Part shown: one piece after another, positions 1 through 64,000 of the stretch
Position numbering within the stretch: position 1 is the first letter of the stretch
How the letters are laid out: the number at the start of each line of letters is the position of its first letter
Source of the DNA: Thermoguttaceae bacterium
GTDB taxonomy: Bacteria > Planctomycetota > Planctomycetia > Pirellulales > Thermoguttaceae
Direction of reading: 5' to 3'
Length of the DNA stretch: 64,000 bases
Assembly (NCBI GenBank): GCA_028695965.1
Contig: JAQVHZ010000007.1
Span: 1-64,000, forward strand
Notes under the pieces: model-generated
What the model was told of the DNA's origin: nothing
Database searches by the model: none
Seen by the model: only the letters and a program-made list of their open reading frames with translations
Made by a program: the position numbers and the translations under genes

Positions 1-2
1 AA

Positions 3-2639
3 AAATTCGAAGCGTTTATAACCGACGTTAGGCTTGTTCGCGCGGAGCTTCTAGAAGACGCCGAATGGGAGCCGGGTTTCGAGAAGTATTGCGACGTTGA
101 GCCCGCGCTGATGAGCGTTCCGGAACAAAAGAGCGAGAGTTTGGACGTCGGCAACGGCGAGTTGAGCTCTATTGGAGCGGAATTGGTTCATTTCTGTCGG
201 CTTAGCGACCGCAGATACTATGCTGAAGAGCGCAATCGCGTCGTTCAAAATAAATTCAGCGACGACGTCAAGTTGTTGGCAATCTTCTGCGACCTTGATT
301 TCTGTCTGCGCGTAGTGCGGCGCCGCATTTTTGAAGGCGATCTTGGTCTTGGTCAAACGCTCTCGAGGTTGGTCGGCAAAATAGTCGAGAATTTTCTCGT
401 GATGGATGAATCGGCGCTCGCTGCAGCAGAAATAGATGAAACGGCGCGTGTTTTCGATAATCTGTTCGATCAAATGAAGGAAAGACCCGTTGGGTTTTAC
501 GACGACGCGCACTACTGGCTTGCCGCCTTTCCCATTTGGGATCTTCAGGCGGATCTTCTTGGGCGTCTTTATACTGATTACGCTGAGCGCGTCAGCGTCG
601 AAACGGCAGAAAATGAAGCAGAAGAAGAACTTAGACAGACGTGTCTAGAAAAAATGAAGGCGCAGACGGACCGCGCGTTCCTTCATATGCTTATTGCGGT
701 GAAACGCTTGCCCGTCGCCGATCCGACGCTCCTGCTTCGAACCGCGTCGTCTTATGCCACATATTACATTTGGCTTTCGCGTAACGGTCGTCAAGAAGAA
801 GCGTGCCAACTCGTTCGTAAAGAAGGGGAACGTTTAGAGAATCGCGCTCAGATGAAGACTCCGCTCAATTTACTTGCTGTGAGTCTGTTTTACGAATTGA
901 TTTCCAACGCCGCACTAGACGCTTGCTATCATCCAGAAACGGCAAAATGGGCGCTCCATAAGCTTGAAGACGCTTTGAACGCCGAAAAGAAAATAATGAC
1001 TAAGCAGGTGGTAACAACCGACCGCTTTGGCAGGCTTTATTCTCGTTTTGCCGATCTAGCAGACGCCGAAGGCCAGACGCAAGCCGCGCTCGAATGGGCT
1101 AGAAAAGCTCTGGAATGTTTCACGTCGCTCGTGCGCAATAACACAGCGACAAGCCGCGCGTTTGGACTCTTTACGAAATTGGTCGTCTATTTATTTGATA
1201 AGGGAACAGACGAAGACAAACGCTTAGGCGCGAAGCTTTATCGCGTCGCGGAACGGTACTTCAACTCGAGCAGTAAGAAACGTCGTCGAGAACGCGTCAG
1301 TAATTTCTGGATCATTTCGATCTCTGCGTTTCGTTGGTATGACCTCGACCGGAACTGTTTTAGCCGCGCTAAGTATATCGTGGAGAACTTCGAGCGGCTT
1401 TGCGAGTATTTCCCGGATGAGCTGACGCGCGTCTACAAGCAAATTGAAGGGAGTTTTTATCGAGGGAATTTCCTGCTTCGTCATTGTTCTTTTGAAGGCG
1501 CCAACGACGCTCTGACTACGCTCGTCGACCTGCTTAAAGGACGATTGGAAGACTTTGGCGCAATACCAAACGACGATCCGATGCAATCTATTATGCTTCG
1601 CTTGCATGAGCAGCTGAAAAGTCAGTTGATAGTGTCGAAGCTGTTAAAGGTTGAGTTGGGCGTCATCAGGGACGATGAAGCGCCTGACGTTCGCGATACT
1701 CTCAGGAACGCCTTGGCTCTTTGTGACAGCGCAATGGAGCTTCAGTTCCTTTTCAAGCCGAAAACGCCTTTTTTCCAAAGAGTTCAACAGTTCCGAAAGA
1801 ATTGGATTGAAGAGAAGAAAGAGCGTGAGACGGACGAACGTGAAATGAAATCCTCTCCGGTTGACGATAAGGAACGCGTTTCCATAAAACGACGCTTAGT
1901 CGCCTGGAAAGGTCGTCTGAAAGATTACGTCAAGAGCGCTGAAGCAATCTGGGAGAGAAACGTTCCCAAAGAGGATTTGGGCTTGATATATAGCTATTTC
2001 CTCCTTCGAGTCTTTGACGCGATATTCAAGTCTCGCGACGAAAGTTACGCGACGGGCAGAAAGGCGTTTAACGGCGTCATGGCAAAAATGTCCGAGACGT
2101 TTGGACGCGGATCGGAGATTGAAGTAACGTGTCGTTACTTTTGGGCAGACGAACATCTGAATCAAAGACGTTGGAGCGCCGTCGTCAACGAGACTAAGCG
2201 GATTCATCGTATGTACGCGTCGACTGCCGAGCGAAAGGGGTACGACGTCGACGTCTTGACGCCGCTCTGGATCGATTCGTTCCGAATGACGGCGCGCGCG
2301 TATCTGGGCCGCCGCCGCTTGGGCGATTTACGCAAAGCGGAGAAGATTGTCGACCGAACCCTTAACACGTGTCGACAATCTTTAAGACAGAAGAAATTCC
2401 ATCTTCGCAGCGTCTATTACGACCTGCTTCTTTTGCAGGCGCGCGTCGATTATTCGCGCGGTCGTAAGAGCGAGGCGCTTCGGACTGCAGAACGCGTTAA
2501 GCGCGCTTTTGGCGCTTCGGCGAAGCGCGGCGCGTTTGATCCGTCGAAAGAATCGATCAAGGATCTCAACGCCTTATTGGCGTCTCTAAAAGACGAATCA
2601 GTTGGAGAGAAGGACGCAAGTAGAGCTCCTGGTAATTAA
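3..2639 (+). CDS. Partial helical-repeat (TPR-like) protein of unknown function
   Basis: The reading frame is open from the first complete codon of the window, so the ATG at 111 in the ORF track is probably internal and the true start lies upstream. The visible 879 residues are almost entirely helical and charged, with TPR-like helix pairs such as ADLADAEGQTQAALEWARKA around residues 330-345 and another near the C-terminus (LLLLQARVDYSRGRKSEALR). No catalytic motif, signal peptide or membrane segment is visible. The stop lies 18 nt before the ATG of the methyltransferase gene on the same strand, so the two are probably co-transcribed with vsr. It could be the partner or effector of a modification-based defence locus, or an unrelated scaffold; the missing N-terminus may hold the informative domain. 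That a gene is present here is close to certain; its function is unknown. Confidence 0.85.
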   Translation, partial: KFEAFITDVRLVRAELLEDAEWEPGFEKYCDVEPALMSVPEQKSESLDVGNGELSSIGAELVHFCRLSDRRYYAEERNRVVQNKFSDDVKLLAIFCDLDFCLRVVRRRIFEGDLGLGQTLSRLVGKIVENFLVMDESALAAAEIDETARVFDNLFDQMKERPVGFYDDAHYWLAAFPIWDLQADLLGRLYTDYAERVSVETAENEAEEELRQTCLEKMKAQTDRAFLHMLIAVKRLPVADPTLLLRTASSYATYYIWLSRNGRQEEACQLVRKEGERLENRAQMKTPLNLLAVSLFYELISNAALDACYHPETAKWALHKLEDALNAEKKIMTKQVVTTDRFGRLYSRFADLADAEGQTQAALEWARKALECFTSLVRNNTATSRAFGLFTKLVVYLFDKGTDEDKRLGAKLYRVAERYFNSSSKKRRRERVSNFWIISISAFRWYDLDRNCFSRAKYIVENFERLCEYFPDELTRVYKQIEGSFYRGNFLLRHCSFEGANDALTTLVDLLKGRLEDFGAIPNDDPMQSIMLRLHEQLKSQLIVSKLLKVELGVIRDDEAPDVRDTLRNALALCDSAMELQFLFKPKTPFFQRVQQFRKNWIEEKKERETDEREMKSSPVDDKERVSIKRRLVAWKGRLKDYVKSAEAIWERNVPKEDLGLIYSYFLLRVFDAIFKSRDESYATGRKAFNGVMAKMSETFGRGSEIEVTCRYFWADEHLNQRRWSAVVNETKRIHRMYASTAERKGYDVDVLTPLWIDSFRMTARAYLGRRRLGDLRKAEKIVDRTLNTCRQSLRQKKFHLRSVYYDLLLLQARVDYSRGRKSEALRTAERVKRAFGASAKRGAFDPSKESIKDLNALLASLKDESVGEKDASRAPGN

Positions 2640-2657
2640 GAACGGAAAGGTACTTTG

Positions 2658-4181
2658 ATGAGCAACCGCGTTCGTCAAATGCGAGAAGCGCTTGGCGTCA
2701 ACCATGAAGATTTTGCCGCGCAAGTGAATGTGTCTCCGCGATTTCTAGTCGCATTAGAGGAGGACGCCTGCGTAGTCGGCGTCGACGCGGCGATAAGAAT
2801 TGCACGCGCATTAGGGACGACGGTCGAGCAGCTCTTTGGAGACCTGCCGGAGAACGATGCGTTTACTGGAGCGGCGGCAACTGCGGCAGAGCCTGACGTC
2901 AAACCTGTGAACGCCGAGGAACCGGAGCCGTCTGCAGAGCCGAAAAAGCGACGCAAGGCGACTCCGCATAAGAACAAGTCTGCGGCGTCTACATCGCTGG
3001 AAGATCCTGCGGTCGAACCCCCAAAGGTCGCGCCTTACTCGACTGAATTAGAGCAGAAAACGCTTGACGAACTTTTGCTTGAAGAAGACGCTTCTCCACG
3101 CTTGGCGCTTGAAACGGTTGAGTCTGCGGAACCGCGCAGAGTCAACGCGCCTCTGCGCAGTCAGAAAGTTTCGTCGAGTTTTTCGAAGACGGCGCAGACG
3201 GACGGTCTTGCTGATTCGCCCGTGGGGCTGACAGATCCTACGCTTGGACGCCCCATTCGTTATTTCGACCTCTTTTGTGGAATTGGCGGCTTTCATTACG
3301 CCGCGCAAAAGGTCTTCGCGCAGATGAAGCGCACGAGCGAGTGCGTCATTAGCTGCGACGTCGACAAATATGCGCAGCAGAGTTACGCCGCGAATTTTGG
3401 CGCGACGCCTTTTGGAGACGTTTCTCGACTCTCTTCTGAAGATATTCCTGATTTTGATCTTCTCTTTGCAGGTTTTCCGTGTCAAACGTTTTCAATTATC
3501 GGTTTGCGCAAAGGTTTTGCAGACGAAACGAAAGGCTCTCTTTTCTTTCAGATAGCCCGCGTCTTGAAGGACAAGCGGCCGCGCGCGTTTGTCTTGGAAA
3601 ATGTTCGCCAACTTACGACGCACGATTCCGGACGAACCTTTCAGATAATCTTACGCGTTTTGCAGGAGGAACTTGGATACTTCGTTGATTGGCGTATTCT
3701 GAACGCGCTCGAATGCGGTCTTCCTCAGAAGCGCGAGCGCGTTGTCGTCGTCGGTTCGACAGAGCCGTTTGAGATGGAATGGCCCAAACCGATCGAGCCG
3801 ACTCCATTGAGCGACCTCTTGGAGGATGATAAAGACGTCGATCAGAAGTATTTTGCGTCTCCGGAGATTGTTCGCAGGCGGAAAGAAGCGCATCAATCGG
3901 AGTTTTATCCTTCGATTTGGCATGAGAATAAGTCGGGCAATATCTCTTCGTATCCGTACAGCTGCGCATTGCGCGCTGGAGCGAGTTATAATTACTTGCT
4001 CGTTAATGGCGAACGTAGATTGACCCCGCGAGAAATGTTGCGTTTGCAAGGTTTCCCAGACAATTTCAAGATTGTAGTATCCGATACCCAAATTCGTAAG
4101 CAGGCTGGCAACGCCGCGCCTGTCCACCTAATTCAACGCGCGCTTGAGCGGTTTTTGCCGCTGGTCTTTGTGAAGAAATGA
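2658..4181 (+). CDS. DNA (cytosine-5-)-methyltransferase with N-terminal XRE helix-turn-helix
   Basis: Transfers a methyl group from AdoMet to C5 of cytosine in a specific DNA site. Residues about 1-65 form an XRE/Cro-type helix-turn-helix, followed by a low-complexity Glu/Pro/Lys linker to about residue 195. The methyltransferase core then shows motif I (FDLFCGIGGF), motif IV with the catalytic Cys (GFPCQTFS), motif VI (ENVRQL), motif VIII (QKRERVVVVG), motif IX (RLTPREMLRLQGFP) and motif X (QAGNAAP). The ORF track begins at a TTG at 2655; the ATG at 2658 is preferred because GGAAAGG lies 8 nt before it. The stop overlaps vsr by four bases (ATGA). In known enzymes such as M.SsoII and M.EcoRII an N-terminal HTH lets the methyltransferase repress its own operon; that role here is inference. 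No restriction endonuclease is recognisable nearby. Confidence 0.95.
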   Translation: MSNRVRQMREALGVNHEDFAAQVNVSPRFLVALEEDACVVGVDAAIRIARALGTTVEQLFGDLPENDAFTGAAATAAEPDVKPVNAEEPEPSAEPKKRRKATPHKNKSAASTSLEDPAVEPPKVAPYSTELEQKTLDELLLEEDASPRLALETVESAEPRRVNAPLRSQKVSSSFSKTAQTDGLADSPVGLTDPTLGRPIRYFDLFCGIGGFHYAAQKVFAQMKRTSECVISCDVDKYAQQSYAANFGATPFGDVSRLSSEDIPDFDLLFAGFPCQTFSIIGLRKGFADETKGSLFFQIARVLKDKRPRAFVLENVRQLTTHDSGRTFQIILRVLQEELGYFVDWRILNALECGLPQKRERVVVVGSTEPFEMEWPKPIEPTPLSDLLEDDKDVDQKYFASPEIVRRRKEAHQSEFYPSIWHENKSGNISSYPYSCALRAGASYNYLLVNGERRLTPREMLRLQGFPDNFKIVVSDTQIRKQAGNAAPVHLIQRALERFLPLVFVKK

Positions 4182-4732
4182 CGGACGATTCGAAGAAGCG
4201 CGCGGGCGCTGGTAAGAGACGCGCAAGTAAGCGCCCCATTGTCCTGCCGAAGCTCCCGGAACTTCCGCAAGGAGACGATTCGCCAGAAAAATTTGACGTT
4301 TTTGACGCGTCAAAACGTTCGGAGATTATGAGCAAAGTCAGGTCGACGAAGAACAAGTCGACAGAGTTGCGCTTGATACAAGAATTTAAGCGACTAGGAA
4401 TTACGGGCTGGCGCAGGCACGTCAAGATTGTTGGCAAACCTGATTTTCTCTTTCGGAAGCTGCGTATCGCGTTGTTTGTCGACGGATGTTTCTGGCACGG
4501 GCACGACTGCCGCAATACAAAGCCGAAGGATCATGCGGATTATTGGCGCGCCAAGATTGAACGCAACCAGATTCGGGATCGCGCCGTAACGGAACGTCTT
4601 CAAGCGCTAGGGTATCGTGTCATACGCATTTGGGAATGTGATTTTAAAAAGGCGAACGCCGAACGACTGGAAGAAAATTTGCGACCGATTGTTGAAGCGC
4701 TTGAACGTATTCAATCGGAATCGAACTCGTAA
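4178..4732 (+). CDS. vsr: Very short patch repair (Vsr) mismatch endonuclease
   Basis: Vsr nicks beside T:G mismatches that arise when 5-methylcytosine made by a Dcm-type enzyme deaminates, starting short-patch repair. The core carries the family signatures KRSEIMSKVRSTKNKSTE, KPDFLF (the Asp of the metal site) and FVDGCFWHGHDC, then YWRAKIERNQIRDR and VIRIWECDF. At 184 residues it is about 30 longer than the E. coli enzyme (156) because of a Lys/Arg/Pro-rich N-terminal extension of about 40 residues. Its ATG overlaps the methyltransferase stop (ATGA), the usual Dcm-Vsr coupling. A degraded second copy of the last 70 bases of this gene lies at about 5949-6017, upstream of the second CDF gene. 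Confidence 0.95.
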   Translation: MTDDSKKRAGAGKRRASKRPIVLPKLPELPQGDDSPEKFDVFDASKRSEIMSKVRSTKNKSTELRLIQEFKRLGITGWRRHVKIVGKPDFLFRKLRIALFVDGCFWHGHDCRNTKPKDHADYWRAKIERNQIRDRAVTERLQALGYRVIRIWECDFKKANAERLEENLRPIVEALERIQSESNS

Positions 4733-4746
4733 AACTAAACGTTGCT

Positions 4747-5883
4747 ATGGAATTGTTAAAAAAAATTCTGAAACTTGACGACGATCAACGAAAAAACACA
4801 ATCGTTCTTACTTCTACCCTTGGAATCGTCGTCAATCTGCTTATTGCTGTCGCGAAGATTCTTATTGGCGTTTTGGCCTCGTCAATAGCAATCATCTCCG
4901 AAGGCGTCCACAACGTTACTGACGCAATGACTTCGTTTTTATCGCTTATTGGAGTGAAACTTGCCGATAAACGCCCCACCGAAAAACACCCGTTTGGATA
5001 TGGGCGGATTGAATACCTCGCAAGCCTTACGATAGCGGTTCTAATTTTGGTCGCAGGTGTGGAGATGCTGCTCGGCTCCTTCAAATTAATACTGAAGCCT
5101 GCTGAATTGTCGGTTACCTACGGCGCTCTTGTTTTCATTGCTGCGACGGCGGTTGTGAAGTATTGGCTTGGCGTCTATACGATTAGAAAGGGCAAGGACG
5201 TCGATTCCGGCTCTCTCGTCGCCATTGGGCTTGAAGGGCGCAACGACGCGTTTATCTCGGCTGTAACAATCGCGTCTGGACTAGTCTTTTTGGTTCTTCA
5301 TTATTCTGTTGACGCGTATGTTGGCGTTTTTCGGTCCTTTATTGTTATCAAAACCGGCGTTGACGTTTTGCTTGAATCAGTGGGACAATTGCTCGGCCGC
5401 GCCGGCAAAAAGGAGCTTGCGGATCAGCTCTATCGTGAGATTCTCGAAACAGAGGGAATTATTAATGCTGCCGATATGATTTTGCATAATTATGGTCCAA
5501 ACGCTTGGTCGGGTTCCGTTAATGTTGAGGTCGATCATTCGAAGACAGTTGGAGAAGTCTATCTGTTCCTCCACAGCCTGCAATTACGAATCATGCATGA
5601 GCACAATGTTACTATGGTCTTTGGCGTCTACGCGACGGGAATCGATCATAAGGATTACGTTTATCTTCGAGAACTTATTGTGCAATTCGTCCAAGGGCAG
5701 AAGCATATCAAGAATTTCCACGCGCTCTATTTGGATTCCAATACGAATAGAATTTACTGTGATTTTGTCGTTGACTACGATTTAGAGGATTGGGACGCGT
5801 TACGCGAGGAGTTCATTGCCTACATGGCAGGTTTTTATCCCGATAAAGAAGTTTATTTGACAATTGAAACAGAATTTGTTTGA
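4747..5883 (+). CDS. Cation diffusion facilitator family transporter, copy 1
   Basis: Predicted proton-coupled divalent metal exporter of the inner membrane. About six hydrophobic segments occupy residues 18-220, followed by a cytoplasmic C-terminal region of about 155 residues that appears to contain one ferredoxin-like CDF domain plus an extra similar module. Family signatures: SEGVHNVTDAMTS in TM2, the KRPTEKHPFGYGRIEYL loop, and EGRNDAFIS in TM5. The intramembrane metal site would be H55-x3-D59 in TM2 and E163-x3-D167 in TM5, which is neither the Zn (H/D...H/D) nor the Mn (N/D...D) pattern exactly. The gene starts 15 nt after vsr and may be read from the same promoter. It is clearly paralogous to the next gene. 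Confidence 0.92.
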   Translation: MELLKKILKLDDDQRKNTIVLTSTLGIVVNLLIAVAKILIGVLASSIAIISEGVHNVTDAMTSFLSLIGVKLADKRPTEKHPFGYGRIEYLASLTIAVLILVAGVEMLLGSFKLILKPAELSVTYGALVFIAATAVVKYWLGVYTIRKGKDVDSGSLVAIGLEGRNDAFISAVTIASGLVFLVLHYSVDAYVGVFRSFIVIKTGVDVLLESVGQLLGRAGKKELADQLYREILETEGIINAADMILHNYGPNAWSGSVNVEVDHSKTVGEVYLFLHSLQLRIMHEHNVTMVFGVYATGIDHKDYVYLRELIVQFVQGQKHIKNFHALYLDSNTNRIYCDFVVDYDLEDWDALREEFIAYMAGFYPDKEVYLTIETEFV

Positions 5884-5948
5884 CGTTTGTTTTGAATGGC
5901 GTTAAGCGGCGCTCCATGTAAGAAAGGTCAGCAGACTCTCAGACTAAC

Positions 5949-6017
5949 GAACACCCAACAATGAAAAGATATTGCGTCCGGTTACAGAAGCGCTTGAACG
6001 AGACCAAATCGGAATCG
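5949..6017 (+). pseudogene. Decayed remnant of the vsr 3' end, duplicated with the CDF gene
   Basis: This 69-base stretch aligns with the last part of vsr (4654-4723). The blocks GAAGCGCTTGAACG and TCGGAATCG are identical and TTGCG-CCG is nearly so. In both places the match sits the same short distance (23 and 25 nt) before an ATGGAA...TTAAAAAAA start of a CDF gene. It is therefore best read as the left end of a tandem duplication whose breakpoint lay inside vsr. The copy is out of frame and non-functional. Confidence 0.7.
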
Positions 6018-6059
6018 CCCTGATGAATTATTGATCGTTACTATGGAACTATTAAAAAA

Positions 6060-7178
6060 ATGCCTGCGTCTTGGCGACGATCAGCGAAAAATGCGATTGT
6101 TCTTACTTCTTTGCTTGGAATCGTCGTCAATTTGCTCATCGCTGGCGTGAAGATTCTTATTGGCGTTTTGACGTCGTCGATAGCGATCGTATCTGAAGGC
6201 GTCAACAATTTGTCCGACGTCCTGACCTCGTTTTTGTCGCTTGTCGGGGCGAAACTTGCCGAAAAGCGGCCTAATGAAAAGCGCCCGTTCGGGTATGGAC
6301 GGATAGAATATCTCACAAGCCTTACAATTGCAGTTATCATTTTAGTCGCGGGCGTGGAGATGCTGATCGGTTCGGTCAAGTTGATTGTGAATCCCGCCGA
6401 ATTATCCCTTACCTATCTTTCTCTTATTATCATTGGAGCGACGGCGATCGTTAAGTACCAACTTGGCGTCTATACGATCAAAAAGGGCAAGCAAGTCGAT
6501 TCTGGTTCGCTGGTCGCCGTCGGTCTTGATTGCCGCAACGACGCGTTTATCTCAATTGTAACGATCGTTTCCGGATTAATCTTTTTAATTTTTCATTACT
6601 CGATCGACGCGCATATTGGCGTCTTTATGTCCTTTGTCGTTATCAAAGCAGGCGTTGACGTTTTGTGGGATTCGATCAGCGAATTGCTTGGTCGTTCTGG
6701 TAAAAAGGAACTTGCGGATCAGCTTTATCGTGAGATTCTCGAGACGGATGGAATTATTGACGCCGCCGATATGGTTTTGCATAACTACGGACCAAGCGCT
6801 TGGTCGGGGACCGTTAATGTCGAAATCGACCATGCGAAAACAGTTGGAGACGTCTATCTGTTCCTCCATAGTCTGCAGTTACGAATCATGCATGAGCATA
6901 ACGTTACGATGGTCTTCGGCATTCATGCAACCGGAATCGATCATAAAGAATACGTCGAACTTCGAGACGTCGTTCAGGAATTCATTCAGGAACGCGAGCA
7001 TATCAAGACCTTTCACGCGCTCTATTTAGACGCAGAAGCCAATAGAATCTACTGCGATCTGGTCGTCGACTTCGATTTAAAAGAACGGGACGAATTACAC
7101 GACGATTTTATCGCCTATATGACGCGCTTTTATCCGGATAAAGAGGTCTCTTTGAAGATCGAAACGGAATTTGTCTAA
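6060..7178 (+). CDS. Cation diffusion facilitator family transporter, copy 2 (5' frameshift)
   Basis: Paralogue of the preceding gene, similar along its whole length, including the six membrane segments, the KRPNEKRPFGYGRIEYL loop and the long C-terminal domain. Its metal site differs: N49-x3-D53 in TM2 and D157-x3-D161 in TM5, which resembles the Mn-CDF pattern. The original start appears to be the ATG at 6043, which gives MELLKKCLRLGDDQRK, matching copy 1; but a run of five A at 6087-6091 (six in copy 1) breaks that frame. The open frame listed here instead begins with an ATG at 6060 and a different ten-residue N-terminus, MPASWRRSAK, before rejoining the family at NAIVLTS. Either the gene uses the new start, or slippage at the A-tract restores the frame, or the base is a sequencing or assembly error. 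Confidence 0.85.
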   Translation: MPASWRRSAKNAIVLTSLLGIVVNLLIAGVKILIGVLTSSIAIVSEGVNNLSDVLTSFLSLVGAKLAEKRPNEKRPFGYGRIEYLTSLTIAVIILVAGVEMLIGSVKLIVNPAELSLTYLSLIIIGATAIVKYQLGVYTIKKGKQVDSGSLVAVGLDCRNDAFISIVTIVSGLIFLIFHYSIDAHIGVFMSFVVIKAGVDVLWDSISELLGRSGKKELADQLYREILETDGIIDAADMVLHNYGPSAWSGTVNVEIDHAKTVGDVYLFLHSLQLRIMHEHNVTMVFGIHATGIDHKEYVELRDVVQEFIQEREHIKTFHALYLDAEANRIYCDLVVDFDLKERDELHDDFIAYMTRFYPDKEVSLKIETEFV

Positions 7179-7317
7179 AATCTAAATTGAATGGCGCCTA
7201 ATTTGCACAGTGTAGATGAGTCTTTAGTGATCGATCAAACTAATGAGCGCCGTCGTTACGGTAATGACAGCCTTCATCTAAAACCAAACAGTTACGATAA
7301 GAAAGCGAAGCGAATCT

Positions 7318-7515
7318 ATGGCAATCAAATTGAACCCCGACGAAAATGTCGTGAAGAAAGTGAAAGAAGCGCTCGCTCGGACAGGCGGGTATTGTCCGTG
7401 TCGACGGGAACGCACCCCAGAGTACAAGTGTATATGCGAAGAGTTCCGTAATCAGATCAAGGACCCGAACTTTGAGGGCTACTGCCACTGTATGTTGTAT
7501 TACAAGTCGAAATGA
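7318..7515 (+). CDS. Ferredoxin:thioredoxin reductase catalytic-subunit-like protein
   Basis: Small (65 residues) iron-sulfur/disulfide protein. The Cys pattern is that of the ferredoxin:thioredoxin reductase catalytic chain: CPC at residues 26-28, CIC at 38-40, then EEFRN and GYCHCMLYY. In the plant and cyanobacterial enzyme these cysteines hold a [4Fe-4S] cluster next to a redox-active disulfide that reduces thioredoxin. Bacterial and archaeal stand-alone forms are usually short like this one. The stop codon overlaps the frame of the thioredoxin gene, whose ATG comes 20 nt later, so the pair probably forms an enzyme-substrate unit. No ferredoxin is visible nearby. The overlapping 86-aa ORF at 7191 is a shadow. 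Confidence 0.85.
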   Translation: MAIKLNPDENVVKKVKEALARTGGYCPCRRERTPEYKCICEEFRNQIKDPNFEGYCHCMLYYKSK

Positions 7516-7535
7516 CCGACAAGAAGGAGAATGAA

Positions 7536-7844
7536 ATGGAAGTTACAATTACAAGTAAAAATTTTGAACAAGAAGTTAAAAACTCGACGACGCCCGTCCT
7601 GTTGGATTTCTGGGCGTCTTGGTGCCCGCCTTGCCAAATGCTTGGTCCGGTCTTAGCCGAGGTTGCAAAAGAGTATGCTGGAAAAGTTAAAGTCGGCAAG
7701 GTGAACGTCGACGAAGAACGAGACCTTGCTGACAAGTTTGACGTGTCGAGCATTCCGCTGCTTGTCGTAGTCAAGGACGGCAAGGTTGTCAAACAGGCAG
7801 TTGGGTACCACTCAAAAGAGCAGATTAAAGCTCTGATTAGCTGA
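7536..7844 (+). CDS. trxA: Thioredoxin
   Basis: Cytoplasmic dithiol-disulfide oxidoreductase of 102 residues, the usual thioredoxin length. It has the FWASWCPPC active site at about residues 24-32, the cis-proline region SSIPLLVV, and the GYHSKEQI C-terminal helix. The active-site dipeptide is Pro-Pro instead of the usual Gly-Pro, a change that in model proteins raises the redox potential; whether it does so here is inference. The track starts at 7512, where an ATGA overlaps the upstream stop. The ATG at 7536 is preferred because AAGGAG lies six bases before it and the N-terminus then matches the family. A strong terminator follows at 7913. Confidence 0.93.
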   Translation: MEVTITSKNFEQEVKNSTTPVLLDFWASWCPPCQMLGPVLAEVAKEYAGKVKVGKVNVDEERDLADKFDVSSIPLLVVVKDGKVVKQAVGYHSKEQIKALIS

Positions 7845-7912
7845 AAGCGTAAGACAAGTCTATTGGCGCGCTTCTGTGAAATCGGATCTTGCGCGCTAAT
7901 CAAGAAATAACA

Positions 7913-7949
7913 AAGGCTGGCCGGTTTTTACCGTACAGCCTTGATTTTT
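7913..7949 (+). terminator. Intrinsic terminator after thioredoxin
   Basis: AAGGCTG (7913-7919) pairs with CAGCCTT (7936-7942), with an inner CCGGT/ACCG stem, and GATTTTTTG follows. It ends the reductase-thioredoxin unit. Confidence 0.85.
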
Positions 7950-8008
7950 TGTGCAACTGAAGCTCGAACGAATCTGCTCTCAGCGCGCAAGGCGCAGAAG
8001 CGAACAAT

Positions 8009-8221
8009 TTACTTCTTGCCCTTTTCTTCCGGAGCTTCCTTGACCTTCTTTTTCTTCTTCAAGACTACCTTGTAGACGCGAATTTTCGGAAGGTTAAAGG
8101 GGGAAGATTCTTCGGTCCAACGATCTTGGGACTGCAATCTTTCAATACGTTCGACTCTCGTCAATACATTACGCGATCGCGAAATGCCTTTTTTGATCTT
8201 TAAACTTTTATCAATGGTCAT
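8009..8221 (-). CDS. PVC-type small basic protein (probably ribosome-associated)
   Basis: A 70-residue, strongly basic protein beginning MTIDKSLKIKKGISRSRNVL and continuing VERIERLQ...RW and SPFNLPKIRV, with a Lys-rich tail. It matches, from memory of the family pattern, the short basic proteins found almost universally in Planctomycetes, Verrucomicrobia and Chlamydiae (described as TIGR04137). The track ORF starts at 8293, but the ATG at 8221 has GGAG nine bases upstream and gives the conserved N-terminus. It is a useful marker of the organism's lineage. Its exact role is unknown; association with ribosomes is suggested in the family description. A promoter about 170 nt upstream (8395-8422) implies a long leader. 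Confidence 0.88.
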   Translation of the reverse strand: MTIDKSLKIKKGISRSRNVLTRVERIERLQSQDRWTEESSPFNLPKIRVYKVVLKKKKKVKEAPEEKGKK

Positions 8222-8670
8222 TGGTACATTCTCCAAACGTTTTACGCGGCTGCTCGATCGCTCGAACTCGACCCGACGTCCAGTTTGCGACAAAACGACG
8301 GACGCAACGCGCCTGTCTTGGCGATCCGCCCGCGAAACATTCCTAACAACGCTTACGCATAGCGCAAGCGCATTATGGAACGCTTAGTCAGACAAGTATA
8401 CAAGGATGTTCCGATTTTACAAGGGGGCGCCGAGTTTTTCTTGAGTTGAATTTTAAAGTTGCCAGCAGACGGAGTCAAAGCTCTCGTTTAGCAGGTTTCG
8501 TTTTCTCTATCTGTTATCTTCTCGTCAAGCCTATTGCTTTTTGGCGCAAGAATCAGTCTTGCGCGCGGCTCAGGAAAAGAGTATTGTCAGGTTGAAGGGT
8601 TAGAGACAACGGCGCTTAGAATCGTCTCGTCTCTGGTGAAAACAGTTTTGATTAGAAGGATCGCTTCGCT
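8222..8670. other. Intergenic region between divergent small genes
   Basis: About 450 bases without a supported gene. It holds the minus-strand promoter at 8395-8422 and a perfect 8-bp hairpin, GCGCAAGA/TCTTGCGC (8544-8551 and 8557-8564), about 110 nt before the plus-strand gene at 8671. The hairpin has no T-run and could be an operator or a leader structure. Confidence 0.5.
8395..8422 (-). promoter_or_regulatory. Sigma-70-type promoter for the small basic protein
   Basis: Read on the minus strand: TTGTAA, a 16-base spacer, then TATACT. The start point would be near 8389, leaving a leader of about 168 nt before the ATG at 8221. Confidence 0.6.
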
Positions 8671-8973
8671 ATGAAAGTTCGACACGATATCGAAACGGGA
8701 TTGGCTTACGCTTGCAAAGTGTTAGCAGCACGAATGACTGAGTTGAAACGCGATCCCGAACTGGACGCAGCGCTTGCTTTGGCAGTTCTGGCGCTCTTGA
8801 AGTCGACTGAGATTACGACCGACGTTCGCAACGAGGAGGAACCGAGAATCATCAATTTCGAACGTGCAAAAGCCGAAATACTAGCGCGCCGCGCCCAAGG
8901 CGCCGTGACAGCGCAAAAGGAGCGTCGGCAAGAACCGAGCCGTCCGCGCTTGCGGGTCTTTTACGGAGAATGA
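8671..8973 (+). CDS. Hypothetical protein, 100 aa
   Basis: Not recognised. A 100-residue soluble protein with a helical, Ala/Leu-rich N-terminal half (residues 8-50, GLAYACKVLAARMTELKRDP) and a basic C-terminus rich in Arg, Glu and Gln. No Cys motif, signal or membrane segment is seen apart from a mildly hydrophobic LALAVLALLKST stretch. The ATG has GAAGGA 12 bases upstream, and a perfect 10-bp terminator follows 26 nt after the stop, so it looks like a complete single-gene unit. Its codon use resembles that of its neighbours. Confidence 0.65.
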   Translation: MKVRHDIETGLAYACKVLAARMTELKRDPELDAALALAVLALLKSTEITTDVRNEEEPRIINFERAKAEILARRAQGAVTAQKERRQEPSRPRLRVFYGE

Positions 8974-8999
8974 GTTTTGCAAACGAAAGCGAATCGTTG

Positions 9000-9035
9000 A
9001 CAGCCGGGAAGCCAATGGATCCCGGCTGTTTTCAT
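9000..9035 (+). terminator. Intrinsic terminator
   Basis: ACAGCCGGGA (9000-9009) pairs perfectly with TCCCGGCTGT (9020-9029), followed by TTTTCATTTG. It ends the 100-aa gene. Confidence 0.85.
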
Positions 9036-9085
9036 TTGTCGTGTAAACAATAAATGGAGAGGAATATATTTCTAACGAGATTGCA

Positions 9086-9265
9086 ATGTTTTTTGACCAA
9101 TGGACGAAAACAGTCGCGCCGAATGTTGAAGGTCTCAGCAGCAACGCATTCAATAGTCCCGCAGATCAGAACTTGCTTTCTGTTTCAAGGTTCAGCAAAA
9201 TTCTTGTTTTTAGTCGCTCTGGGGCGCCGCCTTTCAATAAAGCTGTTTTTGAACCTAACACTTAA
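9086..9265 (+). CDS. Possible small protein, 59 aa
   Basis: Below the cut-off of the ORF track. The frame ATG TTT TTT GAC CAA TGG at 9086 runs to TAA at 9265 and encodes a 59-residue peptide (MFFDQWTKTVAPNVEGLSSN at the start) with ordinary composition. No good ribosome-binding site is visible (GAG eight bases upstream only) and no family is recognised. It lies in an otherwise empty 325-base gap between a terminator and the end of the convergent glycosyltransferase gene. It may be a real small gene or chance. Confidence 0.3.
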   Translation: MFFDQWTKTVAPNVEGLSSNAFNSPADQNLLSVSRFSKILVFSRSGAPPFNKAVFEPNT

Positions 9266-9299
9266 GCCCTGATTTTGCGAGCGTTGCCGCTTTTTTAGA

Positions 9300-10277
9300 C
9301 TATTCGTCCGATTTTGGCGGCTTTCCGATTTCCGCCTTGATCGAATATTCTCTTCCTTTTCTATTCTGATAGGAAACAAGCAGTTCAGCAACGACCCCAA
9401 CGGAAAGCAGCTGGGCGCCAAGCAGCATGAGCGCGACGGAGTAGATGACGGCAGGTCTTCCGCTCAAATGATATTCCTCGAGCGCGAGGAACGGTATGCG
9501 CGCGAGAACCCAGTGCAGCGCCATCCAGGAGAGCGTAATGGCGCCGATAAAGAAAGAGGTAAGACCAAAGGTTCCGAGCAAGTGTTGAGGACGTTGTCCA
9601 TATCCGGTAACGAATTTGACAGAGAGCAGATCTAAAAAGCCTTTAATGAACCGGTTGAGTCCGTATTTCGACTTGCCAAATTTCCTTGGACGATGCTGGA
9701 CGACTTTTTCGCCAATTTTATATCCTCGCGCGGCCGCTAAAACGGGGATAAAGCGGTGCAATTCCCCGTAGAGCGTTATTTCGTCAAAGATTTCGCGCCG
9801 ATAACATTTCATCCCGCAGTTGTGGTCGTGCAGCTTGACGCCAGTCAGAGTACTGACTAACCAGTTAAAGACCCTGCTTGGCAAGACTTTGTGCCACGGA
9901 TCGTGCCGCTGCTTTTTCCAACCGCTGACGACGTCCAGTCCAGAGTCGAGCAGGCGAAGAAAATCTGGAATTTCGCGAGGGTCGTCTTGTAAGTCTGCAT
10001 CGAGAGTCATGACGATCAGTAAGGTCGCCGTTTTGAATCCGACGTCGAGCGCCGCCGCCTTACCAAAATTTCGTCGGAACCGGATGCCGCGAACGCGCGA
10101 GTCTTCTTTTGCCAGCGTTTCTATAATTGACCAGCTTGAGTCGCTCGACCCGTCGTCAACAAAGATTAATTCGATTTTCGCTTCTAACGACTTAGCAACA
10201 TCGTCAATTTCTTTGTAAAGCGCTTGAAGACTTTCTTCCTCGTTATACACCGGTATGACAAGTGAATATTCGACCAT
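9300..10277 (-). CDS. Glycosyltransferase family 2, DPM1/ArnC-like, membrane-anchored
   Basis: Predicted to transfer a sugar from a nucleotide donor to a polyprenyl phosphate or similar lipid at the cytoplasmic face. The GT-A fold is seen in SLVIPVYNEEESL at the N-terminus, IFVDDGSSDSSW at about residues 38-50, the DXD-type LDADLQDDP at about 92-100, and a CGMKCYRREIFDE acceptor segment. Two hydrophobic segments near residues 235-260 and 275-300 anchor the C-terminus, as in the GtrB/ArnC/DPM1 type. The ATG has GAGGA eight bases upstream. It is separated from glnS, upstream on the same strand, by a terminator, so it is probably its own unit. Donor and acceptor cannot be deduced. Confidence 0.9.
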   Translation of the reverse strand: MVEYSLVIPVYNEEESLQALYKEIDDVAKSLEAKIELIFVDDGSSDSSWSIIETLAKEDSRVRGIRFRRNFGKAAALDVGFKTATLLIVMTLDADLQDDPREIPDFLRLLDSGLDVVSGWKKQRHDPWHKVLPSRVFNWLVSTLTGVKLHDHNCGMKCYRREIFDEITLYGELHRFIPVLAAARGYKIGEKVVQHRPRKFGKSKYGLNRFIKGFLDLLSVKFVTGYGQRPQHLLGTFGLTSFFIGAITLSWMALHWVLARIPFLALEEYHLSGRPAVIYSVALMLLGAQLLSVGVVAELLVSYQNRKGREYSIKAEIGKPPKSDE

Positions 10278-10448
10278 TACGCGATTCCTCTATTTAGACT
10301 TGAGATTCGTAGGGTTCTGACGCCCCAGCGGGCTTCATGATATTGTAACACTGGCAAACGTCAATGACAACTCCGCTGAGTCTTTTGCCGTTTATCTGCT
10401 TGATTGCCAATATGAATTCTCCGGCAATTTGACGAAAAGAGCAGTTTG

Positions 10449-10503
10449 GATAAAAATAAAGACGCGCCAAAACCGTCCGGAGATTGGTTGGTTATGGCGC
10501 GTC
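10449..10503 (-). terminator. Intrinsic terminator after glnS
   Basis: Read on the minus strand, GACGCGCCATAACC pairs with GGTTTTGGCGCGTC and is followed by TTTATTTTTA. It separates glnS from the glycosyltransferase gene. Confidence 0.85.
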
Positions 10504-10529
10504 GTCATTATCTAATCCGCTCTCTCAAC

Positions 10530-12239
10530 TTACTTTTGCACAATTTTACTCCATGAATCGCGGAGAGATACGATGCGGTTGAAGACGATTTTTTCTGGCG
10601 TCGACGTTTTATCAAGCGCGAAATAGCCGATCCGTTCGAATTGGAAACGGTCGTCGATCGCAGCGTTGGCAAGAGCCGGCTCGGCTTTTGCATTTGGGAC
10701 GATTTTCAGCGAATCAGGATTGAGATAGTCTTTGAAATCGCCAGTATTTTGCGGATCGTCCGGATTCGGCACGCTGAAGAGACGGTCGTAGAGCCTGACT
10801 TCGACGTCAACAGCAGTCGGCTCGGCAACCCAGTGAATCGTGCCTTGAACTCTGCGTCCGTCGGCGCTTTGACCGCCTCGCGTTTCTGGGTCGTAATCGC
10901 AGTGGACCTCGACCACGTTTCCGTTTTCGTCTTTGACGCAGTTTTTGCAGGTAACGTAATATGCGTATCGGAGCCGAACTTCTTTGCCGGGGGCAAGTCG
11001 GAAATATTTCTTCGGCGCGTTTTCCATAAAGTCGTCTCGTTCGATATAGAGGACTTTGGAGAAGGGTACTTCACGGGTTCCATCCGCCTCGTTTTCCGGA
11101 TTATTAATGGCGGTGAGGAGCTCTTGTTGGTCTTCAGGATAGTTGTCGATGACGAGCTTGATCGGATCGAGAACAGCCATACGTCGCTGCGCTTTTTTGT
11201 TCAGGTCCTCGCGAACGCTGTTTTCGAGAACCGTAGCGTCAATGACGCTATTGTATTTAGCGACGCCGATGATTGAACAGAAGAGCCGAATGGCTTCGGG
11301 AGTGTATCCTCGGCGACGCAGGCCGGAAAGGGTCGGCATACGCGGATCGTCCCAACCGTCAACGTAATTGTTCTTCACAAGTTCGAGCAACTTCCGTTTA
11401 CTCATGACGGTGTATGTCAAGTTGAGGCGCGCGAATTCAATTTGTTGCGGTCGGTAAATGTCAAGTTCCTCGAGGAACCAGTCGTAGAGCGGTCGGTGAT
11501 GTTCGAATTCGAGCGTGCAGAGCGAGTGGGTGATTCCTTCGATGGAGTCTTCAAGACCATGCGCCCAGTCGTACATCGGATAGATGTTCCACTTGTCGCC
11601 TTGGCGATGGTGAGTCGCATGGACGATACGATACATGACCGGGTCGCGCATATTGAAGTTGGGAGACGCCATGTCGATCTTAGCGCGCAGCGTTTTCGTG
11701 CCGTCCGGGAATTCTCCGTCGCGCATACGTTGGAAAAGGTCGAGGTTTTCTTCGACGCTTCTATCTCTCCACGGGCTGTGAGTTCCTGGAACGGTTGGAG
11801 TACCGCGCGTTTCGCGAATTTCGTCGGCGCTCAGATCACAGACGTACGCCTTGCCTTTTTTAATCAGCTGGACGGCGTATTCGTACATTTGTTCAAAATA
11901 GTCTGAGGCGAAGAAGAGCCGGTCTTCCCAGTCGGCTCCTAGCCATTTGACGTCTTCTATAATCGATTCGACGTATTCAACTTCTTCTTTGGTGGGATTA
12001 GTGTCGTCAAAGCGAAGATTGAATTTTCCGCCGAACTCTTCCGCCATACTGTAGCTCAAGATAATCGCTTTAGCATGACCGATATGCAGATATCCGTTCG
12101 GTTCGGGGGGAAAGCGCGTGTGGACGCGATTGCCAAAACGGTCCGTCTTGTTGTCTTCTATGATGATCTGTTCAATGAAGTGAAGAGCGCGCGGCGCTTC
12201 AGAGGATTCGTTGGATTCAGATTTAGGTTCAGTGGACAT
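10530..12239 (-). CDS. glnS: Glutaminyl-tRNA synthetase
   Basis: Class I aminoacyl-tRNA synthetase that charges tRNA-Gln with glutamine. The catalytic domain has [17 protein letters not shown] (HIGH motif, about residues 42-58), [10 protein letters not shown], and VMSKRKL as the KMSKS loop near residue 278. A C-terminal anticodon-binding beta-barrel domain follows from about residue 345. At 569 residues it is close to the E. coli enzyme (554). Only the first 25 or so residues are poorly conserved and acidic. AGGAT lies about ten bases before the ATG. It may be co-transcribed with the methyltransferase-like gene 70 nt downstream of its promoter side; no terminator is seen between them. Confidence 0.97.
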
Positions 12240-12308
12240 TTAGTTTTTTTATCCTAAGTTCTTTTTTTCTATATTATGTTAACGGCGCAGAATAGCCGCC
12301 GGTTTGAT

Positions 12309-13193
12309 CTATCCGATAAGTTTGCGTAATTCGCGGATGAAATCAGGGTTAGTTCCGCAACATCCGCCGATGAATTTAGCGCCTTCGTCGATTAGTTTAA
12401 TCGCTTTTTCCGCAAAATCTTGGGGCGTTTGCGCGTATGTCGTAACTCCGTCGACCGTTTGAGGCAAGCCCGCGTTGCTCTTCATCCATAGCGGCAGTTG
12501 AGTGACGGCGCGCATTCGTTGACACAGGGGCGGAAAGCCTTCTATTCCCCGTCCGCAGTTCGAACCGACGGCATCCGCTCCCGCCGCTTCGACAACTTCG
12601 ATGAATTTTTCGGGCGTCGCGCCCATCATGGTGCGATCTTTGTTCTTTCCACTATCAAAAGTGGCGGTAACAGCGACGAACAAACCCTGGTCTTTAGCTG
12701 CTTTGACCGCTTGCGCGGCCTCTTGCGGGTCGCTGCTCGTTTCTACGGCGACGCCGTCGACGCCTCCTTCTTTGAGCGCGGCGATTTGTTCATAGTATGC
12801 GTCGTAAATTGCAGACTCTGGGACGTCGCCGAGAACCAACATGACGCCGGTTGGACCAAGGTCGCCAAAGACGAAGACTTCGTGGTCAGTCGTTTCGTCG
12901 GCGACTTCGCGCGCAATTTGCGCCGCGCGGAAATTGATTTCGGCGAGTTTGTCCGCTTCTCCATGTTTTTCCAAAACAAAGCGCGTTGATCCAAACGTGT
13001 TGGTTAGGACGACGTCGGATCCTGCGTCCACATAGGACTTAATTACCGCCTTGACGATCGCCGGATCAGTGAGGTTCAGCAGGTCCGGATGCGTTCCCGC
13101 CGGGACGCCGCGAGATTGGAATTCTGTACCCATGCCGCCGTCAAGCAGTACGGCGCGTTTGTTTAGTAAGGATTCCAAATTTGCCTTTGACAT
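12309..13193 (-). CDS. Homocysteine S-methyltransferase family protein
   Basis: Zinc-dependent TIM-barrel methyltransferase that makes methionine or a related thioether from homocysteine; the methyl donor cannot be told from sequence. Signatures: VLLDGGMGTEFQSRG at the N-terminus, VVLTNTFGSTR, the first zinc Cys in VGSNCGRG, and the Cys pair in GGCCGTNP near the C-terminus. With 294 residues it is a stand-alone domain like MmuM or the N-terminal part of MetH, with no cobalamin domain. The track start at 13307 adds an unlikely 38-residue leader. The ATG at 13193 (MSKANLESLL) has AAGGAA about seven bases upstream and fits the family. Confidence 0.9.
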   Translation of the reverse strand: MSKANLESLLNKRAVLLDGGMGTEFQSRGVPAGTHPDLLNLTDPAIVKAVIKSYVDAGSDVVLTNTFGSTRFVLEKHGEADKLAEINFRAAQIAREVADETTDHEVFVFGDLGPTGVMLVLGDVPESAIYDAYYEQIAALKEGGVDGVAVETSSDPQEAAQAVKAAKDQGLFVAVTATFDSGKNKDRTMMGATPEKFIEVVEAAGADAVGSNCGRGIEGFPPLCQRMRAVTQLPLWMKSNAGLPQTVDGVTTYAQTPQDFAEKAIKLIDEGAKFIGGCCGTNPDFIRELRKLIG

Positions 13194-13389
13194 GAGCTTC
13201 CTTTCAAGGAGCGTTGTATTTTGATTGGTGAGTATTAGGGAATTATAGGGAATTAGCAAAGGACGGGCGCCGCCGCGCTCGAGTTGCGCTAAAAACGATC
13301 CGTCCATGCTGGAACAGCAACTCGGGACGGGCGCCTGCGCCCGAGCCTTACGCGCAACCGAATAGTACCGCTATTATAACGGATTATCA

Positions 13390-13427
13390 AGAAAACAAAG
13401 AGGGGACTCCTTTCTCAAGAAGTCCCC
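13390..13427 (-). terminator. Intrinsic terminator after the lipoprotein gene
   Basis: Minus-strand reading: GGGGACT pairs with AGTCCCC around a 12-base loop, followed by TCTTTGTTTTC. It lies about 50 nt past the stop at 13481. Confidence 0.75.
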
Positions 13428-13480
13428 AGCCACGTTTGGTCGTCACGCAAACGTTTCGAGGTTTACCGGCTCGTCAACGA

Positions 13481-14422
13481 TTAGTAGAGAGCCGTGCTTC
13501 CAGGAGCGAAACTGCCGGTCGAAGTCGTTTGCGGTTCGTAAATGACGCCTGAATAAGGATCGGAGTCAGCAGGATAAGAGGGCGGAGCCGCCATATTTCC
13601 GGCAGGAGACGGAGTCGGATCGTAGCTCATTGCGACCGATTCTACACGATTATCGGGCGCAGCGTTAAAATCACTAGCTGGAAAAGGATGGGAAACGACA
13701 GGAAAATCGGAGCTTTGTTCGGACATAATTTGTGCGGAAGACCCTGGCGCAAATGATCGAGCAGTTGGGAAGGCAGCGCTTTGAGTTGCAGAGGCTTGTG
13801 CAATAGGGAAGTCGGCGCTTTGAGTTGCAGACGTTTGTGCAATAGGGGAGTTAGTTTGCGGCGCAGGGAACGCATTAGCGGCAACAGTCGCGTTGGACGC
13901 CGCGTAGGGATCCATATAGGGATCGGCGGCAGGTTGAGCCGTCGCGCTTGTCCGCGCGCCGTCAAAAGTTGCGTAGGTTTGCGGTTCGACGTTCATAGGC
14001 GCGGCGTTTGTTTGCATGGGAGCGTTGGCGGACGCGGCGCTCATTAGCGGGTCGTTTGCGGCAAAAGTTGTTTGCGAGACGTCTTCTATGCTCGCGGGCT
14101 CGCTATGGACCGGATTGGCGGCGAAGCTCGTTTCGACCTTCGGTTCAACTTGACTCGGCGTTTCTTCCGCTTCGTATTTTCCTCTTTGAACGATTGAATC
14201 AGACTCTTTGACACGGTCTTCCGAATCGCTCATTGTGTAGTTCTCTGGCGGCGGGGTCAAATCGTCCAGTTCGTCTAATTCGCTGGGCAGATTTGCTGAT
14301 TCGGCTTTCGGCGCTTTGGAAAAAGGGTTGCGCATCTTGAAGCCGGATTGACAACCGACTGTTCCCACAACGAGAACTAGCGCAGCAAATAAAATGAGCG
14401 GCCTTTTAAACGACGATTTCAT
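13481..14422 (-). CDS. Putative lipoprotein with Ala/Gln/Ser-Pro repeats
   Basis: Predicted exported lipoprotein of unknown function. The first 23 residues are a type II signal with lipobox VGTVGC; the mature part starts CQSGFKMRNPFS. The rest is low-complexity, rich in Ala, Pro, Ser, Thr and Gln, with no recognised fold. A 13-residue repeat (FPIAQASATQSA type) appears twice and corresponds to a 39-bp DNA repeat. The C-terminus (SFAPGSTALY) echoes an internal SFAPGSSAQ. The ATG at 14422, with GGAAGAG upstream, replaces the track start at 14542, which would put 40 unlikely residues before the signal. Transcribed alone, with its own terminator. Confidence 0.8.
   Translation of the reverse strand: MKSSFKRPLILFAALVLVVGTVGCQSGFKMRNPFSKAPKAESANLPSELDELDDLTPPPENYTMSDSEDRVKESDSIVQRGKYEAEETPSQVEPKVETSFAANPVHSEPASIEDVSQTTFAANDPLMSAASANAPMQTNAAPMNVEPQTYATFDGARTSATAQPAADPYMDPYAASNATVAANAFPAPQTNSPIAQTSATQSADFPIAQASATQSAAFPTARSFAPGSSAQIMSEQSSDFPVVSHPFPASDFNAAPDNRVESVAMSYDPTPSPAGNMAAPPSYPADSDPYSGVIYEPQTTSTGSFAPGSTALY
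13776..13853. repeat. 39-bp direct repeat, two copies, inside the lipoprotein gene
   Basis: Units beginning GCGCTTTGAGTTGCAGA at 13776 and 13815 differ at only a few positions. They encode 13-residue repeats in the lipoprotein. Confidence 0.8.
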
Positions 14423-14852
14423 CGTTATCTCTTCCTTTGACTTCCCTGTCTTCGAAATTTGACAAATCTTCATGGCGTTAGCCGAAAGCGATTTGTCTCC
14501 AAATAAACCTCGTATCACGCATTTGCCCTTATATCTTTTCAAGAGCGCTACGTATTTCTTTTATCGGAACCTTAGCTAAAAACTAAAGGATAAAAAGTCT
14601 GGTTAGACAAGATTTTCTGTTTTTTCCGAAATTGCCACGTGGTTTGTTTTTTGATATTAATGTAATTTTTCTTTTGACTCAAGGTCGAAGAAGAGAAAAT
14701 AATCGAGATTGACGAGATTTCTGATTATAGCAATAATATCTAATGTATCGGCTGTTAGGCGTCGATATTGATAATTGGTCTTTGTCGATTTTTAGCGAAG
14801 GCGCTTTTTATAGGAATTTCATTAGAGAAATTGAAACAAATAGGGCGTAGAT
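14423..14852. other. Divergent intergenic region between the lipoprotein gene and mlaE
   Basis: About 430 AT-rich bases without a supported gene. It must carry the promoters for the minus-strand lipoprotein and the plus-strand mla operon. One plausible plus-strand promoter is listed separately; another, TTGACT-18-AATAAT, starts near 14674. Confidence 0.5.
14709..14737 (+). promoter_or_regulatory. Candidate promoter of the mla operon
   Basis: TTGACG (14709-14714), 17-base spacer, AATAAT (14732-14737). It lies about 115 nt before the mlaE ATG in an AT-rich region. Confidence 0.4.
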
Positions 14853-15722
14853 ATGGGTAAGAGCAGATCACTTCGGCGCATAGAAGACACGACGATGTGG
14901 GAACGCTTCACCGGAAGCGTTTCAAAAATCGGCCATTCGATATCGAGCCGCATCGCTTTTGCCGGCAACCTTGCAGTGTTCTCGCTCTCGACTATTTTCT
15001 GGCTTATAGCTAAAGGGCCGCGTCGGGAAACGTTGACGTCGTGTTTTTATAATATTGGCGTTTTGAGCATTCCAGTCGTGATGTTGACGGGTACGTTTAT
15101 TGGCATGGTTCTTGCGGTTCAGACTTATCCGCCATTTAAGGCGGTTGGTTTGGAAACGCACATCGGCGCGGCAATTAATCTTTCTCTTGTGAAAGAACTT
15201 GGGCCCGTCCTTGCTGCGACGATGCTTGCCGGACGGGTCGGCAGCTCGATCGCTGCGGAGTTAGGCACAATGCGCGTTACCGAACAGATTGACGCCCTGG
15301 CGAGCATGGGGGTCAATCCGATTCACTACCTTGTTGTTCCTCGTTTTCTCTCGTGCTTGATTTTGATTCCTGGCTTGACTCTTTTTGCGGACTTACTTGG
15401 AGTAGTTGGCGGCGCGTTTTATAGCATTAAATTGCTGAATGTCGACTGGAGCTACTACTGGGAATGGTCTCGTTACGCGGTGACGATGTACGATATCTTT
15501 GCGGGTATGTTCAAGACGGTCTTCTTCGGAGCTGCAATCGCATTGATTTGTTGTCACCAAGGTTTTCATTGCGGCGCTGGCGCAGAAGGAGTAGGCAAGG
15601 CGGCGACGAGCTCTTTTGTCATTTCCTTCGTTTCGATTTTGTTCCTCGACTTACTCCTTGGCATTTTCCTCGATCACTTCCAAGTCGTGCTGACGGGCGC
15701 TCGTTCAGGCGGGGTTGTTTAG
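14853..15722 (+). CDS. mlaE: ABC transporter permease, MlaE family
   Basis: Inner-membrane permease of a lipid transport system that moves phospholipids or similar lipids between the membranes. About 289 residues with five to six hydrophobic segments; the family-defining parts are GTFIGMVLAVQTY, KELGPVLAATMLAGRVGSS, AAELGTMRVTEQIDAL and VVPRFLSCLIL. It is the first gene of mlaE-mlaF-mlaD, on one strand with gaps of 100 and 208 nt. Other Mla parts (MlaA, B, C) are not in the window. No good Shine-Dalgarno precedes the ATG; a second ATG 14 codons in is an alternative. Confidence 0.93.
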   Translation: MGKSRSLRRIEDTTMWERFTGSVSKIGHSISSRIAFAGNLAVFSLSTIFWLIAKGPRRETLTSCFYNIGVLSIPVVMLTGTFIGMVLAVQTYPPFKAVGLETHIGAAINLSLVKELGPVLAATMLAGRVGSSIAAELGTMRVTEQIDALASMGVNPIHYLVVPRFLSCLILIPGLTLFADLLGVVGGAFYSIKLLNVDWSYYWEWSRYAVTMYDIFAGMFKTVFFGAAIALICCHQGFHCGAGAEGVGKAATSSFVISFVSILFLDLLLGIFLDHFQVVLTGARSGGVV

Positions 15723-15822
15723 TTATTAGAGACGAGTTGTCCGGGATATTTGTGCAGTTATCTTTTGTCGGCTATGCCTCTTTACCTATTCAGAACTTTA
15801 ATAACTTTTTGAGAAGTCAAGA

Positions 15823-16773
15823 ATGACGACGTCTAAACCAGACAAAGCGCCTCAGTTGGAAACGAGACCTTATCCTTTTCCAAAGTTTGAAGGCCGAGAA
15901 CCTGTTCAAGGCGATTCAGACACGCGCCATATTGAAGGAAGCGTGTTTGTCGACAAAGGCGGGACAAAGAAGGTTTTGCGCCGACGTTCTCCTCTTCTTC
16001 GGCTTGATAATCTGAGCGTTATTTTTAACGACAACCAAGTTCTTCGCGATATCAATTTGAAGATTCGCCGCGGCGAAACGATCGCGGTTATTGGAGAAAG
16101 CGGCTGCGGCAAGACGGTCTTGTTGAAAAACATGATCGGTTTGATTGCTCCGGCAACCGGCCGCGTTTTGTTCAACGGCCGTGATCTTTTCACTCTTTCC
16201 GATAAAGAGCTGACAGAGACGCGATCCCATTACGGGTTCGTTTTTCAGATGGCCGCATTGTTCGATAGTATGACAATATCCGAAAACGTCGCTTTTCCGC
16301 TTAGTCAGCATCGCAGAACGATGAAACGTTCGGAAATAACTGCGCGCGTCGAATATTTGCTCGAAGAAGTCGGTTTGAATCCTCAAATTGTTTGGGATAA
16401 AACTCCTGCCGAAATATCAGGCGGTATGCGTAAGCGCGTTGGGTTCGCGCGCGCGTTGGCAATGGAGCCCGACTTAATGTTGTATGACGAACCGACGACC
16501 GGTCTCGATCCAATCATGAGCGACGTCATTAACGAGCTAATGATCAACGCGCGCGACAATCGTCGTGTTGCCGGCGTTCTCGTAACGCACGATATAAAAT
16601 CTGCGATCAAAGTAGCAAACCGGATCGTTATGCTTTATCCCCATTCTCGGCTGGCTCCTGACGAACCGCAAATAATTTTTGACGGAACGCCTGAGGAGAT
16701 TATTCAGTCGACTGATCCACGCGTTGCGCAATTCATCCGCGGGGAAGCGCGCGACCGTTTTCGCGAGGCGTAA
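15823..16773 (+). CDS. mlaF: ABC transporter ATP-binding protein, MlaF family
   Basis: ATPase that powers the MlaE permease. After a variable 55-residue N-terminus the nucleotide-binding domain shows Walker A (GESGCGKT, about residues 91-98), Q-loop (GFVFQMAALFDSMT), the signature ISGGMRKRVGFARAL, Walker B with catalytic Glu (LMLYDEPTTGLDP) and the switch His (VLVTHD). ISGGMRKR, instead of the usual LSGGQ, is typical of the MlaF/Ttg2A/Mkl group. The gene follows mlaE by 100 nt without a terminator. The protein is longer than E. coli MlaF (269) mainly because of the N-terminal extension. Confidence 0.95.
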   Translation: MTTSKPDKAPQLETRPYPFPKFEGREPVQGDSDTRHIEGSVFVDKGGTKKVLRRRSPLLRLDNLSVIFNDNQVLRDINLKIRRGETIAVIGESGCGKTVLLKNMIGLIAPATGRVLFNGRDLFTLSDKELTETRSHYGFVFQMAALFDSMTISENVAFPLSQHRRTMKRSEITARVEYLLEEVGLNPQIVWDKTPAEISGGMRKRVGFARALAMEPDLMLYDEPTTGLDPIMSDVINELMINARDNRRVAGVLVTHDIKSAIKVANRIVMLYPHSRLAPDEPQIIFDGTPEEIIQSTDPRVAQFIRGEARDRFREA

Positions 16774-16862
16774 AGGCGATATATTCCAAATAATCATTAA
16801 AGTTCTTGTGATTCATAAAATTTCTTTAATCGGTTTGTCTTCTATAGCCGATATAGCTAATT

Positions 16863-16894
16863 AAGCCTAGCGCCATTATAGGATGGTTAGGCTT
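16863..16894 (+). other. Hairpin between mlaF and mlaD
   Basis: AAGCCTA pairs with TAGGCTT around an 18-base loop in the 208-nt gap. No T-run follows, so it is more likely an RNA-processing or leader structure than a terminator. Confidence 0.4.
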
Positions 16895-16981
16895 GCGTCG
16901 AGAGTCAACCATTTGGCTTTTCTAAATTGTTGAACCTTGAAGCGCTAGACCTTTTCTTTTCGTACTTGTTGGAGATTAGCT

Positions 16982-19198
16982 ATGAACAACCGAAGAATGG
17001 AATTTTTCATCGGAATGATGGTGATAGGTATTATCGCCGGCGTTTTCGTGATGACGCTGTTGTTCCATTCGGATAGCGGCTTTTTTGTCGGCGGCAGTCG
17101 CGGCACGCGGATGAGTATCGAGTTTAAAAACGGCGCCGGTATTAACCAGAACTCATTGGTGTTGAAGAACGGTATTAGAATTGGCCGCGTTTACTCGGTC
17201 GTTCTCATCGACGACCCTGGTAATTCCCACGTCGAGGTTACGTTCGAATTAGAGCCGGAAGCTAAGATTTATTCAAACGAGGTTGCGAAGATTAACCGAA
17301 CGTTTTTGGGAGACGCCTCGATCGAAATCGTTGATAATCCGGATTATGAAGAGGGCGTTTCTCCCGAACCGGAACTTCTGGGAGCTGGCGCTCGGTTGGA
17401 AGGCTTGAAAACGACAGACATCGTGGGAACGGTTACCAACCTTGAGGGAGATCTGGGAAAAGCGCTTCAAAATGTGAACCAGGCGACCGAAGGCGTTACT
17501 ATGTTCATGAAGAACCTTAACGATTTCATTGGAGACGAGGGCGAACTTCAGAAGAAGAAGGAACGCCTTCAAACGGTCTTTACTGAGCTGACAGACACGC
17601 TTGTTTCCATTCGCGGACTTGCTGAGAATATTGACGAAGTTGTAACCGACGAACAACTGAAAGCCAGCATTTTAGAAACGACGAGCAAGATTCCTTCAAT
17701 TGTCGCGCGCGTCGACGAGATTGCAGGCAAGGCGAACATACTTATGGAAAATGCGAACGCGATGAGCACGGACGTTCGTACGACGCTTTCCCGCGCGAGC
17801 ACAACTTTTGATCTTGTTGATAAGAATTTAGACAATGTTGGTCAGTTTACGACGGCCCTTGCCGACAACGGACCGGAGATCATGACGTCGTTAAATGCAA
17901 GCGCCGCTGAAATCAAAGGCGCAATTGACGACGTGAAGGGCGCCATTGAAAATATAGCTCAATTGGCGAACAGCTTGAACGAACAAATGGAGAACCAAGA
18001 CACGCCGCTCGGACTTCTGACCGATAAAGAAACAGCGGCAGAACTTCGTCGGATTGTTGCGAATGCGGAAGAACTAACGGAAAAGCTCTACCCAATTCTC
18101 GACGACGCGCGCGTTTTTTCGAATAAGATTGCACATAAGCCGAGTTCGCTCATTTGGGATAAAACTCAAAGCAAGGGCGGCTCGCTCTCCGAGCGTTTTG
18201 GTTGGCAGACAAAATCGCCAACCGGCGGCGTCTCCTCGCCGCTCTATCGACAGTCGCCTAGCGGCGCCAAGATTTCCGATAGGTATTATTATGAACCAAG
18301 CGCGGACGTGAATTTTATGGATTCGCAAACTCGCGCGGTTTACGAGAACGAATTGACGAATCGAGCAGTCAACGAACGCCTGAGGTCTGAGAACGAATAC
18401 GCTCAAAGCTACATGAACGGCGGTTATTCTGGCCCCGATTATTCAGGCGTTGTTCCAGAAACGAACGGATATGCGCCGAAGAAAGCCTTTGGGTCGCGCA
18501 TCAAGGAACGAACGTCGCGCGTTCGTTGGTCTCTTGATTCATTCTGGAGCAAGTTTTCTCCGAAGAAAAGCGACGACGTCGAGTTAGTCCAATTTGACGG
18601 AGTGAATATGGTAGGTTACAACGCTTACCCCGAGCTCTTGAACTCTGTCGACCAAGCGGCGTATCTGCAAGCGGGATTCAACGGAAATTATAACGGAAAT
18701 TATATTCTCGCCGACGGAATTCAAGCAAATTATTTTCACAATGGTTTTGACGGTTCGTGTAACCCGCCTAGTTGCGGCGTTCCGACCTGCGAAGTTCCAA
18801 CCCCGACTTGCGACGCGCCAGGCTGCGACGTTCCTCCAACTTGCGACGCGCCAGGCTACGACGTTCCTCCAACTTGCGACGCGCCAGGCTGCGACGCCCC
18901 TTCGTCCTGCGACGGGACCTGCCCGACGAGTCCTGGGAACTCCGACAATGGCGCGGGGAGCAATGGCGGCCGTACAACCGGATCGGGCTATCAACCACAA
19001 TCGGTTGGAGCGTATAAGAGCAAAGAGCCTCGACAAATGGAATTCAGTTTGTCTAAAAGCGGCGAACAGGTTGAAGAACTTCCAAGCTCGATCAATCGAT
19101 CTGCTTCCGACGCCAAAGGCAACACGAGCAATATGAGCGGAAGCGCTTTTGAAGACGACGGTCTTCCTCTCCAATTTGTTCCTGCAACCCAATATTGA
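16982..19198 (+). CDS. MCE/MlaD domain protein with long Cys-rich C-terminal extension
   Basis: Periplasmic lipid-binding component of the Mla-type system. A single N-terminal membrane anchor (residues about 8-28, GMMVIGIIAGVFVMTLLF) is followed by the MCE domain (IEFKNGAGINQNSLVLKNG to about residue 125), then a long helical region to about 370 of the kind that forms a needle or barrel across the periplasm in larger MCE proteins. From about 375 the protein is low-complexity. Residues about 595-650 hold three 11-residue repeats of the type PTCDAPGCDVP, plus further Cys-Pro-Thr segments, with 13 or so cysteines. At 738 residues it is about four times E. coli MlaD. trxB follows after 20 nt. The Cys-rich tail suggests disulfide cross-linking or metal binding; this is inference. 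Confidence 0.9.
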   Translation: MNNRRMEFFIGMMVIGIIAGVFVMTLLFHSDSGFFVGGSRGTRMSIEFKNGAGINQNSLVLKNGIRIGRVYSVVLIDDPGNSHVEVTFELEPEAKIYSNEVAKINRTFLGDASIEIVDNPDYEEGVSPEPELLGAGARLEGLKTTDIVGTVTNLEGDLGKALQNVNQATEGVTMFMKNLNDFIGDEGELQKKKERLQTVFTELTDTLVSIRGLAENIDEVVTDEQLKASILETTSKIPSIVARVDEIAGKANILMENANAMSTDVRTTLSRASTTFDLVDKNLDNVGQFTTALADNGPEIMTSLNASAAEIKGAIDDVKGAIENIAQLANSLNEQMENQDTPLGLLTDKETAAELRRIVANAEELTEKLYPILDDARVFSNKIAHKPSSLIWDKTQSKGGSLSERFGWQTKSPTGGVSSPLYRQSPSGAKISDRYYYEPSADVNFMDSQTRAVYENELTNRAVNERLRSENEYAQSYMNGGYSGPDYSGVVPETNGYAPKKAFGSRIKERTSRVRWSLDSFWSKFSPKKSDDVELVQFDGVNMVGYNAYPELLNSVDQAAYLQAGFNGNYNGNYILADGIQANYFHNGFDGSCNPPSCGVPTCEVPTPTCDAPGCDVPPTCDAPGYDVPPTCDAPGCDAPSSCDGTCPTSPGNSDNGAGSNGGRTTGSGYQPQSVGAYKSKEPRQMEFSLSKSGEQVEELPSSINRSASDAKGNTSNMSGSAFEDDGLPLQFVPATQY
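18803..18901 (+). repeat. 3 x 33-bp tandem repeat in the MCE protein gene
   Basis: Three copies of a unit starting CCRACTTGCGACGCGCCAGG (18803, 18836, 18869), nearly identical, each encoding PTCDAPGCDVP or a close variant. The middle copy has Tyr in place of one Cys. Confidence 0.9.
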
Positions 19199-19218
19199 AC
19201 AGACCGAAAGGCATCTAG

Positions 19219-20295
19219 ATGAGTAGAAAAGACGTCGAAAACATAGCGATTATCGGCAGCGGTCCCGCGGGATGGAGCGCCGCTATCTACGCGGCGCGCG
19301 CGGCGCTTGAACCGATAGTGATCGAAGGAGCGCTGACAGCCGAAAATCAAGAGGCGGGCACTTTGCCGATGGGGCAGCTTGCGACGACGACCGTAATTGA
19401 GAATTATCCTGGCTTTCCCATCGGAGAACTTGGCGCATATCTCAAAACTGCGCTTGATGAAGAACGAACCTATGTTTTGCCCCCGGAAGCTTTCGGAGAA
19501 AGTGGAGAACGTATTGGAATCTACGGTTCTGCGCTCATCGAATTGGCGCGTCAACAGGCGTTGAATTTTGGCGCCAGAACAGTTGACGAAGACGTTGTGA
19601 GCGTCGACTTTACTAAGCGTCCCTTTGAGCTTCGCATTTCCGATGAAACGACCATCGTTGCCAAGAGCGTTATTATCGCGACGGGCGCGTCTGTACGCTG
19701 GCTTGGTCTTCCTTCAGAAGAGCGTTTTAAGAACAACGGCGTCGGCGCCTGCGCCGTTTGCGACGGGGCTTCTCCTCGATTTGCTAATCGTCCAGTTGTT
19801 GTCGTTGGCGGCGGAGACACGGCGCTGGAAGACGCGGAGTATCTTACGAAATTTGCAAGTAAAGTCTATGTCGTTCATCGTCGCGACGAATTACGGGCGT
19901 CGAAGATTTTAGCGTCCAGGGCCGCGTCTAATCCTAAGATAGAATTCCTATGGAATCGCGTTCCCAGCGAGATATTGGGAAACGACGAGGACGGCGTAAC
20001 TGGCATCTTATTGACTAATACGCTTGATCGAGAGGAAGAGCCTCTGGAAATAGAAACGTCCGGAGTTTTTGTCGCGATTGGTCGTCGGCCGAATGTTGGA
20101 TTCCTTGGCGGCGCGTTGGAATTGACGGAACAAGGAAATATTAAGCGTACTGTTCCTTTCCAAACGAACACGAGCGTACCGGGAGTCTTTGTTGCAGGCG
20201 ACGTCGCAGACGCGCGATACCGCCAGGCGGTAGTCGCCGCTGGATCTGGCGCTTGCGCAGCCATGGACGCCGAACGTTTTCTAGCTGAGCTTTAG
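19219..20295 (+). CDS. trxB: Thioredoxin reductase
   Basis: FAD/NADPH-dependent disulfide reductase that keeps thioredoxin reduced. The FAD-binding GSGPAGWSAAIYAARA lies at residues about 11-26, the redox-active CAVC in GACAVCDGA near residues 175-178, the NADPH-binding GGGDTALEDAEYL near 195, and the C-terminal FAD motif GVFVAGDVAD near 323. At 358 residues it is about 35 longer than E. coli TrxB, mostly through an insertion after ENYPGFPIGE (about residues 74-105). AAAGG lies seven bases upstream of the ATG, and the gene starts 20 nt after the Cys-rich MCE gene. Its substrate may be the thioredoxin at 7536. Confidence 0.93.
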   Translation: MSRKDVENIAIIGSGPAGWSAAIYAARAALEPIVIEGALTAENQEAGTLPMGQLATTTVIENYPGFPIGELGAYLKTALDEERTYVLPPEAFGESGERIGIYGSALIELARQQALNFGARTVDEDVVSVDFTKRPFELRISDETTIVAKSVIIATGASVRWLGLPSEERFKNNGVGACAVCDGASPRFANRPVVVVGGGDTALEDAEYLTKFASKVYVVHRRDELRASKILASRAASNPKIEFLWNRVPSEILGNDEDGVTGILLTNTLDREEEPLEIETSGVFVAIGRRPNVGFLGGALELTEQGNIKRTVPFQTNTSVPGVFVAGDVADARYRQAVVAAGSGACAAMDAERFLAEL

Positions 20296-20509
20296 GCGTT
20301 ATTATGTTTTTCGTGATATTGTTAATGTGGATTATTGCGAATAGGCAGAATAATAAGGACGTCTTATTGACTTTTAGTCTATTCAATATAAAATCCCAAA
20401 ATGGCGGGATTGAGTAATCGATTCTGCAGCGCTAGGGTTATTGAGCCCGTGTAAGGCGGGCTAGTGGTATGGCAATGTCATCGCAGTTTTACAGCATTCG
20501 CGGTGGGGC

Positions 20510-20899
20510 ATGAAAAAGTATTACTACACGTGTACTCGTTGTGGAAGAGTTTGGCGTAAATTCATTCCTCGTTCAACGATGAGGTGCAAGTTTTGCCAGG
20601 AGACTTGGACCACTAAGAATCGCAGAGGAACAAAGTCGCGTTTTTCTTTTGCAGCGACGTTGTGGTGGTCCTTTTGGATCTTAGTTGCCTGTTTCGCATT
20701 TTATAAAATGGGCGTCTTAACGTTTGGCGTCGGGAAAAAAGACAGCGCGCCCGTGAAAATTGAAGCGATAGAGGAGAACGCAAAGGATGCGCCCCCAGAT
20801 ACTTCCACCGACGTCGGCGCCCAAGCGGACGTCGGCTCTGACTCTAATGCTGAGGGCAAGGCCCCTATCGACTCTGGAACGTTGATGATCGAAGAATGA
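20510..20899 (+). CDS. Small zinc-ribbon membrane protein
   Basis: Not recognised as a named family. The 129-residue protein begins with a zinc-ribbon-like CTRCGRVWRKF...RCKFC pair of CxxC motifs (residues about 8-29), then a basic stretch, one membrane helix (about residues 48-68, LWWSFWILVACFAFYKMGVL) and an acidic, Ala/Asp/Ser-rich tail ending SGTLMIEE. The arrangement resembles small inner-membrane proteins with a cytoplasmic zinc finger and an exposed disordered tail. It is a single-gene unit: a strong terminator follows at once. The upstream gap (20296-20509) has two small hairpins, AATCCC/GGGATT and AGCCCG/CGGGCT, of unknown meaning. Confidence 0.75.
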   Translation: MKKYYYTCTRCGRVWRKFIPRSTMRCKFCQETWTTKNRRGTKSRFSFAATLWWSFWILVACFAFYKMGVLTFGVGKKDSAPVKIEAIEENAKDAPPDTSTDVGAQADVGSDSNAEGKAPIDSGTLMIEE

Positions 20900-20908
20900 T
20901 ACGACGAT

Positions 20909-20942
20909 AAGCCTATAATTCAAATTATAGGCTTATTTTATG
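20909..20942 (+). terminator. Intrinsic terminator (bidirectional form)
   Basis: AAGCCTATAATT (20909-20920) pairs perfectly with AATTATAGGCTT (20923-20934), then ATTTTATG. It ends the zinc-ribbon gene. Confidence 0.85.
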
Positions 20943-21087
20943 CGCTGACTTAGTGGTCGATACAACTGATATTATCGTTATTTTCGGTCTTTCGGTTTCT
21001 TTTATTTCTCTTTCTTGCTTTAATTTGCTCAAGTTTGGGTTGAATTCTTTGCTGGAGAGCTTACTTTACTCCGTATAGACGCTTTTT

Positions 21088-21120
21088 ACAATCTGGATCA
21101 GGTTCCGATTGTATTTTTTT
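21088..21120 (+). terminator. Terminator-like hairpin in the leader of the 21166 gene
   Basis: ACAATC (bulged T) GGA pairs with TCCGATTGT and is followed by ATTTTTTT, 46 nt before an ATG. The previous gene already ended at its own terminator at 20942, so this is either an attenuator for the downstream gene or the end of a short transcript from 20943-21087. Confidence 0.5.
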
Positions 21121-21165
21121 GCGCACTTTCTGTTAAAATGGAAGAAATACAAAAGATAGGAAAAT

Positions 21166-21990
21166 ATGAGCAAGTTGCCATTATCTATTCGTTTGCTGAG
21201 CGGCGCTTTGGCTTTTTCTCTTGTATTAGTTGCGTCGAGTTCTGTTTTTGCAGTCGGAACATTTGTGAACGACGTTGGAAACGGAGCGCTTTTTTGGGGG
21301 AGTTCCAATGAACGCACGACGTATCTTGCTCCCTATAATTCCTTGAGAGCGCCAACAATCAGTCGTATTCCGGAAGAAGATACAAACGTTGCCGATCCAT
21401 TGAAGTCTGGCGTCAGCTCTCGAACTGAACTTTGGAAAACTGCTTCTGAGGTTGGCACGGTTATCGGAACGGACGGGAAGATCTATCGTTATCATTATGT
21501 ACAAGGCGTCGAACCGCGCCGCGTCGTCGAGCGCCGCGTGGTGAACGGACAGGTGGAAAATGTTGATCGCGTTGTGTGGGAAACTGTTTTAATCCGAGTC
21601 CTCGAACCAGTCGCGTCAGGCGCTACCGTAGCTGATTCCGCCGCGCCTTGTGGACCAAACGTCCCTTTGCCGCGCCCTTGCGAGCCTGCTGGCGAGTCAG
21701 ACCAAAGCATGCCTTCCGACAACGCTGAAAATCAAGATGGCGCCGTGAATTCTAACGCCGACCCGAGTATGGCTCCCTCCCTCGGCTCTTCGCCAGGAAG
21801 AGAAGAAGTCTATGATCCAACGGTTGGCGCTCCGCAGGAAGCTCAAGGTTCGGCGTCGGGTTCTTCTGTGGCGTCGAGTTCGACGTCAGAAGAGGGCGTC
21901 ATTTCTGTAACGGTCATAACGCGAGATTCTAAGTATCCCGTGCAAAGTTCTCGACCGATTATCGCTGTTCCCAGCAATCGTCGCCGTTAA
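21166..21990 (+). CDS. Exported protein of unknown function
   Basis: The 274-residue product starts with a classical signal peptide (residues 1-30, with LLSGALAFSLVLVASSSVFA before the cut). The mature part has no recognised domain: residues about 100-150 form a basic, beta-rich section (GVEPRRVVERRVVNGQVENV) followed by a Pro/Ser/Ala-rich low-complexity region to the end. Only two or three Cys are present. AGGA lies five bases before the ATG. The gene is a monocistron between a leader hairpin and a strong terminator. It may be a cell-surface or periplasmic structural protein; nothing in the sequence fixes the role. Confidence 0.75.
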   Translation: MSKLPLSIRLLSGALAFSLVLVASSSVFAVGTFVNDVGNGALFWGSSNERTTYLAPYNSLRAPTISRIPEEDTNVADPLKSGVSSRTELWKTASEVGTVIGTDGKIYRYHYVQGVEPRRVVERRVVNGQVENVDRVVWETVLIRVLEPVASGATVADSAAPCGPNVPLPRPCEPAGESDQSMPSDNAENQDGAVNSNADPSMAPSLGSSPGREEVYDPTVGAPQEAQGSASGSSVASSSTSEEGVISVTVITRDSKYPVQSSRPIIAVPSNRRR

Positions 21991-22671
21991 TACGCATAGG
22001 CGAACATACGGGTTGGCAAACGCTGTTGCGCAGGACTATTTTTGCGTAACAGCGTTTGTTTTTCTTGGCGATAAAGGGACGCGGTATTATTCTCGCCGAA
22101 CTTTCATCTCTTTTGTATTTTTTATAGAGATTGCCAGAATCTACTAATGATTTAACGGGATAATCCGATAAGACTAGTAGCAGGGGCTTTGTCGATAAAA
22201 CACATTTTCAGCTTGGCAGTATATAGACGTCAAGTCATAGAACTTGTGTCGGCGTCTCTGTTTATCGTCCGACCGTTTTGGCGTTGGCTGACTTGGGTAG
22301 TTCTCTGGGTTCGCCGATTCCGAGACGCGTCGTTGTTCCTTAATTACAGTTGTATTAGGAATATGAGGAATACTGTGCGACAACCTCTACGCGCGGAGCG
22401 TAAGCGCTTCCGTTGACGGGACGCGCGCTTCGCGCTGAGAGAACGTTTGTAAATGTTACAATAATTGATTGTTGTCGCATGAATAGATTTCTGCAACGAT
22501 AATACGTGAAGCTTAATTCAGCGTTTTTTACGCTCGCAACTGAAGCGCCAGTTATCGTTGTGTGAAATTCTGCTGATTGTGGAGATACACGCGGCGTTTG
22601 TTTTCCGGACTTTGTTAGAACAGACGCGGCTTTGACGGCTTGTCTTTATATCGAATTTCATGGAGGAAAAT
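21991..22671. other. Intergenic region before the sigma factor gene
   Basis: About 680 bases without a convincing gene. It holds the terminator at 22019-22064, adjacent GC hairpins near 22390-22436 (GGAGCG/CGCTTCC and GCGCGC/GCGCG types), and an AT-rich 150-base stretch that probably contains the sigma factor promoter. The ORFs on both strands near 22174-22416 lack ribosome-binding sites and family features. Confidence 0.5.
22019..22064 (+). terminator. Intrinsic terminator
   Basis: AACGCTGTT(gCGCA) pairs with (TGCGt)AACAGCGTT, followed by TGTTTTTC. It ends the exported-protein gene. Confidence 0.9.
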
Positions 22672-23454
22672 ATGATCGCGACTCAGTCTAATCCCGAAGC
22701 AGTTGCTCAAACGTGGAAAGACTTTATTGCTGATCGCTCTAACAAAACGTTGCGTAACGCTCTGATCGAGCAATACCTTCCTTTGGTGCGTTATCATGCG
22801 GAACGAGTTTGGTCTCGTCTTCCAGACGAAGTCGATCTTGAAGACTTAGCGTCGGCAGGTATTTTTGGCTTGATGGACGCTATCGACGCCTACGACATGG
22901 ATCGAGGCGTGAAATTCGAAACTTATTGCGTTCCTCGAATCCGCGGCGCGATGCTCGACGAACTGCGCAAGATGGACTGGGTTCCCCGTTTGGTTCGTTC
23001 GCGGGCCCGTAAACTTGCGGAAGCGAACAAGGAGCTCACAGACAAACTGGGTCGTCTTCCGACTCGGGAGGAATTGGCGGAACGTTTGTGTATCGATCAA
23101 GCGGAATTGACGCGCGTTATGAGCGACGCCAACGCGGCCAATCTTGTCAGCTTGAACAAGAAATGGTTTGAAATGGACGGCTCGAAGGACGTTAGTGAAA
23201 TTGACCTTGTCGAAGACGAGCGAGGAGAAGATCCGACAAAGCGGTTGCAGAAATCAGACGTGATTCGCTTGGTTACAAGAGGACTAAGCCACAACGAACG
23301 CCTCATTATTATCCTGTATTATTATGAAGAAATGACGATGAAAGAAGTTGGCGCTACGCTCGATCTCAGCGAGAGCCGCGTCAGCCAGATGCACAGCGCA
23401 ATTATTAATAGATTACAACAACAGCTGAAAGATCGTAGTCCTGAATTTGTTTGA
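22672..23454 (+). CDS. RNA polymerase sigma factor, FliA/WhiG (sigma-28) type
   Basis: Alternative sigma factor of 260 residues. Region 2 is seen in LIEQYLPLVRYHAERVW, DLEDLASAGIFGLMDAIDAY and GVKFETYCVPRIRGAMLDEL (residues about 30-100), region 3 in ANKELTDKLGRLPTREELAE, and region 4 in LSHNERLIIILYYYEEMTMK with the helix-turn-helix LDLSESRVSQMHSAIINRL. The RGAMLDELRKMDWVPR segment is typical of the FliA/WhiG/SigB-related class. The ATG at 22672 is chosen over 22660 because GGAGG at 22662-22666 overlaps the earlier one and sits six bases from the later one. No flagellar or anti-sigma gene lies nearby, so its regulon cannot be inferred. A long upstream gap and a strong terminator make it a single-gene unit. 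Confidence 0.92.
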   Translation: MIATQSNPEAVAQTWKDFIADRSNKTLRNALIEQYLPLVRYHAERVWSRLPDEVDLEDLASAGIFGLMDAIDAYDMDRGVKFETYCVPRIRGAMLDELRKMDWVPRLVRSRARKLAEANKELTDKLGRLPTREELAERLCIDQAELTRVMSDANAANLVSLNKKWFEMDGSKDVSEIDLVEDERGEDPTKRLQKSDVIRLVTRGLSHNERLIIILYYYEEMTMKEVGATLDLSESRVSQMHSAIINRLQQQLKDRSPEFV

Positions 23455-23481
23455 AATGATATAAGCCTATTAATTGATGCA

Positions 23482-23533
23482 CAACGCAGGGCGAACTCGG
23501 ATATCATTTAGAGTTCGTCCTGCGTTGTTTCTT
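23482..23533 (+). terminator. Intrinsic terminator after the sigma factor gene
   Basis: CAACGCAGGGCGAACTC pairs with GAGTTCGTCCTGCGTTG with one mismatch, followed by TTTCTT. Confidence 0.85.
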
Positions 23534-23567
23534 GGTTCCGCAGCGCCTTTGTACGAAGTCGGGGGTA

Positions 23568-23595
23568 TTGTAAAAGCCTGCCTTACTCATACAAT
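23568..23595 (+). promoter_or_regulatory. Candidate dprA promoter
   Basis: TTGTAA (23568-23573), 16-base spacer, TACAAT (23590-23595). Transcription would start near 23602, only about six bases before the dprA ATG at 23608, so the mRNA would be nearly leaderless if both calls are right. Confidence 0.5.
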
Positions 23596-23607
23596 TAAGG
23601 GCGGTTT

Positions 23608-25080
23608 ATGGGCGTTTATACGTCCAAATTGATGGAAAAACATATTAACGGCCCTGAAAGAGACGCGAGGTCGAGAGTGGTGGACGCCCAAAGGTCAGAA
23701 CTAGAGAATGAACGAAAACCGAGCGACGCAACCGGAACGAACCCTTGGTCTGTCAACGGCGAAAATTTACGCTTTATTTCTCCTGAAGAGTTTGCCGACG
23801 AGATTCTTCTTTCGTTGGTCGACGGGGTCGGTTCCATAACAATGGATCGTCTTCTCGCCTATTTTGGAACCGCTAAGAATATTTTGAACGCTCCGGCAGA
23901 CGAATTACAGCGCGTTGAGAAAGTTGGACCAACGTTGGCGCAGAAAATATCACAGGCGCGTTCGTTTGACGTCGAACCCCTCTTTCGATTTTGCAGCGAA
24001 AACGAAATTAGAATACTTTCGATCGACGACGCGCGCTATCCGAGCCGACTTCGCGAGATAGAGGGCGCGCCGCGCGTCCTGTACGTCCGTGGGAAACTCC
24101 AACCGAAAGACAGGTATGCAATAGCGGTTGTCGGGACGCGCAGCGCTTCCACCTATGGCCGCGCTCAAGCGACGCGAATTGCTCACGAATTGGTTGAGGC
24201 GGGCTTCACTGTTGTGAGCGGATTAGCGCTAGGGATCGACGGATGCGCCCATCGCGGCGCTTTGAACGCGCGCGGACGCACAATTGCCGTATTAGGGGGC
24301 GGCGTAACGAATATATATCCTCGCGAACATGAAGATTTAGCGGGTCGTATCATAGCTAGCGGCAATGCTCTGGTGAGCGAATACTATCCGCTGACGACGC
24401 CGTTGCGGGGCAATTTTCCAGCGCGCAATCGTATAATCAGCGGTCTTTCAATTGGCGTTCTTGTTGTGGAGTCCGGCAAGCGGGGCGGTTCTCTTATCAC
24501 GGCGCAATTTGCGGCAGAGCAGAATCGAGAAGTGTTTGCCGTGCCTGGTCCGGTTGACCGCGAGAGCTCGCAGGGTTGCCATCATTTGCTTCGAGACGGC
24601 GCGGCGCTTGTCGAGACAGTTGACGATATCATTGACGCGCTTGCTCCTTACGACGTCCCGCCCCAAGCGTCCGAACGACAATCTGCGCCGAGCGTCGAGG
24701 AAATAGCGCCGGGCACGCTGGGTATTTCGGCGAAATCGATCGAATCGATTAATACGCGTAAGAAAGAATCGTCGGGCGACTCTCCTCGACCTCGCAAGAC
24801 AAAAAAAGAGAAAGAGTCGAAAACGAAGACGTCCGAGTCAGCGCCGGTGAAAACGCTTCTAGAGCCGGAGGACGAAAAGCAGTTCACGCCGCTTCCTGAA
24901 TTGAACCCTGACGAGCGCGCGATCGTCGACGCGCTTGGTGAGGAAACGAAGCAAATTGACGCGTTGATTCGTGAATCAGGTCTTCCTGCGTCAAAGGTCG
25001 TTGGCTTGATAGCGGCTCTTGAGTTCAAGCAGGTCTTGCAACGCCTTGAAGGGAACTCCGTCGCGCGACGGACGTTGTGA
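23608..25080 (+). CDS. dprA: DNA-processing protein DprA (Smf)
   Basis: Binds incoming single-stranded DNA and loads RecA during natural transformation. Layout: a variable N-terminus, a helix-hairpin-helix/SAM-like part at about residues 65-115 (LVDGVGSITMDRLLAYFG), the Rossmann-like core from about 135 to 340 with AVVGTRSASTYGRAQA, VVSGLALGIDGCAHRGAL, FPARNRIISGLS and GGSLITAQFAAEQNREVFAV, a Lys/Ser/Glu-rich linker, and a winged-helix domain in the last 70 residues (PDERAIVDALGEETKQIDAL). At 490 residues it is long for the family because of the N-terminal extension and the linker. There is no clear Shine-Dalgarno before the ATG at 23608; an internal ATG at 23632 is possible. No other competence gene is in the window. 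Confidence 0.95.
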   Translation: MGVYTSKLMEKHINGPERDARSRVVDAQRSELENERKPSDATGTNPWSVNGENLRFISPEEFADEILLSLVDGVGSITMDRLLAYFGTAKNILNAPADELQRVEKVGPTLAQKISQARSFDVEPLFRFCSENEIRILSIDDARYPSRLREIEGAPRVLYVRGKLQPKDRYAIAVVGTRSASTYGRAQATRIAHELVEAGFTVVSGLALGIDGCAHRGALNARGRTIAVLGGGVTNIYPREHEDLAGRIIASGNALVSEYYPLTTPLRGNFPARNRIISGLSIGVLVVESGKRGGSLITAQFAAEQNREVFAVPGPVDRESSQGCHHLLRDGAALVETVDDIIDALAPYDVPPQASERQSAPSVEEIAPGTLGISAKSIESINTRKKESSGDSPRPRKTKKEKESKTKTSESAPVKTLLEPEDEKQFTPLPELNPDERAIVDALGEETKQIDALIRESGLPASKVVGLIAALEFKQVLQRLEGNSVARRTL

Positions 25081-25118
25081 TAGGACCGGATTAAGAAACG
25101 CAAAACTTTATACCGACT

Positions 25119-26807
25119 ATGAATTATCGAATTATCAGCGCGTTTTTAGGGATGATCGCCGTAATTTTGGGGTTGAGTATGTTTTTGTGCTTACCCTGGG
25201 GATTGCCCGCGTTTGGCGGTGGCAGTTCGGAAGTTCGAGGCGCGGTTGGGCTCCTTTTGAGCGGCGGCTTATCCACCCTTCTTGGCGCAACCCTTATCGT
25301 TTTAGGGCGCCGAGCCGACAAGCAACGATTGTTTCGTAAAGAAGCGATCATTATTGTGTCACTAAGTTGGATTTTAGCAATTATTTTAAGCGCGACTCCT
25401 TATCTTTTCAGCAAGACAGAACGTGTTCCCGGCGTGCCTATGTCTTTTTGCGACGCGTTGTTCGAATCAGCGTCAGGGTTGACGACGACGGGCGCGACCG
25501 TGTTTGGCGAATTGGAGAATACCGAGACTCTTCCTAGAACGATTCTCTTTTGGCGCGGTATGACGCATTTTCTTGGCGGATTGGGCGTAGTCTGTATTTT
25601 TGTCGTTCTGATAGGACACGGTTCTGGCGGAAAGGCTGTCATGAAGATAGAACATTCCGTTTCTGGAAGTATACCAGCGTCAAAGATAAGGACTCAGGCA
25701 ACCTATTTGTTTTACGTCTACATATCGTTAAATGTAGCCTGTGGGTTACTGCTCCTTCTATGCGGTATGTCGCTTTATGACGCAATCACTCATTCATTTT
25801 CTGTTATTGCCACTGGCGGATTCAGCACGCATAATGCGAGTATTGCGTATTTTACCGGCGCTCCTCACACGAACGGTCTTGCGATCGAGTGCGTTATCAT
25901 TTTTTTCATGATTGTATCCGGTACAAATCATTGGCTCCTCTATTGGGCGGCGATTGGACAGCCGCAACGACTTTTTCGCGATTCAGAGTGGCGATTGTAC
26001 GTCAGCTTGATTTTGTTGGGGATTGCGATTACGACAAGCTTTGGGCTTCTGCATGGCGACTTTCGTATAGCGCCTAAAACGCAAGACGGACCGCCGGCGG
26101 TTGGCGTGGCGCTAGATGGAATCTTAACGAACGACGGATCAGAAGATCCCGAAACATTGAACAGACGTCCGCAGACGACGATTAATACGTCGGCGGAGCA
26201 CGCTCACCCTCTAAACGCCGTTCATCGTTCGGCGTTTCACGTTGTGTCTTTAATGACAGGAGTTGGTTTTGTTACGGAACGTTACGAACTTTGGAACTCA
26301 ACGTCGCTGACCGTCTTGATGATTCTAATGTTTGTCGGAGGGTGCGCTGGGAGCACTTCGGGCGGCGCTAAAGTCTTCCGCGTTTTGCTTTCGTTTAAAG
26401 CCCTGATACGTTATCTTTCCGAGACGTTTAGTCCAAACGTTGTGAGAACAACGCGGCTTGACGGCGAGAATGTCGACAAAGGCTCTCTTTATTCAGCGGT
26501 CGTCTATATTTTCGTTATGGAGATTCTCATCTTTTTCCCGGCGATTTTTGTGATGAGTTTTGAACCGAATGGTATTTGGTTAGCGCGCGGAGAATCTCAG
26601 GAGGAGAAGATGACGGATATTTATGTCGCATCGATTTCTTTGTTTGGAAATGTCGGACCGGCGTTTGGCGCTTTAGGTTCCTTTGAGAACTATGGCGCTC
26701 TAACCGGTCCGACGAAATTGGTCTTTAGCTCAGCTATGCTTTTAGGTCGTCTTGAAGTTTGGACCGTATTGGCGTTGCTTTCGCCTAATTTCTGGCGCGA
26801 CCGTTAA
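25119..26807 (+). CDS. Potassium uptake protein, TrkH family
   Basis: Membrane subunit of a Trk/Ktr-type K+ uptake system. The 562 residues carry about ten to twelve hydrophobic segments and the four pore loops with their selectivity-filter Gly residues: SASGLTTTGATVFG, SVIATGGFSTHN, SLMTGVGFVTE and LFGNVGPAFG. The inner segment GSTSGGAKVFRVLL before the last pore repeat is also typical. An insertion between residues about 320 and 365 is hydrophilic and Thr/Asn-rich. The regulatory TrkA/KtrA partner is not in the window. Its stop (TAA) directly abuts the stop of the convergent gene, with no base between. Confidence 0.94.
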   Translation: MNYRIISAFLGMIAVILGLSMFLCLPWGLPAFGGGSSEVRGAVGLLLSGGLSTLLGATLIVLGRRADKQRLFRKEAIIIVSLSWILAIILSATPYLFSKTERVPGVPMSFCDALFESASGLTTTGATVFGELENTETLPRTILFWRGMTHFLGGLGVVCIFVVLIGHGSGGKAVMKIEHSVSGSIPASKIRTQATYLFYVYISLNVACGLLLLLCGMSLYDAITHSFSVIATGGFSTHNASIAYFTGAPHTNGLAIECVIIFFMIVSGTNHWLLYWAAIGQPQRLFRDSEWRLYVSLILLGIAITTSFGLLHGDFRIAPKTQDGPPAVGVALDGILTNDGSEDPETLNRRPQTTINTSAEHAHPLNAVHRSAFHVVSLMTGVGFVTERYELWNSTSLTVLMILMFVGGCAGSTSGGAKVFRVLLSFKALIRYLSETFSPNVVRTTRLDGENVDKGSLYSAVVYIFVMEILIFFPAIFVMSFEPNGIWLARGESQEEKMTDIYVASISLFGNVGPAFGALGSFENYGALTGPTKLVFSSAMLLGRLEVWTVLALLSPNFWRDR

Positions 26808-27422
26808 TTAGCGCAGTCTCGTTTCAGCGTCAAGCACGTGTGAGACAAGCTTCTTATGTTCGTCGGTGAGTTCCTTAAACTCTTTGAGAAATTCACGGGC
26901 GGTTTCGTCAATTCTTTTAAACGCCGCGCGTTTTTTCGCGCGCATAGCGACGACAATACCGCCCACGATATAGCCAATGACGGTAATTGGAATCGAAGCG
27001 GTCATAATACCAAAGGCGAGAAGACAGAAGGTCGCCCAGAACAGAACTGATTCGAGACTCCGCATTTGCTGAATCGTTTCCGGGGAATAGTCCTGCTTGC
27101 GAACGGCGTCGGCTTGAGCGCCCGCGAAAAGAGCGAGCGCGACAGACGCGGCGTCGACGCTTCCAAGCGTGTCTGGACTCAGGTAAATCTTGTCCTCTTC
27201 AGCAACGTATTCGTTCTGAAGATAGTTGGAGCTCTTGACAACTTCGATCGATTCGAGCTTCACTTTTTTCAAGAAAGCCTGCAGAACTTTGTCAGAGATA
27301 ATGTTAGTCGAAATTTTCGAGGCTTTAGCAATAGTCTTCGACGCGGTAAATTGCGAATACCAGACGATAAAAAAGAACGGGACCAGAGGAAGGAAACACC
27401 AAAAGGAAATCATCCAATTCAT
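26808..27422 (-). CDS. YugP-like (neutral zinc metallopeptidase 2) protein lacking the HExxH motif
   Basis: A 204-residue membrane protein with an N-terminal helix (residues about 5-23) and another hydrophobic pair near 130-160. From memory of the YugP/peptidase family (PF04298), its layout is the same: a short region IEVVKSSNYLQNEYVAEEDK, then IYLSPDTLGSVDAASVALAL in the place where YugP has KVLRLS...S-IAAIGVAAHEAGHA. The catalytic HEAGH is replaced by FAGAQ here, so the protein would be a pseudoprotease if the alignment holds. GGAG lies seven bases before the ATG. The gene is the last of a minus-strand set beginning with hemE. A plain membrane protein of unknown family is the alternative. 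Confidence 0.7.
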   Translation of the reverse strand: MNWMISFWCFLPLVPFFFIVWYSQFTASKTIAKASKISTNIISDKVLQAFLKKVKLESIEVVKSSNYLQNEYVAEEDKIYLSPDTLGSVDAASVALALFAGAQADAVRKQDYSPETIQQMRSLESVLFWATFCLLAFGIMTASIPITVIGYIVGGIVVAMRAKKRAAFKRIDETAREFLKEFKELTDEHKKLVSHVLDAETRLR

Positions 27423-27536
27423 TTAAACGCTCCATTTTAGATAATTGAAATACGAGAGGACGGCGCTTTTCATCCGAAGGGTAACGCCCTCCGCTTAATC
27501 ATTGAACAACAGCAGATTACGCCTAAGCGCGCATTT

Positions 27537-27983
27537 TCAATTTCGGAGCGACAGAAAGAGCAAGAAGAGACATCGAGCAAAGGAACGCGACGTCATAAAA
27601 TTGCGAAGAAGGTAGACCAAGCCTAGCGACGGTTCAAAGACAAATCGATTAACCGCGGTTTGAAAAGAACTCGAACTAGAAACCTTGCCAAAACATTCGA
27701 TAGCAAAGATTGAACGCGAGCGACTCAAACGCCGTCCGCAACTATATGGGCAATCCCCTTCTATTTGATATGTATTTTTGCCCAAAACAGCCTCGCCGGG
27801 CAAGAAACTGGAAGGCGACCCGTCGTTGGAATCAAGCCAAGGCATTGGAGAGCTTTCGGAGACGGGCGTTTGGGGGTTCAATACGCCGGCGCCAAAATAG
27901 AAGACTCCGTCAATATTAAACGCGAATAGGACAAATCCTAACAAGACTCTTCCAAGTATGGCGTCAAGGAAACGGGTGTTCAT
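27537..27983 (-). CDS. Hypothetical protein downstream of hemE
   Basis: Not recognised. The ATG at 27983 lies 18 nt after the hemE stop and would give 148 residues; the longer track start at 28043 overlaps hemE and is less likely. The N-terminus (MNTRFLDAILGRVLLGFVLF) is hydrophobic and could be a signal or anchor. The middle is Ser/Pro-rich with a CPYSC pair, and the C-terminus is hydrophobic and ends LFLLFLSLRN. No clear ribosome-binding site is visible. The composition is somewhat unusual, and the opposite strand is also partly open, so this may not be a real gene. Confidence 0.4.
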   Translation of the reverse strand: MNTRFLDAILGRVLLGFVLFAFNIDGVFYFGAGVLNPQTPVSESSPMPWLDSNDGSPSSFLPGEAVLGKNTYQIEGDCPYSCGRRLSRSRSIFAIECFGKVSSSSSFQTAVNRFVFEPSLGLVYLLRNFMTSRSFARCLFLLFLSLRN

Positions 27984-28000
27984 AGCGAGTATTGGGGATC

Positions 28001-29047
28001 CTATGCGGCTTTGCGCCAATTTTTGACGGTATTGACGAGGCAAATTACGTTTTCGACAGGCGTTTCTTTGAGAATGCCGTGTCCGAGGTTGAAGACGAAT
28101 CCCGGTTGATCGCCAACAGCGTCAAGGATACGCGTCGCTTCAGCGCGAATAACGTCTTGCGAGGCGAGCAGAACAACAGGATCGAGATTTCCTTGGATGG
28201 CGCGGTCTTTTCCGACGAGTTCCCACGCGCGGTCGATGGGAATACGCCAGTCGACGCCGACGCATTCAGTTCCAACTTCTGCAAATGAAGGAAGAAGCGC
28301 AGGGTTGCCCGTTCCAAAGTAAATAGCGGGAACGCTGGGATCGAGCATGGCGCGCAGTTCTTTCAGCGCCGGCAAGACAAATCGTTGGAAATCTTCAATT
28401 CCCAGACAGCCAATCCAACTGTCAAAAATTTGTATGACGCGCGCCCCTGCGGCAATTTGCGCGTTAAGGTATCGCGCGGCCGATCTTGCAAGCCGACTTA
28501 GCAGTTCTTTCCAGACGTCTGGTTGCGCATACATAATCGTTTTCGTTTTGAGAAACTGACGACTGGTTCCCCCCTCGATAGCGTATCCAGCTAGCGTGAA
28601 CGGGGCGCCGGCGAATCCTATTACCGGAAGGGGCGCTACGATTTGGCGCGTTTGCGCGACCGTCTCGTAAACATAGTCGAGCGCCGAGACGTCAACAAGT
28701 TCATTGACGCGTTTAAGATCGTCTTTCTCACGAAATGGGTTGGCAATATGCGGACCGTCGCCTGCAATAAAGGAGAGTTCGAACCCCATCGGCTCGAGGA
28801 TTGGGAGCAGGTCGGAGAAGATAATTGCAGCGTCGACTCCAATTCTTTCAACAGCCGTCTGCATAACTTCCGCGCACAGTTTCGGACGCTTACAGAGTTC
28901 CAAAAACGAGAGCCCCTCGCGAACGGCGCGGTATTCGGCCATGTAACGTCCAGCTTGGCGCATTAGCCACACGGGAGGGCGTTCAACTTTTTCGCGGCGC
29001 AGGGCTTTTTGGAGTAGTGAATCGGACATAATAGGCTTGATCGGCAT
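28001..29047 (-). CDS. hemE: Uroporphyrinogen decarboxylase
   Basis: Removes four carboxyl groups from uroporphyrinogen III to give coproporphyrinogen III in haem synthesis. Family signatures: PPVWLMRQAGRYMAEYRAVR at about residues 24-43 (signature 1), AAIIFSDLLPILEPMG with the catalytic Asp, GFAGAPFTLAGYAIEG at about 142-157, and IYFGTGNPALLPS/VDWRIPIDRAW later. The length of 348 is normal. Two starts are possible, MPIKPIMSDS at 29047 or MSDSLLQKAL at 29029; neither has a clear Shine-Dalgarno. It may head a minus-strand unit with the two genes that follow. No other haem gene is in the window. Confidence 0.96.
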   Translation of the reverse strand: MPIKPIMSDSLLQKALRREKVERPPVWLMRQAGRYMAEYRAVREGLSFLELCKRPKLCAEVMQTAVERIGVDAAIIFSDLLPILEPMGFELSFIAGDGPHIANPFREKDDLKRVNELVDVSALDYVYETVAQTRQIVAPLPVIGFAGAPFTLAGYAIEGGTSRQFLKTKTIMYAQPDVWKELLSRLARSAARYLNAQIAAGARVIQIFDSWIGCLGIEDFQRFVLPALKELRAMLDPSVPAIYFGTGNPALLPSFAEVGTECVGVDWRIPIDRAWELVGKDRAIQGNLDPVVLLASQDVIRAEATRILDAVGDQPGFVFNLGHGILKETPVENVICLVNTVKNWRKAA

Positions 29048-29163
29048 TGTTGTTTATGAATAAAATATAGTCAAACAGGAACATCTCCTCATCGATAAGT
29101 ATACCTTAATAACGCGAATTTTTCAACAGAGAAAAATAGGGACAGATTTTATTCAAAAATTTC

Positions 29164-29192
29164 TTGAGGAAGCGGCGCGGAGAAGATATACT
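29164..29192 (+). promoter_or_regulatory. Promoter of the 29242 oxidoreductase gene
   Basis: TTGAGG (29164-29169), 17-base spacer, TATACT (29187-29192). The start point is near 29199 and an AGGAGGAG ribosome-binding site precedes the ATG at 29242. Confidence 0.65.
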
Positions 29193-29241
29193 TATACCGT
29201 TAGACTATTTTGCACAACAATGAATATTAGGAGGAGCACAC

Positions 29242-30582
29242 ATGACAACTCGTCGAACGTTTATGAAAGCGTCCGCTTTAGGGTTTGGTTTAGCGGCGTT
29301 GCAGACGCCAAGTTCTCGCGCGCAGATACTTGGCGCAAACGACAAGGCTCGGCTTGCGTTTGTTGGCGTTGCTAATCGCGGCGGTCAACTTCTTAGCTCT
29401 TTTAAGAAGTCGCCCGACGTGAAGGTAGCGGCGTTATGCGATATTGATTCGAGGACTCTTGCGTCGGCGGCAGAACGCTTTGGGGACGGTTCTGAAATTC
29501 AAGTAACGGACTTCCGTCTTTTGTATGACCGCGAGGATATCGACGGTCTTGTTCTTGCGACGCCCGACCACTGGCACGCGTATCAGACGGTTGAAGCGTG
29601 TAAGGCAGGCAAGGACGTCTATTGCGAAAAGCCCCTTTCTACGTCGATTGCAGAAGGTCGGATTATGGTTCAAGCGGCTCGGAAATATAACCGAATTGTC
29701 CAAGTTGGCATTCACCGCCGAAGCGCGCCCCTTTATCATGCTGCGTTTGATTCCGGCTTAGAGAACAAAATTGGTAAAGTAACAGTCGCTCGTACGTCGC
29801 ATTGCTCCAATATGTACCCTGCTGGAATGGGTAAGGCGCAGCCGACGACTCCGCCTGAAGGGCTCGATTGGGAGCTTTGGCTTGGACCGCGCCCCGAGCG
29901 AGAATATCAAGAGAACATCACGCCGTACAAATTTAGGTGGTGGGACGAATACTGCTCTCAAATTGCGAATCAAGGCGTGCATTTCTTCGATCTCATCCGT
30001 TGGGCGCTTAATGAAAAGGCTCCTGCGTCAGTCTGTGCAATGGGCGGGAAGTATGCCGTCGACGACGACCGCACCATACCAGACACGCTCGCCGTTTGTT
30101 TTGAATTTGCGTCGGGCAGACTCGTTACGTTCAATCATTTCGAGTGCAACGGCAATCCGATTATGGCGACGGACGAGAATTACCGCGCTTTGGGTTATGT
30201 TGAATACCGGGGGACGATGGGGACTTGCTATGTGTACGACAATCGTTACATCATCAAGCCGGAGAAACCAGGCCAGTTCCAAACGAAAGAACTGCGCGCG
30301 ACAGAAGAAGTTTATCAGCTTGAAGGGAGCGCGCAGCAAAACTTAGACGTTACGGCGCTTCACGCGCAGAATTTTATCGACTGCATGCGTAGCCGCGAGC
30401 TTCCGAACACCGACGTCGAAGAAGCGCATTTGAGCACGGCGATGAGTCATCTTGCAAATATCTCGCTCAAGACGCGTCTGCGGCTCGATTGGGACGCCGA
30501 AAACGAACGTATCACGAACAGCGAGGAGGCTAACGAACTTCTTGGCGTTTCTTACCGCGATCCGTGGAAGTTGACTCTATAA
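29242..30582 (+). CDS. Gfo/Idh/MocA family oxidoreductase, Tat-exported
   Basis: NAD(P)-dependent oxidoreductase fold, probably acting on a sugar or sugar derivative outside the cytoplasm. The N-terminus TTRRTFMKASALGFGLAALQ is a twin-arginine signal. The Rossmann part has LAFVGVANRGGQLLSSF, LCDIDSRTL and ATPDHWHAYQTVEACKAGKD followed by the family CEKPLS motif at about residues 133-138. The C-terminal alpha/beta domain contains GLDWELWLGP and NQGVHFFDLIRWAL. Tat export suggests it folds with its cofactor in the cytoplasm first. It has a strong AGGAGGAG ribosome-binding site and its own promoter and terminator. Exported members are numerous in Planctomycetes, often in polysaccharide use; the substrate here is unknown. 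Confidence 0.93.
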   Translation: MTTRRTFMKASALGFGLAALQTPSSRAQILGANDKARLAFVGVANRGGQLLSSFKKSPDVKVAALCDIDSRTLASAAERFGDGSEIQVTDFRLLYDREDIDGLVLATPDHWHAYQTVEACKAGKDVYCEKPLSTSIAEGRIMVQAARKYNRIVQVGIHRRSAPLYHAAFDSGLENKIGKVTVARTSHCSNMYPAGMGKAQPTTPPEGLDWELWLGPRPEREYQENITPYKFRWWDEYCSQIANQGVHFFDLIRWALNEKAPASVCAMGGKYAVDDDRTIPDTLAVCFEFASGRLVTFNHFECNGNPIMATDENYRALGYVEYRGTMGTCYVYDNRYIIKPEKPGQFQTKELRATEEVYQLEGSAQQNLDVTALHAQNFIDCMRSRELPNTDVEEAHLSTAMSHLANISLKTRLRLDWDAENERITNSEEANELLGVSYRDPWKLTL

Positions 30583-30640
30583 AGAGTTTTAGCGCTTGCA
30601 GCTATTGAGACGCGCCTTGCAATTTTGCAAGCAAGAACAC

Positions 30641-30695
30641 AACAGCGCCGGGGACAGTATTGGAGAGAACCATTAGTACTGTCCCCGGCGCTGTT
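30641..30695. terminator. Bidirectional intrinsic terminator with 19-bp perfect stem
   Basis: AACAGCGCCGGGGACAGTA (30641-30659) is repeated exactly in inverted form at 30677-30695 around a 17-base loop. It lies between convergent genes (oxidoreductase and tyrS), so it probably serves both. Confidence 0.9.
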
Positions 30696-30720
30696 ATTAT
30701 CTCAACGGAGGAACGAACGT

Positions 30721-32007
30721 TCAGACGAATTTCAGCAAGGCATAGCGTTTTTTGCCGCTTCTTAGAACGACGACTGTTTCGCTGGCAAGAGACGCAGAGG
30801 TTAGCGTGGCGTTGACGTCGGTAACTTGACGGTTGTTGACGTACGCGCCGCCTTGTTGAATAGAGCGTCGCGCGTCGCTCTTCGTCTTTGCAAGTCCGGA
30901 GAGAACAAACGCGTCAATGAGGCTGACTTCGCCATGATCGAGCTGTTCGCGGGTCATTTCATGGCTTGGCACGTCTGCAAAGACCGAATTCAACTCGGCG
31001 TCGGTTAAGCGCTCAATTTCGGCGCCAAAGAAGATAGCCGTCGCTTGCTCTGCAGCGGCTAACCCTTTTTCGCCGTGCGCAAGGAGAGTGAGTTCCTTGG
31101 CGACTTGCTTTTGTAAAATACGTTGTCCAAGATTCGCTTGGTGTTGTTCGATGAGTTCGGTCGCTTCTTCTTGCATAAGATCGGTGAAGAATCGGAACGC
31201 ATTTTCAATATCATTGTCGTCGACATTGACCCAGTACTGATAGAAGTGGTAAGGGCTGGTTCTTTCAGGATCGAGCCAAAGAGCGCCAGATTCCGACTTG
31301 CCCATCTTGTTGCCGTCGCTCTTAAGGAGCAGCTTGCTAGTGAGTCCGTAGAGCTGCACGCTGTCCATGCGGCGCGCTAAGTCAATACCTGCGGTAATGT
31401 TGCCCCATTGATCGCTTCCGCCTGCTTGGACTTCGCAGCCGTAAGTGCGATAGAGGTGAACGAAGTCGTAAGATTGCAGGAGCATATAACTGAATTCGGT
31501 ATAGCTCAACCCATTATCCGACTCGAGTCTGCTCTTGACGGAGTCTTTTGCCATCATAACATTGACGGGAAACATCTTGCCAATGACGCGCAGGAATTCG
31601 AGATAAGAGAAATCTTTCATCCAGTCGTAATTGTTGACCAGCAGAGCGCTGTTCTCAGATTCTTCGAATTCAACGAAATGGGAAAGCTGATTCTTAATGC
31701 ATTCGGCATTGTGCTGCACTTGTTCGAGCGTTTGCAATTTGCGTTCGTCGCTTTTCCCGCTTGGGTCGCCAATCATCCCGGTGGCGCCGCCGACAAGAGC
31801 AATGGGGCGGTGTCCCGCCTTTTGAAAACGACGGAGGTTCATAATAGCGACAAGGTGCCCGACATGAAGGGAGTCAGCGGTTGGGTCGAAGCCGGTATAG
31901 ACCGTTCGAGGCTTTTCCATAAGGAATTCGCCGAGCTTTTCATCGGTTACTTGGTTTAGAAGGCCACGCCAGGTCATTTCCTTGATGACGTCTACAGTAA
32001 CGCTCAT
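30721..32007 (-). CDS. tyrS: Tyrosyl-tRNA synthetase
   Basis: Class I aminoacyl-tRNA synthetase for tyrosine. The catalytic domain has YTGFDPTADSLHVGHLVAIM (HIGH motif as HVGH, about residues 37-55), the tyrosine-binding SYMLLQSYDFVHLY and GGSDQWGNITAG, and KMGKS as the KMSKS loop near residue 234. The last 65 residues form an S4 RNA-binding domain (VSLIDAFVLSGLAKTKSDAR). Length of 428 matches the E. coli type (424). AAGG lies seven bases before the ATG. It is transcribed alone, ending at the shared 19-bp terminator. Confidence 0.97.
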   Translation of the reverse strand: MSVTVDVIKEMTWRGLLNQVTDEKLGEFLMEKPRTVYTGFDPTADSLHVGHLVAIMNLRRFQKAGHRPIALVGGATGMIGDPSGKSDERKLQTLEQVQHNAECIKNQLSHFVEFEESENSALLVNNYDWMKDFSYLEFLRVIGKMFPVNVMMAKDSVKSRLESDNGLSYTEFSYMLLQSYDFVHLYRTYGCEVQAGGSDQWGNITAGIDLARRMDSVQLYGLTSKLLLKSDGNKMGKSESGALWLDPERTSPYHFYQYWVNVDDNDIENAFRFFTDLMQEEATELIEQHQANLGQRILQKQVAKELTLLAHGEKGLAAAEQATAIFFGAEIERLTDAELNSVFADVPSHEMTREQLDHGEVSLIDAFVLSGLAKTKSDARRSIQQGGAYVNNRQVTDVNATLTSASLASETVVVLRSGKKRYALLKFV

Positions 32008-32554
32008 TATTTTGCCTTAGTGTTATTTTGCTTCAGTAGTTCTGCTAAGTCTAGTTGTAATACAACGTCGCCATACCCTGATTGTTGGCGTAACGGTCTT
32101 CATATTCTATCGTGTTTGTGAAATTTGTAAAATAGAGCCAAGATTGATTTTTGCACAAACAAAAAGGCGTCGACGTCTAAGAAACGTCAACGCCTTAATT
32201 TAGCATTGGAGACGTCTTTCATGCGTTAGAACGTCACAGGCGCAACGCCTCCGCTCTGTCTTATCGGCTACAACCGGCTTCGCCGACTGTTTTGAAGACG
32301 GAATCCTCGTATTTCCAACGGAGAAAGCCTTTGCAAAATGACCGCGCTCTTTTAAATATTGCTATGTCGAATTGGCGCCGTTTATGCGATTTGAAAGAAG
32401 GAGATGTAGAGGTTGACGTATCGCTCGAACTTGCGACGCCTTTTTAGGGCTTAAATCGGCGCTATAATGGAGCGAATCGTTTGGCGCTAGAGCGCGTGTG
32501 AACACATGAGCGCGACGTCGGCGGACGTTACGTTTAGATTGAGACGGTGTAACT
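32008..32554. other. Divergent intergenic region between tyrS and nifU, with an orphan terminator
   Basis: About 550 bases without a supported gene. It contains an intrinsic terminator pointing along the minus strand (32156-32196) that ends no annotated gene, several small GC hairpins at 32240-32290, and a TATAAT (32463-32468) with a poor -35 that could serve nifU. A minus-strand small RNA from 32200-32450 is possible but no promoter was firmly identified. Confidence 0.5.
32156..32196 (-). terminator. Orphan intrinsic terminator upstream of tyrS
   Basis: On the minus strand AAGGCGTTGACGT pairs with ACGTCGACGCCTT (one G.U pair, which is a mismatch on the plus strand) around a 7-base loop, then TTTGTTTGTG. 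The wobble pair favours a minus-strand RNA. Confidence 0.7.
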
Positions 32555-33652
32555 ATGGGATGGCAATATAGCGAGAAGACAAAACAATTGTTCATGGACG
32601 CAGTTCAGGGCAAGACAGGAACCCACGTTGGCGAAGTCGAGAATGCCGACGGCGTAGGCGAACATGGTTCGGTCGCCTGCGGGGACGCGTTGAAATTCAC
32701 GTTTCGCGTTGAGCGCGATCCCGTTGATCCCTTGAAAGATAAGATTGTCGAAGCGAAATTTTTGACCTTTGGCTGCACGTCTGCTATTGCGGCGTCCGAA
32801 GCGCTTTGCCGCATTATAGAAGAACGCGGTTGTTCCCCAATTGAAGCGTTGTCGATTACGAATCAAGACGTTGTTGAATACCTTGAAGGCCTTCCGACAC
32901 AAAAGATTCACTGCTCAGTTATGGGCGCTGAAGCGCTTGAGGCAGCGGTGTTCGATTGGGCGTCGAAGCGCGGCGTCGATATGGAAGCTCTTGGGATCAA
33001 GCGTTCAGATAACGGCGAGGAGGAAGGGCGCTTAGTTTGTAAATGCTTTGGAATCACAGAGCCCTATTTGCGTCGAAAGATTCGGGAACTGAGTTTGAAG
33101 ACAGTCGACGAGGTAACTGGCGCGATTAAAGCTGGCGGCGCTTGCGGAACTTGTCGTGGAGAAATTCAGGACGTCATTAACGAAGTGTGGTCGGCTAGTC
33201 CGTTCAGTTTGGACGCGGACGAAATTTCTGCGACTGAGCCGAATTCTTGTAGCAGGAAGCAGCCCGTCGATTCAGAAATGCTTAAAAGCGAACTCGCAAC
33301 GACTGGATTTGCACCCCTTGCGACCGTTTCGACGGCCAAAGACGGGACGGTAGTTCAGGATCCAACGTTTATAGCTGCGACGTCGGCGACTGTTTCCCCC
33401 GGTGAGTTTGCTAAAGCGTCTGCTTATCAAAAAGCGAAGTTGATAGAAAAAACAATTGACGCTGAAATACGGCCCGTCCTGAAAAGAGACGGCGGCGATT
33501 TGGAGATTGTCGACGTTAAAGAGAATCTTGTTTATGTTCAACTCGTTGGCGCCTGCGACGGCTGCGAGAGCGCAACCCAGACGTTGGAACTTTTGGTGGA
33601 AGCCGTTCTGCAAGATCGATTAGATCCGTCGATCAAGGTTATTCAACTTTAA
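32555..33652 (+). CDS. nifU: NifU-type Fe-S cluster scaffold, three-domain
   Basis: Assembles Fe-S clusters and passes them to target proteins. Three parts are seen: an IscU-like N-terminal domain (residues 1-130) with cysteines in VACGDALKF, FGCTSAIAAS and KIHCSV; a central [2Fe-2S] BFD-like domain (about 150-200) with VCKCFGIT and GGACGTCRGEI; and a C-terminal Nfu domain (about 285-365) with VGACDGCESATQTLE. The linker between the second and third parts is long and Ser/Thr-rich. This is the full NifU layout, but no nifS, iscS or nitrogenase gene is next to it, so it is probably a general Fe-S system. Suitable clients in the window include IspH and the ferredoxin-thioredoxin-reductase-like protein. 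Confidence 0.92.
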   Translation: MGWQYSEKTKQLFMDAVQGKTGTHVGEVENADGVGEHGSVACGDALKFTFRVERDPVDPLKDKIVEAKFLTFGCTSAIAASEALCRIIEERGCSPIEALSITNQDVVEYLEGLPTQKIHCSVMGAEALEAAVFDWASKRGVDMEALGIKRSDNGEEEGRLVCKCFGITEPYLRRKIRELSLKTVDEVTGAIKAGGACGTCRGEIQDVINEVWSASPFSLDADEISATEPNSCSRKQPVDSEMLKSELATTGFAPLATVSTAKDGTVVQDPTFIAATSATVSPGEFAKASAYQKAKLIEKTIDAEIRPVLKRDGGDLEIVDVKENLVYVQLVGACDGCESATQTLELLVEAVLQDRLDPSIKVIQL

Positions 33653-33679
33653 TTCAAGATAGATTAACGCTTAAGACAC

Positions 33680-33727
33680 AATAGCCGCCGTTGCAGCTCT
33701 CACGCGCGCAACGGCGGCTATTTTTTC
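33680..33727 (+). terminator. Intrinsic terminator after nifU
   Basis: AATAGCCGCCGTTGC (33680-33694) pairs perfectly with GCAACGGCGGCTATT (33708-33722), then TTTTC. It also lies past the end of the convergent 33760 gene. Confidence 0.9.
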
Positions 33728-33759
33728 AGATCGACGAATCTGTTACGCTTCTAGGCGTC

Positions 33760-35070
33760 TCAAACTTCCCAGCCAGCGCGAGCTTCTTGCTTGAGAATCT
33801 TCGCGGCGGCGGCGCAGTTGGTAACAGCCATCTTTTTGGCGTCGTATTCCAATTTCTTTCCGCAACGATAAGCGACAGGACCGAGCAGGATCGTTTCAGC
33901 TACACGCCCAGAGTACCCGAAATTGCAGGTGGTATCGGTCGTGCCTTCTTTGATTGCGTTGAGCCATTCGCGGTGGTGTCCGACGGAGGCAGGAATAGTT
34001 TGCGGAGGCGCTTCGAACGTCTTGTTCTTGTCGTTCAAGATAAGGCGATGAGCGGTATAGTTCGAGAAAATAGCGCCTTCCTCCCCAATGAAGAGGACTC
34101 CATTTCCTTCTTCGACTCCGTATTTTTTGAGCGATTCCGGACGCGCGACGCCGTCGCTCCACGAGACGGCGAGTTCTTTGGTCGTCCCCTTGACGCCTGG
34201 GAAGACGTATTCGACATGCAAGTCGCGCCCGGCGTAGTCTTCGTCGGCCGGCTTTGGAGCAGACGCTTCAATCGTCTTCGGATACTTCAGGCCAAGCGCC
34301 CAGAAAGGAAGATCCATAAAGTGACAGCCCATATCGCCCATACCGCCGTTGCCGAAGTCCCAGAAGGAACGCCAGTTTCCGTTGAAGTAGCAGGGTTGAT
34401 AGGGGCGTTCAGGAGCGGGACCGAGCCAGAGATCCCAATCGAGATTTTCTGGAACTTTGACGTCGTCGTTAGTACGCGGCGAGCCGCCCCAGACAACGCC
34501 GCACCAGACGTCGATGCGGCTGATCTTGCCAATAGCGCCGGAGCGAACAAGCTCGACGACGCGGCGATAGTTATCGCCCTCGTGAATCTGCGTGCCCATT
34601 TGCGAAGCAAGATTCTTTTCTTTAGCGTACTTTTGCATCATACGAATCTGATAGACGTCGTGAGCAAGCGGCTTTTCGACATAAGGCGAGATCCCGAGCT
34701 TCATCGCTTCGATAGCGGCAAGCGCGTGCGTATGGTCGGGAGTTGTGATGACGACGGCGTCGATCTTTGAACCCATCTCGGCATACATATCGCGGAAATC
34801 AACGTAGAGCTTGGCGTCAGGCATTTCCGCGCCAAACCTTTCAAGGAGGCCTTTGTCGACGTCGCAAATAGCAACGCGGTTTTCCGTGCTACAAGCGCCG
34901 CGGTGATAATCGCCTTGCATTCCTCCAAGGCCAACGTGCGCAAGATTGAGTTTTTCGTTAATGTTTAGTTCGCGGCAGAGCCCGGGACAGGGGAACGTGG
35001 AAGCGAGGGCAAGCCCCGCTGCCGAGAGAGCAGCTCGTTTCATAAAGGAACGACGATTCATTTGGGTCAT
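33760..35070 (-). CDS. Gfo/Idh/MocA family oxidoreductase, Tat-exported
   Basis: Same superfamily as the gene at 29242. The start at 35070 (MTQMNRRSFMKRAALSAAGL) has GGAG eight bases upstream and begins with a twin-arginine signal; the track start at 35148 would put 26 residues before it. Family features: LAHVGLGGMQGDYH, AICDVDKG, ITTPDHTHALAAIEAMKLG, then PYVEKPLAHDVYQIR. EKPL has Val in place of the more common Cys before it. The C-terminal part has NLDWDLWLGPAPERPYQP and GGMGDMGCHFMDLPFWALG. It lies downstream of a cytoplasmic paralogue, but a terminator (35132-35168) sits between them. Substrate unknown, probably a sugar or glycoside. Confidence 0.93.
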   Translation of the reverse strand: MTQMNRRSFMKRAALSAAGLALASTFPCPGLCRELNINEKLNLAHVGLGGMQGDYHRGACSTENRVAICDVDKGLLERFGAEMPDAKLYVDFRDMYAEMGSKIDAVVITTPDHTHALAAIEAMKLGISPYVEKPLAHDVYQIRMMQKYAKEKNLASQMGTQIHEGDNYRRVVELVRSGAIGKISRIDVWCGVVWGGSPRTNDDVKVPENLDWDLWLGPAPERPYQPCYFNGNWRSFWDFGNGGMGDMGCHFMDLPFWALGLKYPKTIEASAPKPADEDYAGRDLHVEYVFPGVKGTTKELAVSWSDGVARPESLKKYGVEEGNGVLFIGEEGAIFSNYTAHRLILNDKNKTFEAPPQTIPASVGHHREWLNAIKEGTTDTTCNFGYSGRVAETILLGPVAYRCGKKLEYDAKKMAVTNCAAAAKILKQEARAGWEV

Positions 35071-35131
35071 TAAATTTGCTCCGTAATATTGTGTTAAAGC
35101 GCGGATTTGCGCCAATACTTTGGAAGTCTCA

Positions 35132-35168
35132 AAAAACGCCTGCGCCAAACTGAAATTGACGCAGGCGC
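35132..35168 (-). terminator. Intrinsic terminator between two oxidoreductase genes
   Basis: Minus-strand reading: CGCCTGCGTCAA pairs with TTGGCGCAGGCG (one bulge), followed by TTTTTTGAG. Confidence 0.85.
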
Positions 35169-35190
35169 GAACAGATAGAGGAAGTTAAGT

Positions 35191-36216
35191 TCAGATCATC
35201 ACTTGCGCGCGGAGATTGCAGGAATCGATCTCCTTGTGGCAGAGGACAAGAGCGTCGCGAGCCAGGACGCCGTCAAGCATAGCGGACGGCTTGCCTTCGA
35301 GGAAGCAGTTCCTTGCTTCGGTCAGTTCGTTGACAAACGGGGTGATATCGTCGCCAGCGGGGAATTCAGGCTTTTCAATCGTTCCGTCTTCGTGGAGAAC
35401 AGTAACAGGAACGTTATTGAAGCAATCAGTGAAGACGGTCGCCTTTTCAAAGTGAACTTCGTAGGCAAAGGTGAAAGGACGCGCTTGCTGCATGATGCAT
35501 CCGCTCGTTGCCGTAACGACGAGGTCGCTGTCATTATAGACGAAGTGCGTGTTGAAATACTCGGGGACGTCGCCGCGGAGCCTTCCAAGCGTGCGCACCG
35601 CTTTCGGCATACCGAACATCATTCGGATAAAGTGAGCGTCATGAACATGGAGATCAAGCATAGGACCGCCGGAACCAGCCATACTGTAGAAATTCTTCAA
35701 CCAAGTCGGATCGGAGATGACGCGCGTGAAATTTCCGCCCAGGCACTTGCCGAATTTACCCGACTGCTGCGTTTGGTAGATATAGTTGAACGCGTCAAAG
35801 AACGGAAGGACATGTCCAATCATGAGCATTTTTCCGTTCTTTTGAGCGGCGTCAACCATCGCGGCGCCCTCTTCTGCAATAAGCGAGATCGGTTTTTCAC
35901 AGAAGACGTTTTTACCAGCGTTGAGCGCGGCGATCGTGCTGGCGGCGTGCGCGGCGGGGGGCAAGCAGATATCGACGACGTCGACGTCGGGGTCGGCGAG
36001 CAGATCTTCGAGCTTTTCGTAAGTCTTGACGCCAGTCAAATCCATTTGCGTACCTTGGGGGCCGAAATTGCCCTTGATTTTCGTCCAGTCGCCGGTAAGA
36101 CGCTCCTTAAAGAACGACTCGCAAAGCGCGACCACCTTGACGTTTTCAATGCGTTGATAGGCAAGATAGTGAATCATGCCCATAAAACCGACTCCAACGA
36201 TACCGACTTTCAGCAT
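35191..36216 (-). CDS. Gfo/Idh/MocA family oxidoreductase, cytoplasmic
   Basis: Unlike the other three members in the window it has no Tat signal: the protein begins directly with the NAD(P)-binding LKVGIVGVGFMGMIHYLAYQ. Other features are ALCESFFKER, PPAAHAASTIAALNAGKN and FCEKPISLIAEEGAAM at about residues 109-125, and GPMLDLHVHDAHFIRMMFG, whose HVHDAHFIR segment holds the likely catalytic His/Asp. At 341 residues it is the normal cytoplasmic length. AAGGAG lies seven bases upstream of the ATG. It may handle the product of the exported paralogue next to it, but this is only suggested by position. Confidence 0.93.
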   Translation of the reverse strand: MLKVGIVGVGFMGMIHYLAYQRIENVKVVALCESFFKERLTGDWTKIKGNFGPQGTQMDLTGVKTYEKLEDLLADPDVDVVDICLPPAAHAASTIAALNAGKNVFCEKPISLIAEEGAAMVDAAQKNGKMLMIGHVLPFFDAFNYIYQTQQSGKFGKCLGGNFTRVISDPTWLKNFYSMAGSGGPMLDLHVHDAHFIRMMFGMPKAVRTLGRLRGDVPEYFNTHFVYNDSDLVVTATSGCIMQQARPFTFAYEVHFEKATVFTDCFNNVPVTVLHEDGTIEKPEFPAGDDITPFVNELTEARNCFLEGKPSAMLDGVLARDALVLCHKEIDSCNLRAQVMI

Positions 36217-36560
36217 GGGTAAACTCCTTTGTTTAGTAATAAATTCATAAAACGGCTTACTGGACCGCTTAAATTAGTCTTTATTTGACGAGCAGGACGC
36301 GTGTGGGATCCTGGCAACGTACAGTTTACGCTTTTTAAGCGTTGATATAAAGCTCTTTTCCCCTTTTTTTTTGAAAATTTAACTTTGACTTTTTTGAAAG
36401 TCTTTTTGTAGCAACTTTAACGAATATAACAGCCTCTTTGTGTAAAATTGGTCTAGCACATTCTATTTTATTTTTATATCATTAGTTGAGAAGCGCCCTA
36501 TTTCCTTGGCGAAACGATTATAGATTGTCACACAATGGACAAATTTAAGAGAGTTTGAAG
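36217..36560. other. Divergent intergenic region
   Basis: About 345 AT-rich bases between divergent genes. Apart from a small hairpin ACGCTT/AAGCGT (36328-36342) nothing specific is seen; promoters for both neighbours are expected but none could be assigned with confidence. Confidence 0.5.
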
Positions 36561-38594
36561 ATGGCTCGAAACAATAAACTAAATAAATTACGCCTGTGTA
36601 TTGTCGTAGCTGGATTAGCGGTATTATCCGTCTCGCTCGGGGCGTCGAACGCGTTTGCCGACGATAATCCGATTAGTTCCGCCGTTCAGATCCAGAGCGC
36701 GTCGGGGCTCGCCGACTCCATCGAACAGACGGCAGGCGAAGTTCCGGTTGCGTCTGAAACTGGGACAAAAATGGGCAGGGCGAAACAAACGGAGGCGACG
36801 AGGGGCGGAAAGATTGTCGACGAATTGGAAAAGCTTCCCGATCTGAACGTTCGCGCCGACGACGCAGTTGAGGAGCATAAACCGCATGGCGCCTCTCTAG
36901 CCGGCGTTCAACCAGGCGTGACGAAATATTCTGACCTTCGCAAGACTCCAACCTTCGCAAATCCCGTCGAGGAAGAAACGGTTGATGGTTTTCAAGTCGC
37001 TATCTATCAAGATCCCACGTTGCCTGACACGACGATCCAAATTGTTGGTAAAGACGATCTTGTAGAAGCGATTATGATTAATTTGCCGGAAGCTCGCTCA
37101 GAATCAGACGCTCGAAAAGTTTTTGAAAGCGAAATTAAGGACGTTCGACCCATCTGGACCCCCGACGAACTTGGTAATTTCCGTGAAGTTTTTCCAGAAA
37201 AAGGCGTCGCTTTTGTTCTTGAACCTGGCGACACGCCCGGTCTTCCGAGTAACCGCGTTATTCAGATTGTAGCGGAAACAGTAAAGGGCGAATACTTTAT
37301 TATGCGCGCTGAGCAAGACTTACACGTTTCCTACACTTATGCTCGCGACGATGCGGAACATGCGTTGCTTCACGACGCCAACGCGCCCGGCGCCTATTGG
37401 ATTTTAGCGCAAACCCACCTAGCGGTCGGCGATATAACGAATGCGCGTAAGCATATTTACAGAGCGATCAAGTTGAACGACTCGCTCCCGCAATTCCATT
37501 TGACCTACATTGACACGCTCATCCACGCAGGCGAAGTTGAATCGGCGCTTCGTTATATGGACGCTGTCCGCGATTCTTTTGTCGAACATCCGCTCTTTCA
37601 AATCGAAGGTCTGGTTTTAGACTCTTTTATGCGCAACGAACAAGCGGAACCTGATTATGACGGCGCGATCACGCAAGGTCAACGCGCGTTGAAGCTTTTG
37701 GTAACGCTCTACGAATCGAATCTCACGCCGGAAGTGATTTGGAGCGCCAAAAAGCTGGAAAAACGCGCCAACCTTTCTATTGCGCTTGCTGTTGCTCGCA
37801 AAGCATGGAAGAATGCTGGCGATCAAGAAAAAGCGTTTGAATGGCTCGACGCCGCTACTGCTGTTGCGGCTGAACTCGACAAGATGATGAGTGAAGATTC
37901 TCAACTTCCTACGGCTCAGATCGAGGTTTTACAAGCTGGACTTGACGTCTGCTTGGAAATGCCTGACGCAAAAGAAGTTGACGCGTACACGCAGCGTATG
38001 ATTGCGGCTGCGGATATCTATCTGAAGAAGGCAAAGGACGAAGTATCCGCCGCTACGGTCCGCTGGCGCGCTGGTAAAGCGCTCACGAACGGAGCTCGTA
38101 TTTACGAAGCTCGCGGCGATTCCAACAAGGCGGCGTCGGTCGGTGAAAAAGCGCTTGGTTACTTGTCGATAGTTACTCAGTATCGTCCGCCGATCGATCG
38201 CATTCCCACCGCTTTGGCTCAGCTTGAACTTGGTCGGGTTTACGCCGCCGGATTGGACGACTTCGATAAAGCAGCGGCCTACTTCGATAAGGCCGCCGAG
38301 TTATTTGAGCAGATTCAAGACGTCGTTCGCCCTCGCGACGCCGCTTTGGTCGGAACGCCTCTTGCCGCCGCCGCTACCGATTGTTGGAAGCTTGGCAAGA
38401 AGGAAGAGAGCGTCGATATGCTCGAGAGCGCCGTTACATTCCTGGAAATAGCGTATGACGGCGGATTCGCTGACGACGGCGATTTGTGGAAGCTTTATAC
38501 GAACTTGTCGACGATGTGCCGCGGAGTAAAGGATTCCGCTAACGCCGATAAGTATAAGAAATTGGCCGATCAGTTTGCGCCTGCTGAAAAGTAA
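36561..38594 (+). CDS. Exported TPR-repeat protein
   Basis: A 677-residue protein with an N-terminal signal peptide (residues about 1-33, LCIVVAGLAVLSVSLGASNA before the cut). Residues about 100-240 form a beta-rich domain not recognised (QVAIYQDPTLPDTTIQIVGK). From about 250 to 660 it is a run of TPR-type helix pairs, for example DDAEHALLHDANAPGAYWIL, NARKHIYRAIKLNDSLPQFH and AAAYFDKAAELFEQIQDVVR. Such periplasmic solenoids usually hold protein complexes. The track's first codon is a TTG at 36555; the ATG at 36561 is the likely start. It is a single-gene unit with a long promoter region and a strong terminator. Confidence 0.85.
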   Translation: MARNNKLNKLRLCIVVAGLAVLSVSLGASNAFADDNPISSAVQIQSASGLADSIEQTAGEVPVASETGTKMGRAKQTEATRGGKIVDELEKLPDLNVRADDAVEEHKPHGASLAGVQPGVTKYSDLRKTPTFANPVEEETVDGFQVAIYQDPTLPDTTIQIVGKDDLVEAIMINLPEARSESDARKVFESEIKDVRPIWTPDELGNFREVFPEKGVAFVLEPGDTPGLPSNRVIQIVAETVKGEYFIMRAEQDLHVSYTYARDDAEHALLHDANAPGAYWILAQTHLAVGDITNARKHIYRAIKLNDSLPQFHLTYIDTLIHAGEVESALRYMDAVRDSFVEHPLFQIEGLVLDSFMRNEQAEPDYDGAITQGQRALKLLVTLYESNLTPEVIWSAKKLEKRANLSIALAVARKAWKNAGDQEKAFEWLDAATAVAAELDKMMSEDSQLPTAQIEVLQAGLDVCLEMPDAKEVDAYTQRMIAAADIYLKKAKDEVSAATVRWRAGKALTNGARIYEARGDSNKAASVGEKALGYLSIVTQYRPPIDRIPTALAQLELGRVYAAGLDDFDKAAAYFDKAAELFEQIQDVVRPRDAALVGTPLAAAATDCWKLGKKEESVDMLESAVTFLEIAYDGGFADDGDLWKLYTNLSTMCRGVKDSANADKYKKLADQFAPAEK

Positions 38595-38625
38595 GTTAAG
38601 CTCGATTAGGATTTGACGATAGTTG

Positions 38626-38672
38626 ACAATAGCCGCGTTTCGATTACAGAATCGGGACGCGGCTATTGTATG
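38626..38672 (+). terminator. Intrinsic terminator
   Basis: ACAATAGCCGCGT (38626-38638) pairs perfectly with ACGCGGCTATTGT (38657-38669), with an inner GATT/AATC stem. The T-run is weak (ATGTAATT). Confidence 0.75.
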
Positions 38673-38771
38673 TAATTGCAATGGCTGACGTCTCTGGCTT
38701 GACTTTCAGTATAGATGAGATGAAACTCGTCGTCTTGTTAGTTTTATAAAGTTTTCTAATAACTATTATTG

Positions 38772-38799
38772 TTGACGTAATACCTGCCAACAATACTAT
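38772..38799 (+). promoter_or_regulatory. asnA promoter P1 (upstream)
   Basis: TTGACG, 16-base spacer, TACTAT. The last base of its -10 box is the first base of the -35 of P2. Confidence 0.55.
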
Positions 38800-38826
38800 T
38801 GACGATTCTATTATTGAAAATACAAT
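38799..38826 (+). promoter_or_regulatory. asnA promoter P2 (downstream)
   Basis: TTGACG, 16-base spacer, TACAAT. The start point would be near 38833, about 55 nt before the asnA ATG. Confidence 0.6.
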
Positions 38827-38887
38827 ACACGGGTATTAATGACGCGAAAAGCATTTGCGTCGATATGTTCAATTAAGGAGCAAGAAG

Positions 38888-39922
38888 ATGTCGTTGCAAA
38901 TACCGCCTGGCTATGTTGCCAAACTCGTGCCCGAGATGATGGAGCAGGCGATTTTCAATATTAAAGGCGATTTCCAAGAATGTTTTTCTCGCGACTTGAA
39001 TCTTCGTCGTGTGACGGCGCCTCTTTTTGTGCAATGCGGAACGGGTATCAACGACGATCTTAATGGAATCGAAAGACCAGTAAAATTCCCGATTAAAGCG
39101 ATGGACGACATTCATGCAGAAGTTGTTCATTCTCTCGCGAAATGGAAGCGTATGAAGTTGGCGCAGTATCGGATTCCGCCCGGCTATGGCATTTATACCG
39201 ACATGAACGCGATTCGAGCGGACGAAGAGCTCGACAACATCCACTCAATATATGTCGACCAATGGGACTGGGAACGTACGATCGAAGCAAAAGACCGCGC
39301 GCTTGATTACCTTTGTGACGTCGTCGAAGATATTTATGAAAGCCTCAAAGAAGTTGAACATCACGTCTACGACGATTTCCCGCATATTCATCCAATTCTT
39401 CCAGAAACGATAACTTTTGTCCAAGCGGAAGATTTGCTCGGCGAATATCCGAATCTCACGCCTAAGGAACGCGAATCCGAATTCGTTCGCCGGTTTGGAG
39501 CCGTTTTTATTATCGGTATTGGACACAAACTCTCGAACGGGGAACGCCACGATGGCCGCGCTCCCGACTACGACGATTGGAGTACGGAAACCGACCCAGG
39601 TTACTATGGTCTTAATGGCGATATTTTGGTTTGGAACCCCGTCTTAAAAGATTCGTTAGAATTGTCGTCGATGGGGATTCGCGTCGACAAACGCGCGTTG
39701 CTTAAACAACTTCAGATTGAAGGCTGCGAAGACCGGCGCGAGCTGATTTTTCATAAGGCGCTTCTGAACGACGAATTGCCTTTGTCGATTGGAGGAGGAA
39801 TTGGACAGTCTCGACTCTGTATGTTCTTTTTGCGCTGCGCCCACATCGGAGAGGTTCAAGCGTCGATTTGGCCGCAGGAGATGGTCCGCGAATGCGCGGC
39901 TGGAGGCGTCTTCCTTCGTTAG
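38888..39922 (+). CDS. asnA: Aspartate--ammonia ligase (asparagine synthetase A)
   Basis: Makes asparagine from aspartate, ammonia and ATP; related to class II aspartyl-tRNA synthetases. Signatures: DLNLRRVTAPLFVQCGTGIN at about residues 37-56, RPVKFPI, AQYRIPPGYGIYTDMNAIRA, YVDQWDWE, and the motif-3-like LPLSIGGGIGQSRLCMFFLR near the C-terminus. The 344 residues compare with 330 in E. coli. The start at 38888 has AAGGAG about eight bases upstream; the longer track ORF from 38855 adds 11 unlikely residues. Two overlapping promoters precede the gene and an intrinsic terminator follows, so it is transcribed alone. Confidence 0.95.
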   Translation: MSLQIPPGYVAKLVPEMMEQAIFNIKGDFQECFSRDLNLRRVTAPLFVQCGTGINDDLNGIERPVKFPIKAMDDIHAEVVHSLAKWKRMKLAQYRIPPGYGIYTDMNAIRADEELDNIHSIYVDQWDWERTIEAKDRALDYLCDVVEDIYESLKEVEHHVYDDFPHIHPILPETITFVQAEDLLGEYPNLTPKERESEFVRRFGAVFIIGIGHKLSNGERHDGRAPDYDDWSTETDPGYYGLNGDILVWNPVLKDSLELSSMGIRVDKRALLKQLQIEGCEDRRELIFHKALLNDELPLSIGGGIGQSRLCMFFLRCAHIGEVQASIWPQEMVRECAAGGVFLR

Positions 39923-39944
39923 TCGATTTAATCGACGTTCCTTT

Positions 39945-39987
39945 AATCTCCAGGCAATTGCGTTGCGAATGTGTTGGAGATTTTTTA
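39945..39987 (+). terminator. Intrinsic terminator after asnA
   Basis: AATCTCCA (39945-39952) pairs with TGGAGATT (39975-39982), with partial inner pairing, then TTTTAG. Confidence 0.75.
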
Positions 39988-40122
39988 GCCGAACGTCAAG
40001 AGGACGAACGCGTAAGAGGCTGTTGTCGGTCTGGCGCCGCTTTTTCGGAGCAAAGATTTTGATAATCGGAACGCTTTTAGTCTCGCAAGTATCGGAAATT
40101 TTGCTCGAACGTTAATGAATAT

Positions 40123-40161
40123 GCTCCTCCTAAAATGTGAAAGAGAGATTTTAGGAGGAGC
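40123..40161. other. 14-bp perfect inverted repeat, probable terminator
   Basis: GCTCCTCCTAAAAT (40123-40136) and ATTTTAGGAGGAGC (40148-40161), 11-base loop. It lies just past the stop of the minus-strand gene at 40168 and probably ends it, though no T-run follows on either strand. The stem contains a perfect Shine-Dalgarno-like AGGAGGAG. Confidence 0.55.
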
Positions 40162-40167
40162 GTTGTG

Positions 40168-41424
40168 TTATCGATCACGTCTGGGGTAGAAGTTTGAAAG
40201 TTGATCGACATTTCGGCGCCACTTAATCCACGAGTCGACGTCATAGCCGTAATCAACTGGGGTTTGGTAGTAGCCCGCGACAATGTTGACGAGCGCTTGG
40301 CGAACTATTTCATTCTGACTCAGGTCGGTAACAGTCTTGACGCGCGCGCCCCCTCCGGCTGAGAAGCCGCCGAGGTTGCCCCGGGAGTCGAAGGTTGCGC
40401 CCGTTTGGTCGGAGCCGACGACCATCTGCCGTTTGTGCGTGGTAACGAGCGCGTTAATAAGATCAGGGACGGCGCATTCCGCTTCTAAGCGTTCAAGAGC
40501 ATATGCGGCTCGGTTAATCGTCGCGACGTCGTCCGAAGCTCGCAGCTTTCTTCTAAAGAACTCAATAGCTTCGTTTCTTGCCGTTTTCTTTTTGTAGATA
40601 CCGTCGACAGCGGCGGCTCTCGCGTCCATGTCAGGGTCGCTCAGCGCGATTGCTCCAAGTTGCCCTAACGCCGCAGGCGTGCCAATCGAGGCAATTGCTT
40701 GGACGAGCAGCACGCGCCCCTCCGGATCTCTCTTTTCTTCTGTGTAAGTTTTGATTAAAACAGGGAGGGCGATGGGGTTTTTTATGCGTCTTAAGTCTTC
40801 TCTTGCGCGTTGATTGTCATTTTTTGCGCCCTGATATAGAAACGCAATTTGCTTCTTCCAATATCGGGTCTCTTCTTTTTCTGCTTCTTTTGCACGGATG
40901 AGTTCCGCTTCTTGTTTGGAAACGTTTCTTCCTCCAACGCGTTCTAACCCTCTTTGTTCCATCTGTTCTTTTTTGGAGATCCAGACGTTTCCTTCTTTGA
41001 CATGCTGCAAAGCTTTATGCGCTTCTTCGTTGTCAGGGTCGAGCTCGACGACGCGCTGATACCTTTCGTCAGCAAGTGCGGAAAGCTGCTTCTCGCTGGC
41101 CCATTTGGCGATTTTCAGATGCGCTTCGACCGTGTCTTTTTGAAGCGGCGCAGAGTTGCGGTAAGCGATTTGTTCCGGCCGCAGTTCCGTTGCCTGCTTT
41201 ACGTCTTCGGCGTTAAGGACAATTCTCCCGCCAAGGGTCGGCTTAATTTCATATTGTCCTGAACCTATGTCCTTTACTTCTCCTCGGACGCCGCCGCCGC
41301 GAAGTATGGAGACGCCGCCGGACTGCGCAACGTTTGGCGTCTGCGCCAACGCAAGATTGGTAGTGAATGCAAAGGAGACGGCGCCGACGAGCAAGACGAG
41401 ATGTTTGAACGTTTGGACTTTCAT
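40168..41424 (-). CDS. Exported HEAT-like repeat protein
   Basis: A 418-residue protein with a signal peptide (residues 1-27, LVLLVGAVSFAFTTNLALAQ before the cut). Residues about 35-60 contain a beta segment, GGGVRGEVKDIGSGQYEIKP; about 85-150 is a TPR-like pair (ALADERYQRVVELDPDNEEA); about 205-340 is a HEAT-type solenoid with REDLRRIKNPIALPVLIKTY, GTPAALGQLGAIALSDPDMD and NRAAYALERLEAECAVPDLI. Between 345 and 390 there is a Gly-rich stretch. The track start at 41631 is far too long; the ATG at 41424 has GGAG eight bases upstream and gives the signal. Role unknown; such proteins are usually scaffolds. Confidence 0.85.
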   Translation of the reverse strand: MKVQTFKHLVLLVGAVSFAFTTNLALAQTPNVAQSGGVSILRGGGVRGEVKDIGSGQYEIKPTLGGRIVLNAEDVKQATELRPEQIAYRNSAPLQKDTVEAHLKIAKWASEKQLSALADERYQRVVELDPDNEEAHKALQHVKEGNVWISKKEQMEQRGLERVGGRNVSKQEAELIRAKEAEKEETRYWKKQIAFLYQGAKNDNQRAREDLRRIKNPIALPVLIKTYTEEKRDPEGRVLLVQAIASIGTPAALGQLGAIALSDPDMDARAAAVDGIYKKKTARNEAIEFFRRKLRASDDVATINRAAYALERLEAECAVPDLINALVTTHKRQMVVGSDQTGATFDSRGNLGGFSAGGGARVKTVTDLSQNEIVRQALVNIVAGYYQTPVDYGYDVDSWIKWRRNVDQLSNFYPRRDR

Positions 41425-41621
41425 AAGAACGTCTCCACAAGGAAGAATGCTACAACAACAGGGATTGTTTTTTTTATCGGCGTATTGTTTGAGTAATTTT
41501 AGTTTAGGCCGTCTCGTCTGTTCTGAAATGAGAAGCTTGTGACGGCGCTTTCTAAAAACTTCATCTATTTTAACAGCATATGCCGACAGCTTAGTTCCGG
41601 TTCGCGATAAATGACGTTTAT

Positions 41622-41657
41622 AAAAAAACACCCTCGGCGTCGCAAGGAAGCCGAGGG
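41622..41657 (-). terminator. Intrinsic terminator after the class II aldolase gene
   Basis: Minus-strand reading: CCCTCGGC pairs with GCCGAGGG, followed by TGTTTTTTTATAAAC. Confidence 0.9.
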
Positions 41658-41695
41658 CGTCAATTCAAACGCTAAAGGCGTGTGATGAAGCTATC

Positions 41696-42685
41696 TCACT
41701 TGGCGAGAACTTTGCGAACGTTTTCGAGTTGACCAGCGGAGCCGAGCATTTGGTTTTTGTGAATGATGTACTCAGCATATGCGGGCATAAAGATTTGACC
41801 GGGTTTGCGAAGATCGAATTCAGCCGGGTGATCGCGGAAGAATTCGCGGTGGATCGCGCACCAGACGAGACGACCGTCAGTGTCGATGTTGATCTTGGTA
41901 ACTCCGAGCTTGGCGGCCGGGAAGTATTGTTTTTCATCGACGCCGCTGGCGTTTTTGATGGCGCCGCCGGCGTTGTTGATACGATCGACCCATTCTTTCG
42001 GCACGGAAGAGGAACCATGCATGACGAGCGGGAAGTTCGGCTTGACGGCGTTGACGCTAGCTTGGATTTTTTCCAAGACGTCGAAGTGGAGACCTTGTGT
42101 TCCGGAAAACTTGAAGGCGCCGTGAGAAGTGCCGATAGCGACGGCGAGCGAGTCGACGCCCGTTCTTTCAATAAATTCAGCGGCTTGGTCCGGGTCGGTC
42201 AGCTTGACAGAACCGACAACGTCTTCTTCGACGCCGCCGAGTTGTCCAAGTTCCGCTTCAACAACGACGCCCTTCGCGTGGGCGGCGTCGACAACGCGCT
42301 TGGTGATTTCGACGTTCTTTTCGAATTCTTCGTGAGAGGCGTCGATCATGACGGAGCTGTAGAAGCCGCTGTCGATGCAGTCGTAGCAGACTTCTTCGGT
42401 GCCATGGTCGAGATGAACTGCGAAGATAGCGTCAGGAAAGACGTCGACGGCGGTACGAATCATGCCCTCGAGGAAGTTTTTGTCGGTGTAAGAGCGAGCG
42501 CCGCGGGAAATTTGAATAATGAATGGAGCGCTCTTTGCGGGGTCGCTGGGGTCTTCATTCTTGGCAGATTTGCCGAGGTTGCCGCGGAAAAGACCGACGA
42601 GTTGCTCGAGATTGTTGATGTTATACGCGCCAATAGCGTATTTGCCGTAAGCTTCGGCGAACAATTCTTTTGTCGTAACAATCAT
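41696..42685 (-). CDS. fba: Class II fructose-bisphosphate aldolase
   Basis: Zinc-dependent aldolase that splits or forms fructose 1,6-bisphosphate in glycolysis and gluconeogenesis. Signatures: GAYNINNLEQL at the N-terminus, IFAVHLDHGTEEVCYDCIDS with the catalytic Asp and metal His at about residues 90-110, VVEAELGQLGGVEED, AIGTSHGAFKF with a metal His, LVMHGSSSVPKEWV with the third metal His, and GVTKINIDTDGRL. The 329 residues are normal for the class IIA/B group. The ATG at 42685 has AAGGAG seven bases upstream; the track's longer form begins with a TTG. It is transcribed alone. Confidence 0.94.
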   Translation of the reverse strand: MIVTTKELFAEAYGKYAIGAYNINNLEQLVGLFRGNLGKSAKNEDPSDPAKSAPFIIQISRGARSYTDKNFLEGMIRTAVDVFPDAIFAVHLDHGTEEVCYDCIDSGFYSSVMIDASHEEFEKNVEITKRVVDAAHAKGVVVEAELGQLGGVEEDVVGSVKLTDPDQAAEFIERTGVDSLAVAIGTSHGAFKFSGTQGLHFDVLEKIQASVNAVKPNFPLVMHGSSSVPKEWVDRINNAGGAIKNASGVDEKQYFPAAKLGVTKINIDTDGRLVWCAIHREFFRDHPAEFDLRKPGQIFMPAYAEYIIHKNQMLGSAGQLENVRKVLAK

Positions 42686-43010
42686 GATATTCTCCTTCAA
42701 CGTATATGTTTAGCGTTTAAACGGATCCGCATCGTCGTACGCCAGGCGCAGCGCCTACGTCGGCTTGCCGTTCGTTTAGTTCCATCAGGCAGAGCGACGT
42801 CGCCGCCGGAAAGAAGTTTAGGGACGTCTGCGATCCCGAGGCGATCATCATATGCTCCATACCCCATTCTACCCGCTTTTGTCGCTTTGAAAATAGGGGG
42901 CGCGCCTATTTCCGCGTCCGGTTCCTTTATTTACAAATTGAGTTTTCTGATTAAAATTATGGGGAACGCTTCGTGGTTTCTTTGAGAACTTCCTAGAGAA
43001 AGAGGATTTG
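42686..43010. other. Divergent intergenic region between fba and mutS
   Basis: About 325 bases without a gene. An AGGCGC/GCGCCT hairpin near 42747 and an AT-rich stretch before mutS (42935-42970) are all that can be seen; no promoter was assigned. The antisense ORF running across fba (41729-42985) is a shadow. Confidence 0.5.
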
Positions 43011-45800
43011 ATGAGCGCCGAGCCTACACCGATGATGAAACAGTATTTCGACGCGAAGGAAGCGTCGGAAGGGGCTCTTTTGCTCTTTCGAATGGGCGAT
43101 TTTTACGAGTTGTTCTATGAAGACGCCTATAAGGCGGGCGAAACCCTTGGAATCACCGTAACAACGCGCGATCGGAATAAGTCGGCGTCTGAGGCGGTTC
43201 CGATGGCGGGCTTTCCATGGCACCACCTTGACGCGTACCTTGCGCGTCTTGTTGCGGCGGGACATCGCGTCGCTGTTTGCGACCAGATGGAAGATCCGAA
43301 AAAGACCAAATCGTTAGTGAAGCGCGAGGTAACCCGGATTGTAACGCCGGGCACGATGATGGACGAGTCGATGCTCGATCCTCGCCAGAGCAACTATTTG
43401 GCGGCGATCTATGTTTCTGAAGAGCGAGAGTCTAAGAAAGCGAGTCGTCTTGCACGAAGGGCGGGAACGCGCGGCGCCGTTAAAGAAATTCTAGACGACG
43501 ACGAAGCTGTGACGGGCGATCGTTCGGTATCGGAGCTTTTTGAGACGACGATACCCGCTGATCGATACGTTGGTCTTGCTTGGGTCGAACTTTCGACGGG
43601 GCATTTCTGCGCTTCAACGGTAACGTTTGGCGAGCTTTTCGACCAATTAGCGCGAATTTCACCTGCAGAATGTCTCATTCAGGAAGAAATGCGCCCCTAT
43701 TTCCCCGACTGGCTCTTGGAGCGCGCGGCGCTGACTCCGCGTCAGGGTTGGATTTTTTCGAAGCAGACGGCGCTCGATACGCTGGCAAAACACTTTAAAC
43801 TTCAAACGTTTGAGGGGTTTGGGTTCGACGAAAACAGCGACGACGTTTTTGCGCTTCAAGCGGCAGGCTGCGCGCTCGAATATTTGCTCGAAACTCAAAA
43901 GCAATCGCTTGAATTTATCGATACGTTGGCGCCCTATCGTTATGGCAAGTATCTTGAAATTGACGAGTCGACGCGCCGTAGTTTAGAGATAGCGCAAACA
44001 TATCGCGACGGACGCCGCGAAGGTTCGTTCCTCGCGACAATCGATCAATGTTCTACGCCGATGGGCAGTCGTCTCTTGGCCGAATGGGTAGCGTATCCTT
44101 TGACCGATTCAAGCAGTATTGTCGCTCGTCAAAACGCGATCGAAGAAATACTAACACGCGCCGCAGAATCGGACGCCATACGCGAGCTTTTCCGAGACGT
44201 TTCCGATCTCGAGCGTATTGTGTCGCGCATTGTGCAGGAGCGCGGAACCCCTCGCGAGCTCGTCAGCATAGCTAAAACGCTTCAGTTGCTCCCTCAGTTT
44301 AAAGCGTTTCTCGATTCGTCGTCGTGTTCGTTGCTCAAAAGGCTTGGAGAACGTTTAACGCTCCAAGACGAACTTTGCGACGAACTGACGCGCGCCTTTG
44401 GAGACGAGGCGCCGTTGAACTATCGAGACGGCGGATTTGTCCAAGACGGCTATTCTGAAAAACTTGACGAGTATCGCAGATTACAGCGTGGAAGTAAAGA
44501 GTGGCTTGCTGCTTATCAGGCGCGCGAGGTCGAGCGGACAGGCGTCCCTAATTTGCGCGTAGGCTTTACGAGCGTATTTGGCTATTATATTGAAATTACT
44601 CGTTCTCAAATTGACAAAGTTCCCGACGACTACACGCGCAAGCAGACGCTGAAGAACGTTGAACGGTATATAACTCCCGAATTGAAAGATTACGAAGAGA
44701 AGGCGTTGGCCGCGCAAGAATTGGCGCTTGAGCAGGAAATGGAGATCTTTGCTCATCTCCAGCGCAGCGTGGCGAAAGTCCGCGCCGATATCCAACGCGC
44801 AGCGAGCGTACTCGCGCATCTTGACGTACTCGCGGGGCTTGCCGCGTTGGCGTCAACACGAAACTATTGTCGGCCGACGATCGTTGAAGAACCGGTGTTG
44901 TCGATTATAGAAGGACGGCATCCTTCGCTTGACGCCAATTGCTCTGACGGCGAATTTGTTCCAAACGACTCGGTTTGCAACGCAGACGAGGGATATGTCC
45001 ATCTCATAACCGGTCCTAATATGTCGGGTAAGAGCACGTTCATACGACAAACGGCGCTTCTTGTGTTAATGGCTCAAATTGGTTCGTACATTCCGGCCAG
45101 TAAAGCGACGATCGGATTGGCTGATCGAATCTTTGCACGGGTCGGCGCGTCTGACGAATTGACGCGCGGACAATCGACGTTCATGGTTGAAATGGTTGAG
45201 ACGGCTCGTATTTTAAACAATGCGACTCCGAAAAGCCTCGTCATTCTTGACGAAATTGGACGCGGAACAAGCACGTACGACGGCATTTCGCTCGCTTGGG
45301 CGATCGTTGAGTATATTTCAAGCAAACTCAAGTGTCGGACGTTCTTTGCGACGCATTATCATGAATTGACCGACTTAGATTCCGTCTGCGAGGGCGTTAA
45401 CAATCTCAACGTCGCCGTCCGCGAATGGCGCGACGATATAGCGTTTCTTCATAAGATAATGCCCGGCGCGGCAGACAAGAGCTATGGTATTCATGTCGCG
45501 CGATTGGCGGGCGTTCCGAAAGAGGTCGTGGACCGTGCCAAGGAGATTCTTGTTGGTCTTGAAGCGGCGCAGGTGACGGCGGCGACCGACGTTACGCGCA
45601 AAGCGCTTCGAGAGCTTTCCGATAAGTCTAAGAAGAAAACGGACGCGCCCGTGCAGTTTTCGCTTTTTGGTCCGGAAGACCATCCGGTCGTCGACGAACT
45701 GCGCAAATTAGATCTTGATTCTTTAACGCCGATGGACGCGCTTCTTATGATCGAGCGTTGGAAGACTTATCTGACAACTTCCGAACCGCCCAAACGCTGA
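43011..45800 (+). CDS. mutS: DNA mismatch repair protein MutS
   Basis: Recognises base mismatches and small loops and recruits MutL. The N-terminal mismatch-reading domain has the FxE motif in LLLFRMGDFYELFYED at about residues 24-39. The ATPase domain has TGPNMSGKSTFIRQ (Walker A, about residues 665-678), DELTRGQSTFMVEM, the Walker B LVILDEIGRGTSTYDGI and TFFATHYHELTDL (the signature loop and His switch). At 929 residues it is somewhat longer than E. coli MutS (853). A charged insertion, RAGTRGAVKEILDDDEAVTG, between the first two domains is part of the difference. The ATG at 43011 is used in place of the TTG at 43008. Transcribed alone, with a shared terminator at 45825. MutL is not in the window. 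Confidence 0.97.
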   Translation: MSAEPTPMMKQYFDAKEASEGALLLFRMGDFYELFYEDAYKAGETLGITVTTRDRNKSASEAVPMAGFPWHHLDAYLARLVAAGHRVAVCDQMEDPKKTKSLVKREVTRIVTPGTMMDESMLDPRQSNYLAAIYVSEERESKKASRLARRAGTRGAVKEILDDDEAVTGDRSVSELFETTIPADRYVGLAWVELSTGHFCASTVTFGELFDQLARISPAECLIQEEMRPYFPDWLLERAALTPRQGWIFSKQTALDTLAKHFKLQTFEGFGFDENSDDVFALQAAGCALEYLLETQKQSLEFIDTLAPYRYGKYLEIDESTRRSLEIAQTYRDGRREGSFLATIDQCSTPMGSRLLAEWVAYPLTDSSSIVARQNAIEEILTRAAESDAIRELFRDVSDLERIVSRIVQERGTPRELVSIAKTLQLLPQFKAFLDSSSCSLLKRLGERLTLQDELCDELTRAFGDEAPLNYRDGGFVQDGYSEKLDEYRRLQRGSKEWLAAYQAREVERTGVPNLRVGFTSVFGYYIEITRSQIDKVPDDYTRKQTLKNVERYITPELKDYEEKALAAQELALEQEMEIFAHLQRSVAKVRADIQRAASVLAHLDVLAGLAALASTRNYCRPTIVEEPVLSIIEGRHPSLDANCSDGEFVPNDSVCNADEGYVHLITGPNMSGKSTFIRQTALLVLMAQIGSYIPASKATIGLADRIFARVGASDELTRGQSTFMVEMVETARILNNATPKSLVILDEIGRGTSTYDGISLAWAIVEYISSKLKCRTFFATHYHELTDLDSVCEGVNNLNVAVREWRDDIAFLHKIMPGAADKSYGIHVARLAGVPKEVVDRAKEILVGLEAAQVTAATDVTRKALRELSDKSKKKTDAPVQFSLFGPEDHPVVDELRKLDLDSLTPMDALLMIERWKTYLTTSEPPKR

Positions 45801-45824
45801 CCGATTGGAAAGAAAGGCAAGTCA

Positions 45825-45872
45825 TAAAAAAGCCCTCGACGAAACGTTCTGCTTTCATCGAGGGCTTTTTTG
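45825..45872. terminator. Bidirectional intrinsic terminator between mutS and a convergent gene
   Basis: AAAAAAGCCCTCGA(c)GAAA pairs with TTTC(a)TCGAGGGCTTTTTT, giving T-runs on both strands. Confidence 0.9.
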
Positions 45873-45886
45873 CTCGCGTTGGCGCA

Positions 45887-47284
45887 TCATTGGAGCTTTT
45901 TCAAGAGCGCTTCGGCTTCTGTACGTTTGGCAAAAGGCGGCTGTGTGCTGAGCGCGACCTCAAGGAAGTTCTTCGCTTGTTCCGTTTGACCTTTGTCATT
46001 CAGGACGACGGCGAAATAATAAGCGGACGCCGCGTTAATCTGACCGTCGGCGGTCGACTGTTGAAGGACTTGGATCGCTTCGTCAGGCTGGCCCGCGCGG
46101 TAGAGGACCCAGCCGAGCGTCGCGAGGAAATCACGATTGTTTTGTTGTTTTTGGACGTTTCCAGCGGCATATTGGACGGCGCGTTTGTTCTTTTCTTCGT
46201 CGCCTTGTTCGCACAGGGCGAGCGCGAGACCGTTGGAGGCGTCGGTATCGAGCGGACTTTGTTGGACCGCTTCTTGGAACGCCGCTTCGGCGCGTCTATA
46301 GTCGGACCGGAATAGGGCGACTCTTCCGTAGGTCTTCAACACTTCGACGCTTTTGTCTTCTTGATAGAGTTGCTGAACGAGCTTCCACGCGGCGTCGAGA
46401 TCATTTTCTGCGAGCGCGTTGTTAATCGAGAGGAGCAGGACGGGCGTCGATTTCGGATTGGCTTTGAGCGCGGCGTCTAAGCTTTGCTTGGCGCTTTGCA
46501 AATCGCCCCTTGCGGCGTACATCTGGGACATGGCGGCGTCGGCGGGCAGACCTTTGCCATCGGAAAGTTTGTCGGCGCGCAGGAACATTTCACGCGCTTT
46601 TGCGTCTTGGTTCTGTTGAAACAATGCGTTAGCGATTGCACGGTCGAGTTCGGCAGTTTCGCCCTCGGCTTTGATTTTAGCCAGAAGGGCCGCCTGAACG
46701 TCTGGCCAGCGTTGACGCGCGTTTGAATAGGCGATTTTCAAGGTCAGCGCCATAGCTTCCATTGATTTTTTACGCTGCGCATTGGCGTTATATTTCTCCA
46801 GAAGCTCAGAACCTTTCAGCGTTAAAAGTTCTGCGGCGGTCAATCCACCTTCGCGCAGCGAGATTTCTGCAAGAGCGAGATAGGCTTCCGGATCGTTAGG
46901 ATCTTCTTCTGTCGCCATTTCAAGCATGATTCTTGCGGCGCGCATATTGTTGAGCTGGGCAAACCAGAACGCCAAGATAAGTCTTGGAGGACGCGCCGCA
47001 GGATTGCCGCTTGCCAGTTGACGCAATGAATCAAGCGCTCCTTGGAGGTCTTGCTTATTGAACAGCTCGAGCGCTTCTTGGTATTTTGCGTTTTCAGCGG
47101 ACGTCAATTCAAGCGCGGCTGTTCCTTGTTGAGTTGGATCCGTCACGGGGGATCGAGCTTGTACGGCGGTAGATTGCACAGGCGTCTGGGCGTAAATTGG
47201 AGCTGTCTGCGTCGTCAGAATTGCAAGCGACGCAAGAAATGAGGCAGTAACAGCAAACGCATGGAGGGGATGAAACATATTCAT
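45887..47284 (-). CDS. Exported TPR-repeat protein
   Basis: A 465-residue protein with an N-terminal signal peptide (about residues 1-33, SFLASLAILTTQTAPIYAQT). The mature part is a run of at least six TPRs, for example QEALELFNKQDLQGALDSLR at about residues 67-86, RAARIMLEMATEEDPNDPEA, YAARGDLQSAKQSLDAALKA, RAEAAFQEAVQQSPLDTDAS and GWVLYRAGQPDEAIQVLQQS. Such periplasmic TPR proteins act as assembly scaffolds; the partner is unknown. The ATG at 47284 is preferred to 47293 because AGGAG lies about 11 bases before it and only two before the other. It is separated from ispH by a hairpin terminator. Confidence 0.85.
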   Translation of the reverse strand: MNMFHPLHAFAVTASFLASLAILTTQTAPIYAQTPVQSTAVQARSPVTDPTQQGTAALELTSAENAKYQEALELFNKQDLQGALDSLRQLASGNPAARPPRLILAFWFAQLNNMRAARIMLEMATEEDPNDPEAYLALAEISLREGGLTAAELLTLKGSELLEKYNANAQRKKSMEAMALTLKIAYSNARQRWPDVQAALLAKIKAEGETAELDRAIANALFQQNQDAKAREMFLRADKLSDGKGLPADAAMSQMYAARGDLQSAKQSLDAALKANPKSTPVLLLSINNALAENDLDAAWKLVQQLYQEDKSVEVLKTYGRVALFRSDYRRAEAAFQEAVQQSPLDTDASNGLALALCEQGDEEKNKRAVQYAAGNVQKQQNNRDFLATLGWVLYRAGQPDEAIQVLQQSTADGQINAASAYYFAVVLNDKGQTEQAKNFLEVALSTQPPFAKRTEAEALLKKLQ

Positions 47285-47442
47285 GCTCGACATTCTCCTT
47301 ATTTACGCGCCGCGATTGTTCTTATAAAATTGCGGCGATAGGCTCTTGAAGTGGTAAACGCTGAATTATAAACGTCTAGGGAGAGGGAAAGTATAATCGG
47401 AATGAAGCTGGACGTCCAGACGGATTTTTTAAGAAGAGAGAA

Positions 47443-47475
47443 GCTTGCAAGGGCGCCGAAACGCCGCTCACAAGC
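47443..47475 (-). terminator. Probable terminator after ispH
   Basis: Minus-strand reading: GCTTG(tgagc)GGCG pairs with CGCC(cttg)CAAGC, followed by TTCTCTCTTCTT. The stem is imperfect and the T-run mixed. Confidence 0.55.
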
Positions 47476-47487
47476 GAAAAAGAAAGT

Positions 47488-48336
47488 TTAGACGTCGCGT
47501 AGAAATTGCGCGCACGCCTGTACGACGCTTTCTGGCGCGCTGGCGCCTGCGGTGAGGAGGACAGTCGAATCGGGAGTCAGCTTGCTCCACGGAATATCTT
47601 CGACTCCGTTAACGAGATACGCAGGTACGTTTTCTTCTCGTGCAACCTCGACGAGGCGTTTAGAATTGGAACTATTCGAACTTCCTACAACGAGAACAAC
47701 GTCTGCCTTTGGAGCAAGCTTACGCACGGCTTCTTGTCGTTTCTGAGTGGCGTCGCATAGGCCTTCGTGTTTAGGAGCGCGCAAATTCGGAAATTTTTTA
47801 TGCAGCGCTTCTACAATTTTTTCAGCTTCAGTTACGGAAAGCGTCGTCTGCATAAGGTAAGTCAGCTTTTCCGTGTCGGAAAACTCAAGCGTTTCGACGT
47901 CGTCTACGCTTGAAATCAAGACGGTCGAGTCAGGCGCTTCTCCTAACGTGCCAATAACTTCATCGTGTCCTCGTTTACCGATGAAAATAATTGTGTATCC
48001 CTCTGCGGCGTAGTCTCGCACCTGCGAATGAATGTTATGAACAAGCGGACAGGTAGCGTCGATAGTTCGTATCTTTCTTTCCGCCGCCTGCTTTCTCAGC
48101 GCTGGTGAAACCCCGTGTGCAGAGAAGAGCAGAATCGCGCCGTCGGGGACGTTGTCAAGCGAATCGACAAAGACGACGCCTTGCCGTCTGAATTTACCGA
48201 CAACCCAAGCGTTGTGTACGATCTCGTGATAGACATAGACCGTTTCTTCCGTGCTTTTAACGACGTTTTCGAGGATATTTATCGCTCTATTGACGCCGGA
48301 ACAAAACCCGCGAGGTTCGGCTAGTATCACTTTCAT
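47488..48336 (-). CDS. ispH: 4-hydroxy-3-methylbut-2-enyl diphosphate reductase
   Basis: Last enzyme of the MEP pathway; it makes IPP and DMAPP from HMBPP with an Fe-S cluster. Cluster cysteines are in EPRGFCSGVNRAI (residue 12), TIDATCPLVHNIH (about 95) and GLCDATQKRQ (about 194). Substrate-binding His are in YHEIVHN and LLFSAHGVSP, and SSNSSNSKRLVEV near residue 223 binds the diphosphate. At 282 residues the length is normal. AAGGAA lies six bases before the ATG. It lies 51 nt after hisS on the same strand and may be co-transcribed with it. Confidence 0.96.
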   Translation of the reverse strand: MKVILAEPRGFCSGVNRAINILENVVKSTEETVYVYHEIVHNAWVVGKFRRQGVVFVDSLDNVPDGAILLFSAHGVSPALRKQAAERKIRTIDATCPLVHNIHSQVRDYAAEGYTIIFIGKRGHDEVIGTLGEAPDSTVLISSVDDVETLEFSDTEKLTYLMQTTLSVTEAEKIVEALHKKFPNLRAPKHEGLCDATQKRQEAVRKLAPKADVVLVVGSSNSSNSKRLVEVAREENVPAYLVNGVEDIPWSKLTPDSTVLLTAGASAPESVVQACAQFLRDV

Positions 48337-48387
48337 AACGGGTTCCTTTCTTTTGACGGCTTGAGGTTAAGAACGTACGTTCCCTGC

Positions 48388-49758
48388 TCAAGACAGCGCC
48401 GCGGCGATCACGTTGACAAGAGCGTCCGGGTCAAGAGAAACCTCCTGACTTCCTCCGGAGCGCAGGTCTTTGAGGCTAGCGACGTTGCGTTCCACCTCGT
48501 CCAAACCGACGATTATGGCGAATTTAAATCCTTTTTTATCTGCGTACTTGAGCTGTTGACCGAGTTTTTTAGGTTCCGGATAGAGTTCGACGCCGACGCC
48601 GCGCTTGCGCAGCTGGGAAGCAATTTCGCAGTATTTTACTGAAAGTCCGGCGTCAAACAATGGAATGAAGACGTCGACAGTCGAGGAGGTCCTTTCGATC
48701 ATGTTAAGTTCTTCCAGACCGGCAAACAGACGGTCTAAACCGAGCGAGGCGCCGATTCCAGGAAGCTTTTGCTTGGTATAAAGTTCTGCAAGGTTGTCGT
48801 ACCGTCCGCCGCTGCAGACGCTGCCGAGTTGTGGAAATTCGTTGAGGAAGGTTTCGAAAATTGTCCCCGTGTAGTAGTCAAGCCCACGCGCGATGGAAAC
48901 GTCGATTACGAAACGTTCTGCTGGAACGCCTGCAGCTTTAGTGAATTCGAGTATTTGTCGAAGTTCGGCGACGCCTACGAGGCCAAGTTCGTTTCCTTCA
49001 AGCAATTGTTCAAGTCTTTGCAGGATTTCTCCGTTCGATCCTTCTGCCGAAGCAACGTCCAGAATCATTCGCGCTTGTTCTTCGGAAGCGTCGGCAGTTT
49101 GCGCCATTTCGTCTACAACCGCGTCGACTCCAGCTTTTGCGAGCTTATCTAAGGCGCGGAGAACCGGAACCGCCTTATCGGCAAGACCTATTTTATCGAG
49201 AGCGCCGTTCAAGATCTTTCGGCTGTTCATATGGATCGTGAACTTTGTGAAAGAATCTTCGGAGCGCAGGTCGACGCGTTCAAGAACGTCGTTGATGACG
49301 AGCGCCGTTTCGACGTCGGACATGACGCTTGTCGTGCCGATCGTGTCGAAGTCGCATTGCATGAATTCTCGGTAACGCCCCGCCTGGGTGTTTTCGCCGC
49401 GCCAAACCTTCGCGAGGTGATAGCGTTTAAAAGGGGTTCCAAGCTCCCCGATGTGTTGTGCGGAGAATCTCGCGAACGGAACGGTAAGATCGAACCTCAT
49501 GGCGACCTCGCGACCGCCAGGATCTTGGAACCGATAAAGCTGCTTGTCAGTTTCGTCGCTGCCTTTCCCCATGAGGATTTCAAGGTATTCTAAAACGGGC
49601 GTGTCGATAGGGCAGAAACCGTAGCTTCGATACACTTTGGTAACGCGGTCGATCAAGCGTTCTCTCGGGATCATTGCTTCCGGCAGGAAATCGCGGAAAC
49701 CTTTCAGCGTGCGAGGTTCGATGAGTTTCTTTTTCGGTTGGGGTTCAGAAGTCGACAC
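48388..49758 (-). CDS. hisS: Histidyl-tRNA synthetase
   Basis: Class II aminoacyl-tRNA synthetase for histidine. Signatures: TLKGFRDFLPEAMIPRERLI at the N-terminus, the motif 2 region KRYHLAKVWRGENTQAGRYR with EFMQCDFDTIGT at about residues 116-148, the histidine-specific VIDVSIARGLDYYTGTIFE at about 282-300, and the motif 3 GIGASLGLDRLFAGLEEL. A C-terminal anticodon-binding domain covers the last 95 residues. At 456 it is normal length. The start codon appears to be GTG (49758) with AAGGA about ten bases upstream. Confidence 0.96.
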   Translation of the reverse strand: MSTSEPQPKKKLIEPRTLKGFRDFLPEAMIPRERLIDRVTKVYRSYGFCPIDTPVLEYLEILMGKGSDETDKQLYRFQDPGGREVAMRFDLTVPFARFSAQHIGELGTPFKRYHLAKVWRGENTQAGRYREFMQCDFDTIGTTSVMSDVETALVINDVLERVDLRSEDSFTKFTIHMNSRKILNGALDKIGLADKAVPVLRALDKLAKAGVDAVVDEMAQTADASEEQARMILDVASAEGSNGEILQRLEQLLEGNELGLVGVAELRQILEFTKAAGVPAERFVIDVSIARGLDYYTGTIFETFLNEFPQLGSVCSGGRYDNLAELYTKQKLPGIGASLGLDRLFAGLEELNMIERTSSTVDVFIPLFDAGLSVKYCEIASQLRKRGVGVELYPEPKKLGQQLKYADKKGFKFAIIVGLDEVERNVASLKDLRSGGSQEVSLDPDALVNVIAAALS

Positions 49759-49799
49759 TTTTGAAAAATCCTTTATAAGGAACGGAGTTGTGTTATAAC

Positions 49800-49842
49800 T
49801 AAAAAGCCGCCGCCTCGACGCTGTTGCGCCAAAACGACGGCC
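49800..49842 (-). terminator. Intrinsic terminator between the aldolase-like gene and hisS
   Basis: Minus-strand reading: GCCGTCG pairs with CGGCGGC (one G.U pair), followed by TTTTTAG. Confidence 0.65.
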
Positions 49843-49867
49843 TGATACTATGTATTAGACGCTGTTG

Positions 49868-50851
49868 TCAGTTTTGCTTAGCTTCTTCTACGAGTTTATC
49901 GAACAGAAGCGTATATTTATCGCGAGTCTCCGCCGATTTGCGATGCGCAATAGCCGCTCTTGGATGAACGTTGTTTTGCGCAGTAAGCATATACTCGTGA
50001 TAGGGACCCCATTCGATTTCCTGTTGGAGTGGAACGAATTCTTTTTCTAAACACTCGAACAAGGGGCGCAGTCGGTAATTGTCCGGATTAACGACGGCCA
50101 GAAGCAATTCGCTCGGGCAGTTGCCGGCGCCGCGCCCTAAGCCGCCGAGAGAAGCGTCGAGCCGCGTGGCGCCAAATTGCGCGGCAATGACCGTGTTTGC
50201 AAAAGCAAGCTGCATATTGTTATGCGCATGCATTCCAACCTCTTTGCCGACCGCTTCTGCATAGGACACGTATTTCTTCGTGAGGTATTCCGTTTGCAAC
50301 GGCGTCAAGGAGCCGAAGGAATCGACGATGACAATGACCTCGGCAGGCGTTTTGCAAATTCGTTCAAGAATGCTGTCAAGCTTCTTCTCTTCGACGACGG
50401 TAACCGCCATTAAGTTAGCGCTGACTTCATAGCCTTTATTGTAGGCGTCTTCGATCATTTCGATAGCTTCGTCGAGCTGATAATCGTAGAAAGCGACGCG
50501 AACGAGGCTGAGCGGACTTTGGCTTTTGGGCAAAACGGAGGTCTTCCAATCGGATTTTCCCGCGTCAATCATGCATGCAAGTTTGGTCGCAGCGTCGGAA
50601 TTATCGCCTACGACAGCGCGCATATCTTGTTCGTCGCAGTATTTCCATACGCCGTTTGAGTCGCGCGAGAAAACATGATCGGAATTTTTGTATCCAATTT
50701 CCATATAGTCAACGCCGGCTGCCACGTTTGCTTCGTAGACCGCTTTGACAAATTCAACGCTAAAGTAGTGATCGTTGACGAGCCCTCCGTCTCGGATTGT
50801 ACAGTCGAGCGTTTTAATTTTCGGCTCGTTGATACCCCAGATTGAACTCAT
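49868..50851 (-). CDS. HMG-CoA lyase/hydroxy-oxovalerate aldolase-like TIM-barrel protein
   Basis: Divalent-metal-dependent carbon-carbon lyase or aldolase fold of the pyruvate carboxylase/HMGL-like group. Signatures are LDCTIRDGGLVND at residues about 15-27 (metal Asp and catalytic Arg), YMEIGYKNSDHVF, VIVIVDSFGSLTPLQTEYL, and VGMHAHNNMQLAFANTVIAA with the two metal His at about 208-210. The late Gly-rich loop GGLGRGAGNCPSELLL completes the barrel. Members of this kind act on 4-hydroxy-2-oxo acids, but the substrate here is not fixed by the sequence and there is no partner dehydrogenase. AAGG lies seven bases before the ATG. A terminator separates it from hisS. Confidence 0.85.
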   Translation of the reverse strand: MSSIWGINEPKIKTLDCTIRDGGLVNDHYFSVEFVKAVYEANVAAGVDYMEIGYKNSDHVFSRDSNGVWKYCDEQDMRAVVGDNSDAATKLACMIDAGKSDWKTSVLPKSQSPLSLVRVAFYDYQLDEAIEMIEDAYNKGYEVSANLMAVTVVEEKKLDSILERICKTPAEVIVIVDSFGSLTPLQTEYLTKKYVSYAEAVGKEVGMHAHNNMQLAFANTVIAAQFGATRLDASLGGLGRGAGNCPSELLLAVVNPDNYRLRPLFECLEKEFVPLQQEIEWGPYHEYMLTAQNNVHPRAAIAHRKSAETRDKYTLLFDKLVEEAKQN

Positions 50852-51161
50852 TGTTACGCCTTTTCAAGGAAGGAATGGACCGCTCCGTTTGCTATGAGAG
50901 CGGCGTTTGGCAGGAAACTCGCGCGCCTTTTGACAGCGCTGCGTTTTTCGTCAGCGTTACTCATAAGGACGTCTTTTTGCAAAAAGACGCACAACCAATT
51001 TACTATCTAGCTGTCGAGGCGTCAAGGATTATTAAATATTTCACGTAAAAATGTTCGCGATATTGCCGACGATGGTATCAATATTGCGTCTTGGAGAAAT
51101 TGAATTATAATCGACCCATTAATTTTTGAATCGATAAAGGTCAATGCGTTGGGAGCGATTT
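50852..51161. other. Divergent intergenic region between the aldolase-like gene and dus
   Basis: About 310 bases without a supported gene. It holds the dus promoter (51084-51111) and a palindrome-like GACGTCTTTTTGCAAAAAGACG near 50969-50990. The 68-aa track ORF at 50842 has no ribosome-binding site. Confidence 0.5.
51084..51111 (+). promoter_or_regulatory. dus promoter
   Basis: TTGCGT (51084-51089), 16-base spacer, TATAAT (51106-51111). The start point is near 51118, about 44 nt before the ATG. Confidence 0.65.
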
Positions 51162-52175
51162 ATGAAGACTTCTATGAAGATAGGCGATTTAGCTGTGTCG
51201 CCCCCGGTGTTGTCCGCGCCAATGGCGGGCTATACCAACTATGCCTATCGTGAATTGCTTCGTCGACTTGGAGGCGTGGGGCTGATAACGACGGAAATGG
51301 TCAGCGCGCGCGCTTTTGTGTGTATGGGCGCGCGCGGAGCGGGAGAACCGGAACGTCTTTGGGGCGTGCAAGAAGAACCGCGACCCCTTGCCGTTCAGAT
51401 TTGGGACAATTGTCCAGAAACGCTTGAAGAACTCGCTGGAAAACTTGCGCATGAATTTAAGGCGAGCGTTGTCGACTTGAATTTCGGTTGTCCTGCGCCC
51501 GCAATAGCCAAGCGTTCAGCGAGCGGTTCGTATCTTTTGCAGTATCCGGAAAAAGTTGGCGAGCTGGTCGGTCGTGTCGCCAAGGCGTCTTATCCAACTC
51601 CGACGACAGCCAAAATCCGACTAGGCTTGACTGCTGACACAATTAATGCTGTAGACGTCGCTCAGGCGGTAGAAGATGCAGGGGGAGCGGCCCTTACGGT
51701 CCACGGTCGAACTGCGCGGCAGATGTATACGGGGGCCGCTGACTGGGACGAGATTGCAAAAGTCAAATCGGCGCTGCGCTTCATTCCTCTAATAGGGAAC
51801 GGCGATATCAAGACGGCGGAACAGGCAGTCGAACGGCTGCAGAAATATCCCGTCGACGGAATTATGATCGGCCGCGCTGGACTTGATCGTCCATGGATTT
51901 TCCGCGAGACGGCGCAGCTTCTTCGCGGCGAGACGCCGGATCCAGAACCAACTCTCCTTGAACAGCGTGAATTATTGCTTGACCATTTTCAGCTTGTGCT
52001 TGATCGTTTTGGGACAGAGCTTGGCGTAACGCTCATGCGTCGCTTTGGAGTTCACTATTCCAAGGGGCGACCGGGGGGACGCAACTTTCGAGATAAAATC
52101 AGCCGCGTTTCCTCGAAACAAGAGTTTTTGGACGTAGTTGCTAGGGAATTCGTCGTCGAACCTCCTGAACGATGA
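51162..52175 (+). CDS. dus: tRNA-dihydrouridine synthase
   Basis: FMN- and NADPH-dependent enzyme that reduces uridines in tRNA D-loops. Signatures: SAPMAGYTNYAYRELLRRLG at about residues 14-33 (FMN site), the catalytic Cys in VVDLNFGCPAPAIAKRSASG, AKIRLG, LTVHGRTARQMYTGAADWD and GIMIGRAGLDRPWIFRE. The C-terminal helical domain is present (LMRRFGVHYSKGRPGGRNFR). The ATG at 51162 has GGGAG six bases upstream; the track start at 51144 overlaps that site. It is monocistronic or paired with fabH; no terminator was seen in the 225 nt that follow. Confidence 0.95.
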   Translation: MKTSMKIGDLAVSPPVLSAPMAGYTNYAYRELLRRLGGVGLITTEMVSARAFVCMGARGAGEPERLWGVQEEPRPLAVQIWDNCPETLEELAGKLAHEFKASVVDLNFGCPAPAIAKRSASGSYLLQYPEKVGELVGRVAKASYPTPTTAKIRLGLTADTINAVDVAQAVEDAGGAALTVHGRTARQMYTGAADWDEIAKVKSALRFIPLIGNGDIKTAEQAVERLQKYPVDGIMIGRAGLDRPWIFRETAQLLRGETPDPEPTLLEQRELLLDHFQLVLDRFGTELGVTLMRRFGVHYSKGRPGGRNFRDKISRVSSKQEFLDVVAREFVVEPPER

Positions 52176-52400
52176 TTTAATCTACATATTTTTCCGAAAC
52201 GATACAATTGGGGTTGACACGACGTCCATTAATCCCTACAGTAACCCTCAAAGTGGGCGTTTTCTACGCAAATGAGCGTATGGAGATCGCCGTATGGTCG
52301 CGCTCGTTTTTGTCAGTTCGAATGGAGAGCAGAACGGATTGGCGAGGACACGTCTGGGCTCGACGCTCCTTAGACTCAACAAATTGGCTGCAACTACGTC

Positions 52401-53387
52401 ATGACACGTGTAAAAATAGCCGGAACAGGTTCGTACCTCCCCAAACGAATAGTAACGAATGACGAATTGGCGCAACGGCTCCCGAAGACCTCGGACGAGT
52501 GGATTTATACGCATACGGGCATTAAAGCTCGTCATGTTGCCGCTCCCGACGAATCAGCGTCGGCGATGGGATTAATCGCCGCTCAACGCGCGCTTGACAA
52601 TGCGGGGATTTCTGCGGACGAGCTTGGCATGATCATGGTCAGCACAGCCACGCCCGACTACGCGCCTACGCCGTTGGTTTCCTGCTTACTTCAAGATCAA
52701 CTTGGGGCGACGAACGCTTCGGCGTTTGACATGAGCGCCGCCTGTTGCGGATTCATTTATAATCTTGAGATTGCGAAGAACTTCTACTACAATCCCGATT
52801 TCCGCAAGCCTATTCTCATAGTTGCTACCGAAGTGATGACGCGCAAAGTCGACTGGAACGATCACAAGACGTGCATTCTTTTCGGAGACGGAGCGGGCGC
52901 GGTTATTCTTATGCCTTCTAACGACGGACCAAGCGCGATTGTCGACTCGATGATGCGCGCAGACGGCGCTAGCGGCAGATACCTTCTTCTAGAAGGCGGA
53001 TGTCGATCAACCGATTCTCTTAACCATCCCCAAGCGCACATTTTGCAGATGGCGGGAACGCAGGTCTTCGCCTTTGCAATTAAGGCCATTGAAGAAGTGG
53101 TAACGACGCTTATGAAGCGCAATAGTCTTTCTATGAACGACGTCGGGCGCATCATTCCGCATCAGGCGAATTACCGTATTATTCAATCTGCTGGCAAGAG
53201 ATTAGGGTTAGAAAACGAAGACAAGTTCTACATCAATGTTGAGACCGTAGCGAATACCGCTTCGGCGTCAATTCCAATTGTTCTCGACGAAATGAATCGC
53301 AACGGTCAACTCAAGCGAGGCGACAAATTGATTGTTACCGGGTTCGGCGCCGGCTTGACGTACGGCGGCAATTACATAATCTGGTGA
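52401..53387 (+). CDS. fabH: 3-oxoacyl-[acyl-carrier-protein] synthase III
   Basis: Starts fatty acid synthesis by condensing acetyl-CoA (or a branched acyl-CoA) with malonyl-ACP. The catalytic triad is visible: Cys in FDMSAACCGFIYNLEI at about residue 115, His in IIPHQANYRII at about 256, Asn in ETVANTASASIP at about 286. TSDEWIYTHTGIKARHVA and FGDGAGAVIL are further family features. The 328 residues are a normal length. No Shine-Dalgarno is evident before the ATG, and the 225-nt gap to dus holds no terminator, so its start and promoter are less certain than its identity. No other fab gene is near. Confidence 0.95.
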   Translation: MTRVKIAGTGSYLPKRIVTNDELAQRLPKTSDEWIYTHTGIKARHVAAPDESASAMGLIAAQRALDNAGISADELGMIMVSTATPDYAPTPLVSCLLQDQLGATNASAFDMSAACCGFIYNLEIAKNFYYNPDFRKPILIVATEVMTRKVDWNDHKTCILFGDGAGAVILMPSNDGPSAIVDSMMRADGASGRYLLLEGGCRSTDSLNHPQAHILQMAGTQVFAFAIKAIEEVVTTLMKRNSLSMNDVGRIIPHQANYRIIQSAGKRLGLENEDKFYINVETVANTASASIPIVLDEMNRNGQLKRGDKLIVTGFGAGLTYGGNYIIW

Positions 53388-53425
53388 GCAAGTCTGTTTT
53401 TACACGCTTTGCTGAAACATTGATA

Positions 53426-53467
53426 AAAAAGCGGAACCAGCCTTGACGTTAGGCGGTTCCGCTTTTT
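53426..53467. terminator. Bidirectional intrinsic terminator
   Basis: AAAAAGCGGAACC (53426-53438) pairs perfectly with GGTTCCGCTTTTT (53455-53467). It serves fabH on the plus strand and the H-X9-DG gene on the minus strand. Confidence 0.92.
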
Positions 53468-53509
53468 AGTTTCAACCACAAGCTTATTAGACAAGCTTAT
53501 TATAACTCT

Positions 53510-54322
53510 TTATTCAGCGTCGTTCGGTTCGTCCTCGGGCAAGTCGGGCGTTTCTATTTTCTCAGAATCGTTGATTCCAAAGAAAAGATTCAAGACGGAA
53601 TAATCTATGTTTTCCGAGAGGAATCTTCTGCCTCCGTCGCACATGACGACATATTCTCCTCTTCCATGCCAAGAACCGAAATCCTTGCGTTCTTTGACAG
53701 GCTTTTGATTTTCTTCGAGCGCTTGGTCGACGGAAAGATCCGAATTAGGATCCATCCAATTACTCGGATTCTTCCTTTCGACATACATAATGGTGTTTGC
53801 AAGACCGTCAACAATCAAATCCGGATCGACAGCGTCGCCGCTTTCAGGAAATGCAGTATTTGACCCGATTATGCAAGAGTAAGCGCATCTTTTTGCTCTA
53901 GTCTCGTCGTCCTCGTAATTGCTTATTGGGGTCGAAGCGCATCGAAAAACGTTAGGAGTTTTCGTCCAGAACTGTCTGTTCCAATCGCTGTCCCATGGTT
54001 CGTCAAGTTTGATTTGAGAGAATAATTTCTCTTCGCCTAAATAAGGGAGCAGGAGGACCCGCCACGAATGGAGCTTTTGACCATTTTCGTCCGTTGTGAA
54101 CGCCGGTGGAAAGGTTGCGTTGGCGTTGTAATATTCAACGGTTGCTTCGTAGAGTTTTGCTAAGTTGAATTCGCAGCGTTCCCGTCTTGCGTTTTCGCGC
54201 ATAGCCAATAGGAAGCTGGAGACAGCGAGGAGCAATGCAACGGCGCCAAACAGCAAAAAAATTGAAATAATCCAGAGGAGCGCGCGTCGACGTCGTGAGA
54301 TTTGCACATCTTCAAAATCCAT
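53510..54322 (-). CDS. H-X9-DG (DUF1559-like) protein without a prepilin leader
   Basis: Member of the large planctomycete family of pseudopilin-like proteins. A membrane helix lies at residues about 14-36 (LLWIISIFLLFGAVALLLAV). The extracytoplasmic part contains family features: RCEFNLAKLYEATVEYYNAN, FPPAFTTDENGQKLHSWRVL, LPYLGEEKLFSQI, PNVFRCAST, and the eponymous H-x9-DG in HGRGEYVVMCDGG near residue 218. The usual N-terminal prepilin signal (GFTLVELLVVI type) is absent: the helix is preceded by RRRRA. It would therefore be a membrane-anchored derivative and not a secreted pseudopilin. It comes 15 nt after gmd and is the last gene of a minus-strand series. Function unknown. Confidence 0.88.
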   Translation of the reverse strand: MDFEDVQISRRRRALLWIISIFLLFGAVALLLAVSSFLLAMRENARRERCEFNLAKLYEATVEYYNANATFPPAFTTDENGQKLHSWRVLLLPYLGEEKLFSQIKLDEPWDSDWNRQFWTKTPNVFRCASTPISNYEDDETRAKRCAYSCIIGSNTAFPESGDAVDPDLIVDGLANTIMYVERKNPSNWMDPNSDLSVDQALEENQKPVKERKDFGSWHGRGEYVVMCDGGRRFLSENIDYSVLNLFFGINDSEKIETPDLPEDEPNDAE

Positions 54323-54337
54323 GTCGTTAATAATCCT

Positions 54338-55387
54338 TTATCCTAGCGCTTCTCGACGAGCAAGTTCGAGGTCGTGCCGCAACATATCGTCGACAAGGTC
54401 TTCAAAAGTATACTTTGGTTTCCAACCTAGTTTTTCACGCGCTTTGGTCGCGTCTCCGCAAAGGTAATCGACCTCGGTTGGACGGAAGAAGATCGGGTCG
54501 ATTTCCACGAGCGTTTTACCCGACTTACGGTCGACGCCCTTTTCTTTGAGCCCTTCGCCCTGCCAGACAAGCTCGTAGTCAAGTTTGCGAAAGACTATTT
54601 CGAGAAATTCTCGCGCAGACCTCTGTTCTCCAGTTGCCAAGACATAATCGTCAGGCTCGTCTTGTTGCAGCATGAGGAACATACCTTCAACGTAATCCTT
54701 TGCGTGCCCCCAGTCTCTTCTGGAATCGATATTTCCCATGCGAAGGGTTTCTTGGAGTCCTTCTCGGATTCTTGCCGCTCCTCTCGTAATCTTTCTAGTA
54801 ACAAAATTCTCTCCTCGCAAAGGACTTTCGTGATTGAAAAGAATTCCGTTGCAGGCAAAGAGACCGTATGCTTCGCGATAGTTTACCGTCGCCCAGTAGG
54901 CGTAGAGTTTTGCGATAGCGTATGGGCTTCTTGGAGCGAAAGGCGTGGTTTCGCGTTGCGGCTTTTCTCTGACGTCGCCAAAAAGTTCGGAAGTCGACGC
55001 TTGATAGAAGCGCGTTTTCGAGGCAAGACCGAGTTGTCGAATCGCTTCGAGCAAGCGCAAAGCGCCTAGTGCGTTAACTTCGGCGGTGTATTCCGGAACG
55101 TCAAACGAGACCCTGACGTCCGATTGCGCGGCAAGGTTGTACAGTTCGTCAGGCTCGAATTTTTCCAGAATTGCCATTAGGCTCGACGTGTCGGTTAGAT
55201 CGCCTGTGCAGTAAATAAGTTCCGAACCGTTCGGCTGAATCCCAGGCTGCAGATCGTCGATCCGACTTGTGTTCGGCGTTGAGGCGCGGCGCACAAGCGC
55301 GCATACGCGCCTTCCTTCGTCGAGAAGTTTGCGAATCAAATAAGATCCGTCTTGACCGGTTGAACCAGTAATAAATGATGTTTTCAT
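54338..55387 (-). CDS. gmd: GDP-mannose 4,6-dehydratase
   Basis: Converts GDP-mannose into GDP-4-keto-6-deoxymannose, the precursor of fucose, rhamnose and perosamine-type sugars for surface polysaccharides. NAD(P) motif [20 protein letters not shown] at the N-terminus; the catalytic YxxxK in [20 protein letters not shown] and the Ser/Thr in [11 protein letters not shown] at about residues 122-132; [20 protein letters not shown] and [18 protein letters not shown] are Gmd-specific. The 349 residues are normal. The ATG overlaps the stop of the DAHP synthase gene (ATGA), so it is translationally coupled to an unrelated pathway gene. No GDP-fucose synthase or perosamine synthase gene is in the window. 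Confidence 0.95.
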
Positions 55388-56415
55388 AACAAATCCGCAA
55401 GTTCGAGAATCATTTTTTCAGTTTTTTCCCATCCGAGGCACGGGTCGGTAATCGATTGACCATAAACGCCCCCGTCAGGTTTTTGGGAGCCGTCTTCGAT
55501 GTAGGATTCGATCATGAGTCCTTTGACTAAGTTGCGCACGTCTTCCGAACATCGTATACTGTGGAGGACTTCTTTAGCAATACGGGGTTGTTCGGCCCAA
55601 CGTTTGCCCGAGTTGGAGTGATTGCAGTCGACGATTACAGCTGGATTAACCAGTTCGCTTTTGGCGTAAAGTTCGCAGAGAATCTGTAAGTCTTCGTAGT
55701 GGTAATTGGGGGTGGAGCGACCGTTTTGATTGGCGAAACCACGCAGAATTGCGTGTGCCATCGGGTTGCCCCTGCTTTGAACTTCCCAGCCGGAGAAGAC
55801 GAACGTGTGCGAATGCTGCGCCGCCGTAATTGAGTTCATCATAACAAAAAGGTCGCCGCTGGTCGGGTTTTTCATGCCGACCGGAATGTCCAAGCCGCTT
55901 GCAACGAGCCGATGTTGTTGATTTTCAACAGATCGCGCGCCAACTGCTACGTAGGACAGGCAGTCGGAAAGGTAGTGGTGGTTTCCGGGGTAGAGCATTT
56001 CGTCCGCGCAAGAGAAGCCCGAGCGTTCGATCGCTTCGACATGGAGTCTGCGAATAGCAATCAAACCTTTGAGCATATCCGGCGAGTTGCTCGGATCCGG
56101 CTGGTGCAGCATCCCTTTGTAGCCGTCGCCGGTCGTTCGCGGCTTATTCGTGTAGATACGAGGCACAATGACAATTTTGTCTTGAACCTTGTCCTGTACG
56201 CCGCGCAATCTTTCGACATAGTCTAAGACGGCGTCTTCGCGATCAGCGGAACACGGTCCGATGACGAGAAGGAATTTTGGGCTTTTCCCCAAGATTATAC
56301 TTTGTACTTCTTGGTCGTTTGCTTTTTTTACAGCCGTCTGTTCGTCAGACAGAGGGTACATTTCTTTGATGACGCGCGCTGTGGGCATTTCACGTTTGAA
56401 CGACATATTCATCAT
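55384..56415 (-). CDS. 3-deoxy-7-phosphoheptulonate (DAHP) synthase, class I
   Basis: First enzyme of the shikimate pathway: joins phosphoenolpyruvate and erythrose 4-phosphate. Signatures of the AroF/G/H type: [20 protein letters not shown] at about residues 48-67 with the metal Cys, [56 protein letters not shown] and [33 protein letters not shown] and [10 protein letters not shown] complete it. At 343 residues it matches the E. coli isozymes (350); which feedback inhibitor it responds to cannot be told. AGGAG lies about eight bases before the first ATG. It lies 60 nt after pheA, giving a short aromatic amino acid cluster. Confidence 0.95.
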
Positions 56416-56475
56416 GGAGCCGCTCCTTATTATTATATTAGCGAATTATTTTTATTGGTGAATAATTTTTCAGAA

Positions 56476-57573
56476 TTATTTTCCTCCGGCATAGTATGTC
56501 CCGACGAGTTTGAGTCTTGCACAAATGGCGGAGAGTTCGCGAATCATTTCTTTGCCGTTGGAGCCATGGATATTTCCTTCTGCTTCGACGTAGAAGAAGT
56601 AACTCCACTGCAGGTCTTTCATCGGTCGGCTTCTCAGGCTGCGCATATTGTATCCGTGCGAGCCGATGATATTGAGCGTCTGCGCGAGCGCGCCGGCGCG
56701 GTTTTGCACCGTGAAGACTAAGATGAAATTCTCGTCTTCGCGCAATTTTGAAGAACTCGGTATGTTTTGTACGCGCGAAAGCGCCGCGAATCTTGTGGAG
56801 TTGTTTGACGCGTCGTTTATGCCGGCGGCGAGCATTTTTAAATCAAAAAGATTTGCAGCTTCTTCCGAGGCAATGGCGGCGACCGTCGGGTCGTTAAGTT
56901 CTTTGACATATTTGGCGGCGACAGCGGTGTTGGAATAAGGCTGCGTTTTGAATCCATAGCGCGCGATGTACGCTTGGCACTGGCCCAACGCTTGCGGATG
57001 ACTGACGACAGTTTTTATGTCGTCGACGTTGGCGTCCTGAGAGGCGAGCAGAACGTGCCTAATTGGCAGTTCCGCAGCCTGGTTGACGTACAAGTTTCCT
57101 GAGAAGAGGAGATCCATCACCGTCGACACTTCGCCTTCGTAGCTATTTTCAAGAGGCAGAACGACACAGTCGTTTTCGCCGTTTTCGACGCTTTTGTAGG
57201 CAGTTACGAAGTCGGGCTGAGGGATGTGCTGAGCTTCCGGGAACATTTTTTTTGCGGCCATATGGGCAAAAGCGCCCTCGACCCCGCAAAAGGCGACCCT
57301 GCGGTCTAATAAGAGCCGGGCTTGGTATTGACAGGAGAGGTCGACGACATTTTTGAGAAAAGGCACGTAGTACGACTCAATTTCAGACGATTCGATTCTG
57401 CCTTGACTGTTTACAATCCAATCGTGTTCACGCACTTTATCCCTTATTGACAGGGCGTTTTCCTTTTTAAAGGCGGCAATAGTTTCGCACGCTTTCATGC
57501 GGCGTTCGAATAATTTTGCCATTTCCAGATCGACCTTGTTGATCTCTGCGCGAGCTTGTTCTAGATCGTTCAT
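56476..57573 (-). CDS. pheA: Bifunctional chorismate mutase/prephenate dehydratase
   Basis: Converts chorismate to prephenate and then to phenylpyruvate for phenylalanine. Three parts: an AroQ-type chorismate mutase (residues 1-85, ARAEINKVDLEMAKLFERRM), the prephenate dehydratase domain (about 90-275) with RVAFCGVEGAFAHMAAKKMF, VLPLENSYEGEV, HVLLASQDAN, VVSHPQALGQCQAYI and the catalytic Thr in NNSTRFAALS, and an ACT domain (about 285-365) with VFTVQNRAGALAQTLNIIGS and the ESRP-like SLRSRPMKDLQWSYFF. The last gives phenylalanine feedback in the family. AAGGA lies seven bases before the ATG. Likely in one unit with DAHP synthase. Confidence 0.95.
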   Translation of the reverse strand: MNDLEQARAEINKVDLEMAKLFERRMKACETIAAFKKENALSIRDKVREHDWIVNSQGRIESSEIESYYVPFLKNVVDLSCQYQARLLLDRRVAFCGVEGAFAHMAAKKMFPEAQHIPQPDFVTAYKSVENGENDCVVLPLENSYEGEVSTVMDLLFSGNLYVNQAAELPIRHVLLASQDANVDDIKTVVSHPQALGQCQAYIARYGFKTQPYSNTAVAAKYVKELNDPTVAAIASEEAANLFDLKMLAAGINDASNNSTRFAALSRVQNIPSSSKLREDENFILVFTVQNRAGALAQTLNIIGSHGYNMRSLRSRPMKDLQWSYFFYVEAEGNIHGSNGKEMIRELSAICARLKLVGTYYAGGK

Positions 57574-57632
57574 CCGACATTCCTTTCTTGGACTTGACGT
57601 CGATTATGCTTGTCGAAAAGTTGAAGGCGTCT

Positions 57633-58343
57633 TTATAGCGCCTGGGTAATGAGTTCGTATATGGGGAGGAAAGCGATCGGCAGGAAGATCGCGGGCGTCA
57701 TATCGGCAACTTTTATTTTCTTATTCGATATCTCGAGCATATTTAACCCTAGACCGATAAGTATGGCGCCGCCGACGGCAGATAGTTCGACGACGACCTT
57801 TTCGCTCAGGAAAGGAGCAACGTAACTTGCTAATAACGTCAATCCTCCCTGAAAGACCAACACGAACAAGGCTGCAAATGGAACGCCGATACCCATGCCG
57901 ACGGCAAAAAATGTCGCTCCAATGAAATCAAGAGCGCTTTTTGCAAAGATAATGCTGTAGTCGCGTTCAATTCCTGCTTTAAACGAACCGACTACCGTCA
58001 TAGCGCCCACGCAAAAAACGGTGCTTGCCGCGACGAATCCCTCTGTGAACTTGCCAAACCGCTCGTTATTGCGGAAGAGGCGCGAGCTGACGAAATCGCC
58101 GACTCCTTTAATATGCGCGTCAAGTTTAAGGACGGTTCCTACGACTGTTCCTAGAGTTAGGCACACGATGAGGCACAAAAGATTTTGCGTTTCAATCGCG
58201 CTTATTCCTCCGATAACGATCGTAGCGAGCGCTAGGGCGTCGATGACTGTTTCGGCGTGTTCCGGCTTGATCTTGGTTCGGAAGAGCAGACCGAAACAAC
58301 CTCCTATTAAGACAGCCGCCATGTTAACAAAAACTGCTAGCAT
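57633..58343 (-). CDS. DUF554 family membrane protein
   Basis: Integral membrane protein of unknown function (YdfK-like). The 236 residues carry about seven hydrophobic segments; family features are VFVNMAAVLIGGCFGLLFRT at the N-terminus, LGTVVGTVLKLDAHIKGVGD, STVFCVGAMTVVGSFKAGIE, FAKSALDFIGATFFAVGMGI and SAVGGAILIGLGLNMLEI. The start is preceded by a weak GGTG. Upstream lie four perfect 20-bp repeats, 50-130 nt from the ATG, in the place where its promoter should be. No terminator separates it from pheA (59 nt), so it may be the first gene of the aromatic series. Confidence 0.9.
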   Translation of the reverse strand: MLAVFVNMAAVLIGGCFGLLFRTKIKPEHAETVIDALALATIVIGGISAIETQNLLCLIVCLTLGTVVGTVLKLDAHIKGVGDFVSSRLFRNNERFGKFTEGFVAASTVFCVGAMTVVGSFKAGIERDYSIIFAKSALDFIGATFFAVGMGIGVPFAALFVLVFQGGLTLLASYVAPFLSEKVVVELSAVGGAILIGLGLNMLEISNKKIKVADMTPAIFLPIAFLPIYELITQAL

Positions 58344-58392
58344 TTTTCACCAAAGGGTTTTTTGTTTGCGTTTCTAATTGAGCGCTTTATTT

Positions 58393-58472
58393 GAAACATA
58401 CAAAATCTTGCAGAAACATACAAAATCTTGCAGAAACATACAAAATCTTGCAGAAACATACAAAATCTTGCA
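58393..58472. repeat. Four perfect 20-bp direct repeats
   Basis: GAAACATACAAAATCTTGCA occurs four times without a gap (58393, 58413, 58433, 58453). All copies are identical. The unit is not a multiple of three, and there are no spacers, so it is neither a coding repeat nor a CRISPR array. It sits upstream of DUF554 and directly after a minus-strand terminator. Confidence 0.95.
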
Positions 58473-58506
58473 AAAAAAAAGCGACGTCCCAGAAAGGACG
58501 CCGCTT
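58472..58506 (-). terminator. Intrinsic terminator of the small unit
   Basis: Minus-strand reading: AAGCGGCGTCC pairs with GGACGTCGCTT (one G.U pair that is a mismatch on the plus strand) around TTTCTG, then a run of nine T in all. It is strong and clearly directed along the minus strand. Confidence 0.9.
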
Positions 58507-58536
58507 TACCGACAAATATCAATGACGATCACAACG

Positions 58537-58695
58537 TCATCTAGCGCCCTTTACACATACGGAGACAAACTTGGCATAATAATACCAAGCAAACTGAGTA
58601 AAGTAGCGCTCAAAATTTTCAAGCGCAGAGGAAGCGCAACGGGCGCAGGAAGAGCCAGACGGGCTCCTGTCGTGCGTTTTGTTGTTGAAATCCAT
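58537..58695 (-). CDS. Possible small protein, 52 aa, with its own promoter
   Basis: Too short for the ORF track. The ATG at 58695 has AGGAG eight bases upstream and lies about 30 nt after a predicted transcription start; the frame runs 52 codons to TGA at 58537, followed 30 nt later by a strong terminator. The peptide begins MDFNNKTHDRSPSGSSCARC and ends KFVSVCVKGAR, with a CARC motif and an aromatic FERYFTQFAWYYYAKF segment. No family is recognised. A second frame in the same stretch also encodes a hydrophobic peptide but has no start. The unit may equally be a small RNA. Confidence 0.45.
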   Translation of the reverse strand: MDFNNKTHDRSPSGSSCARCASSALENFERYFTQFAWYYYAKFVSVCVKGAR

Positions 58696-58730
58696 AATAG
58701 CGCTCCTATCTAAAATTGAACTGTGCCGTT

Positions 58731-58758
58731 ATTATAGTAGCAGCTTTTCGGGCGTCAA
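58731..58758 (-). promoter_or_regulatory. Strong sigma-70-type promoter of the small unit
   Basis: Minus-strand reading: TTGACG, 16-base spacer, TATAAT (58736-58731). The start would be near 58724. Confidence 0.75.
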
Positions 58759-58879
58759 CAGACTGTTATATTATTTTTCTTTTTAGAGCAAAATTCTCTT
58801 GGGAAATACTGACGTCAAGAGACGTCCGAACGTTGCGGCGAGACGAACGGACGCTCATAACCAATCGCAGAATAATATG

Positions 58880-60163
58880 TTACGCGCTTGGCAACTCGTA
58901 GCCCTTGCGCCGCGGAAGATCCACAAACGCATTGGCCTCGTCGTCGTTGACGAACCGTTCCTTTGTAGGATCCCACAGTAGCGGACGATTGAGAATTCGC
59001 GTGATGTTGACGAGATGGCACGCAGAAACGCTCCGGTGTCCAATTTCTACGTCTGCGTTTGGACGTTCTCTTGACGCCATGCAGTCAAAGAAGTTTTCGA
59101 TGTGCGGTCGCGCGATCCATGTTGGTCCCTCCGGCGGATCGGGCTCTGGCGCGTCGGCAATGAGACTTGCCGGATTCGCCTTAAGGTTGTTGCGGTTAAT
59201 CTCTAAATTGCCTTTTTCACAACGAAAGATTGCGCCGCCCATTGGCGCTTTACCGTATTCGAGTTCGAACCGAACTTCCGTGCCGTCAGCGTATTTAGCG
59301 GCAACTTTGCCGTCTCCGCCGGGCATTGGCGCCAGAGCAACTGGTCCGGTTTCGTCCGCGCCGAGCGCCCATTGAATCTGGTCGACGCCGTGCGCGCCCC
59401 AGTTTGTCATTTCACCGCCGGAGTAATCTCTCCATCCCATCCACCCAAGCAGCATATGATTGAATTTACGATATTGCGTCGGACCGAGCCATGCGTCCCA
59501 ATTGAGTCCTTCGGGAATGGGCTGTTCTTCGTATTCAGTTGGAATAGGGACGCTCATGGGGTAGTTGCACGCTTGAACAACTTTAATTTTGCCCAAGCTG
59601 CCTTCGCGTACGAGTCTGCAGCCATATTCGTTAAGCCGCATAGAACGTTGTTGGGAGCCAACTTGAAAAATCTGTTTTGATTTGCGCACAATGTTGACAA
59701 GCCGACGTCCTTCGGCAATGTATGCCGTGAGCGCTTTTTCAGCGTAAACGTCGAGTTCTGAAAGAATTGCGCGTGCGGCCGCAAGAGTGCGGCAATGGTC
59801 TTGTGTGATCACGAACGCGCAGTCAAGTTTTTCTTTTTCATAGAGTTCGACGTCGGAATCGTACATCTTCCAATTTTCGCCTTCTTTAATGAGGCCCGTG
59901 TTTTTCTTTTCGTTGATGCAGTCGATCATTTTCTGACGCCAGAAATCAGAGACGGCGACGATTTGCGCGCGTTCCTGCGGAATATGTTCCATGAGTTGCC
60001 GCGCTCGGCTTCCTGTTCCAACAAAGCCGACGACAATACGATCATTCGCGCCGACTTTACCGGGAGCGGCTAGCGCCGACCGAGTAATCAGGGCGGGAAT
60101 CGCGCAGGCACAGGCCGTCGAGACCGCCGTATTTTTTAGAAATGTTCTTCGAGAATGGTTCAT
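58880..60163 (-). CDS. Gfo/Idh/MocA family oxidoreductase, Tat-exported
   Basis: Fourth member of this superfamily in the window. The N-terminus NHSRRTFLKNTAVSTACACA is a twin-arginine signal. The Rossmann part has VGFVGTGSRARQLMEHIPQE, AVSDFWRQKMIDC and TQDHCRTLAAARAILSELDV followed by YAEKALTAYIAEGRRL, in which the usual EKP is EKA. The second half has GLNWDAWLGPTQYRKF, GGEMTNWGAHGVDQIQWALG and RPHIENFFDCMASRERPNAD. AGGAG lies seven bases before the ATG. It stands alone with a long upstream gap. Compared with the 29242 protein, it has a different loop around the active site, so a different substrate is likely. Confidence 0.92.
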   Translation of the reverse strand: MNHSRRTFLKNTAVSTACACAIPALITRSALAAPGKVGANDRIVVGFVGTGSRARQLMEHIPQERAQIVAVSDFWRQKMIDCINEKKNTGLIKEGENWKMYDSDVELYEKEKLDCAFVITQDHCRTLAAARAILSELDVYAEKALTAYIAEGRRLVNIVRKSKQIFQVGSQQRSMRLNEYGCRLVREGSLGKIKVVQACNYPMSVPIPTEYEEQPIPEGLNWDAWLGPTQYRKFNHMLLGWMGWRDYSGGEMTNWGAHGVDQIQWALGADETGPVALAPMPGGDGKVAAKYADGTEVRFELEYGKAPMGGAIFRCEKGNLEINRNNLKANPASLIADAPEPDPPEGPTWIARPHIENFFDCMASRERPNADVEIGHRSVSACHLVNITRILNRPLLWDPTKERFVNDDEANAFVDLPRRKGYELPSA

Positions 60164-60731
60164 TGAGCTCTCCTACTGACGCCAGCGTCGTTTATTCCTG
60201 TGAGTTGCTTCTTGATAATTGGCGAGGTTGTCCTCTGAACGCCATTTGCTTTGATTGTAATCAAACGTCTTTGAAGGTCAAAAGTTTTTTAATTTTTTTT
60301 GTTTTTTTGATTTAACCACAAAAAATGACGTACAATTGTCGCAGGCGCCACAAGTTAAAATTTTTTCAAGTATAACAAGCAAAATAAGCTATGCGCAACG
60401 ACATTTTTTCTGCTAGGTACAGCGCTTGGCTCTTTTGCATTGAATTGGGGCTCTTTTGGTAAAAGATTTCTGTCTTGACTTGACAAATTGATATTGCCAA
60501 ATTATTATAGAGGAAACACGGCGAGGAGGCCGTTCCCCGATAATATTAAGTTAAGTTGTTTCTTGCATTAGGTTTGCAAGGTAAGTGGTCGACTGAAATC
60601 TTCGGTTCGATATGTCCATCCTAGGCGTCCGCAGGTCGCGAGGCTGTCGTTGTGTTTCTTGATAACATTCCTCTTGCGAAGCGGTTATTTTTTGCTATTT
60701 GGGCATTTTACAATAAAAGTAAGAGCGTATT
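60164..60731. other. Long divergent intergenic region with the leader of the 1051-aa gene
   Basis: About 570 bases without a gene. The part next to the oxidoreductase is very AT-rich (60240-60420). A promoter lies at 60480-60508. From its start near 60516 there would be a 215-nt leader that holds an ACGGC(gagga)GCCGT hairpin (60518-60536) and a GC-rich stretch near 60630-60655. No known riboswitch or other RNA was recognised. Confidence 0.55.
60480..60508 (+). promoter_or_regulatory. Promoter of the 1051-aa repeat protein gene
   Basis: TTGACA (60480-60485), 17-base spacer, TATTAT (60503-60508). It is the best -35 match in the window. Confidence 0.7.
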
Positions 60732-63700
60732 ATGAAATTCTCGTCTGAACTACTTGAAGTTGCGCGTTCGGTTTTTGAAGAAAAATATTCTTGTCAACGC
60801 GGAAAAGGACCGCTTGTCGCGTCTCAATTTAGACGTTCGCTTGAGCGATTATGTCCAGAAGCGTCGAATTTGACGCCAGACGATATTGCAGAACTCTTTG
60901 CAATGATGTGCGACGGCGTTTTTCCTTCTGCCGAAATGGAGTACGAGGAAGAGGACGACGATATGGGGGATGACGGCGAATTCTTTGAAGAGGACGGCGT
61001 CGATATGGACGAGTATGAAGATTTCGAAGAATACGAAGAGGAACAGAACGAACCGGCTGAAGCTGATTCAGGTTTTGAGATTTATTCTTTGTCCAAGTCT
61101 GCGCGGAGCGAAGCCTTACATGCAATCAATGCGATTTTGGACATATTTTATCCGCACAAGACGATATGGGCGACGGAAGATTTCGACCGTATTCTCGAGC
61201 TCTTTGCTCAAAGGGTTCCGCATATCGGGCGCGATATTTCGGATAACGCTTTGAAAACGTTCCTGTTTAGCGCGGGCGCCACCTTGATTGGCTCGCTCAA
61301 GCCTCGCGAGGAACGTCGGTTCTTCTCGAGGCGTCTTGAGGAAGAGAAACGCAGGCAGGAATCTCGCCGCGAAATTTTGAGCGAATCGGGCGAAAAACAC
61401 GACGAGCGCTTGGATATTGGCGTTGACGATCTAAACGACGAAGTTGCCGACATTTCTCGTACTTTTGGTTCTTCTGCTTCTTCTGCAACCGGAGACCGGG
61501 ACTACGACGATCATTACTACGACGAGCGCGAACGCGAGTATGATCATTCCAGGCGCGACAAACCTGAACACGACGACGACCGTCGAGACAGCGACCAATT
61601 TGAAAATTCCAGACGCAGCGATTATTATTCCAAATCTGAGTTGGCAGATAGGTCGAGCGGCCGCAGATATCGCGACGACGACCGTTCCTCGAATTATCCG
61701 GACGAATTGCGTCATCGTCAATCGTATCATTCGCACAGCAGGTCCGACGTTTCAGCAGAACCGCAGGATAACGCCTTGCGCCGTCCTAAATCCTCTGTTC
61801 AGGAAACTTCTGAAAAGGAAGAAGTTACGATGGCAGAAGCGACGCCGGTTGCCCGCGTCATTTTAGAACGATACTTTGAAGAACGGCAAGTTCGCACGCT
61901 TGCCGAATTGCAGCGGTTTCGACAATTCATCGAAATGAAGATACCGCATTTTGATTTTGACGACGATAGACTTCGCATACTTGTAAAATATGCGGGCGGC
62001 GACTATCTTGGCCCTTATACGTCGCAACATGAAGGGGATAGCGAGGATTGCGCCAGTCTTATTCGTCGTTCGTATCAAGATTCTTTGGGCAATGATCCCC
62101 ACGAAGCCGAGTTGCTTAGAGAGACGGAAAATATTGTCGAGGAGTATTTTCCAACAAGAATAGTTTTTATTCCGGACGGGGTCGAACGATTTTCGGAATT
62201 GCTGCACGAACGTTTTCGCGACGTTAAATTGCCGGAATCTGCGATTCGTCTTTTATTAGAGTGCGCAGACGTCGATGTGCGCGAACGAAACGTTCCGCTC
62301 AGCGTTCTCGGGTCGTTCAACGAGGCCTATATCGAAATTGCAAAACTGTTGCTTAAAGAGCATTTTGCTAACGCTGTTTTCCACGAGGATCTTTCTGATT
62401 TTAAGCGGTTCCGAATTCTCTTTGAAGAGGAAGCCGGACCTAACGTTTTTTTAACCGACGAAGAACTGAGTACCGTTTTCGAAGCTGCAGGCGGGGTCTT
62501 TGTCAGCAAAGAAGAAAAAGCCGCCGAGACAGAAACTGTCGTGCTTTCCCGCGCTGAGGTTATTAAGCAAATCGTTTCGTCAGATTTTTTGTGCGGTCTG
62601 GATCCTGAATCGGCAGACGACTTGGAGAAGTTCCGTCAGGCGGCCATAACGCGTTACAATATGGATTTTTCAGACGAAACCGATTCTAAATTGAAGGCGA
62701 TTATTGCTCGACCGCTCATCTCTTACGAAGGCAAGCTGTACTGCGCGACGGAAAAGACAAAAGAACAGATTAAACAGCGCGTAGAATCGCTCTTTAACGT
62801 TGGCGAACGCATTGTCTATTACGAGTCGTTTTTCCAAAACAATTCTGGTTGGTTGATTGCCGCTGGGATTGATTCAATGTGGTTGTTGAAGGCCTTCCTA
62901 GCGAAGTACTACTCTTCCTATCTGTTTTACACGTATTATTTTGAGCAGAACGAATCTTATGATTCTGAACGCGTCAAGGTGGAAATTGAAATCGACCGCG
63001 TTTGGGGAACAAGCGATTCCTTGAGCGCCGACGCATTAGGGAGCCGAATGTATGTGCCAGTTGATCGAATTGAAAAGGCGCTTGAACTCAATACGGATAA
63101 ATTTAAGCGCTGTTCCGACGGAACGTACAAGCGTCTAGCTGAACCCGGCGCCTCTTGCGATCCTGATGAACTAGACGATCTTTTTGACGCTGCATTTGGA
63201 TTGCTCGACGATTTTGACGGAGACGAACCGGAAGGAGCGGACGCCGCTCAGGCGACTGCGAGCAAGCAAGGAACGGGTGATTCTGAAGATTCAGAAAAAG
63301 ACGTAGAAAAGGCGACTGCAGAGGAAGACGGCTCGGAAGTTGAAGAAGTCGAAGAAGACGAACAGGAGGACAGTGAAGAAAGTCAGGGGCTGGCTGAATA
63401 CAAATGGACGCCTGAAGCTGAAGAGTTTGTAAAGTCTCAGGTCGATCCTTGGTTTGAAGTCGGCGGAACGATGATTTATTATAAAGCGTTTTTGGACCGC
63501 TGGGAGGAAAAACTTGAAGAACTAGGCGTCTCTGACGAGGCGACCCTTGTTGTTCTGCTCTGCGCTCTTTATCCGAATTATTTCTTTAACGAGAATTATT
63601 TTGAAGCGGAGGTAAACGAAGAAGAAGAGGTCTTTAAGGTCAAGCGAGAGATGGATCGTGTTTGGTCCGAAGACACGGCGGCTCGTCGAGTTATCGATCT

Positions 63701-63887
63701 TGTAAAAAAAATGTACATAACGAAAGAGGCGCTCGAAGAAATAGTCAACGATGAAGAAAACCTTAAGAAATTGGGCGTCGATAAGCGTTCGAACGGGTAT
63801 TTGGTACGCAGACCGAAGAAGGTTGAAGGCAAGCGCACACGCCGGACCTTGAAACCCAAGCGCGCGTCAAGTAAACGGAAGAAATAG
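60732..63887 (+). CDS. Large acidic protein with two families of internal repeats
   Basis: Not recognised. The 1051 residues fall into clear blocks. Six divergent copies of a helical module of about 60 residues (type A) lie at about 6-64, 127-187, 372-427, 463-517, 533-593 and 607-670; each has a V/I-rich first helix ending in a conserved F, an LxRFR-like second helix, then a Leu/Ala-rich helix, often ending in AG. Two copies of a longer module (type B) lie at about 675-800 and 895-1025, each with IVYYESF or MIYYKAF, a Tyr/Phe-rich YFYxxYFE segment, an EIDRVW or EMDRVW motif and MYVPVDRIEKAL or MYITKEALEEI. The spacers are highly acidic or Arg/Asp-rich (DDHYYDEREREYDHSRRDKP), and the tail is basic (RTLKPKRASSKRKK). 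Many repeats, wHTH-like B modules and the basic tail suggest a nucleic-acid-binding scaffold, but this is inference. Confidence 0.9.
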   Translation: MKFSSELLEVARSVFEEKYSCQRGKGPLVASQFRRSLERLCPEASNLTPDDIAELFAMMCDGVFPSAEMEYEEEDDDMGDDGEFFEEDGVDMDEYEDFEEYEEEQNEPAEADSGFEIYSLSKSARSEALHAINAILDIFYPHKTIWATEDFDRILELFAQRVPHIGRDISDNALKTFLFSAGATLIGSLKPREERRFFSRRLEEEKRRQESRREILSESGEKHDERLDIGVDDLNDEVADISRTFGSSASSATGDRDYDDHYYDEREREYDHSRRDKPEHDDDRRDSDQFENSRRSDYYSKSELADRSSGRRYRDDDRSSNYPDELRHRQSYHSHSRSDVSAEPQDNALRRPKSSVQETSEKEEVTMAEATPVARVILERYFEERQVRTLAELQRFRQFIEMKIPHFDFDDDRLRILVKYAGGDYLGPYTSQHEGDSEDCASLIRRSYQDSLGNDPHEAELLRETENIVEEYFPTRIVFIPDGVERFSELLHERFRDVKLPESAIRLLLECADVDVRERNVPLSVLGSFNEAYIEIAKLLLKEHFANAVFHEDLSDFKRFRILFEEEAGPNVFLTDEELSTVFEAAGGVFVSKEEKAAETETVVLSRAEVIKQIVSSDFLCGLDPESADDLEKFRQAAITRYNMDFSDETDSKLKAIIARPLISYEGKLYCATEKTKEQIKQRVESLFNVGERIVYYESFFQNNSGWLIAAGIDSMWLLKAFLAKYYSSYLFYTYYFEQNESYDSERVKVEIEIDRVWGTSDSLSADALGSRMYVPVDRIEKALELNTDKFKRCSDGTYKRLAEPGASCDPDELDDLFDAAFGLLDDFDGDEPEGADAAQATASKQGTGDSEDSEKDVEKATAEEDGSEVEEVEEDEQEDSEESQGLAEYKWTPEAEEFVKSQVDPWFEVGGTMIYYKAFLDRWEEKLEELGVSDEATLVVLLCALYPNYFFNENYFEAEVNEEEEVFKVKREMDRVWSEDTAARRVIDLVKKMYITKEALEEIVNDEENLKKLGVDKRSNGYLVRRPKKVEGKRTRRTLKPKRASSKRKK

Positions 63888-63911
63888 TAACAGTTCGACT
63901 GTCGAGTTATG

Positions 63912-63948
63912 CCGTCGGGCGCTCTTATTCAAAGAGTTTGCTCGACGG
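63912..63948 (+). other. Imperfect hairpin after the 1051-aa gene
   Basis: CCGTCG (63912-63917) pairs with CGACGG (63943-63948), with an inner CTCTT/AAGAG stem. No T-run follows. It may end the upstream transcript. Confidence 0.35.
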
Positions 63949-63963
63949 TTCATGAGTTAAAGA

Positions 63964-64000
63964 ATGAAAGTTGCGTTTGAAACAATGTATTTGCGTTATT
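63964..64000 (+). CDS. Possible start of a further gene, cut by the window end
   Basis: An ATG at 63964 opens a frame (MKVAFETMYLRY) that runs to the end of the window. There is no clear ribosome-binding site and only 12 codons are visible, so this is a weak call. Confidence 0.2.
   Translation, partial: MKVAFETMYLRY

Follow-up and report, generated by a model that had tools for sequence, protein, structure and literature searches.

The window analysed here, a stretch of 64,000 nucleotides, is part of a draft genome of a Thermoguttaceae bacterium, a planctomycete of the gut, with a size of 3.43 Mb in 153 contigs. Near its left end it harbors a DNA cytosine methyltransferase gene of the dcm type and a mismatch endonuclease gene (vsr), followed by two genes of the cation diffusion facilitator (CDF) family in direct succession. 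The features of this locus are as follows.

2655..4181, + strand: dcm-type DNA cytosine methyltransferase with N-terminal HTH (Pfam PF00145, E 1.5e-75; HTH_31; TIGR00675)
4178..4732, + strand: vsr, DNA mismatch endonuclease, intact (TIGR00632, 104.6 bits, cut-off 97.85; Pfam Vsr)
4653..4732, + strand: vsr tail of 80 bases, copy-1 source of the putative duplicated unit (alignment with 5948-6017; conserved in one-copy relatives)
4747..5883, + strand: CDF1, cation efflux transporter with A-site HD-ED (TIGR01297, 170.8 bits, cut-off 82.35; A-site columns; YiiP/ZnT fold)
5884..5947, + strand: 3′ flank of CDF1, probably a decayed copy of 7179-7242, junction at about 5948 (TTGAATGGCG and a weaker match)
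5948..6042, + strand: probable duplication footprint, decayed vsr tail and vsr-CDF spacer, copy 2 (shuffles; neutral, codon-position-blind drift)
6043..6090, + strand: presumed old start and N-terminus of CDF2, thrown out of frame by the loss of 1 nt at an A run (alignments with CDF1 and L041)
6060..7178, + strand: CDF2, cation efflux transporter with A-site ND-DD, likely start ATG at 6060 (open frame; TIGR01297, 171.4 bits; A-site)
7179..7242, + strand: 3′ flank of CDF2, right-hand end of the putative duplicated unit (alignment with the CDF1 flank)
7318..7515, + strand: small protein resembling the ferredoxin-thioredoxin reductase catalytic chain, FTR-like (PF02943, 21.3 bits, just below the cut-off of 22)
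7527..7844, + strand: thioredoxin, trx, with a tentative start; the listed frame opens at 7512 (TIGR01068 equivalog, 121.8 bits)

The methyltransferase carries its HTH domain and a long Ala/Pro/Glu-rich linker in the part encoded by 2655-3200. Upstream of it, 111-2639 encodes a protein of 842 aa without any Pfam match. In the corresponding position of two related genomes (G008 and G004) its conservation is only 33-34%, beside genes that are conserved at 65-90%.

The predicted model of CDF1 shows six transmembrane helices with the A-site residues in TM2 and TM5, and structure comparison matches its fold to YiiP and ZnT (best E 1.7e-13). In residues 238-378 (5458-5880 in the window) the model places two C-terminal alpha-beta units one after the other, where the known structures of CDF pumps contain a single unit.

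The two CDF genes have diverged, as had been proposed in a preliminary description of the locus: their identity is 70-87% in 90-nt windows and their A-sites differ. Gene conversion between the copies was considered and rejected, the longest exact run being 22 nt with no homogenised tract. The dN/dS ratio between them is about 0.15, and therefore purifying selection has acted on both copies for most of their history. In CDF2 one base has been lost in an A run near 6087, and the old start at 6043 reads 35 codons and then meets a stop. From the open frame, translation probably begins at the ATG at 6060, which would replace the first 16 or so residues; the frame shift leaves the membrane part untouched.

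A copy of the vsr tail in front of CDF2

The preliminary description had reported that a segment preceding CDF2 matches the end of vsr. In a local alignment of vsr and its spacer (4178-4746) with the gap between the CDF genes (5884-6043), 4653-4723 pairs with 5948-6017 at a score of 47. None of 5000 dinucleotide-preserving shuffles reached this value (mean 18.8, sd 2.4, maximum 31), and under a second scoring scheme again none of 5000 scored as high, so that the match stands well apart from shuffled sequence. Both identical blocks named earlier, GAAGCGCTTGAACG and AATCGGAATCG, are present in the vsr end and in the gap. The spacing of 23-25 nt to the motif ATGGAA was likewise found; measured from where the second block ends, it is 23 nt in copy 1 (ATG at 4747) and 25 nt in copy 2 (ATG at 6043). 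The motif follows in both copies as described, but that of copy 2 is out of frame with the rest of CDF2. Also, the footprint is real but begins at 5948 instead of 5949, and its homology continues as far as the start codon.

Beyond the tail, the match carries on colinearly across the vsr-CDF spacer and well into the two CDF genes, interrupted by small indels only. An offset of 1295 holds over most of its length and is common to the tail, the CDF genes and the sequence TTGAATGGCG in their 3′ flanks. In total, 4653-5901 and 5948-7196 form continuous homology in direct orientation between adjacent copies. A scrap of 70 bases is short, and one might think of chance similarity or of a similar leader recruited independently before each CDF gene; given the two sets of shuffles and the colinear continuation into spacer and gene, the probability of such an origin is negligible.

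To the left, homology ends abruptly. The 50 bases before 4653 and before 5948 are 30% identical, which is the chance level and no better than shuffles. In contrast, the vsr stretch just left of 4653 is 78-80% identical to that of the relatives. No vsr homology further left than 4653/5948 was found in the window.

Right end of the unit and the junction

TTGAATGGCG lies behind both CDF genes on the same diagonal (p about 0.001), and this match ends at 5901 and 7196, respectively. The 64 bases that separate the CDF1 stop from 5948 can be aligned with the CDF2 3′ flank, poorly but close to the expected diagonal. Near the junction a weaker flank match pairs TCAGACTAACGAACACC with TCAAACTAATGAGCGCC (p 0.002-0.009), and flank homology in this region is weak after removal of the vsr-like bases (p 0.02-0.03). 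These alignments are best read as a CDF flank that extends to about 5948, where it gives way to the vsr tail. At the breakpoints a short homology is seen, GAACGCC in vsr and GAGCGCC behind CDF2, which is not significant alone (p 0.30). Perhaps the joint formed at this shared GARCRCC, which we offer as a suggestion only.

Gene order in related genomes

Within the genus, vsr is present in 17 of 20 genomes, and a gene of the close CDF subfamily in three, the same three that have the FTR-like gene. Two of these carry a single copy, namely a rumen Thermoguttaceae bacterium and an uncultured Planctomycetales bacterium (G008 and G004). Both show the order dcm-vsr-CDF-FTR-trx-m94, in which the CDF gene begins right where vsr stops. 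Therefore, the vsr-CDF order predates the duplication, and the earlier proposal that CDF1 adjoined vsr before that event is borne out. Genus members lacking the CDF gene have dcm-vsr-m94 where the site is readable (L072, L073, L080 and others); the small minus-strand gene behind their vsr is that at 8012-8293 of the window, and in two of them p100 and a glycosyltransferase also follow it. No CDF, FTR or trx gene lies between vsr and the minus-strand gene in any CDF-less member with a readable site. The presence of CDF, FTR-like and thioredoxin genes at this position (4747-7844 in the window; L040, L041) is confined, within the genus, to three genomes.

Among 119 genomes of the family, only these three carry this CDF and only the window has two of the subfamily; G004 has a further CDF on a different contig, related at 34%. 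The comparison with relatives that had been proposed yielded the zero-, one- and two-copy states of one site, and no genome of the family was found to have a pair of these CDF genes while lacking vsr. In a tree of vsr and dcm the three CDF-bearing genomes group with G018 at 91/93, their internal order not being resolved. Further CDF relatives (50-59%) occur in gut Bacillota and others without FTR or trx alongside, and for this reason the CDF gene was probably acquired. Taken in series, the dcm-vsr, dcm-vsr-CDF-FTR-trx and two-CDF states indicate that a CDF-FTR-trx block would have come to lie beside vsr and that a tandem duplication followed.

Age of the duplication

In gene trees, CDF1 and CDF2 are sisters with support values of 93/93 (DNA) and 89/85 (protein). 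Rival rootings, in which one copy is sister to the G008/G004 gene, gave AU p-values of 0.084 and 0.055 (DNA) and of 0.098 and 0.10 (protein). In a tree with all 20 homologues the fork between CDF1, CDF2 and the relatives is not resolved. The fourfold-site distance between CDF1 and CDF2 is 0.53 (0.39-0.73) versus 0.93-1.37 to the orthologues; for the flanking dcm, vsr and trx genes, distances between genomes are 0.63-0.97. A duplication younger than the split from G008 and G004 is favoured by these comparisons, not proved.

The duplication might instead be older than the G008/G004 split, one copy having been lost in their ancestor, e.g. by recombination between the repeats; this concerns its timing and not the duplication itself. 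The AU tests do not reject such a history (p 0.05-0.10), but it requires an extra loss, neither G008 nor G004 retains any remnant of a second unit, and the CDF1-CDF2 distance is well below those to the relatives. We regard the older date as unlikely.

Decay of the second vsr tail

With G008 and G004 as outgroups, changes in both copies of the tail could be polarised. At 60 polarised sites the copy-2 tail shows 12 changes and vsr itself three. For comparison, at 69 fourfold sites CDF1 has 11 changes and CDF2 ten, with seven more where both changed. Since 12 changes in 60 sites are comparable to these values, the copy-2 tail has evolved like non-coding DNA, at roughly the neutral rate. Over the three codon positions its changes are distributed 6/4/2, those of vsr 0/0/3 (Fisher p 0.02), and it carries several indels. 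Such codon-blind change fits a piece that stopped coding at once. The proposed decay of the vsr tail after duplication is thereby supported, vsr having altered at third positions only. A short open reading frame in the copy-2 tail was dismissed: it comprises only some 20-30 codons, and there is no vsr-homologous frame with a start of its own upstream.

These data bear on two other accounts of the second unit. It could be a diverged vsr-CDF allele from a sister lineage that recombined in at the vsr tail, i.e. a xenologue, as the distance of 0.53 is sizeable and the CDF subfamily moves between phyla, with its relatives in gut Bacillota. A tail that had been coding in another lineage for the greater part of that time, however, would be expected to show mainly third-position changes and no indels, contrary to the pattern in copy 2, and we judge this origin very improbable. 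Alternatively, selection may have kept the tail because CDF2 uses it as promoter, as leader or for translational coupling, since the copy should include the translation start region that the CDF gene needs. Against this speak its rate of change, close to that of fourfold sites, and the lack of any + strand promoter-like match within it. Selection on the tail thus seems improbable, if a little less so than a foreign origin, while the spacer alone could still matter for CDF2.

Proposed course of the duplication

Very probably, the arrangement arose by a single tandem duplication in place, comprising the vsr tail, the spacer, the CDF gene and about 60 nt of its 3′ flank. The one duplication of a vsr-tail and CDF unit proposed earlier agrees with the one-copy order of the relatives, the neutral decay of the tail and the shared CDF 3′ flank. 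In the proposed course, the CDF-FTR-thioredoxin block would first have come to lie beside vsr. With CDF already directly behind vsr, a unit of about 1295 bp (vsr end, vsr-CDF spacer, CDF and about 60 nt of flank) would then have been duplicated in tandem. Because the left breakpoint fell inside vsr, the intact vsr would have stayed on the left and CDF2 would have received the tail only. The orphaned tail has decayed as junk. Purifying selection has preserved both CDF genes as metal efflux pumps with six transmembrane helices, and the two have diverged from each other.

The mechanism itself is ordinary and of the textbook kind. Known tandem duplications with a truncated upstream neighbour at the novel joint show the same order, partial gene, colinearity and decay of the unselected piece. 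Our case is unusual only in the occurrence of zero-, one- and two-copy states within one genus, and its documentation is unusually good. The locus holds the whole series of no gene, one gene and two genes, and the vsr scrap is a molecular scar, giving the event its direction and serving as a neutral yardstick.

Metal-binding A-site of CDF1 and CDF2

The A-site change is the more interesting part, compared with the ordinary duplication event. In the alignment the A-site columns correspond to metal-site residues of ZnT8. The quartet ND-DD is found in CDF2, in the G008 and G004 proteins and in 12 of 16 more distant relatives, and ND-ED in the other four; CDF1 alone among the aligned CDFs has HD-ED. 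Hence the first position is N in CDF2 and in all 18 aligned relatives and H in CDF1. The changed residues of CDF1 are 55 and 163 (4909-4911 and 5233-5235 in the window), and each difference needs a single base (AAC/CAC and GAT/GAA).

ND-DD is the quartet of bacterial Mn-type CDFs of clade 1, while HD-ED occurs in clade 8, which covers zinc and other metals (PMC5703985). As these clades differ in metal and one base suffices per difference, a change of the metal transported by CDF1 after the duplication is plausible. Together, an ancestral ND-DD retained in CDF2 and a move to HD-ED in CDF1 would suggest a division of labour between metals. Going further, CDF1 may have switched from ND-DD to HD-ED by two single-base changes and now export a zinc-like metal, with CDF2 exporting a manganese-like one. 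We consider this neofunctionalisation a real but tentative possibility, to which we would give somewhat less than even chances. If true, a metal pump would here have undergone neofunctionalisation in a known direction, and sister species would still supply a control in their one-copy gene, which resembles the ancestor. With this locus one can test directly if a duplicated metal pump changes its metal via the A-site, a question posed in work on CDF selectivity (PMC5703985).

Resemblance to the known groups is partial. CDF2 and the one-copy relatives share the quartet of the Mn-type CDFs, from which the CDF1 model differs by its two C-terminal alpha-beta units. CDF1 has the same quartet as clade 8, but would have reached it from an ND-DD ancestor, its nearest relatives being ND-DD. 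To the MntE equivalog (NF052621) the CDFs of the window are only distantly similar, scoring 60 and 63 bits against a cut-off of 500.

Follow-up and report, generated by a model that had tools for sequence, protein, structure and literature searches.

Metal exporters of the cation diffusion facilitator (CDF) family combine a Cation_efflux domain and six transmembrane (TM) helices with a C-terminal domain, and this architecture is also found in the models of the two tandem CDF genes described herein. The closest match in site type to the second gene of the pair (copy 2) is MntE of Streptococcus pneumoniae, a Mn system with an ND-DD metal-site quartet; the ND-DD quartet is linked to Mn (PMC6465983, PMC5703985). 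The pair differs from the usual CDF by a C-terminal extension past the usual length and, for copy 2, by standing without the ancestral start.

For this missing start, two further kinds of precedent are relevant. Programmed −1 frameshifting is described for Escherichia coli copA and bacterial dnaX (PMC5009743), with which copy 2 shares a slippery-type heptamer, a possible downstream stem and, in the case of copA, a metal-transporter gene as context. Unlike in copA and dnaX, the heptamer of copy 2 is not conserved among orthologues and lies at codons 5 to 6, beside a usable ATG, and the stem recurs in a copy for which no shift is required. The other precedent is the ordinary frameshift in one member of a tandem pair, in which a short A run likewise loses a single base and the other copy stays intact. 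Unlike in the ordinary case, the body of copy 2 is open from a chance ATG, so that the gene need not be dead. Most likely, copy 2 shows a mutation of an ordinary kind and of recent date, or else an error in the assembly, and not a new genetic device.

Source genome and gene neighborhood

The window—the whole stretch of 64,000 nucleotides that was analyzed—is part of a 78-kb contig from a rumen planctomycete, whose MAG comprises 3.43 Mb in 153 contigs and is 82% complete. The two CDF genes lie between a methyltransferase–Vsr gene pair and a thioredoxin gene, in the following order.

2655-4181: C5-cytosine methyltransferase (Dcm)
4178-4732: Vsr
4747-5883, + strand: CDF copy 1, intact, 378 aa, quartet HD-ED (ORF, Pfam, TIGR01297, family alignment)
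5972-6017, + strand: remnant of the vsr 3′ end, before copy 2 (similarity to 4679-4723)
6060-7178, + strand: transporter frame (frame B) of CDF copy 2, with 372 aa and the quartet ND-DD (ORF, Pfam, dN/dS, structure model)
7512-7844: thioredoxin

The remnant is 78% identical to the vsr 3′ end over 46 bases (E 7e-7), which shows it to be a decayed piece of vsr, carried along by the tandem duplication. Its position ahead of copy 2 means that the duplication included the end of vsr. The nearest gene-bearing relatives are a Thermoguttaceae MAG from water-buffalo rumen and another Planctomycetales MAG. Within the genus, a close CDF orthologue occurs in only two of 20 genomes, the congeneric MAGs G004 and G008. 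Each contains one intact CDF gene of 378 aa at the same Dcm-Vsr-CDF-thioredoxin locus. The tree does not fix how the two copies branch relative to the G004/G008 orthologue pair, so that the duplication may fall before or after the split from these MAGs.

Family membership and metal site

Both copies are recognized by the Pfam domain Cation_efflux (PF01545) with E-values of 3.7e-39 for copy 1 and 1.8e-39 for copy 2 (135-136 bits, cut-off 26.6), as well as by the CDF model TIGR01297 (about 171 bits each, cut-off 82.35). For the Pfam domain ZT_dimer, copy 1 gives only a sub-threshold match, and none is listed for copy 2. In the family alignment, the metal-site quartet on TM2 and TM5 reads HD-ED in copy 1 and ND-DD in copy 2. 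Both copies remain under all equivalog cut-offs checked (MntE, FieF, ZitB, MamM and MamB), which places them in a separate CDF subfamily. For the MntE equivalog NF052621, the scores are 60-63 bits (cut-off 500), and the ND-DD quartet is the one feature in common. Copy 2 is best explained as a gene for a functional-type CDF metal exporter, the metal probably being Mn.

The frame break in copy 2

The intact copy 1 starts with ATG 4747, contains an A8 run at 4758-4765 and an A6 run at 4791-4796, and ends with the stop codon at 5883. The corresponding features of copy 2 are as follows.

6043-6090, + strand: ancestral N-terminal segment (frame A), MELLKKCLRLGDDQRK (alignment with copy 1, G004 and G008)
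6054-6060, + strand: A7 tract, in register with frame A as A_AAA_AAA; candidate −1 slippery heptamer (sequence)
6060-6062, + strand: ATG, first start codon of the transporter frame (ORF list, codon comparison)
6071-6131, + strand: candidate RNA stem-loop 3′ of A7, arms about 6071-6081 and about 6121-6131 (folding z −2.27)
6087-6091, + strand: A5 run, site of frame loss, one A fewer than in copy 1 (sequence, alignment)

A preliminary description of the locus had proposed a one-base deletion in the second CDF gene, an N-terminal segment from 6043 that matches copy 1, and an ATG at 6060 that opens the transporter frame without a stop. All three points are borne out. The sole indel in the coding-sequence alignment of the two copies is the missing A at the A5 run, where copy 1 has A6; it falls at codons 16-17, and the run itself, correctly counted as five, is now placed at 6087-6091. 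The segment MELLKKCLRLGDDQRK opened by ATG 6043 is identical to copy 1 in 13 of 16 residues. The frame from 6060 (MPASWRRSAKNAIVLTS..., 372 aa) is open through to the normal end at 7178.

Hence, the conserved start ATG 6043 is out of frame with the remainder of copy 2, and its frame ends after 35 codons at TGA 6148-6150. In the transporter frame, ATG 6060 is the first ATG, GTG or TTG after a stop. Neither 6060 nor 6043 is preceded by a Shine-Dalgarno-like motif, which gives no help in choosing between these starts. Orthologues conserve the N-terminal segment as read from 6043; the loss of frame is therefore real in the sequence as given and goes beyond chance.

The ancestral frame

The orthologues of G008 and G004 begin with MKALGKYLGGGDDPRQNAIVLTS and MKALDKCLRLGDDPRRNAIVLTS, respectively, and copy 2, read in the 6043 frame, is identical to the latter over KCLRLGDD. 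Across the frame-A segment, 11 of 15 residues are identical to G004, compared with 69% for the rest of the protein. Nine of the 15 codons differ, five of them silently; the changes fall on third (7), first (5) and second (2) codon positions, although the counts are low. The alternative frame of the same stretch contains a stop in copy 1. On the evidence of these alignments, the 6043 frame is the ancestral frame of copy 2. Since the frame-A segment is as similar to G004 as the rest of the protein, its loss is either recent or only apparent.

The ATG at 6060 is an automatic by-product of the Lys-Cys pair (AAA TGC or AAA TGT; AAA TGC in copy 2), and G004 has the same out-of-frame ATG in its intact orthologue without using it. 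The preliminary description had regarded it as a new ATG that rescues the frame; a possible start at 6060 stands, but to call it new and a rescue goes too far. Within the genus, the 6043 frame is intact in G004 and G008, and no second genome of the same species was found among the 20 genus genomes.

Condition of the copy 2 gene body

The two copies share 75% protein identity over 362 codons, with a dN/dS of about 0.15. Against the orthologues, copy 2 yields a dN/dS of 0.11-0.12, with silent sites near saturation (dS ~1.7). Apart from the frame break, the body of copy 2 thus looks selected.

The structure models of both copies show six long helices and an α/β C-terminal domain. Copy 1 has, in addition, a short N-terminal helix (residues 2-8) ahead of TM1. 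In the model of the 6060 form of copy 2, the transporter is intact and the first four residues are of low confidence. Starting at 6060 replaces the N-terminal helix and drops Arg15 before TM1, a residue found in all 19 other aligned family members. The 6060 form has 15 pre-TM1 residues up to the TS motif, within the family range of 12-21; members with short N-termini are L037 and L038. A product of this length may therefore work as a transporter, as far as the N-terminus lengths tolerated in the family can tell.

Origin of the frame break

We consider it probable, with some reserve, that copy 2 is a functional gene that recently suffered a one-base deletion, which left 6060 as its only usable start. 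Copy 2 would have arisen by tandem duplication and would then have lost one A from the short A run at codons 16-17, the deletion being real in the sequenced cells. Ribosomes starting at 6043 would make a dead-end peptide of 35 residues. Any transporter now made would begin at ATG 6060 with the N-terminal peptide MPASWR; ten new residues would replace the 16-residue N-terminal segment, while the six TM helices and the C-terminal domain would stay intact. The yield of this product is perhaps reduced. The loss of the Arg is what one would expect of an accident that happened recently.

The main rival takes the missing A for an error of sequence consensus or assembly, or for a variant from a minority strain; the gene would then be intact in most cells, start at 6043 and yield the peptide MELLKKCLRLGDDQRKNA, which a correction at the A5 would likewise produce. 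We regard this as rather unlikely, although several observations speak for it. Copy 2 is otherwise intact and selected, conservation of its frame-A segment equals that of the remainder, and the affected site is a short homopolymer; moreover, the single, incomplete MAG is the only source for the species, and an error would look identical there. On the other side, a codon-usage frame scan of a sample of stretches, covering 343 kb of the genome with 244 kb called coding, revealed few other shifts. Its output consists mostly of ordinary overlapping genes, and four candidates are over 50 bases away from a stop, of which two are at N runs and two elsewhere. An indel-ridden assembly is thereby ruled out, which favors a real deletion; the scan is insensitive near gene ends, however, and copy 2 itself was unflagged, so that similar shifts can escape it. 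Furthermore, a gap flanked by repeated sequence resembles short-read scaffolding, and five A are rarely misjudged by short reads.

As to the candidates themselves, the two outside N runs are located in L054 near 4931 and in L055 near 1623; these apparent frameshifts affect an ankyrin-repeat-like protein and an integrase-like protein. L055 also contains an N run near 7481 with the same ~120 bases on either side, a scaffolding artefact.

Programmed −1 frameshifting at A_AAA_AAA would let ribosomes that start at 6043 slip into the transporter frame and produce MELLKK-MPASWRRSAKNAIVLTS..., either alone or beside 6060 starts; the product would carry the peptide MELLKKMPASWR. The motif is a heptamer of the type X_XXY_YYZ in the zero frame of ATG 6043, the −1 direction enters the transporter frame, and in-phase A_AAA_AAA is uncommon (13 in 89,362 codons). 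A downstream stem can form as well. We nevertheless hold this mechanism to be very improbable: the A tract is missing in G004 and G008, both of which are read in a single frame, so that split frames are not conserved, and a direct start at 6060 requires no shift. The same heptamer occurs in copy 1, in which a shift would run into a stop; hence, the A tract is older than the deletion. The downstream RNA structure was rejected as a frameshift stimulator, since it is common to copy 1, which needs no shift (and partly to G004), and is explained by the codons: synonymous recoding accounts for the stem in both window copies (p ~0.28-0.29). The recoding p of 0.001-0.004 for the G004/G008 stem was calculated with another genome's codon usage and is given no weight. 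The motif and its phase, which are left, argue weakly for programmed frameshifting in copy 2. It is harder still to credit that A7 serves as a −1 shift site giving a second N-terminal form beside 6060 starts, so that a Mn-type exporter would be made as two isoforms or in a regulated dose.

The preliminary description had offered three options. The best fit is either a sequence error or a mutation of recent date after which 6060 is used by default; a start switch of long standing does not fit, and slippage has little in its favor. In an old adaptive switch, ATG 6060 would long have been used by the lineage and the new N-terminus selected, in line with the variable pre-TM1 length in the family, into which 15 residues fit. 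This is highly improbable, as the supposedly disused frame has kept its identity to G004 despite a dS at which silent sites are near saturation, and the new frame lacks the Arg before TM1. Least credible of all is transcriptional slippage at A7 or A5, which would produce a mixture of mRNAs and thereby two N-termini: A runs are present at both sites, but the longest, A7, is short of the about nine from which selection against slippage-prone runs is typically evident (PMC1088944), and A7 runs occur in many ordinary genes of the source genome.

Possible divergence of the tandem pair

If the deletion is real, the locus would present a tandem exporter pair that is drifting apart, with copy 1 having changed its metal site and copy 2 keeping the ancestral ND-DD site yet having been deprived of its normal start a short time ago. 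Should the deletion be an error, the case cautions against drawing biological conclusions from one base that is absent in a single MAG.

Copy 1 (4747-5883) is the only one of 21 aligned relatives with His in place of the TM2 Asn (EGVHN for EGVNN). The quartet of the other aligned relatives is ND-DD or ND-ED, and that of copy 1 includes Glu on TM5. This pattern suggests that the metal preference of copy 1 changed after the duplication. Outside the genus, close CDF relatives (L033-L050) are found in Bacillota, Spirochaetota and Bacteroidota of the gut and rumen, a patchy spread that suggests transfer between phyla.
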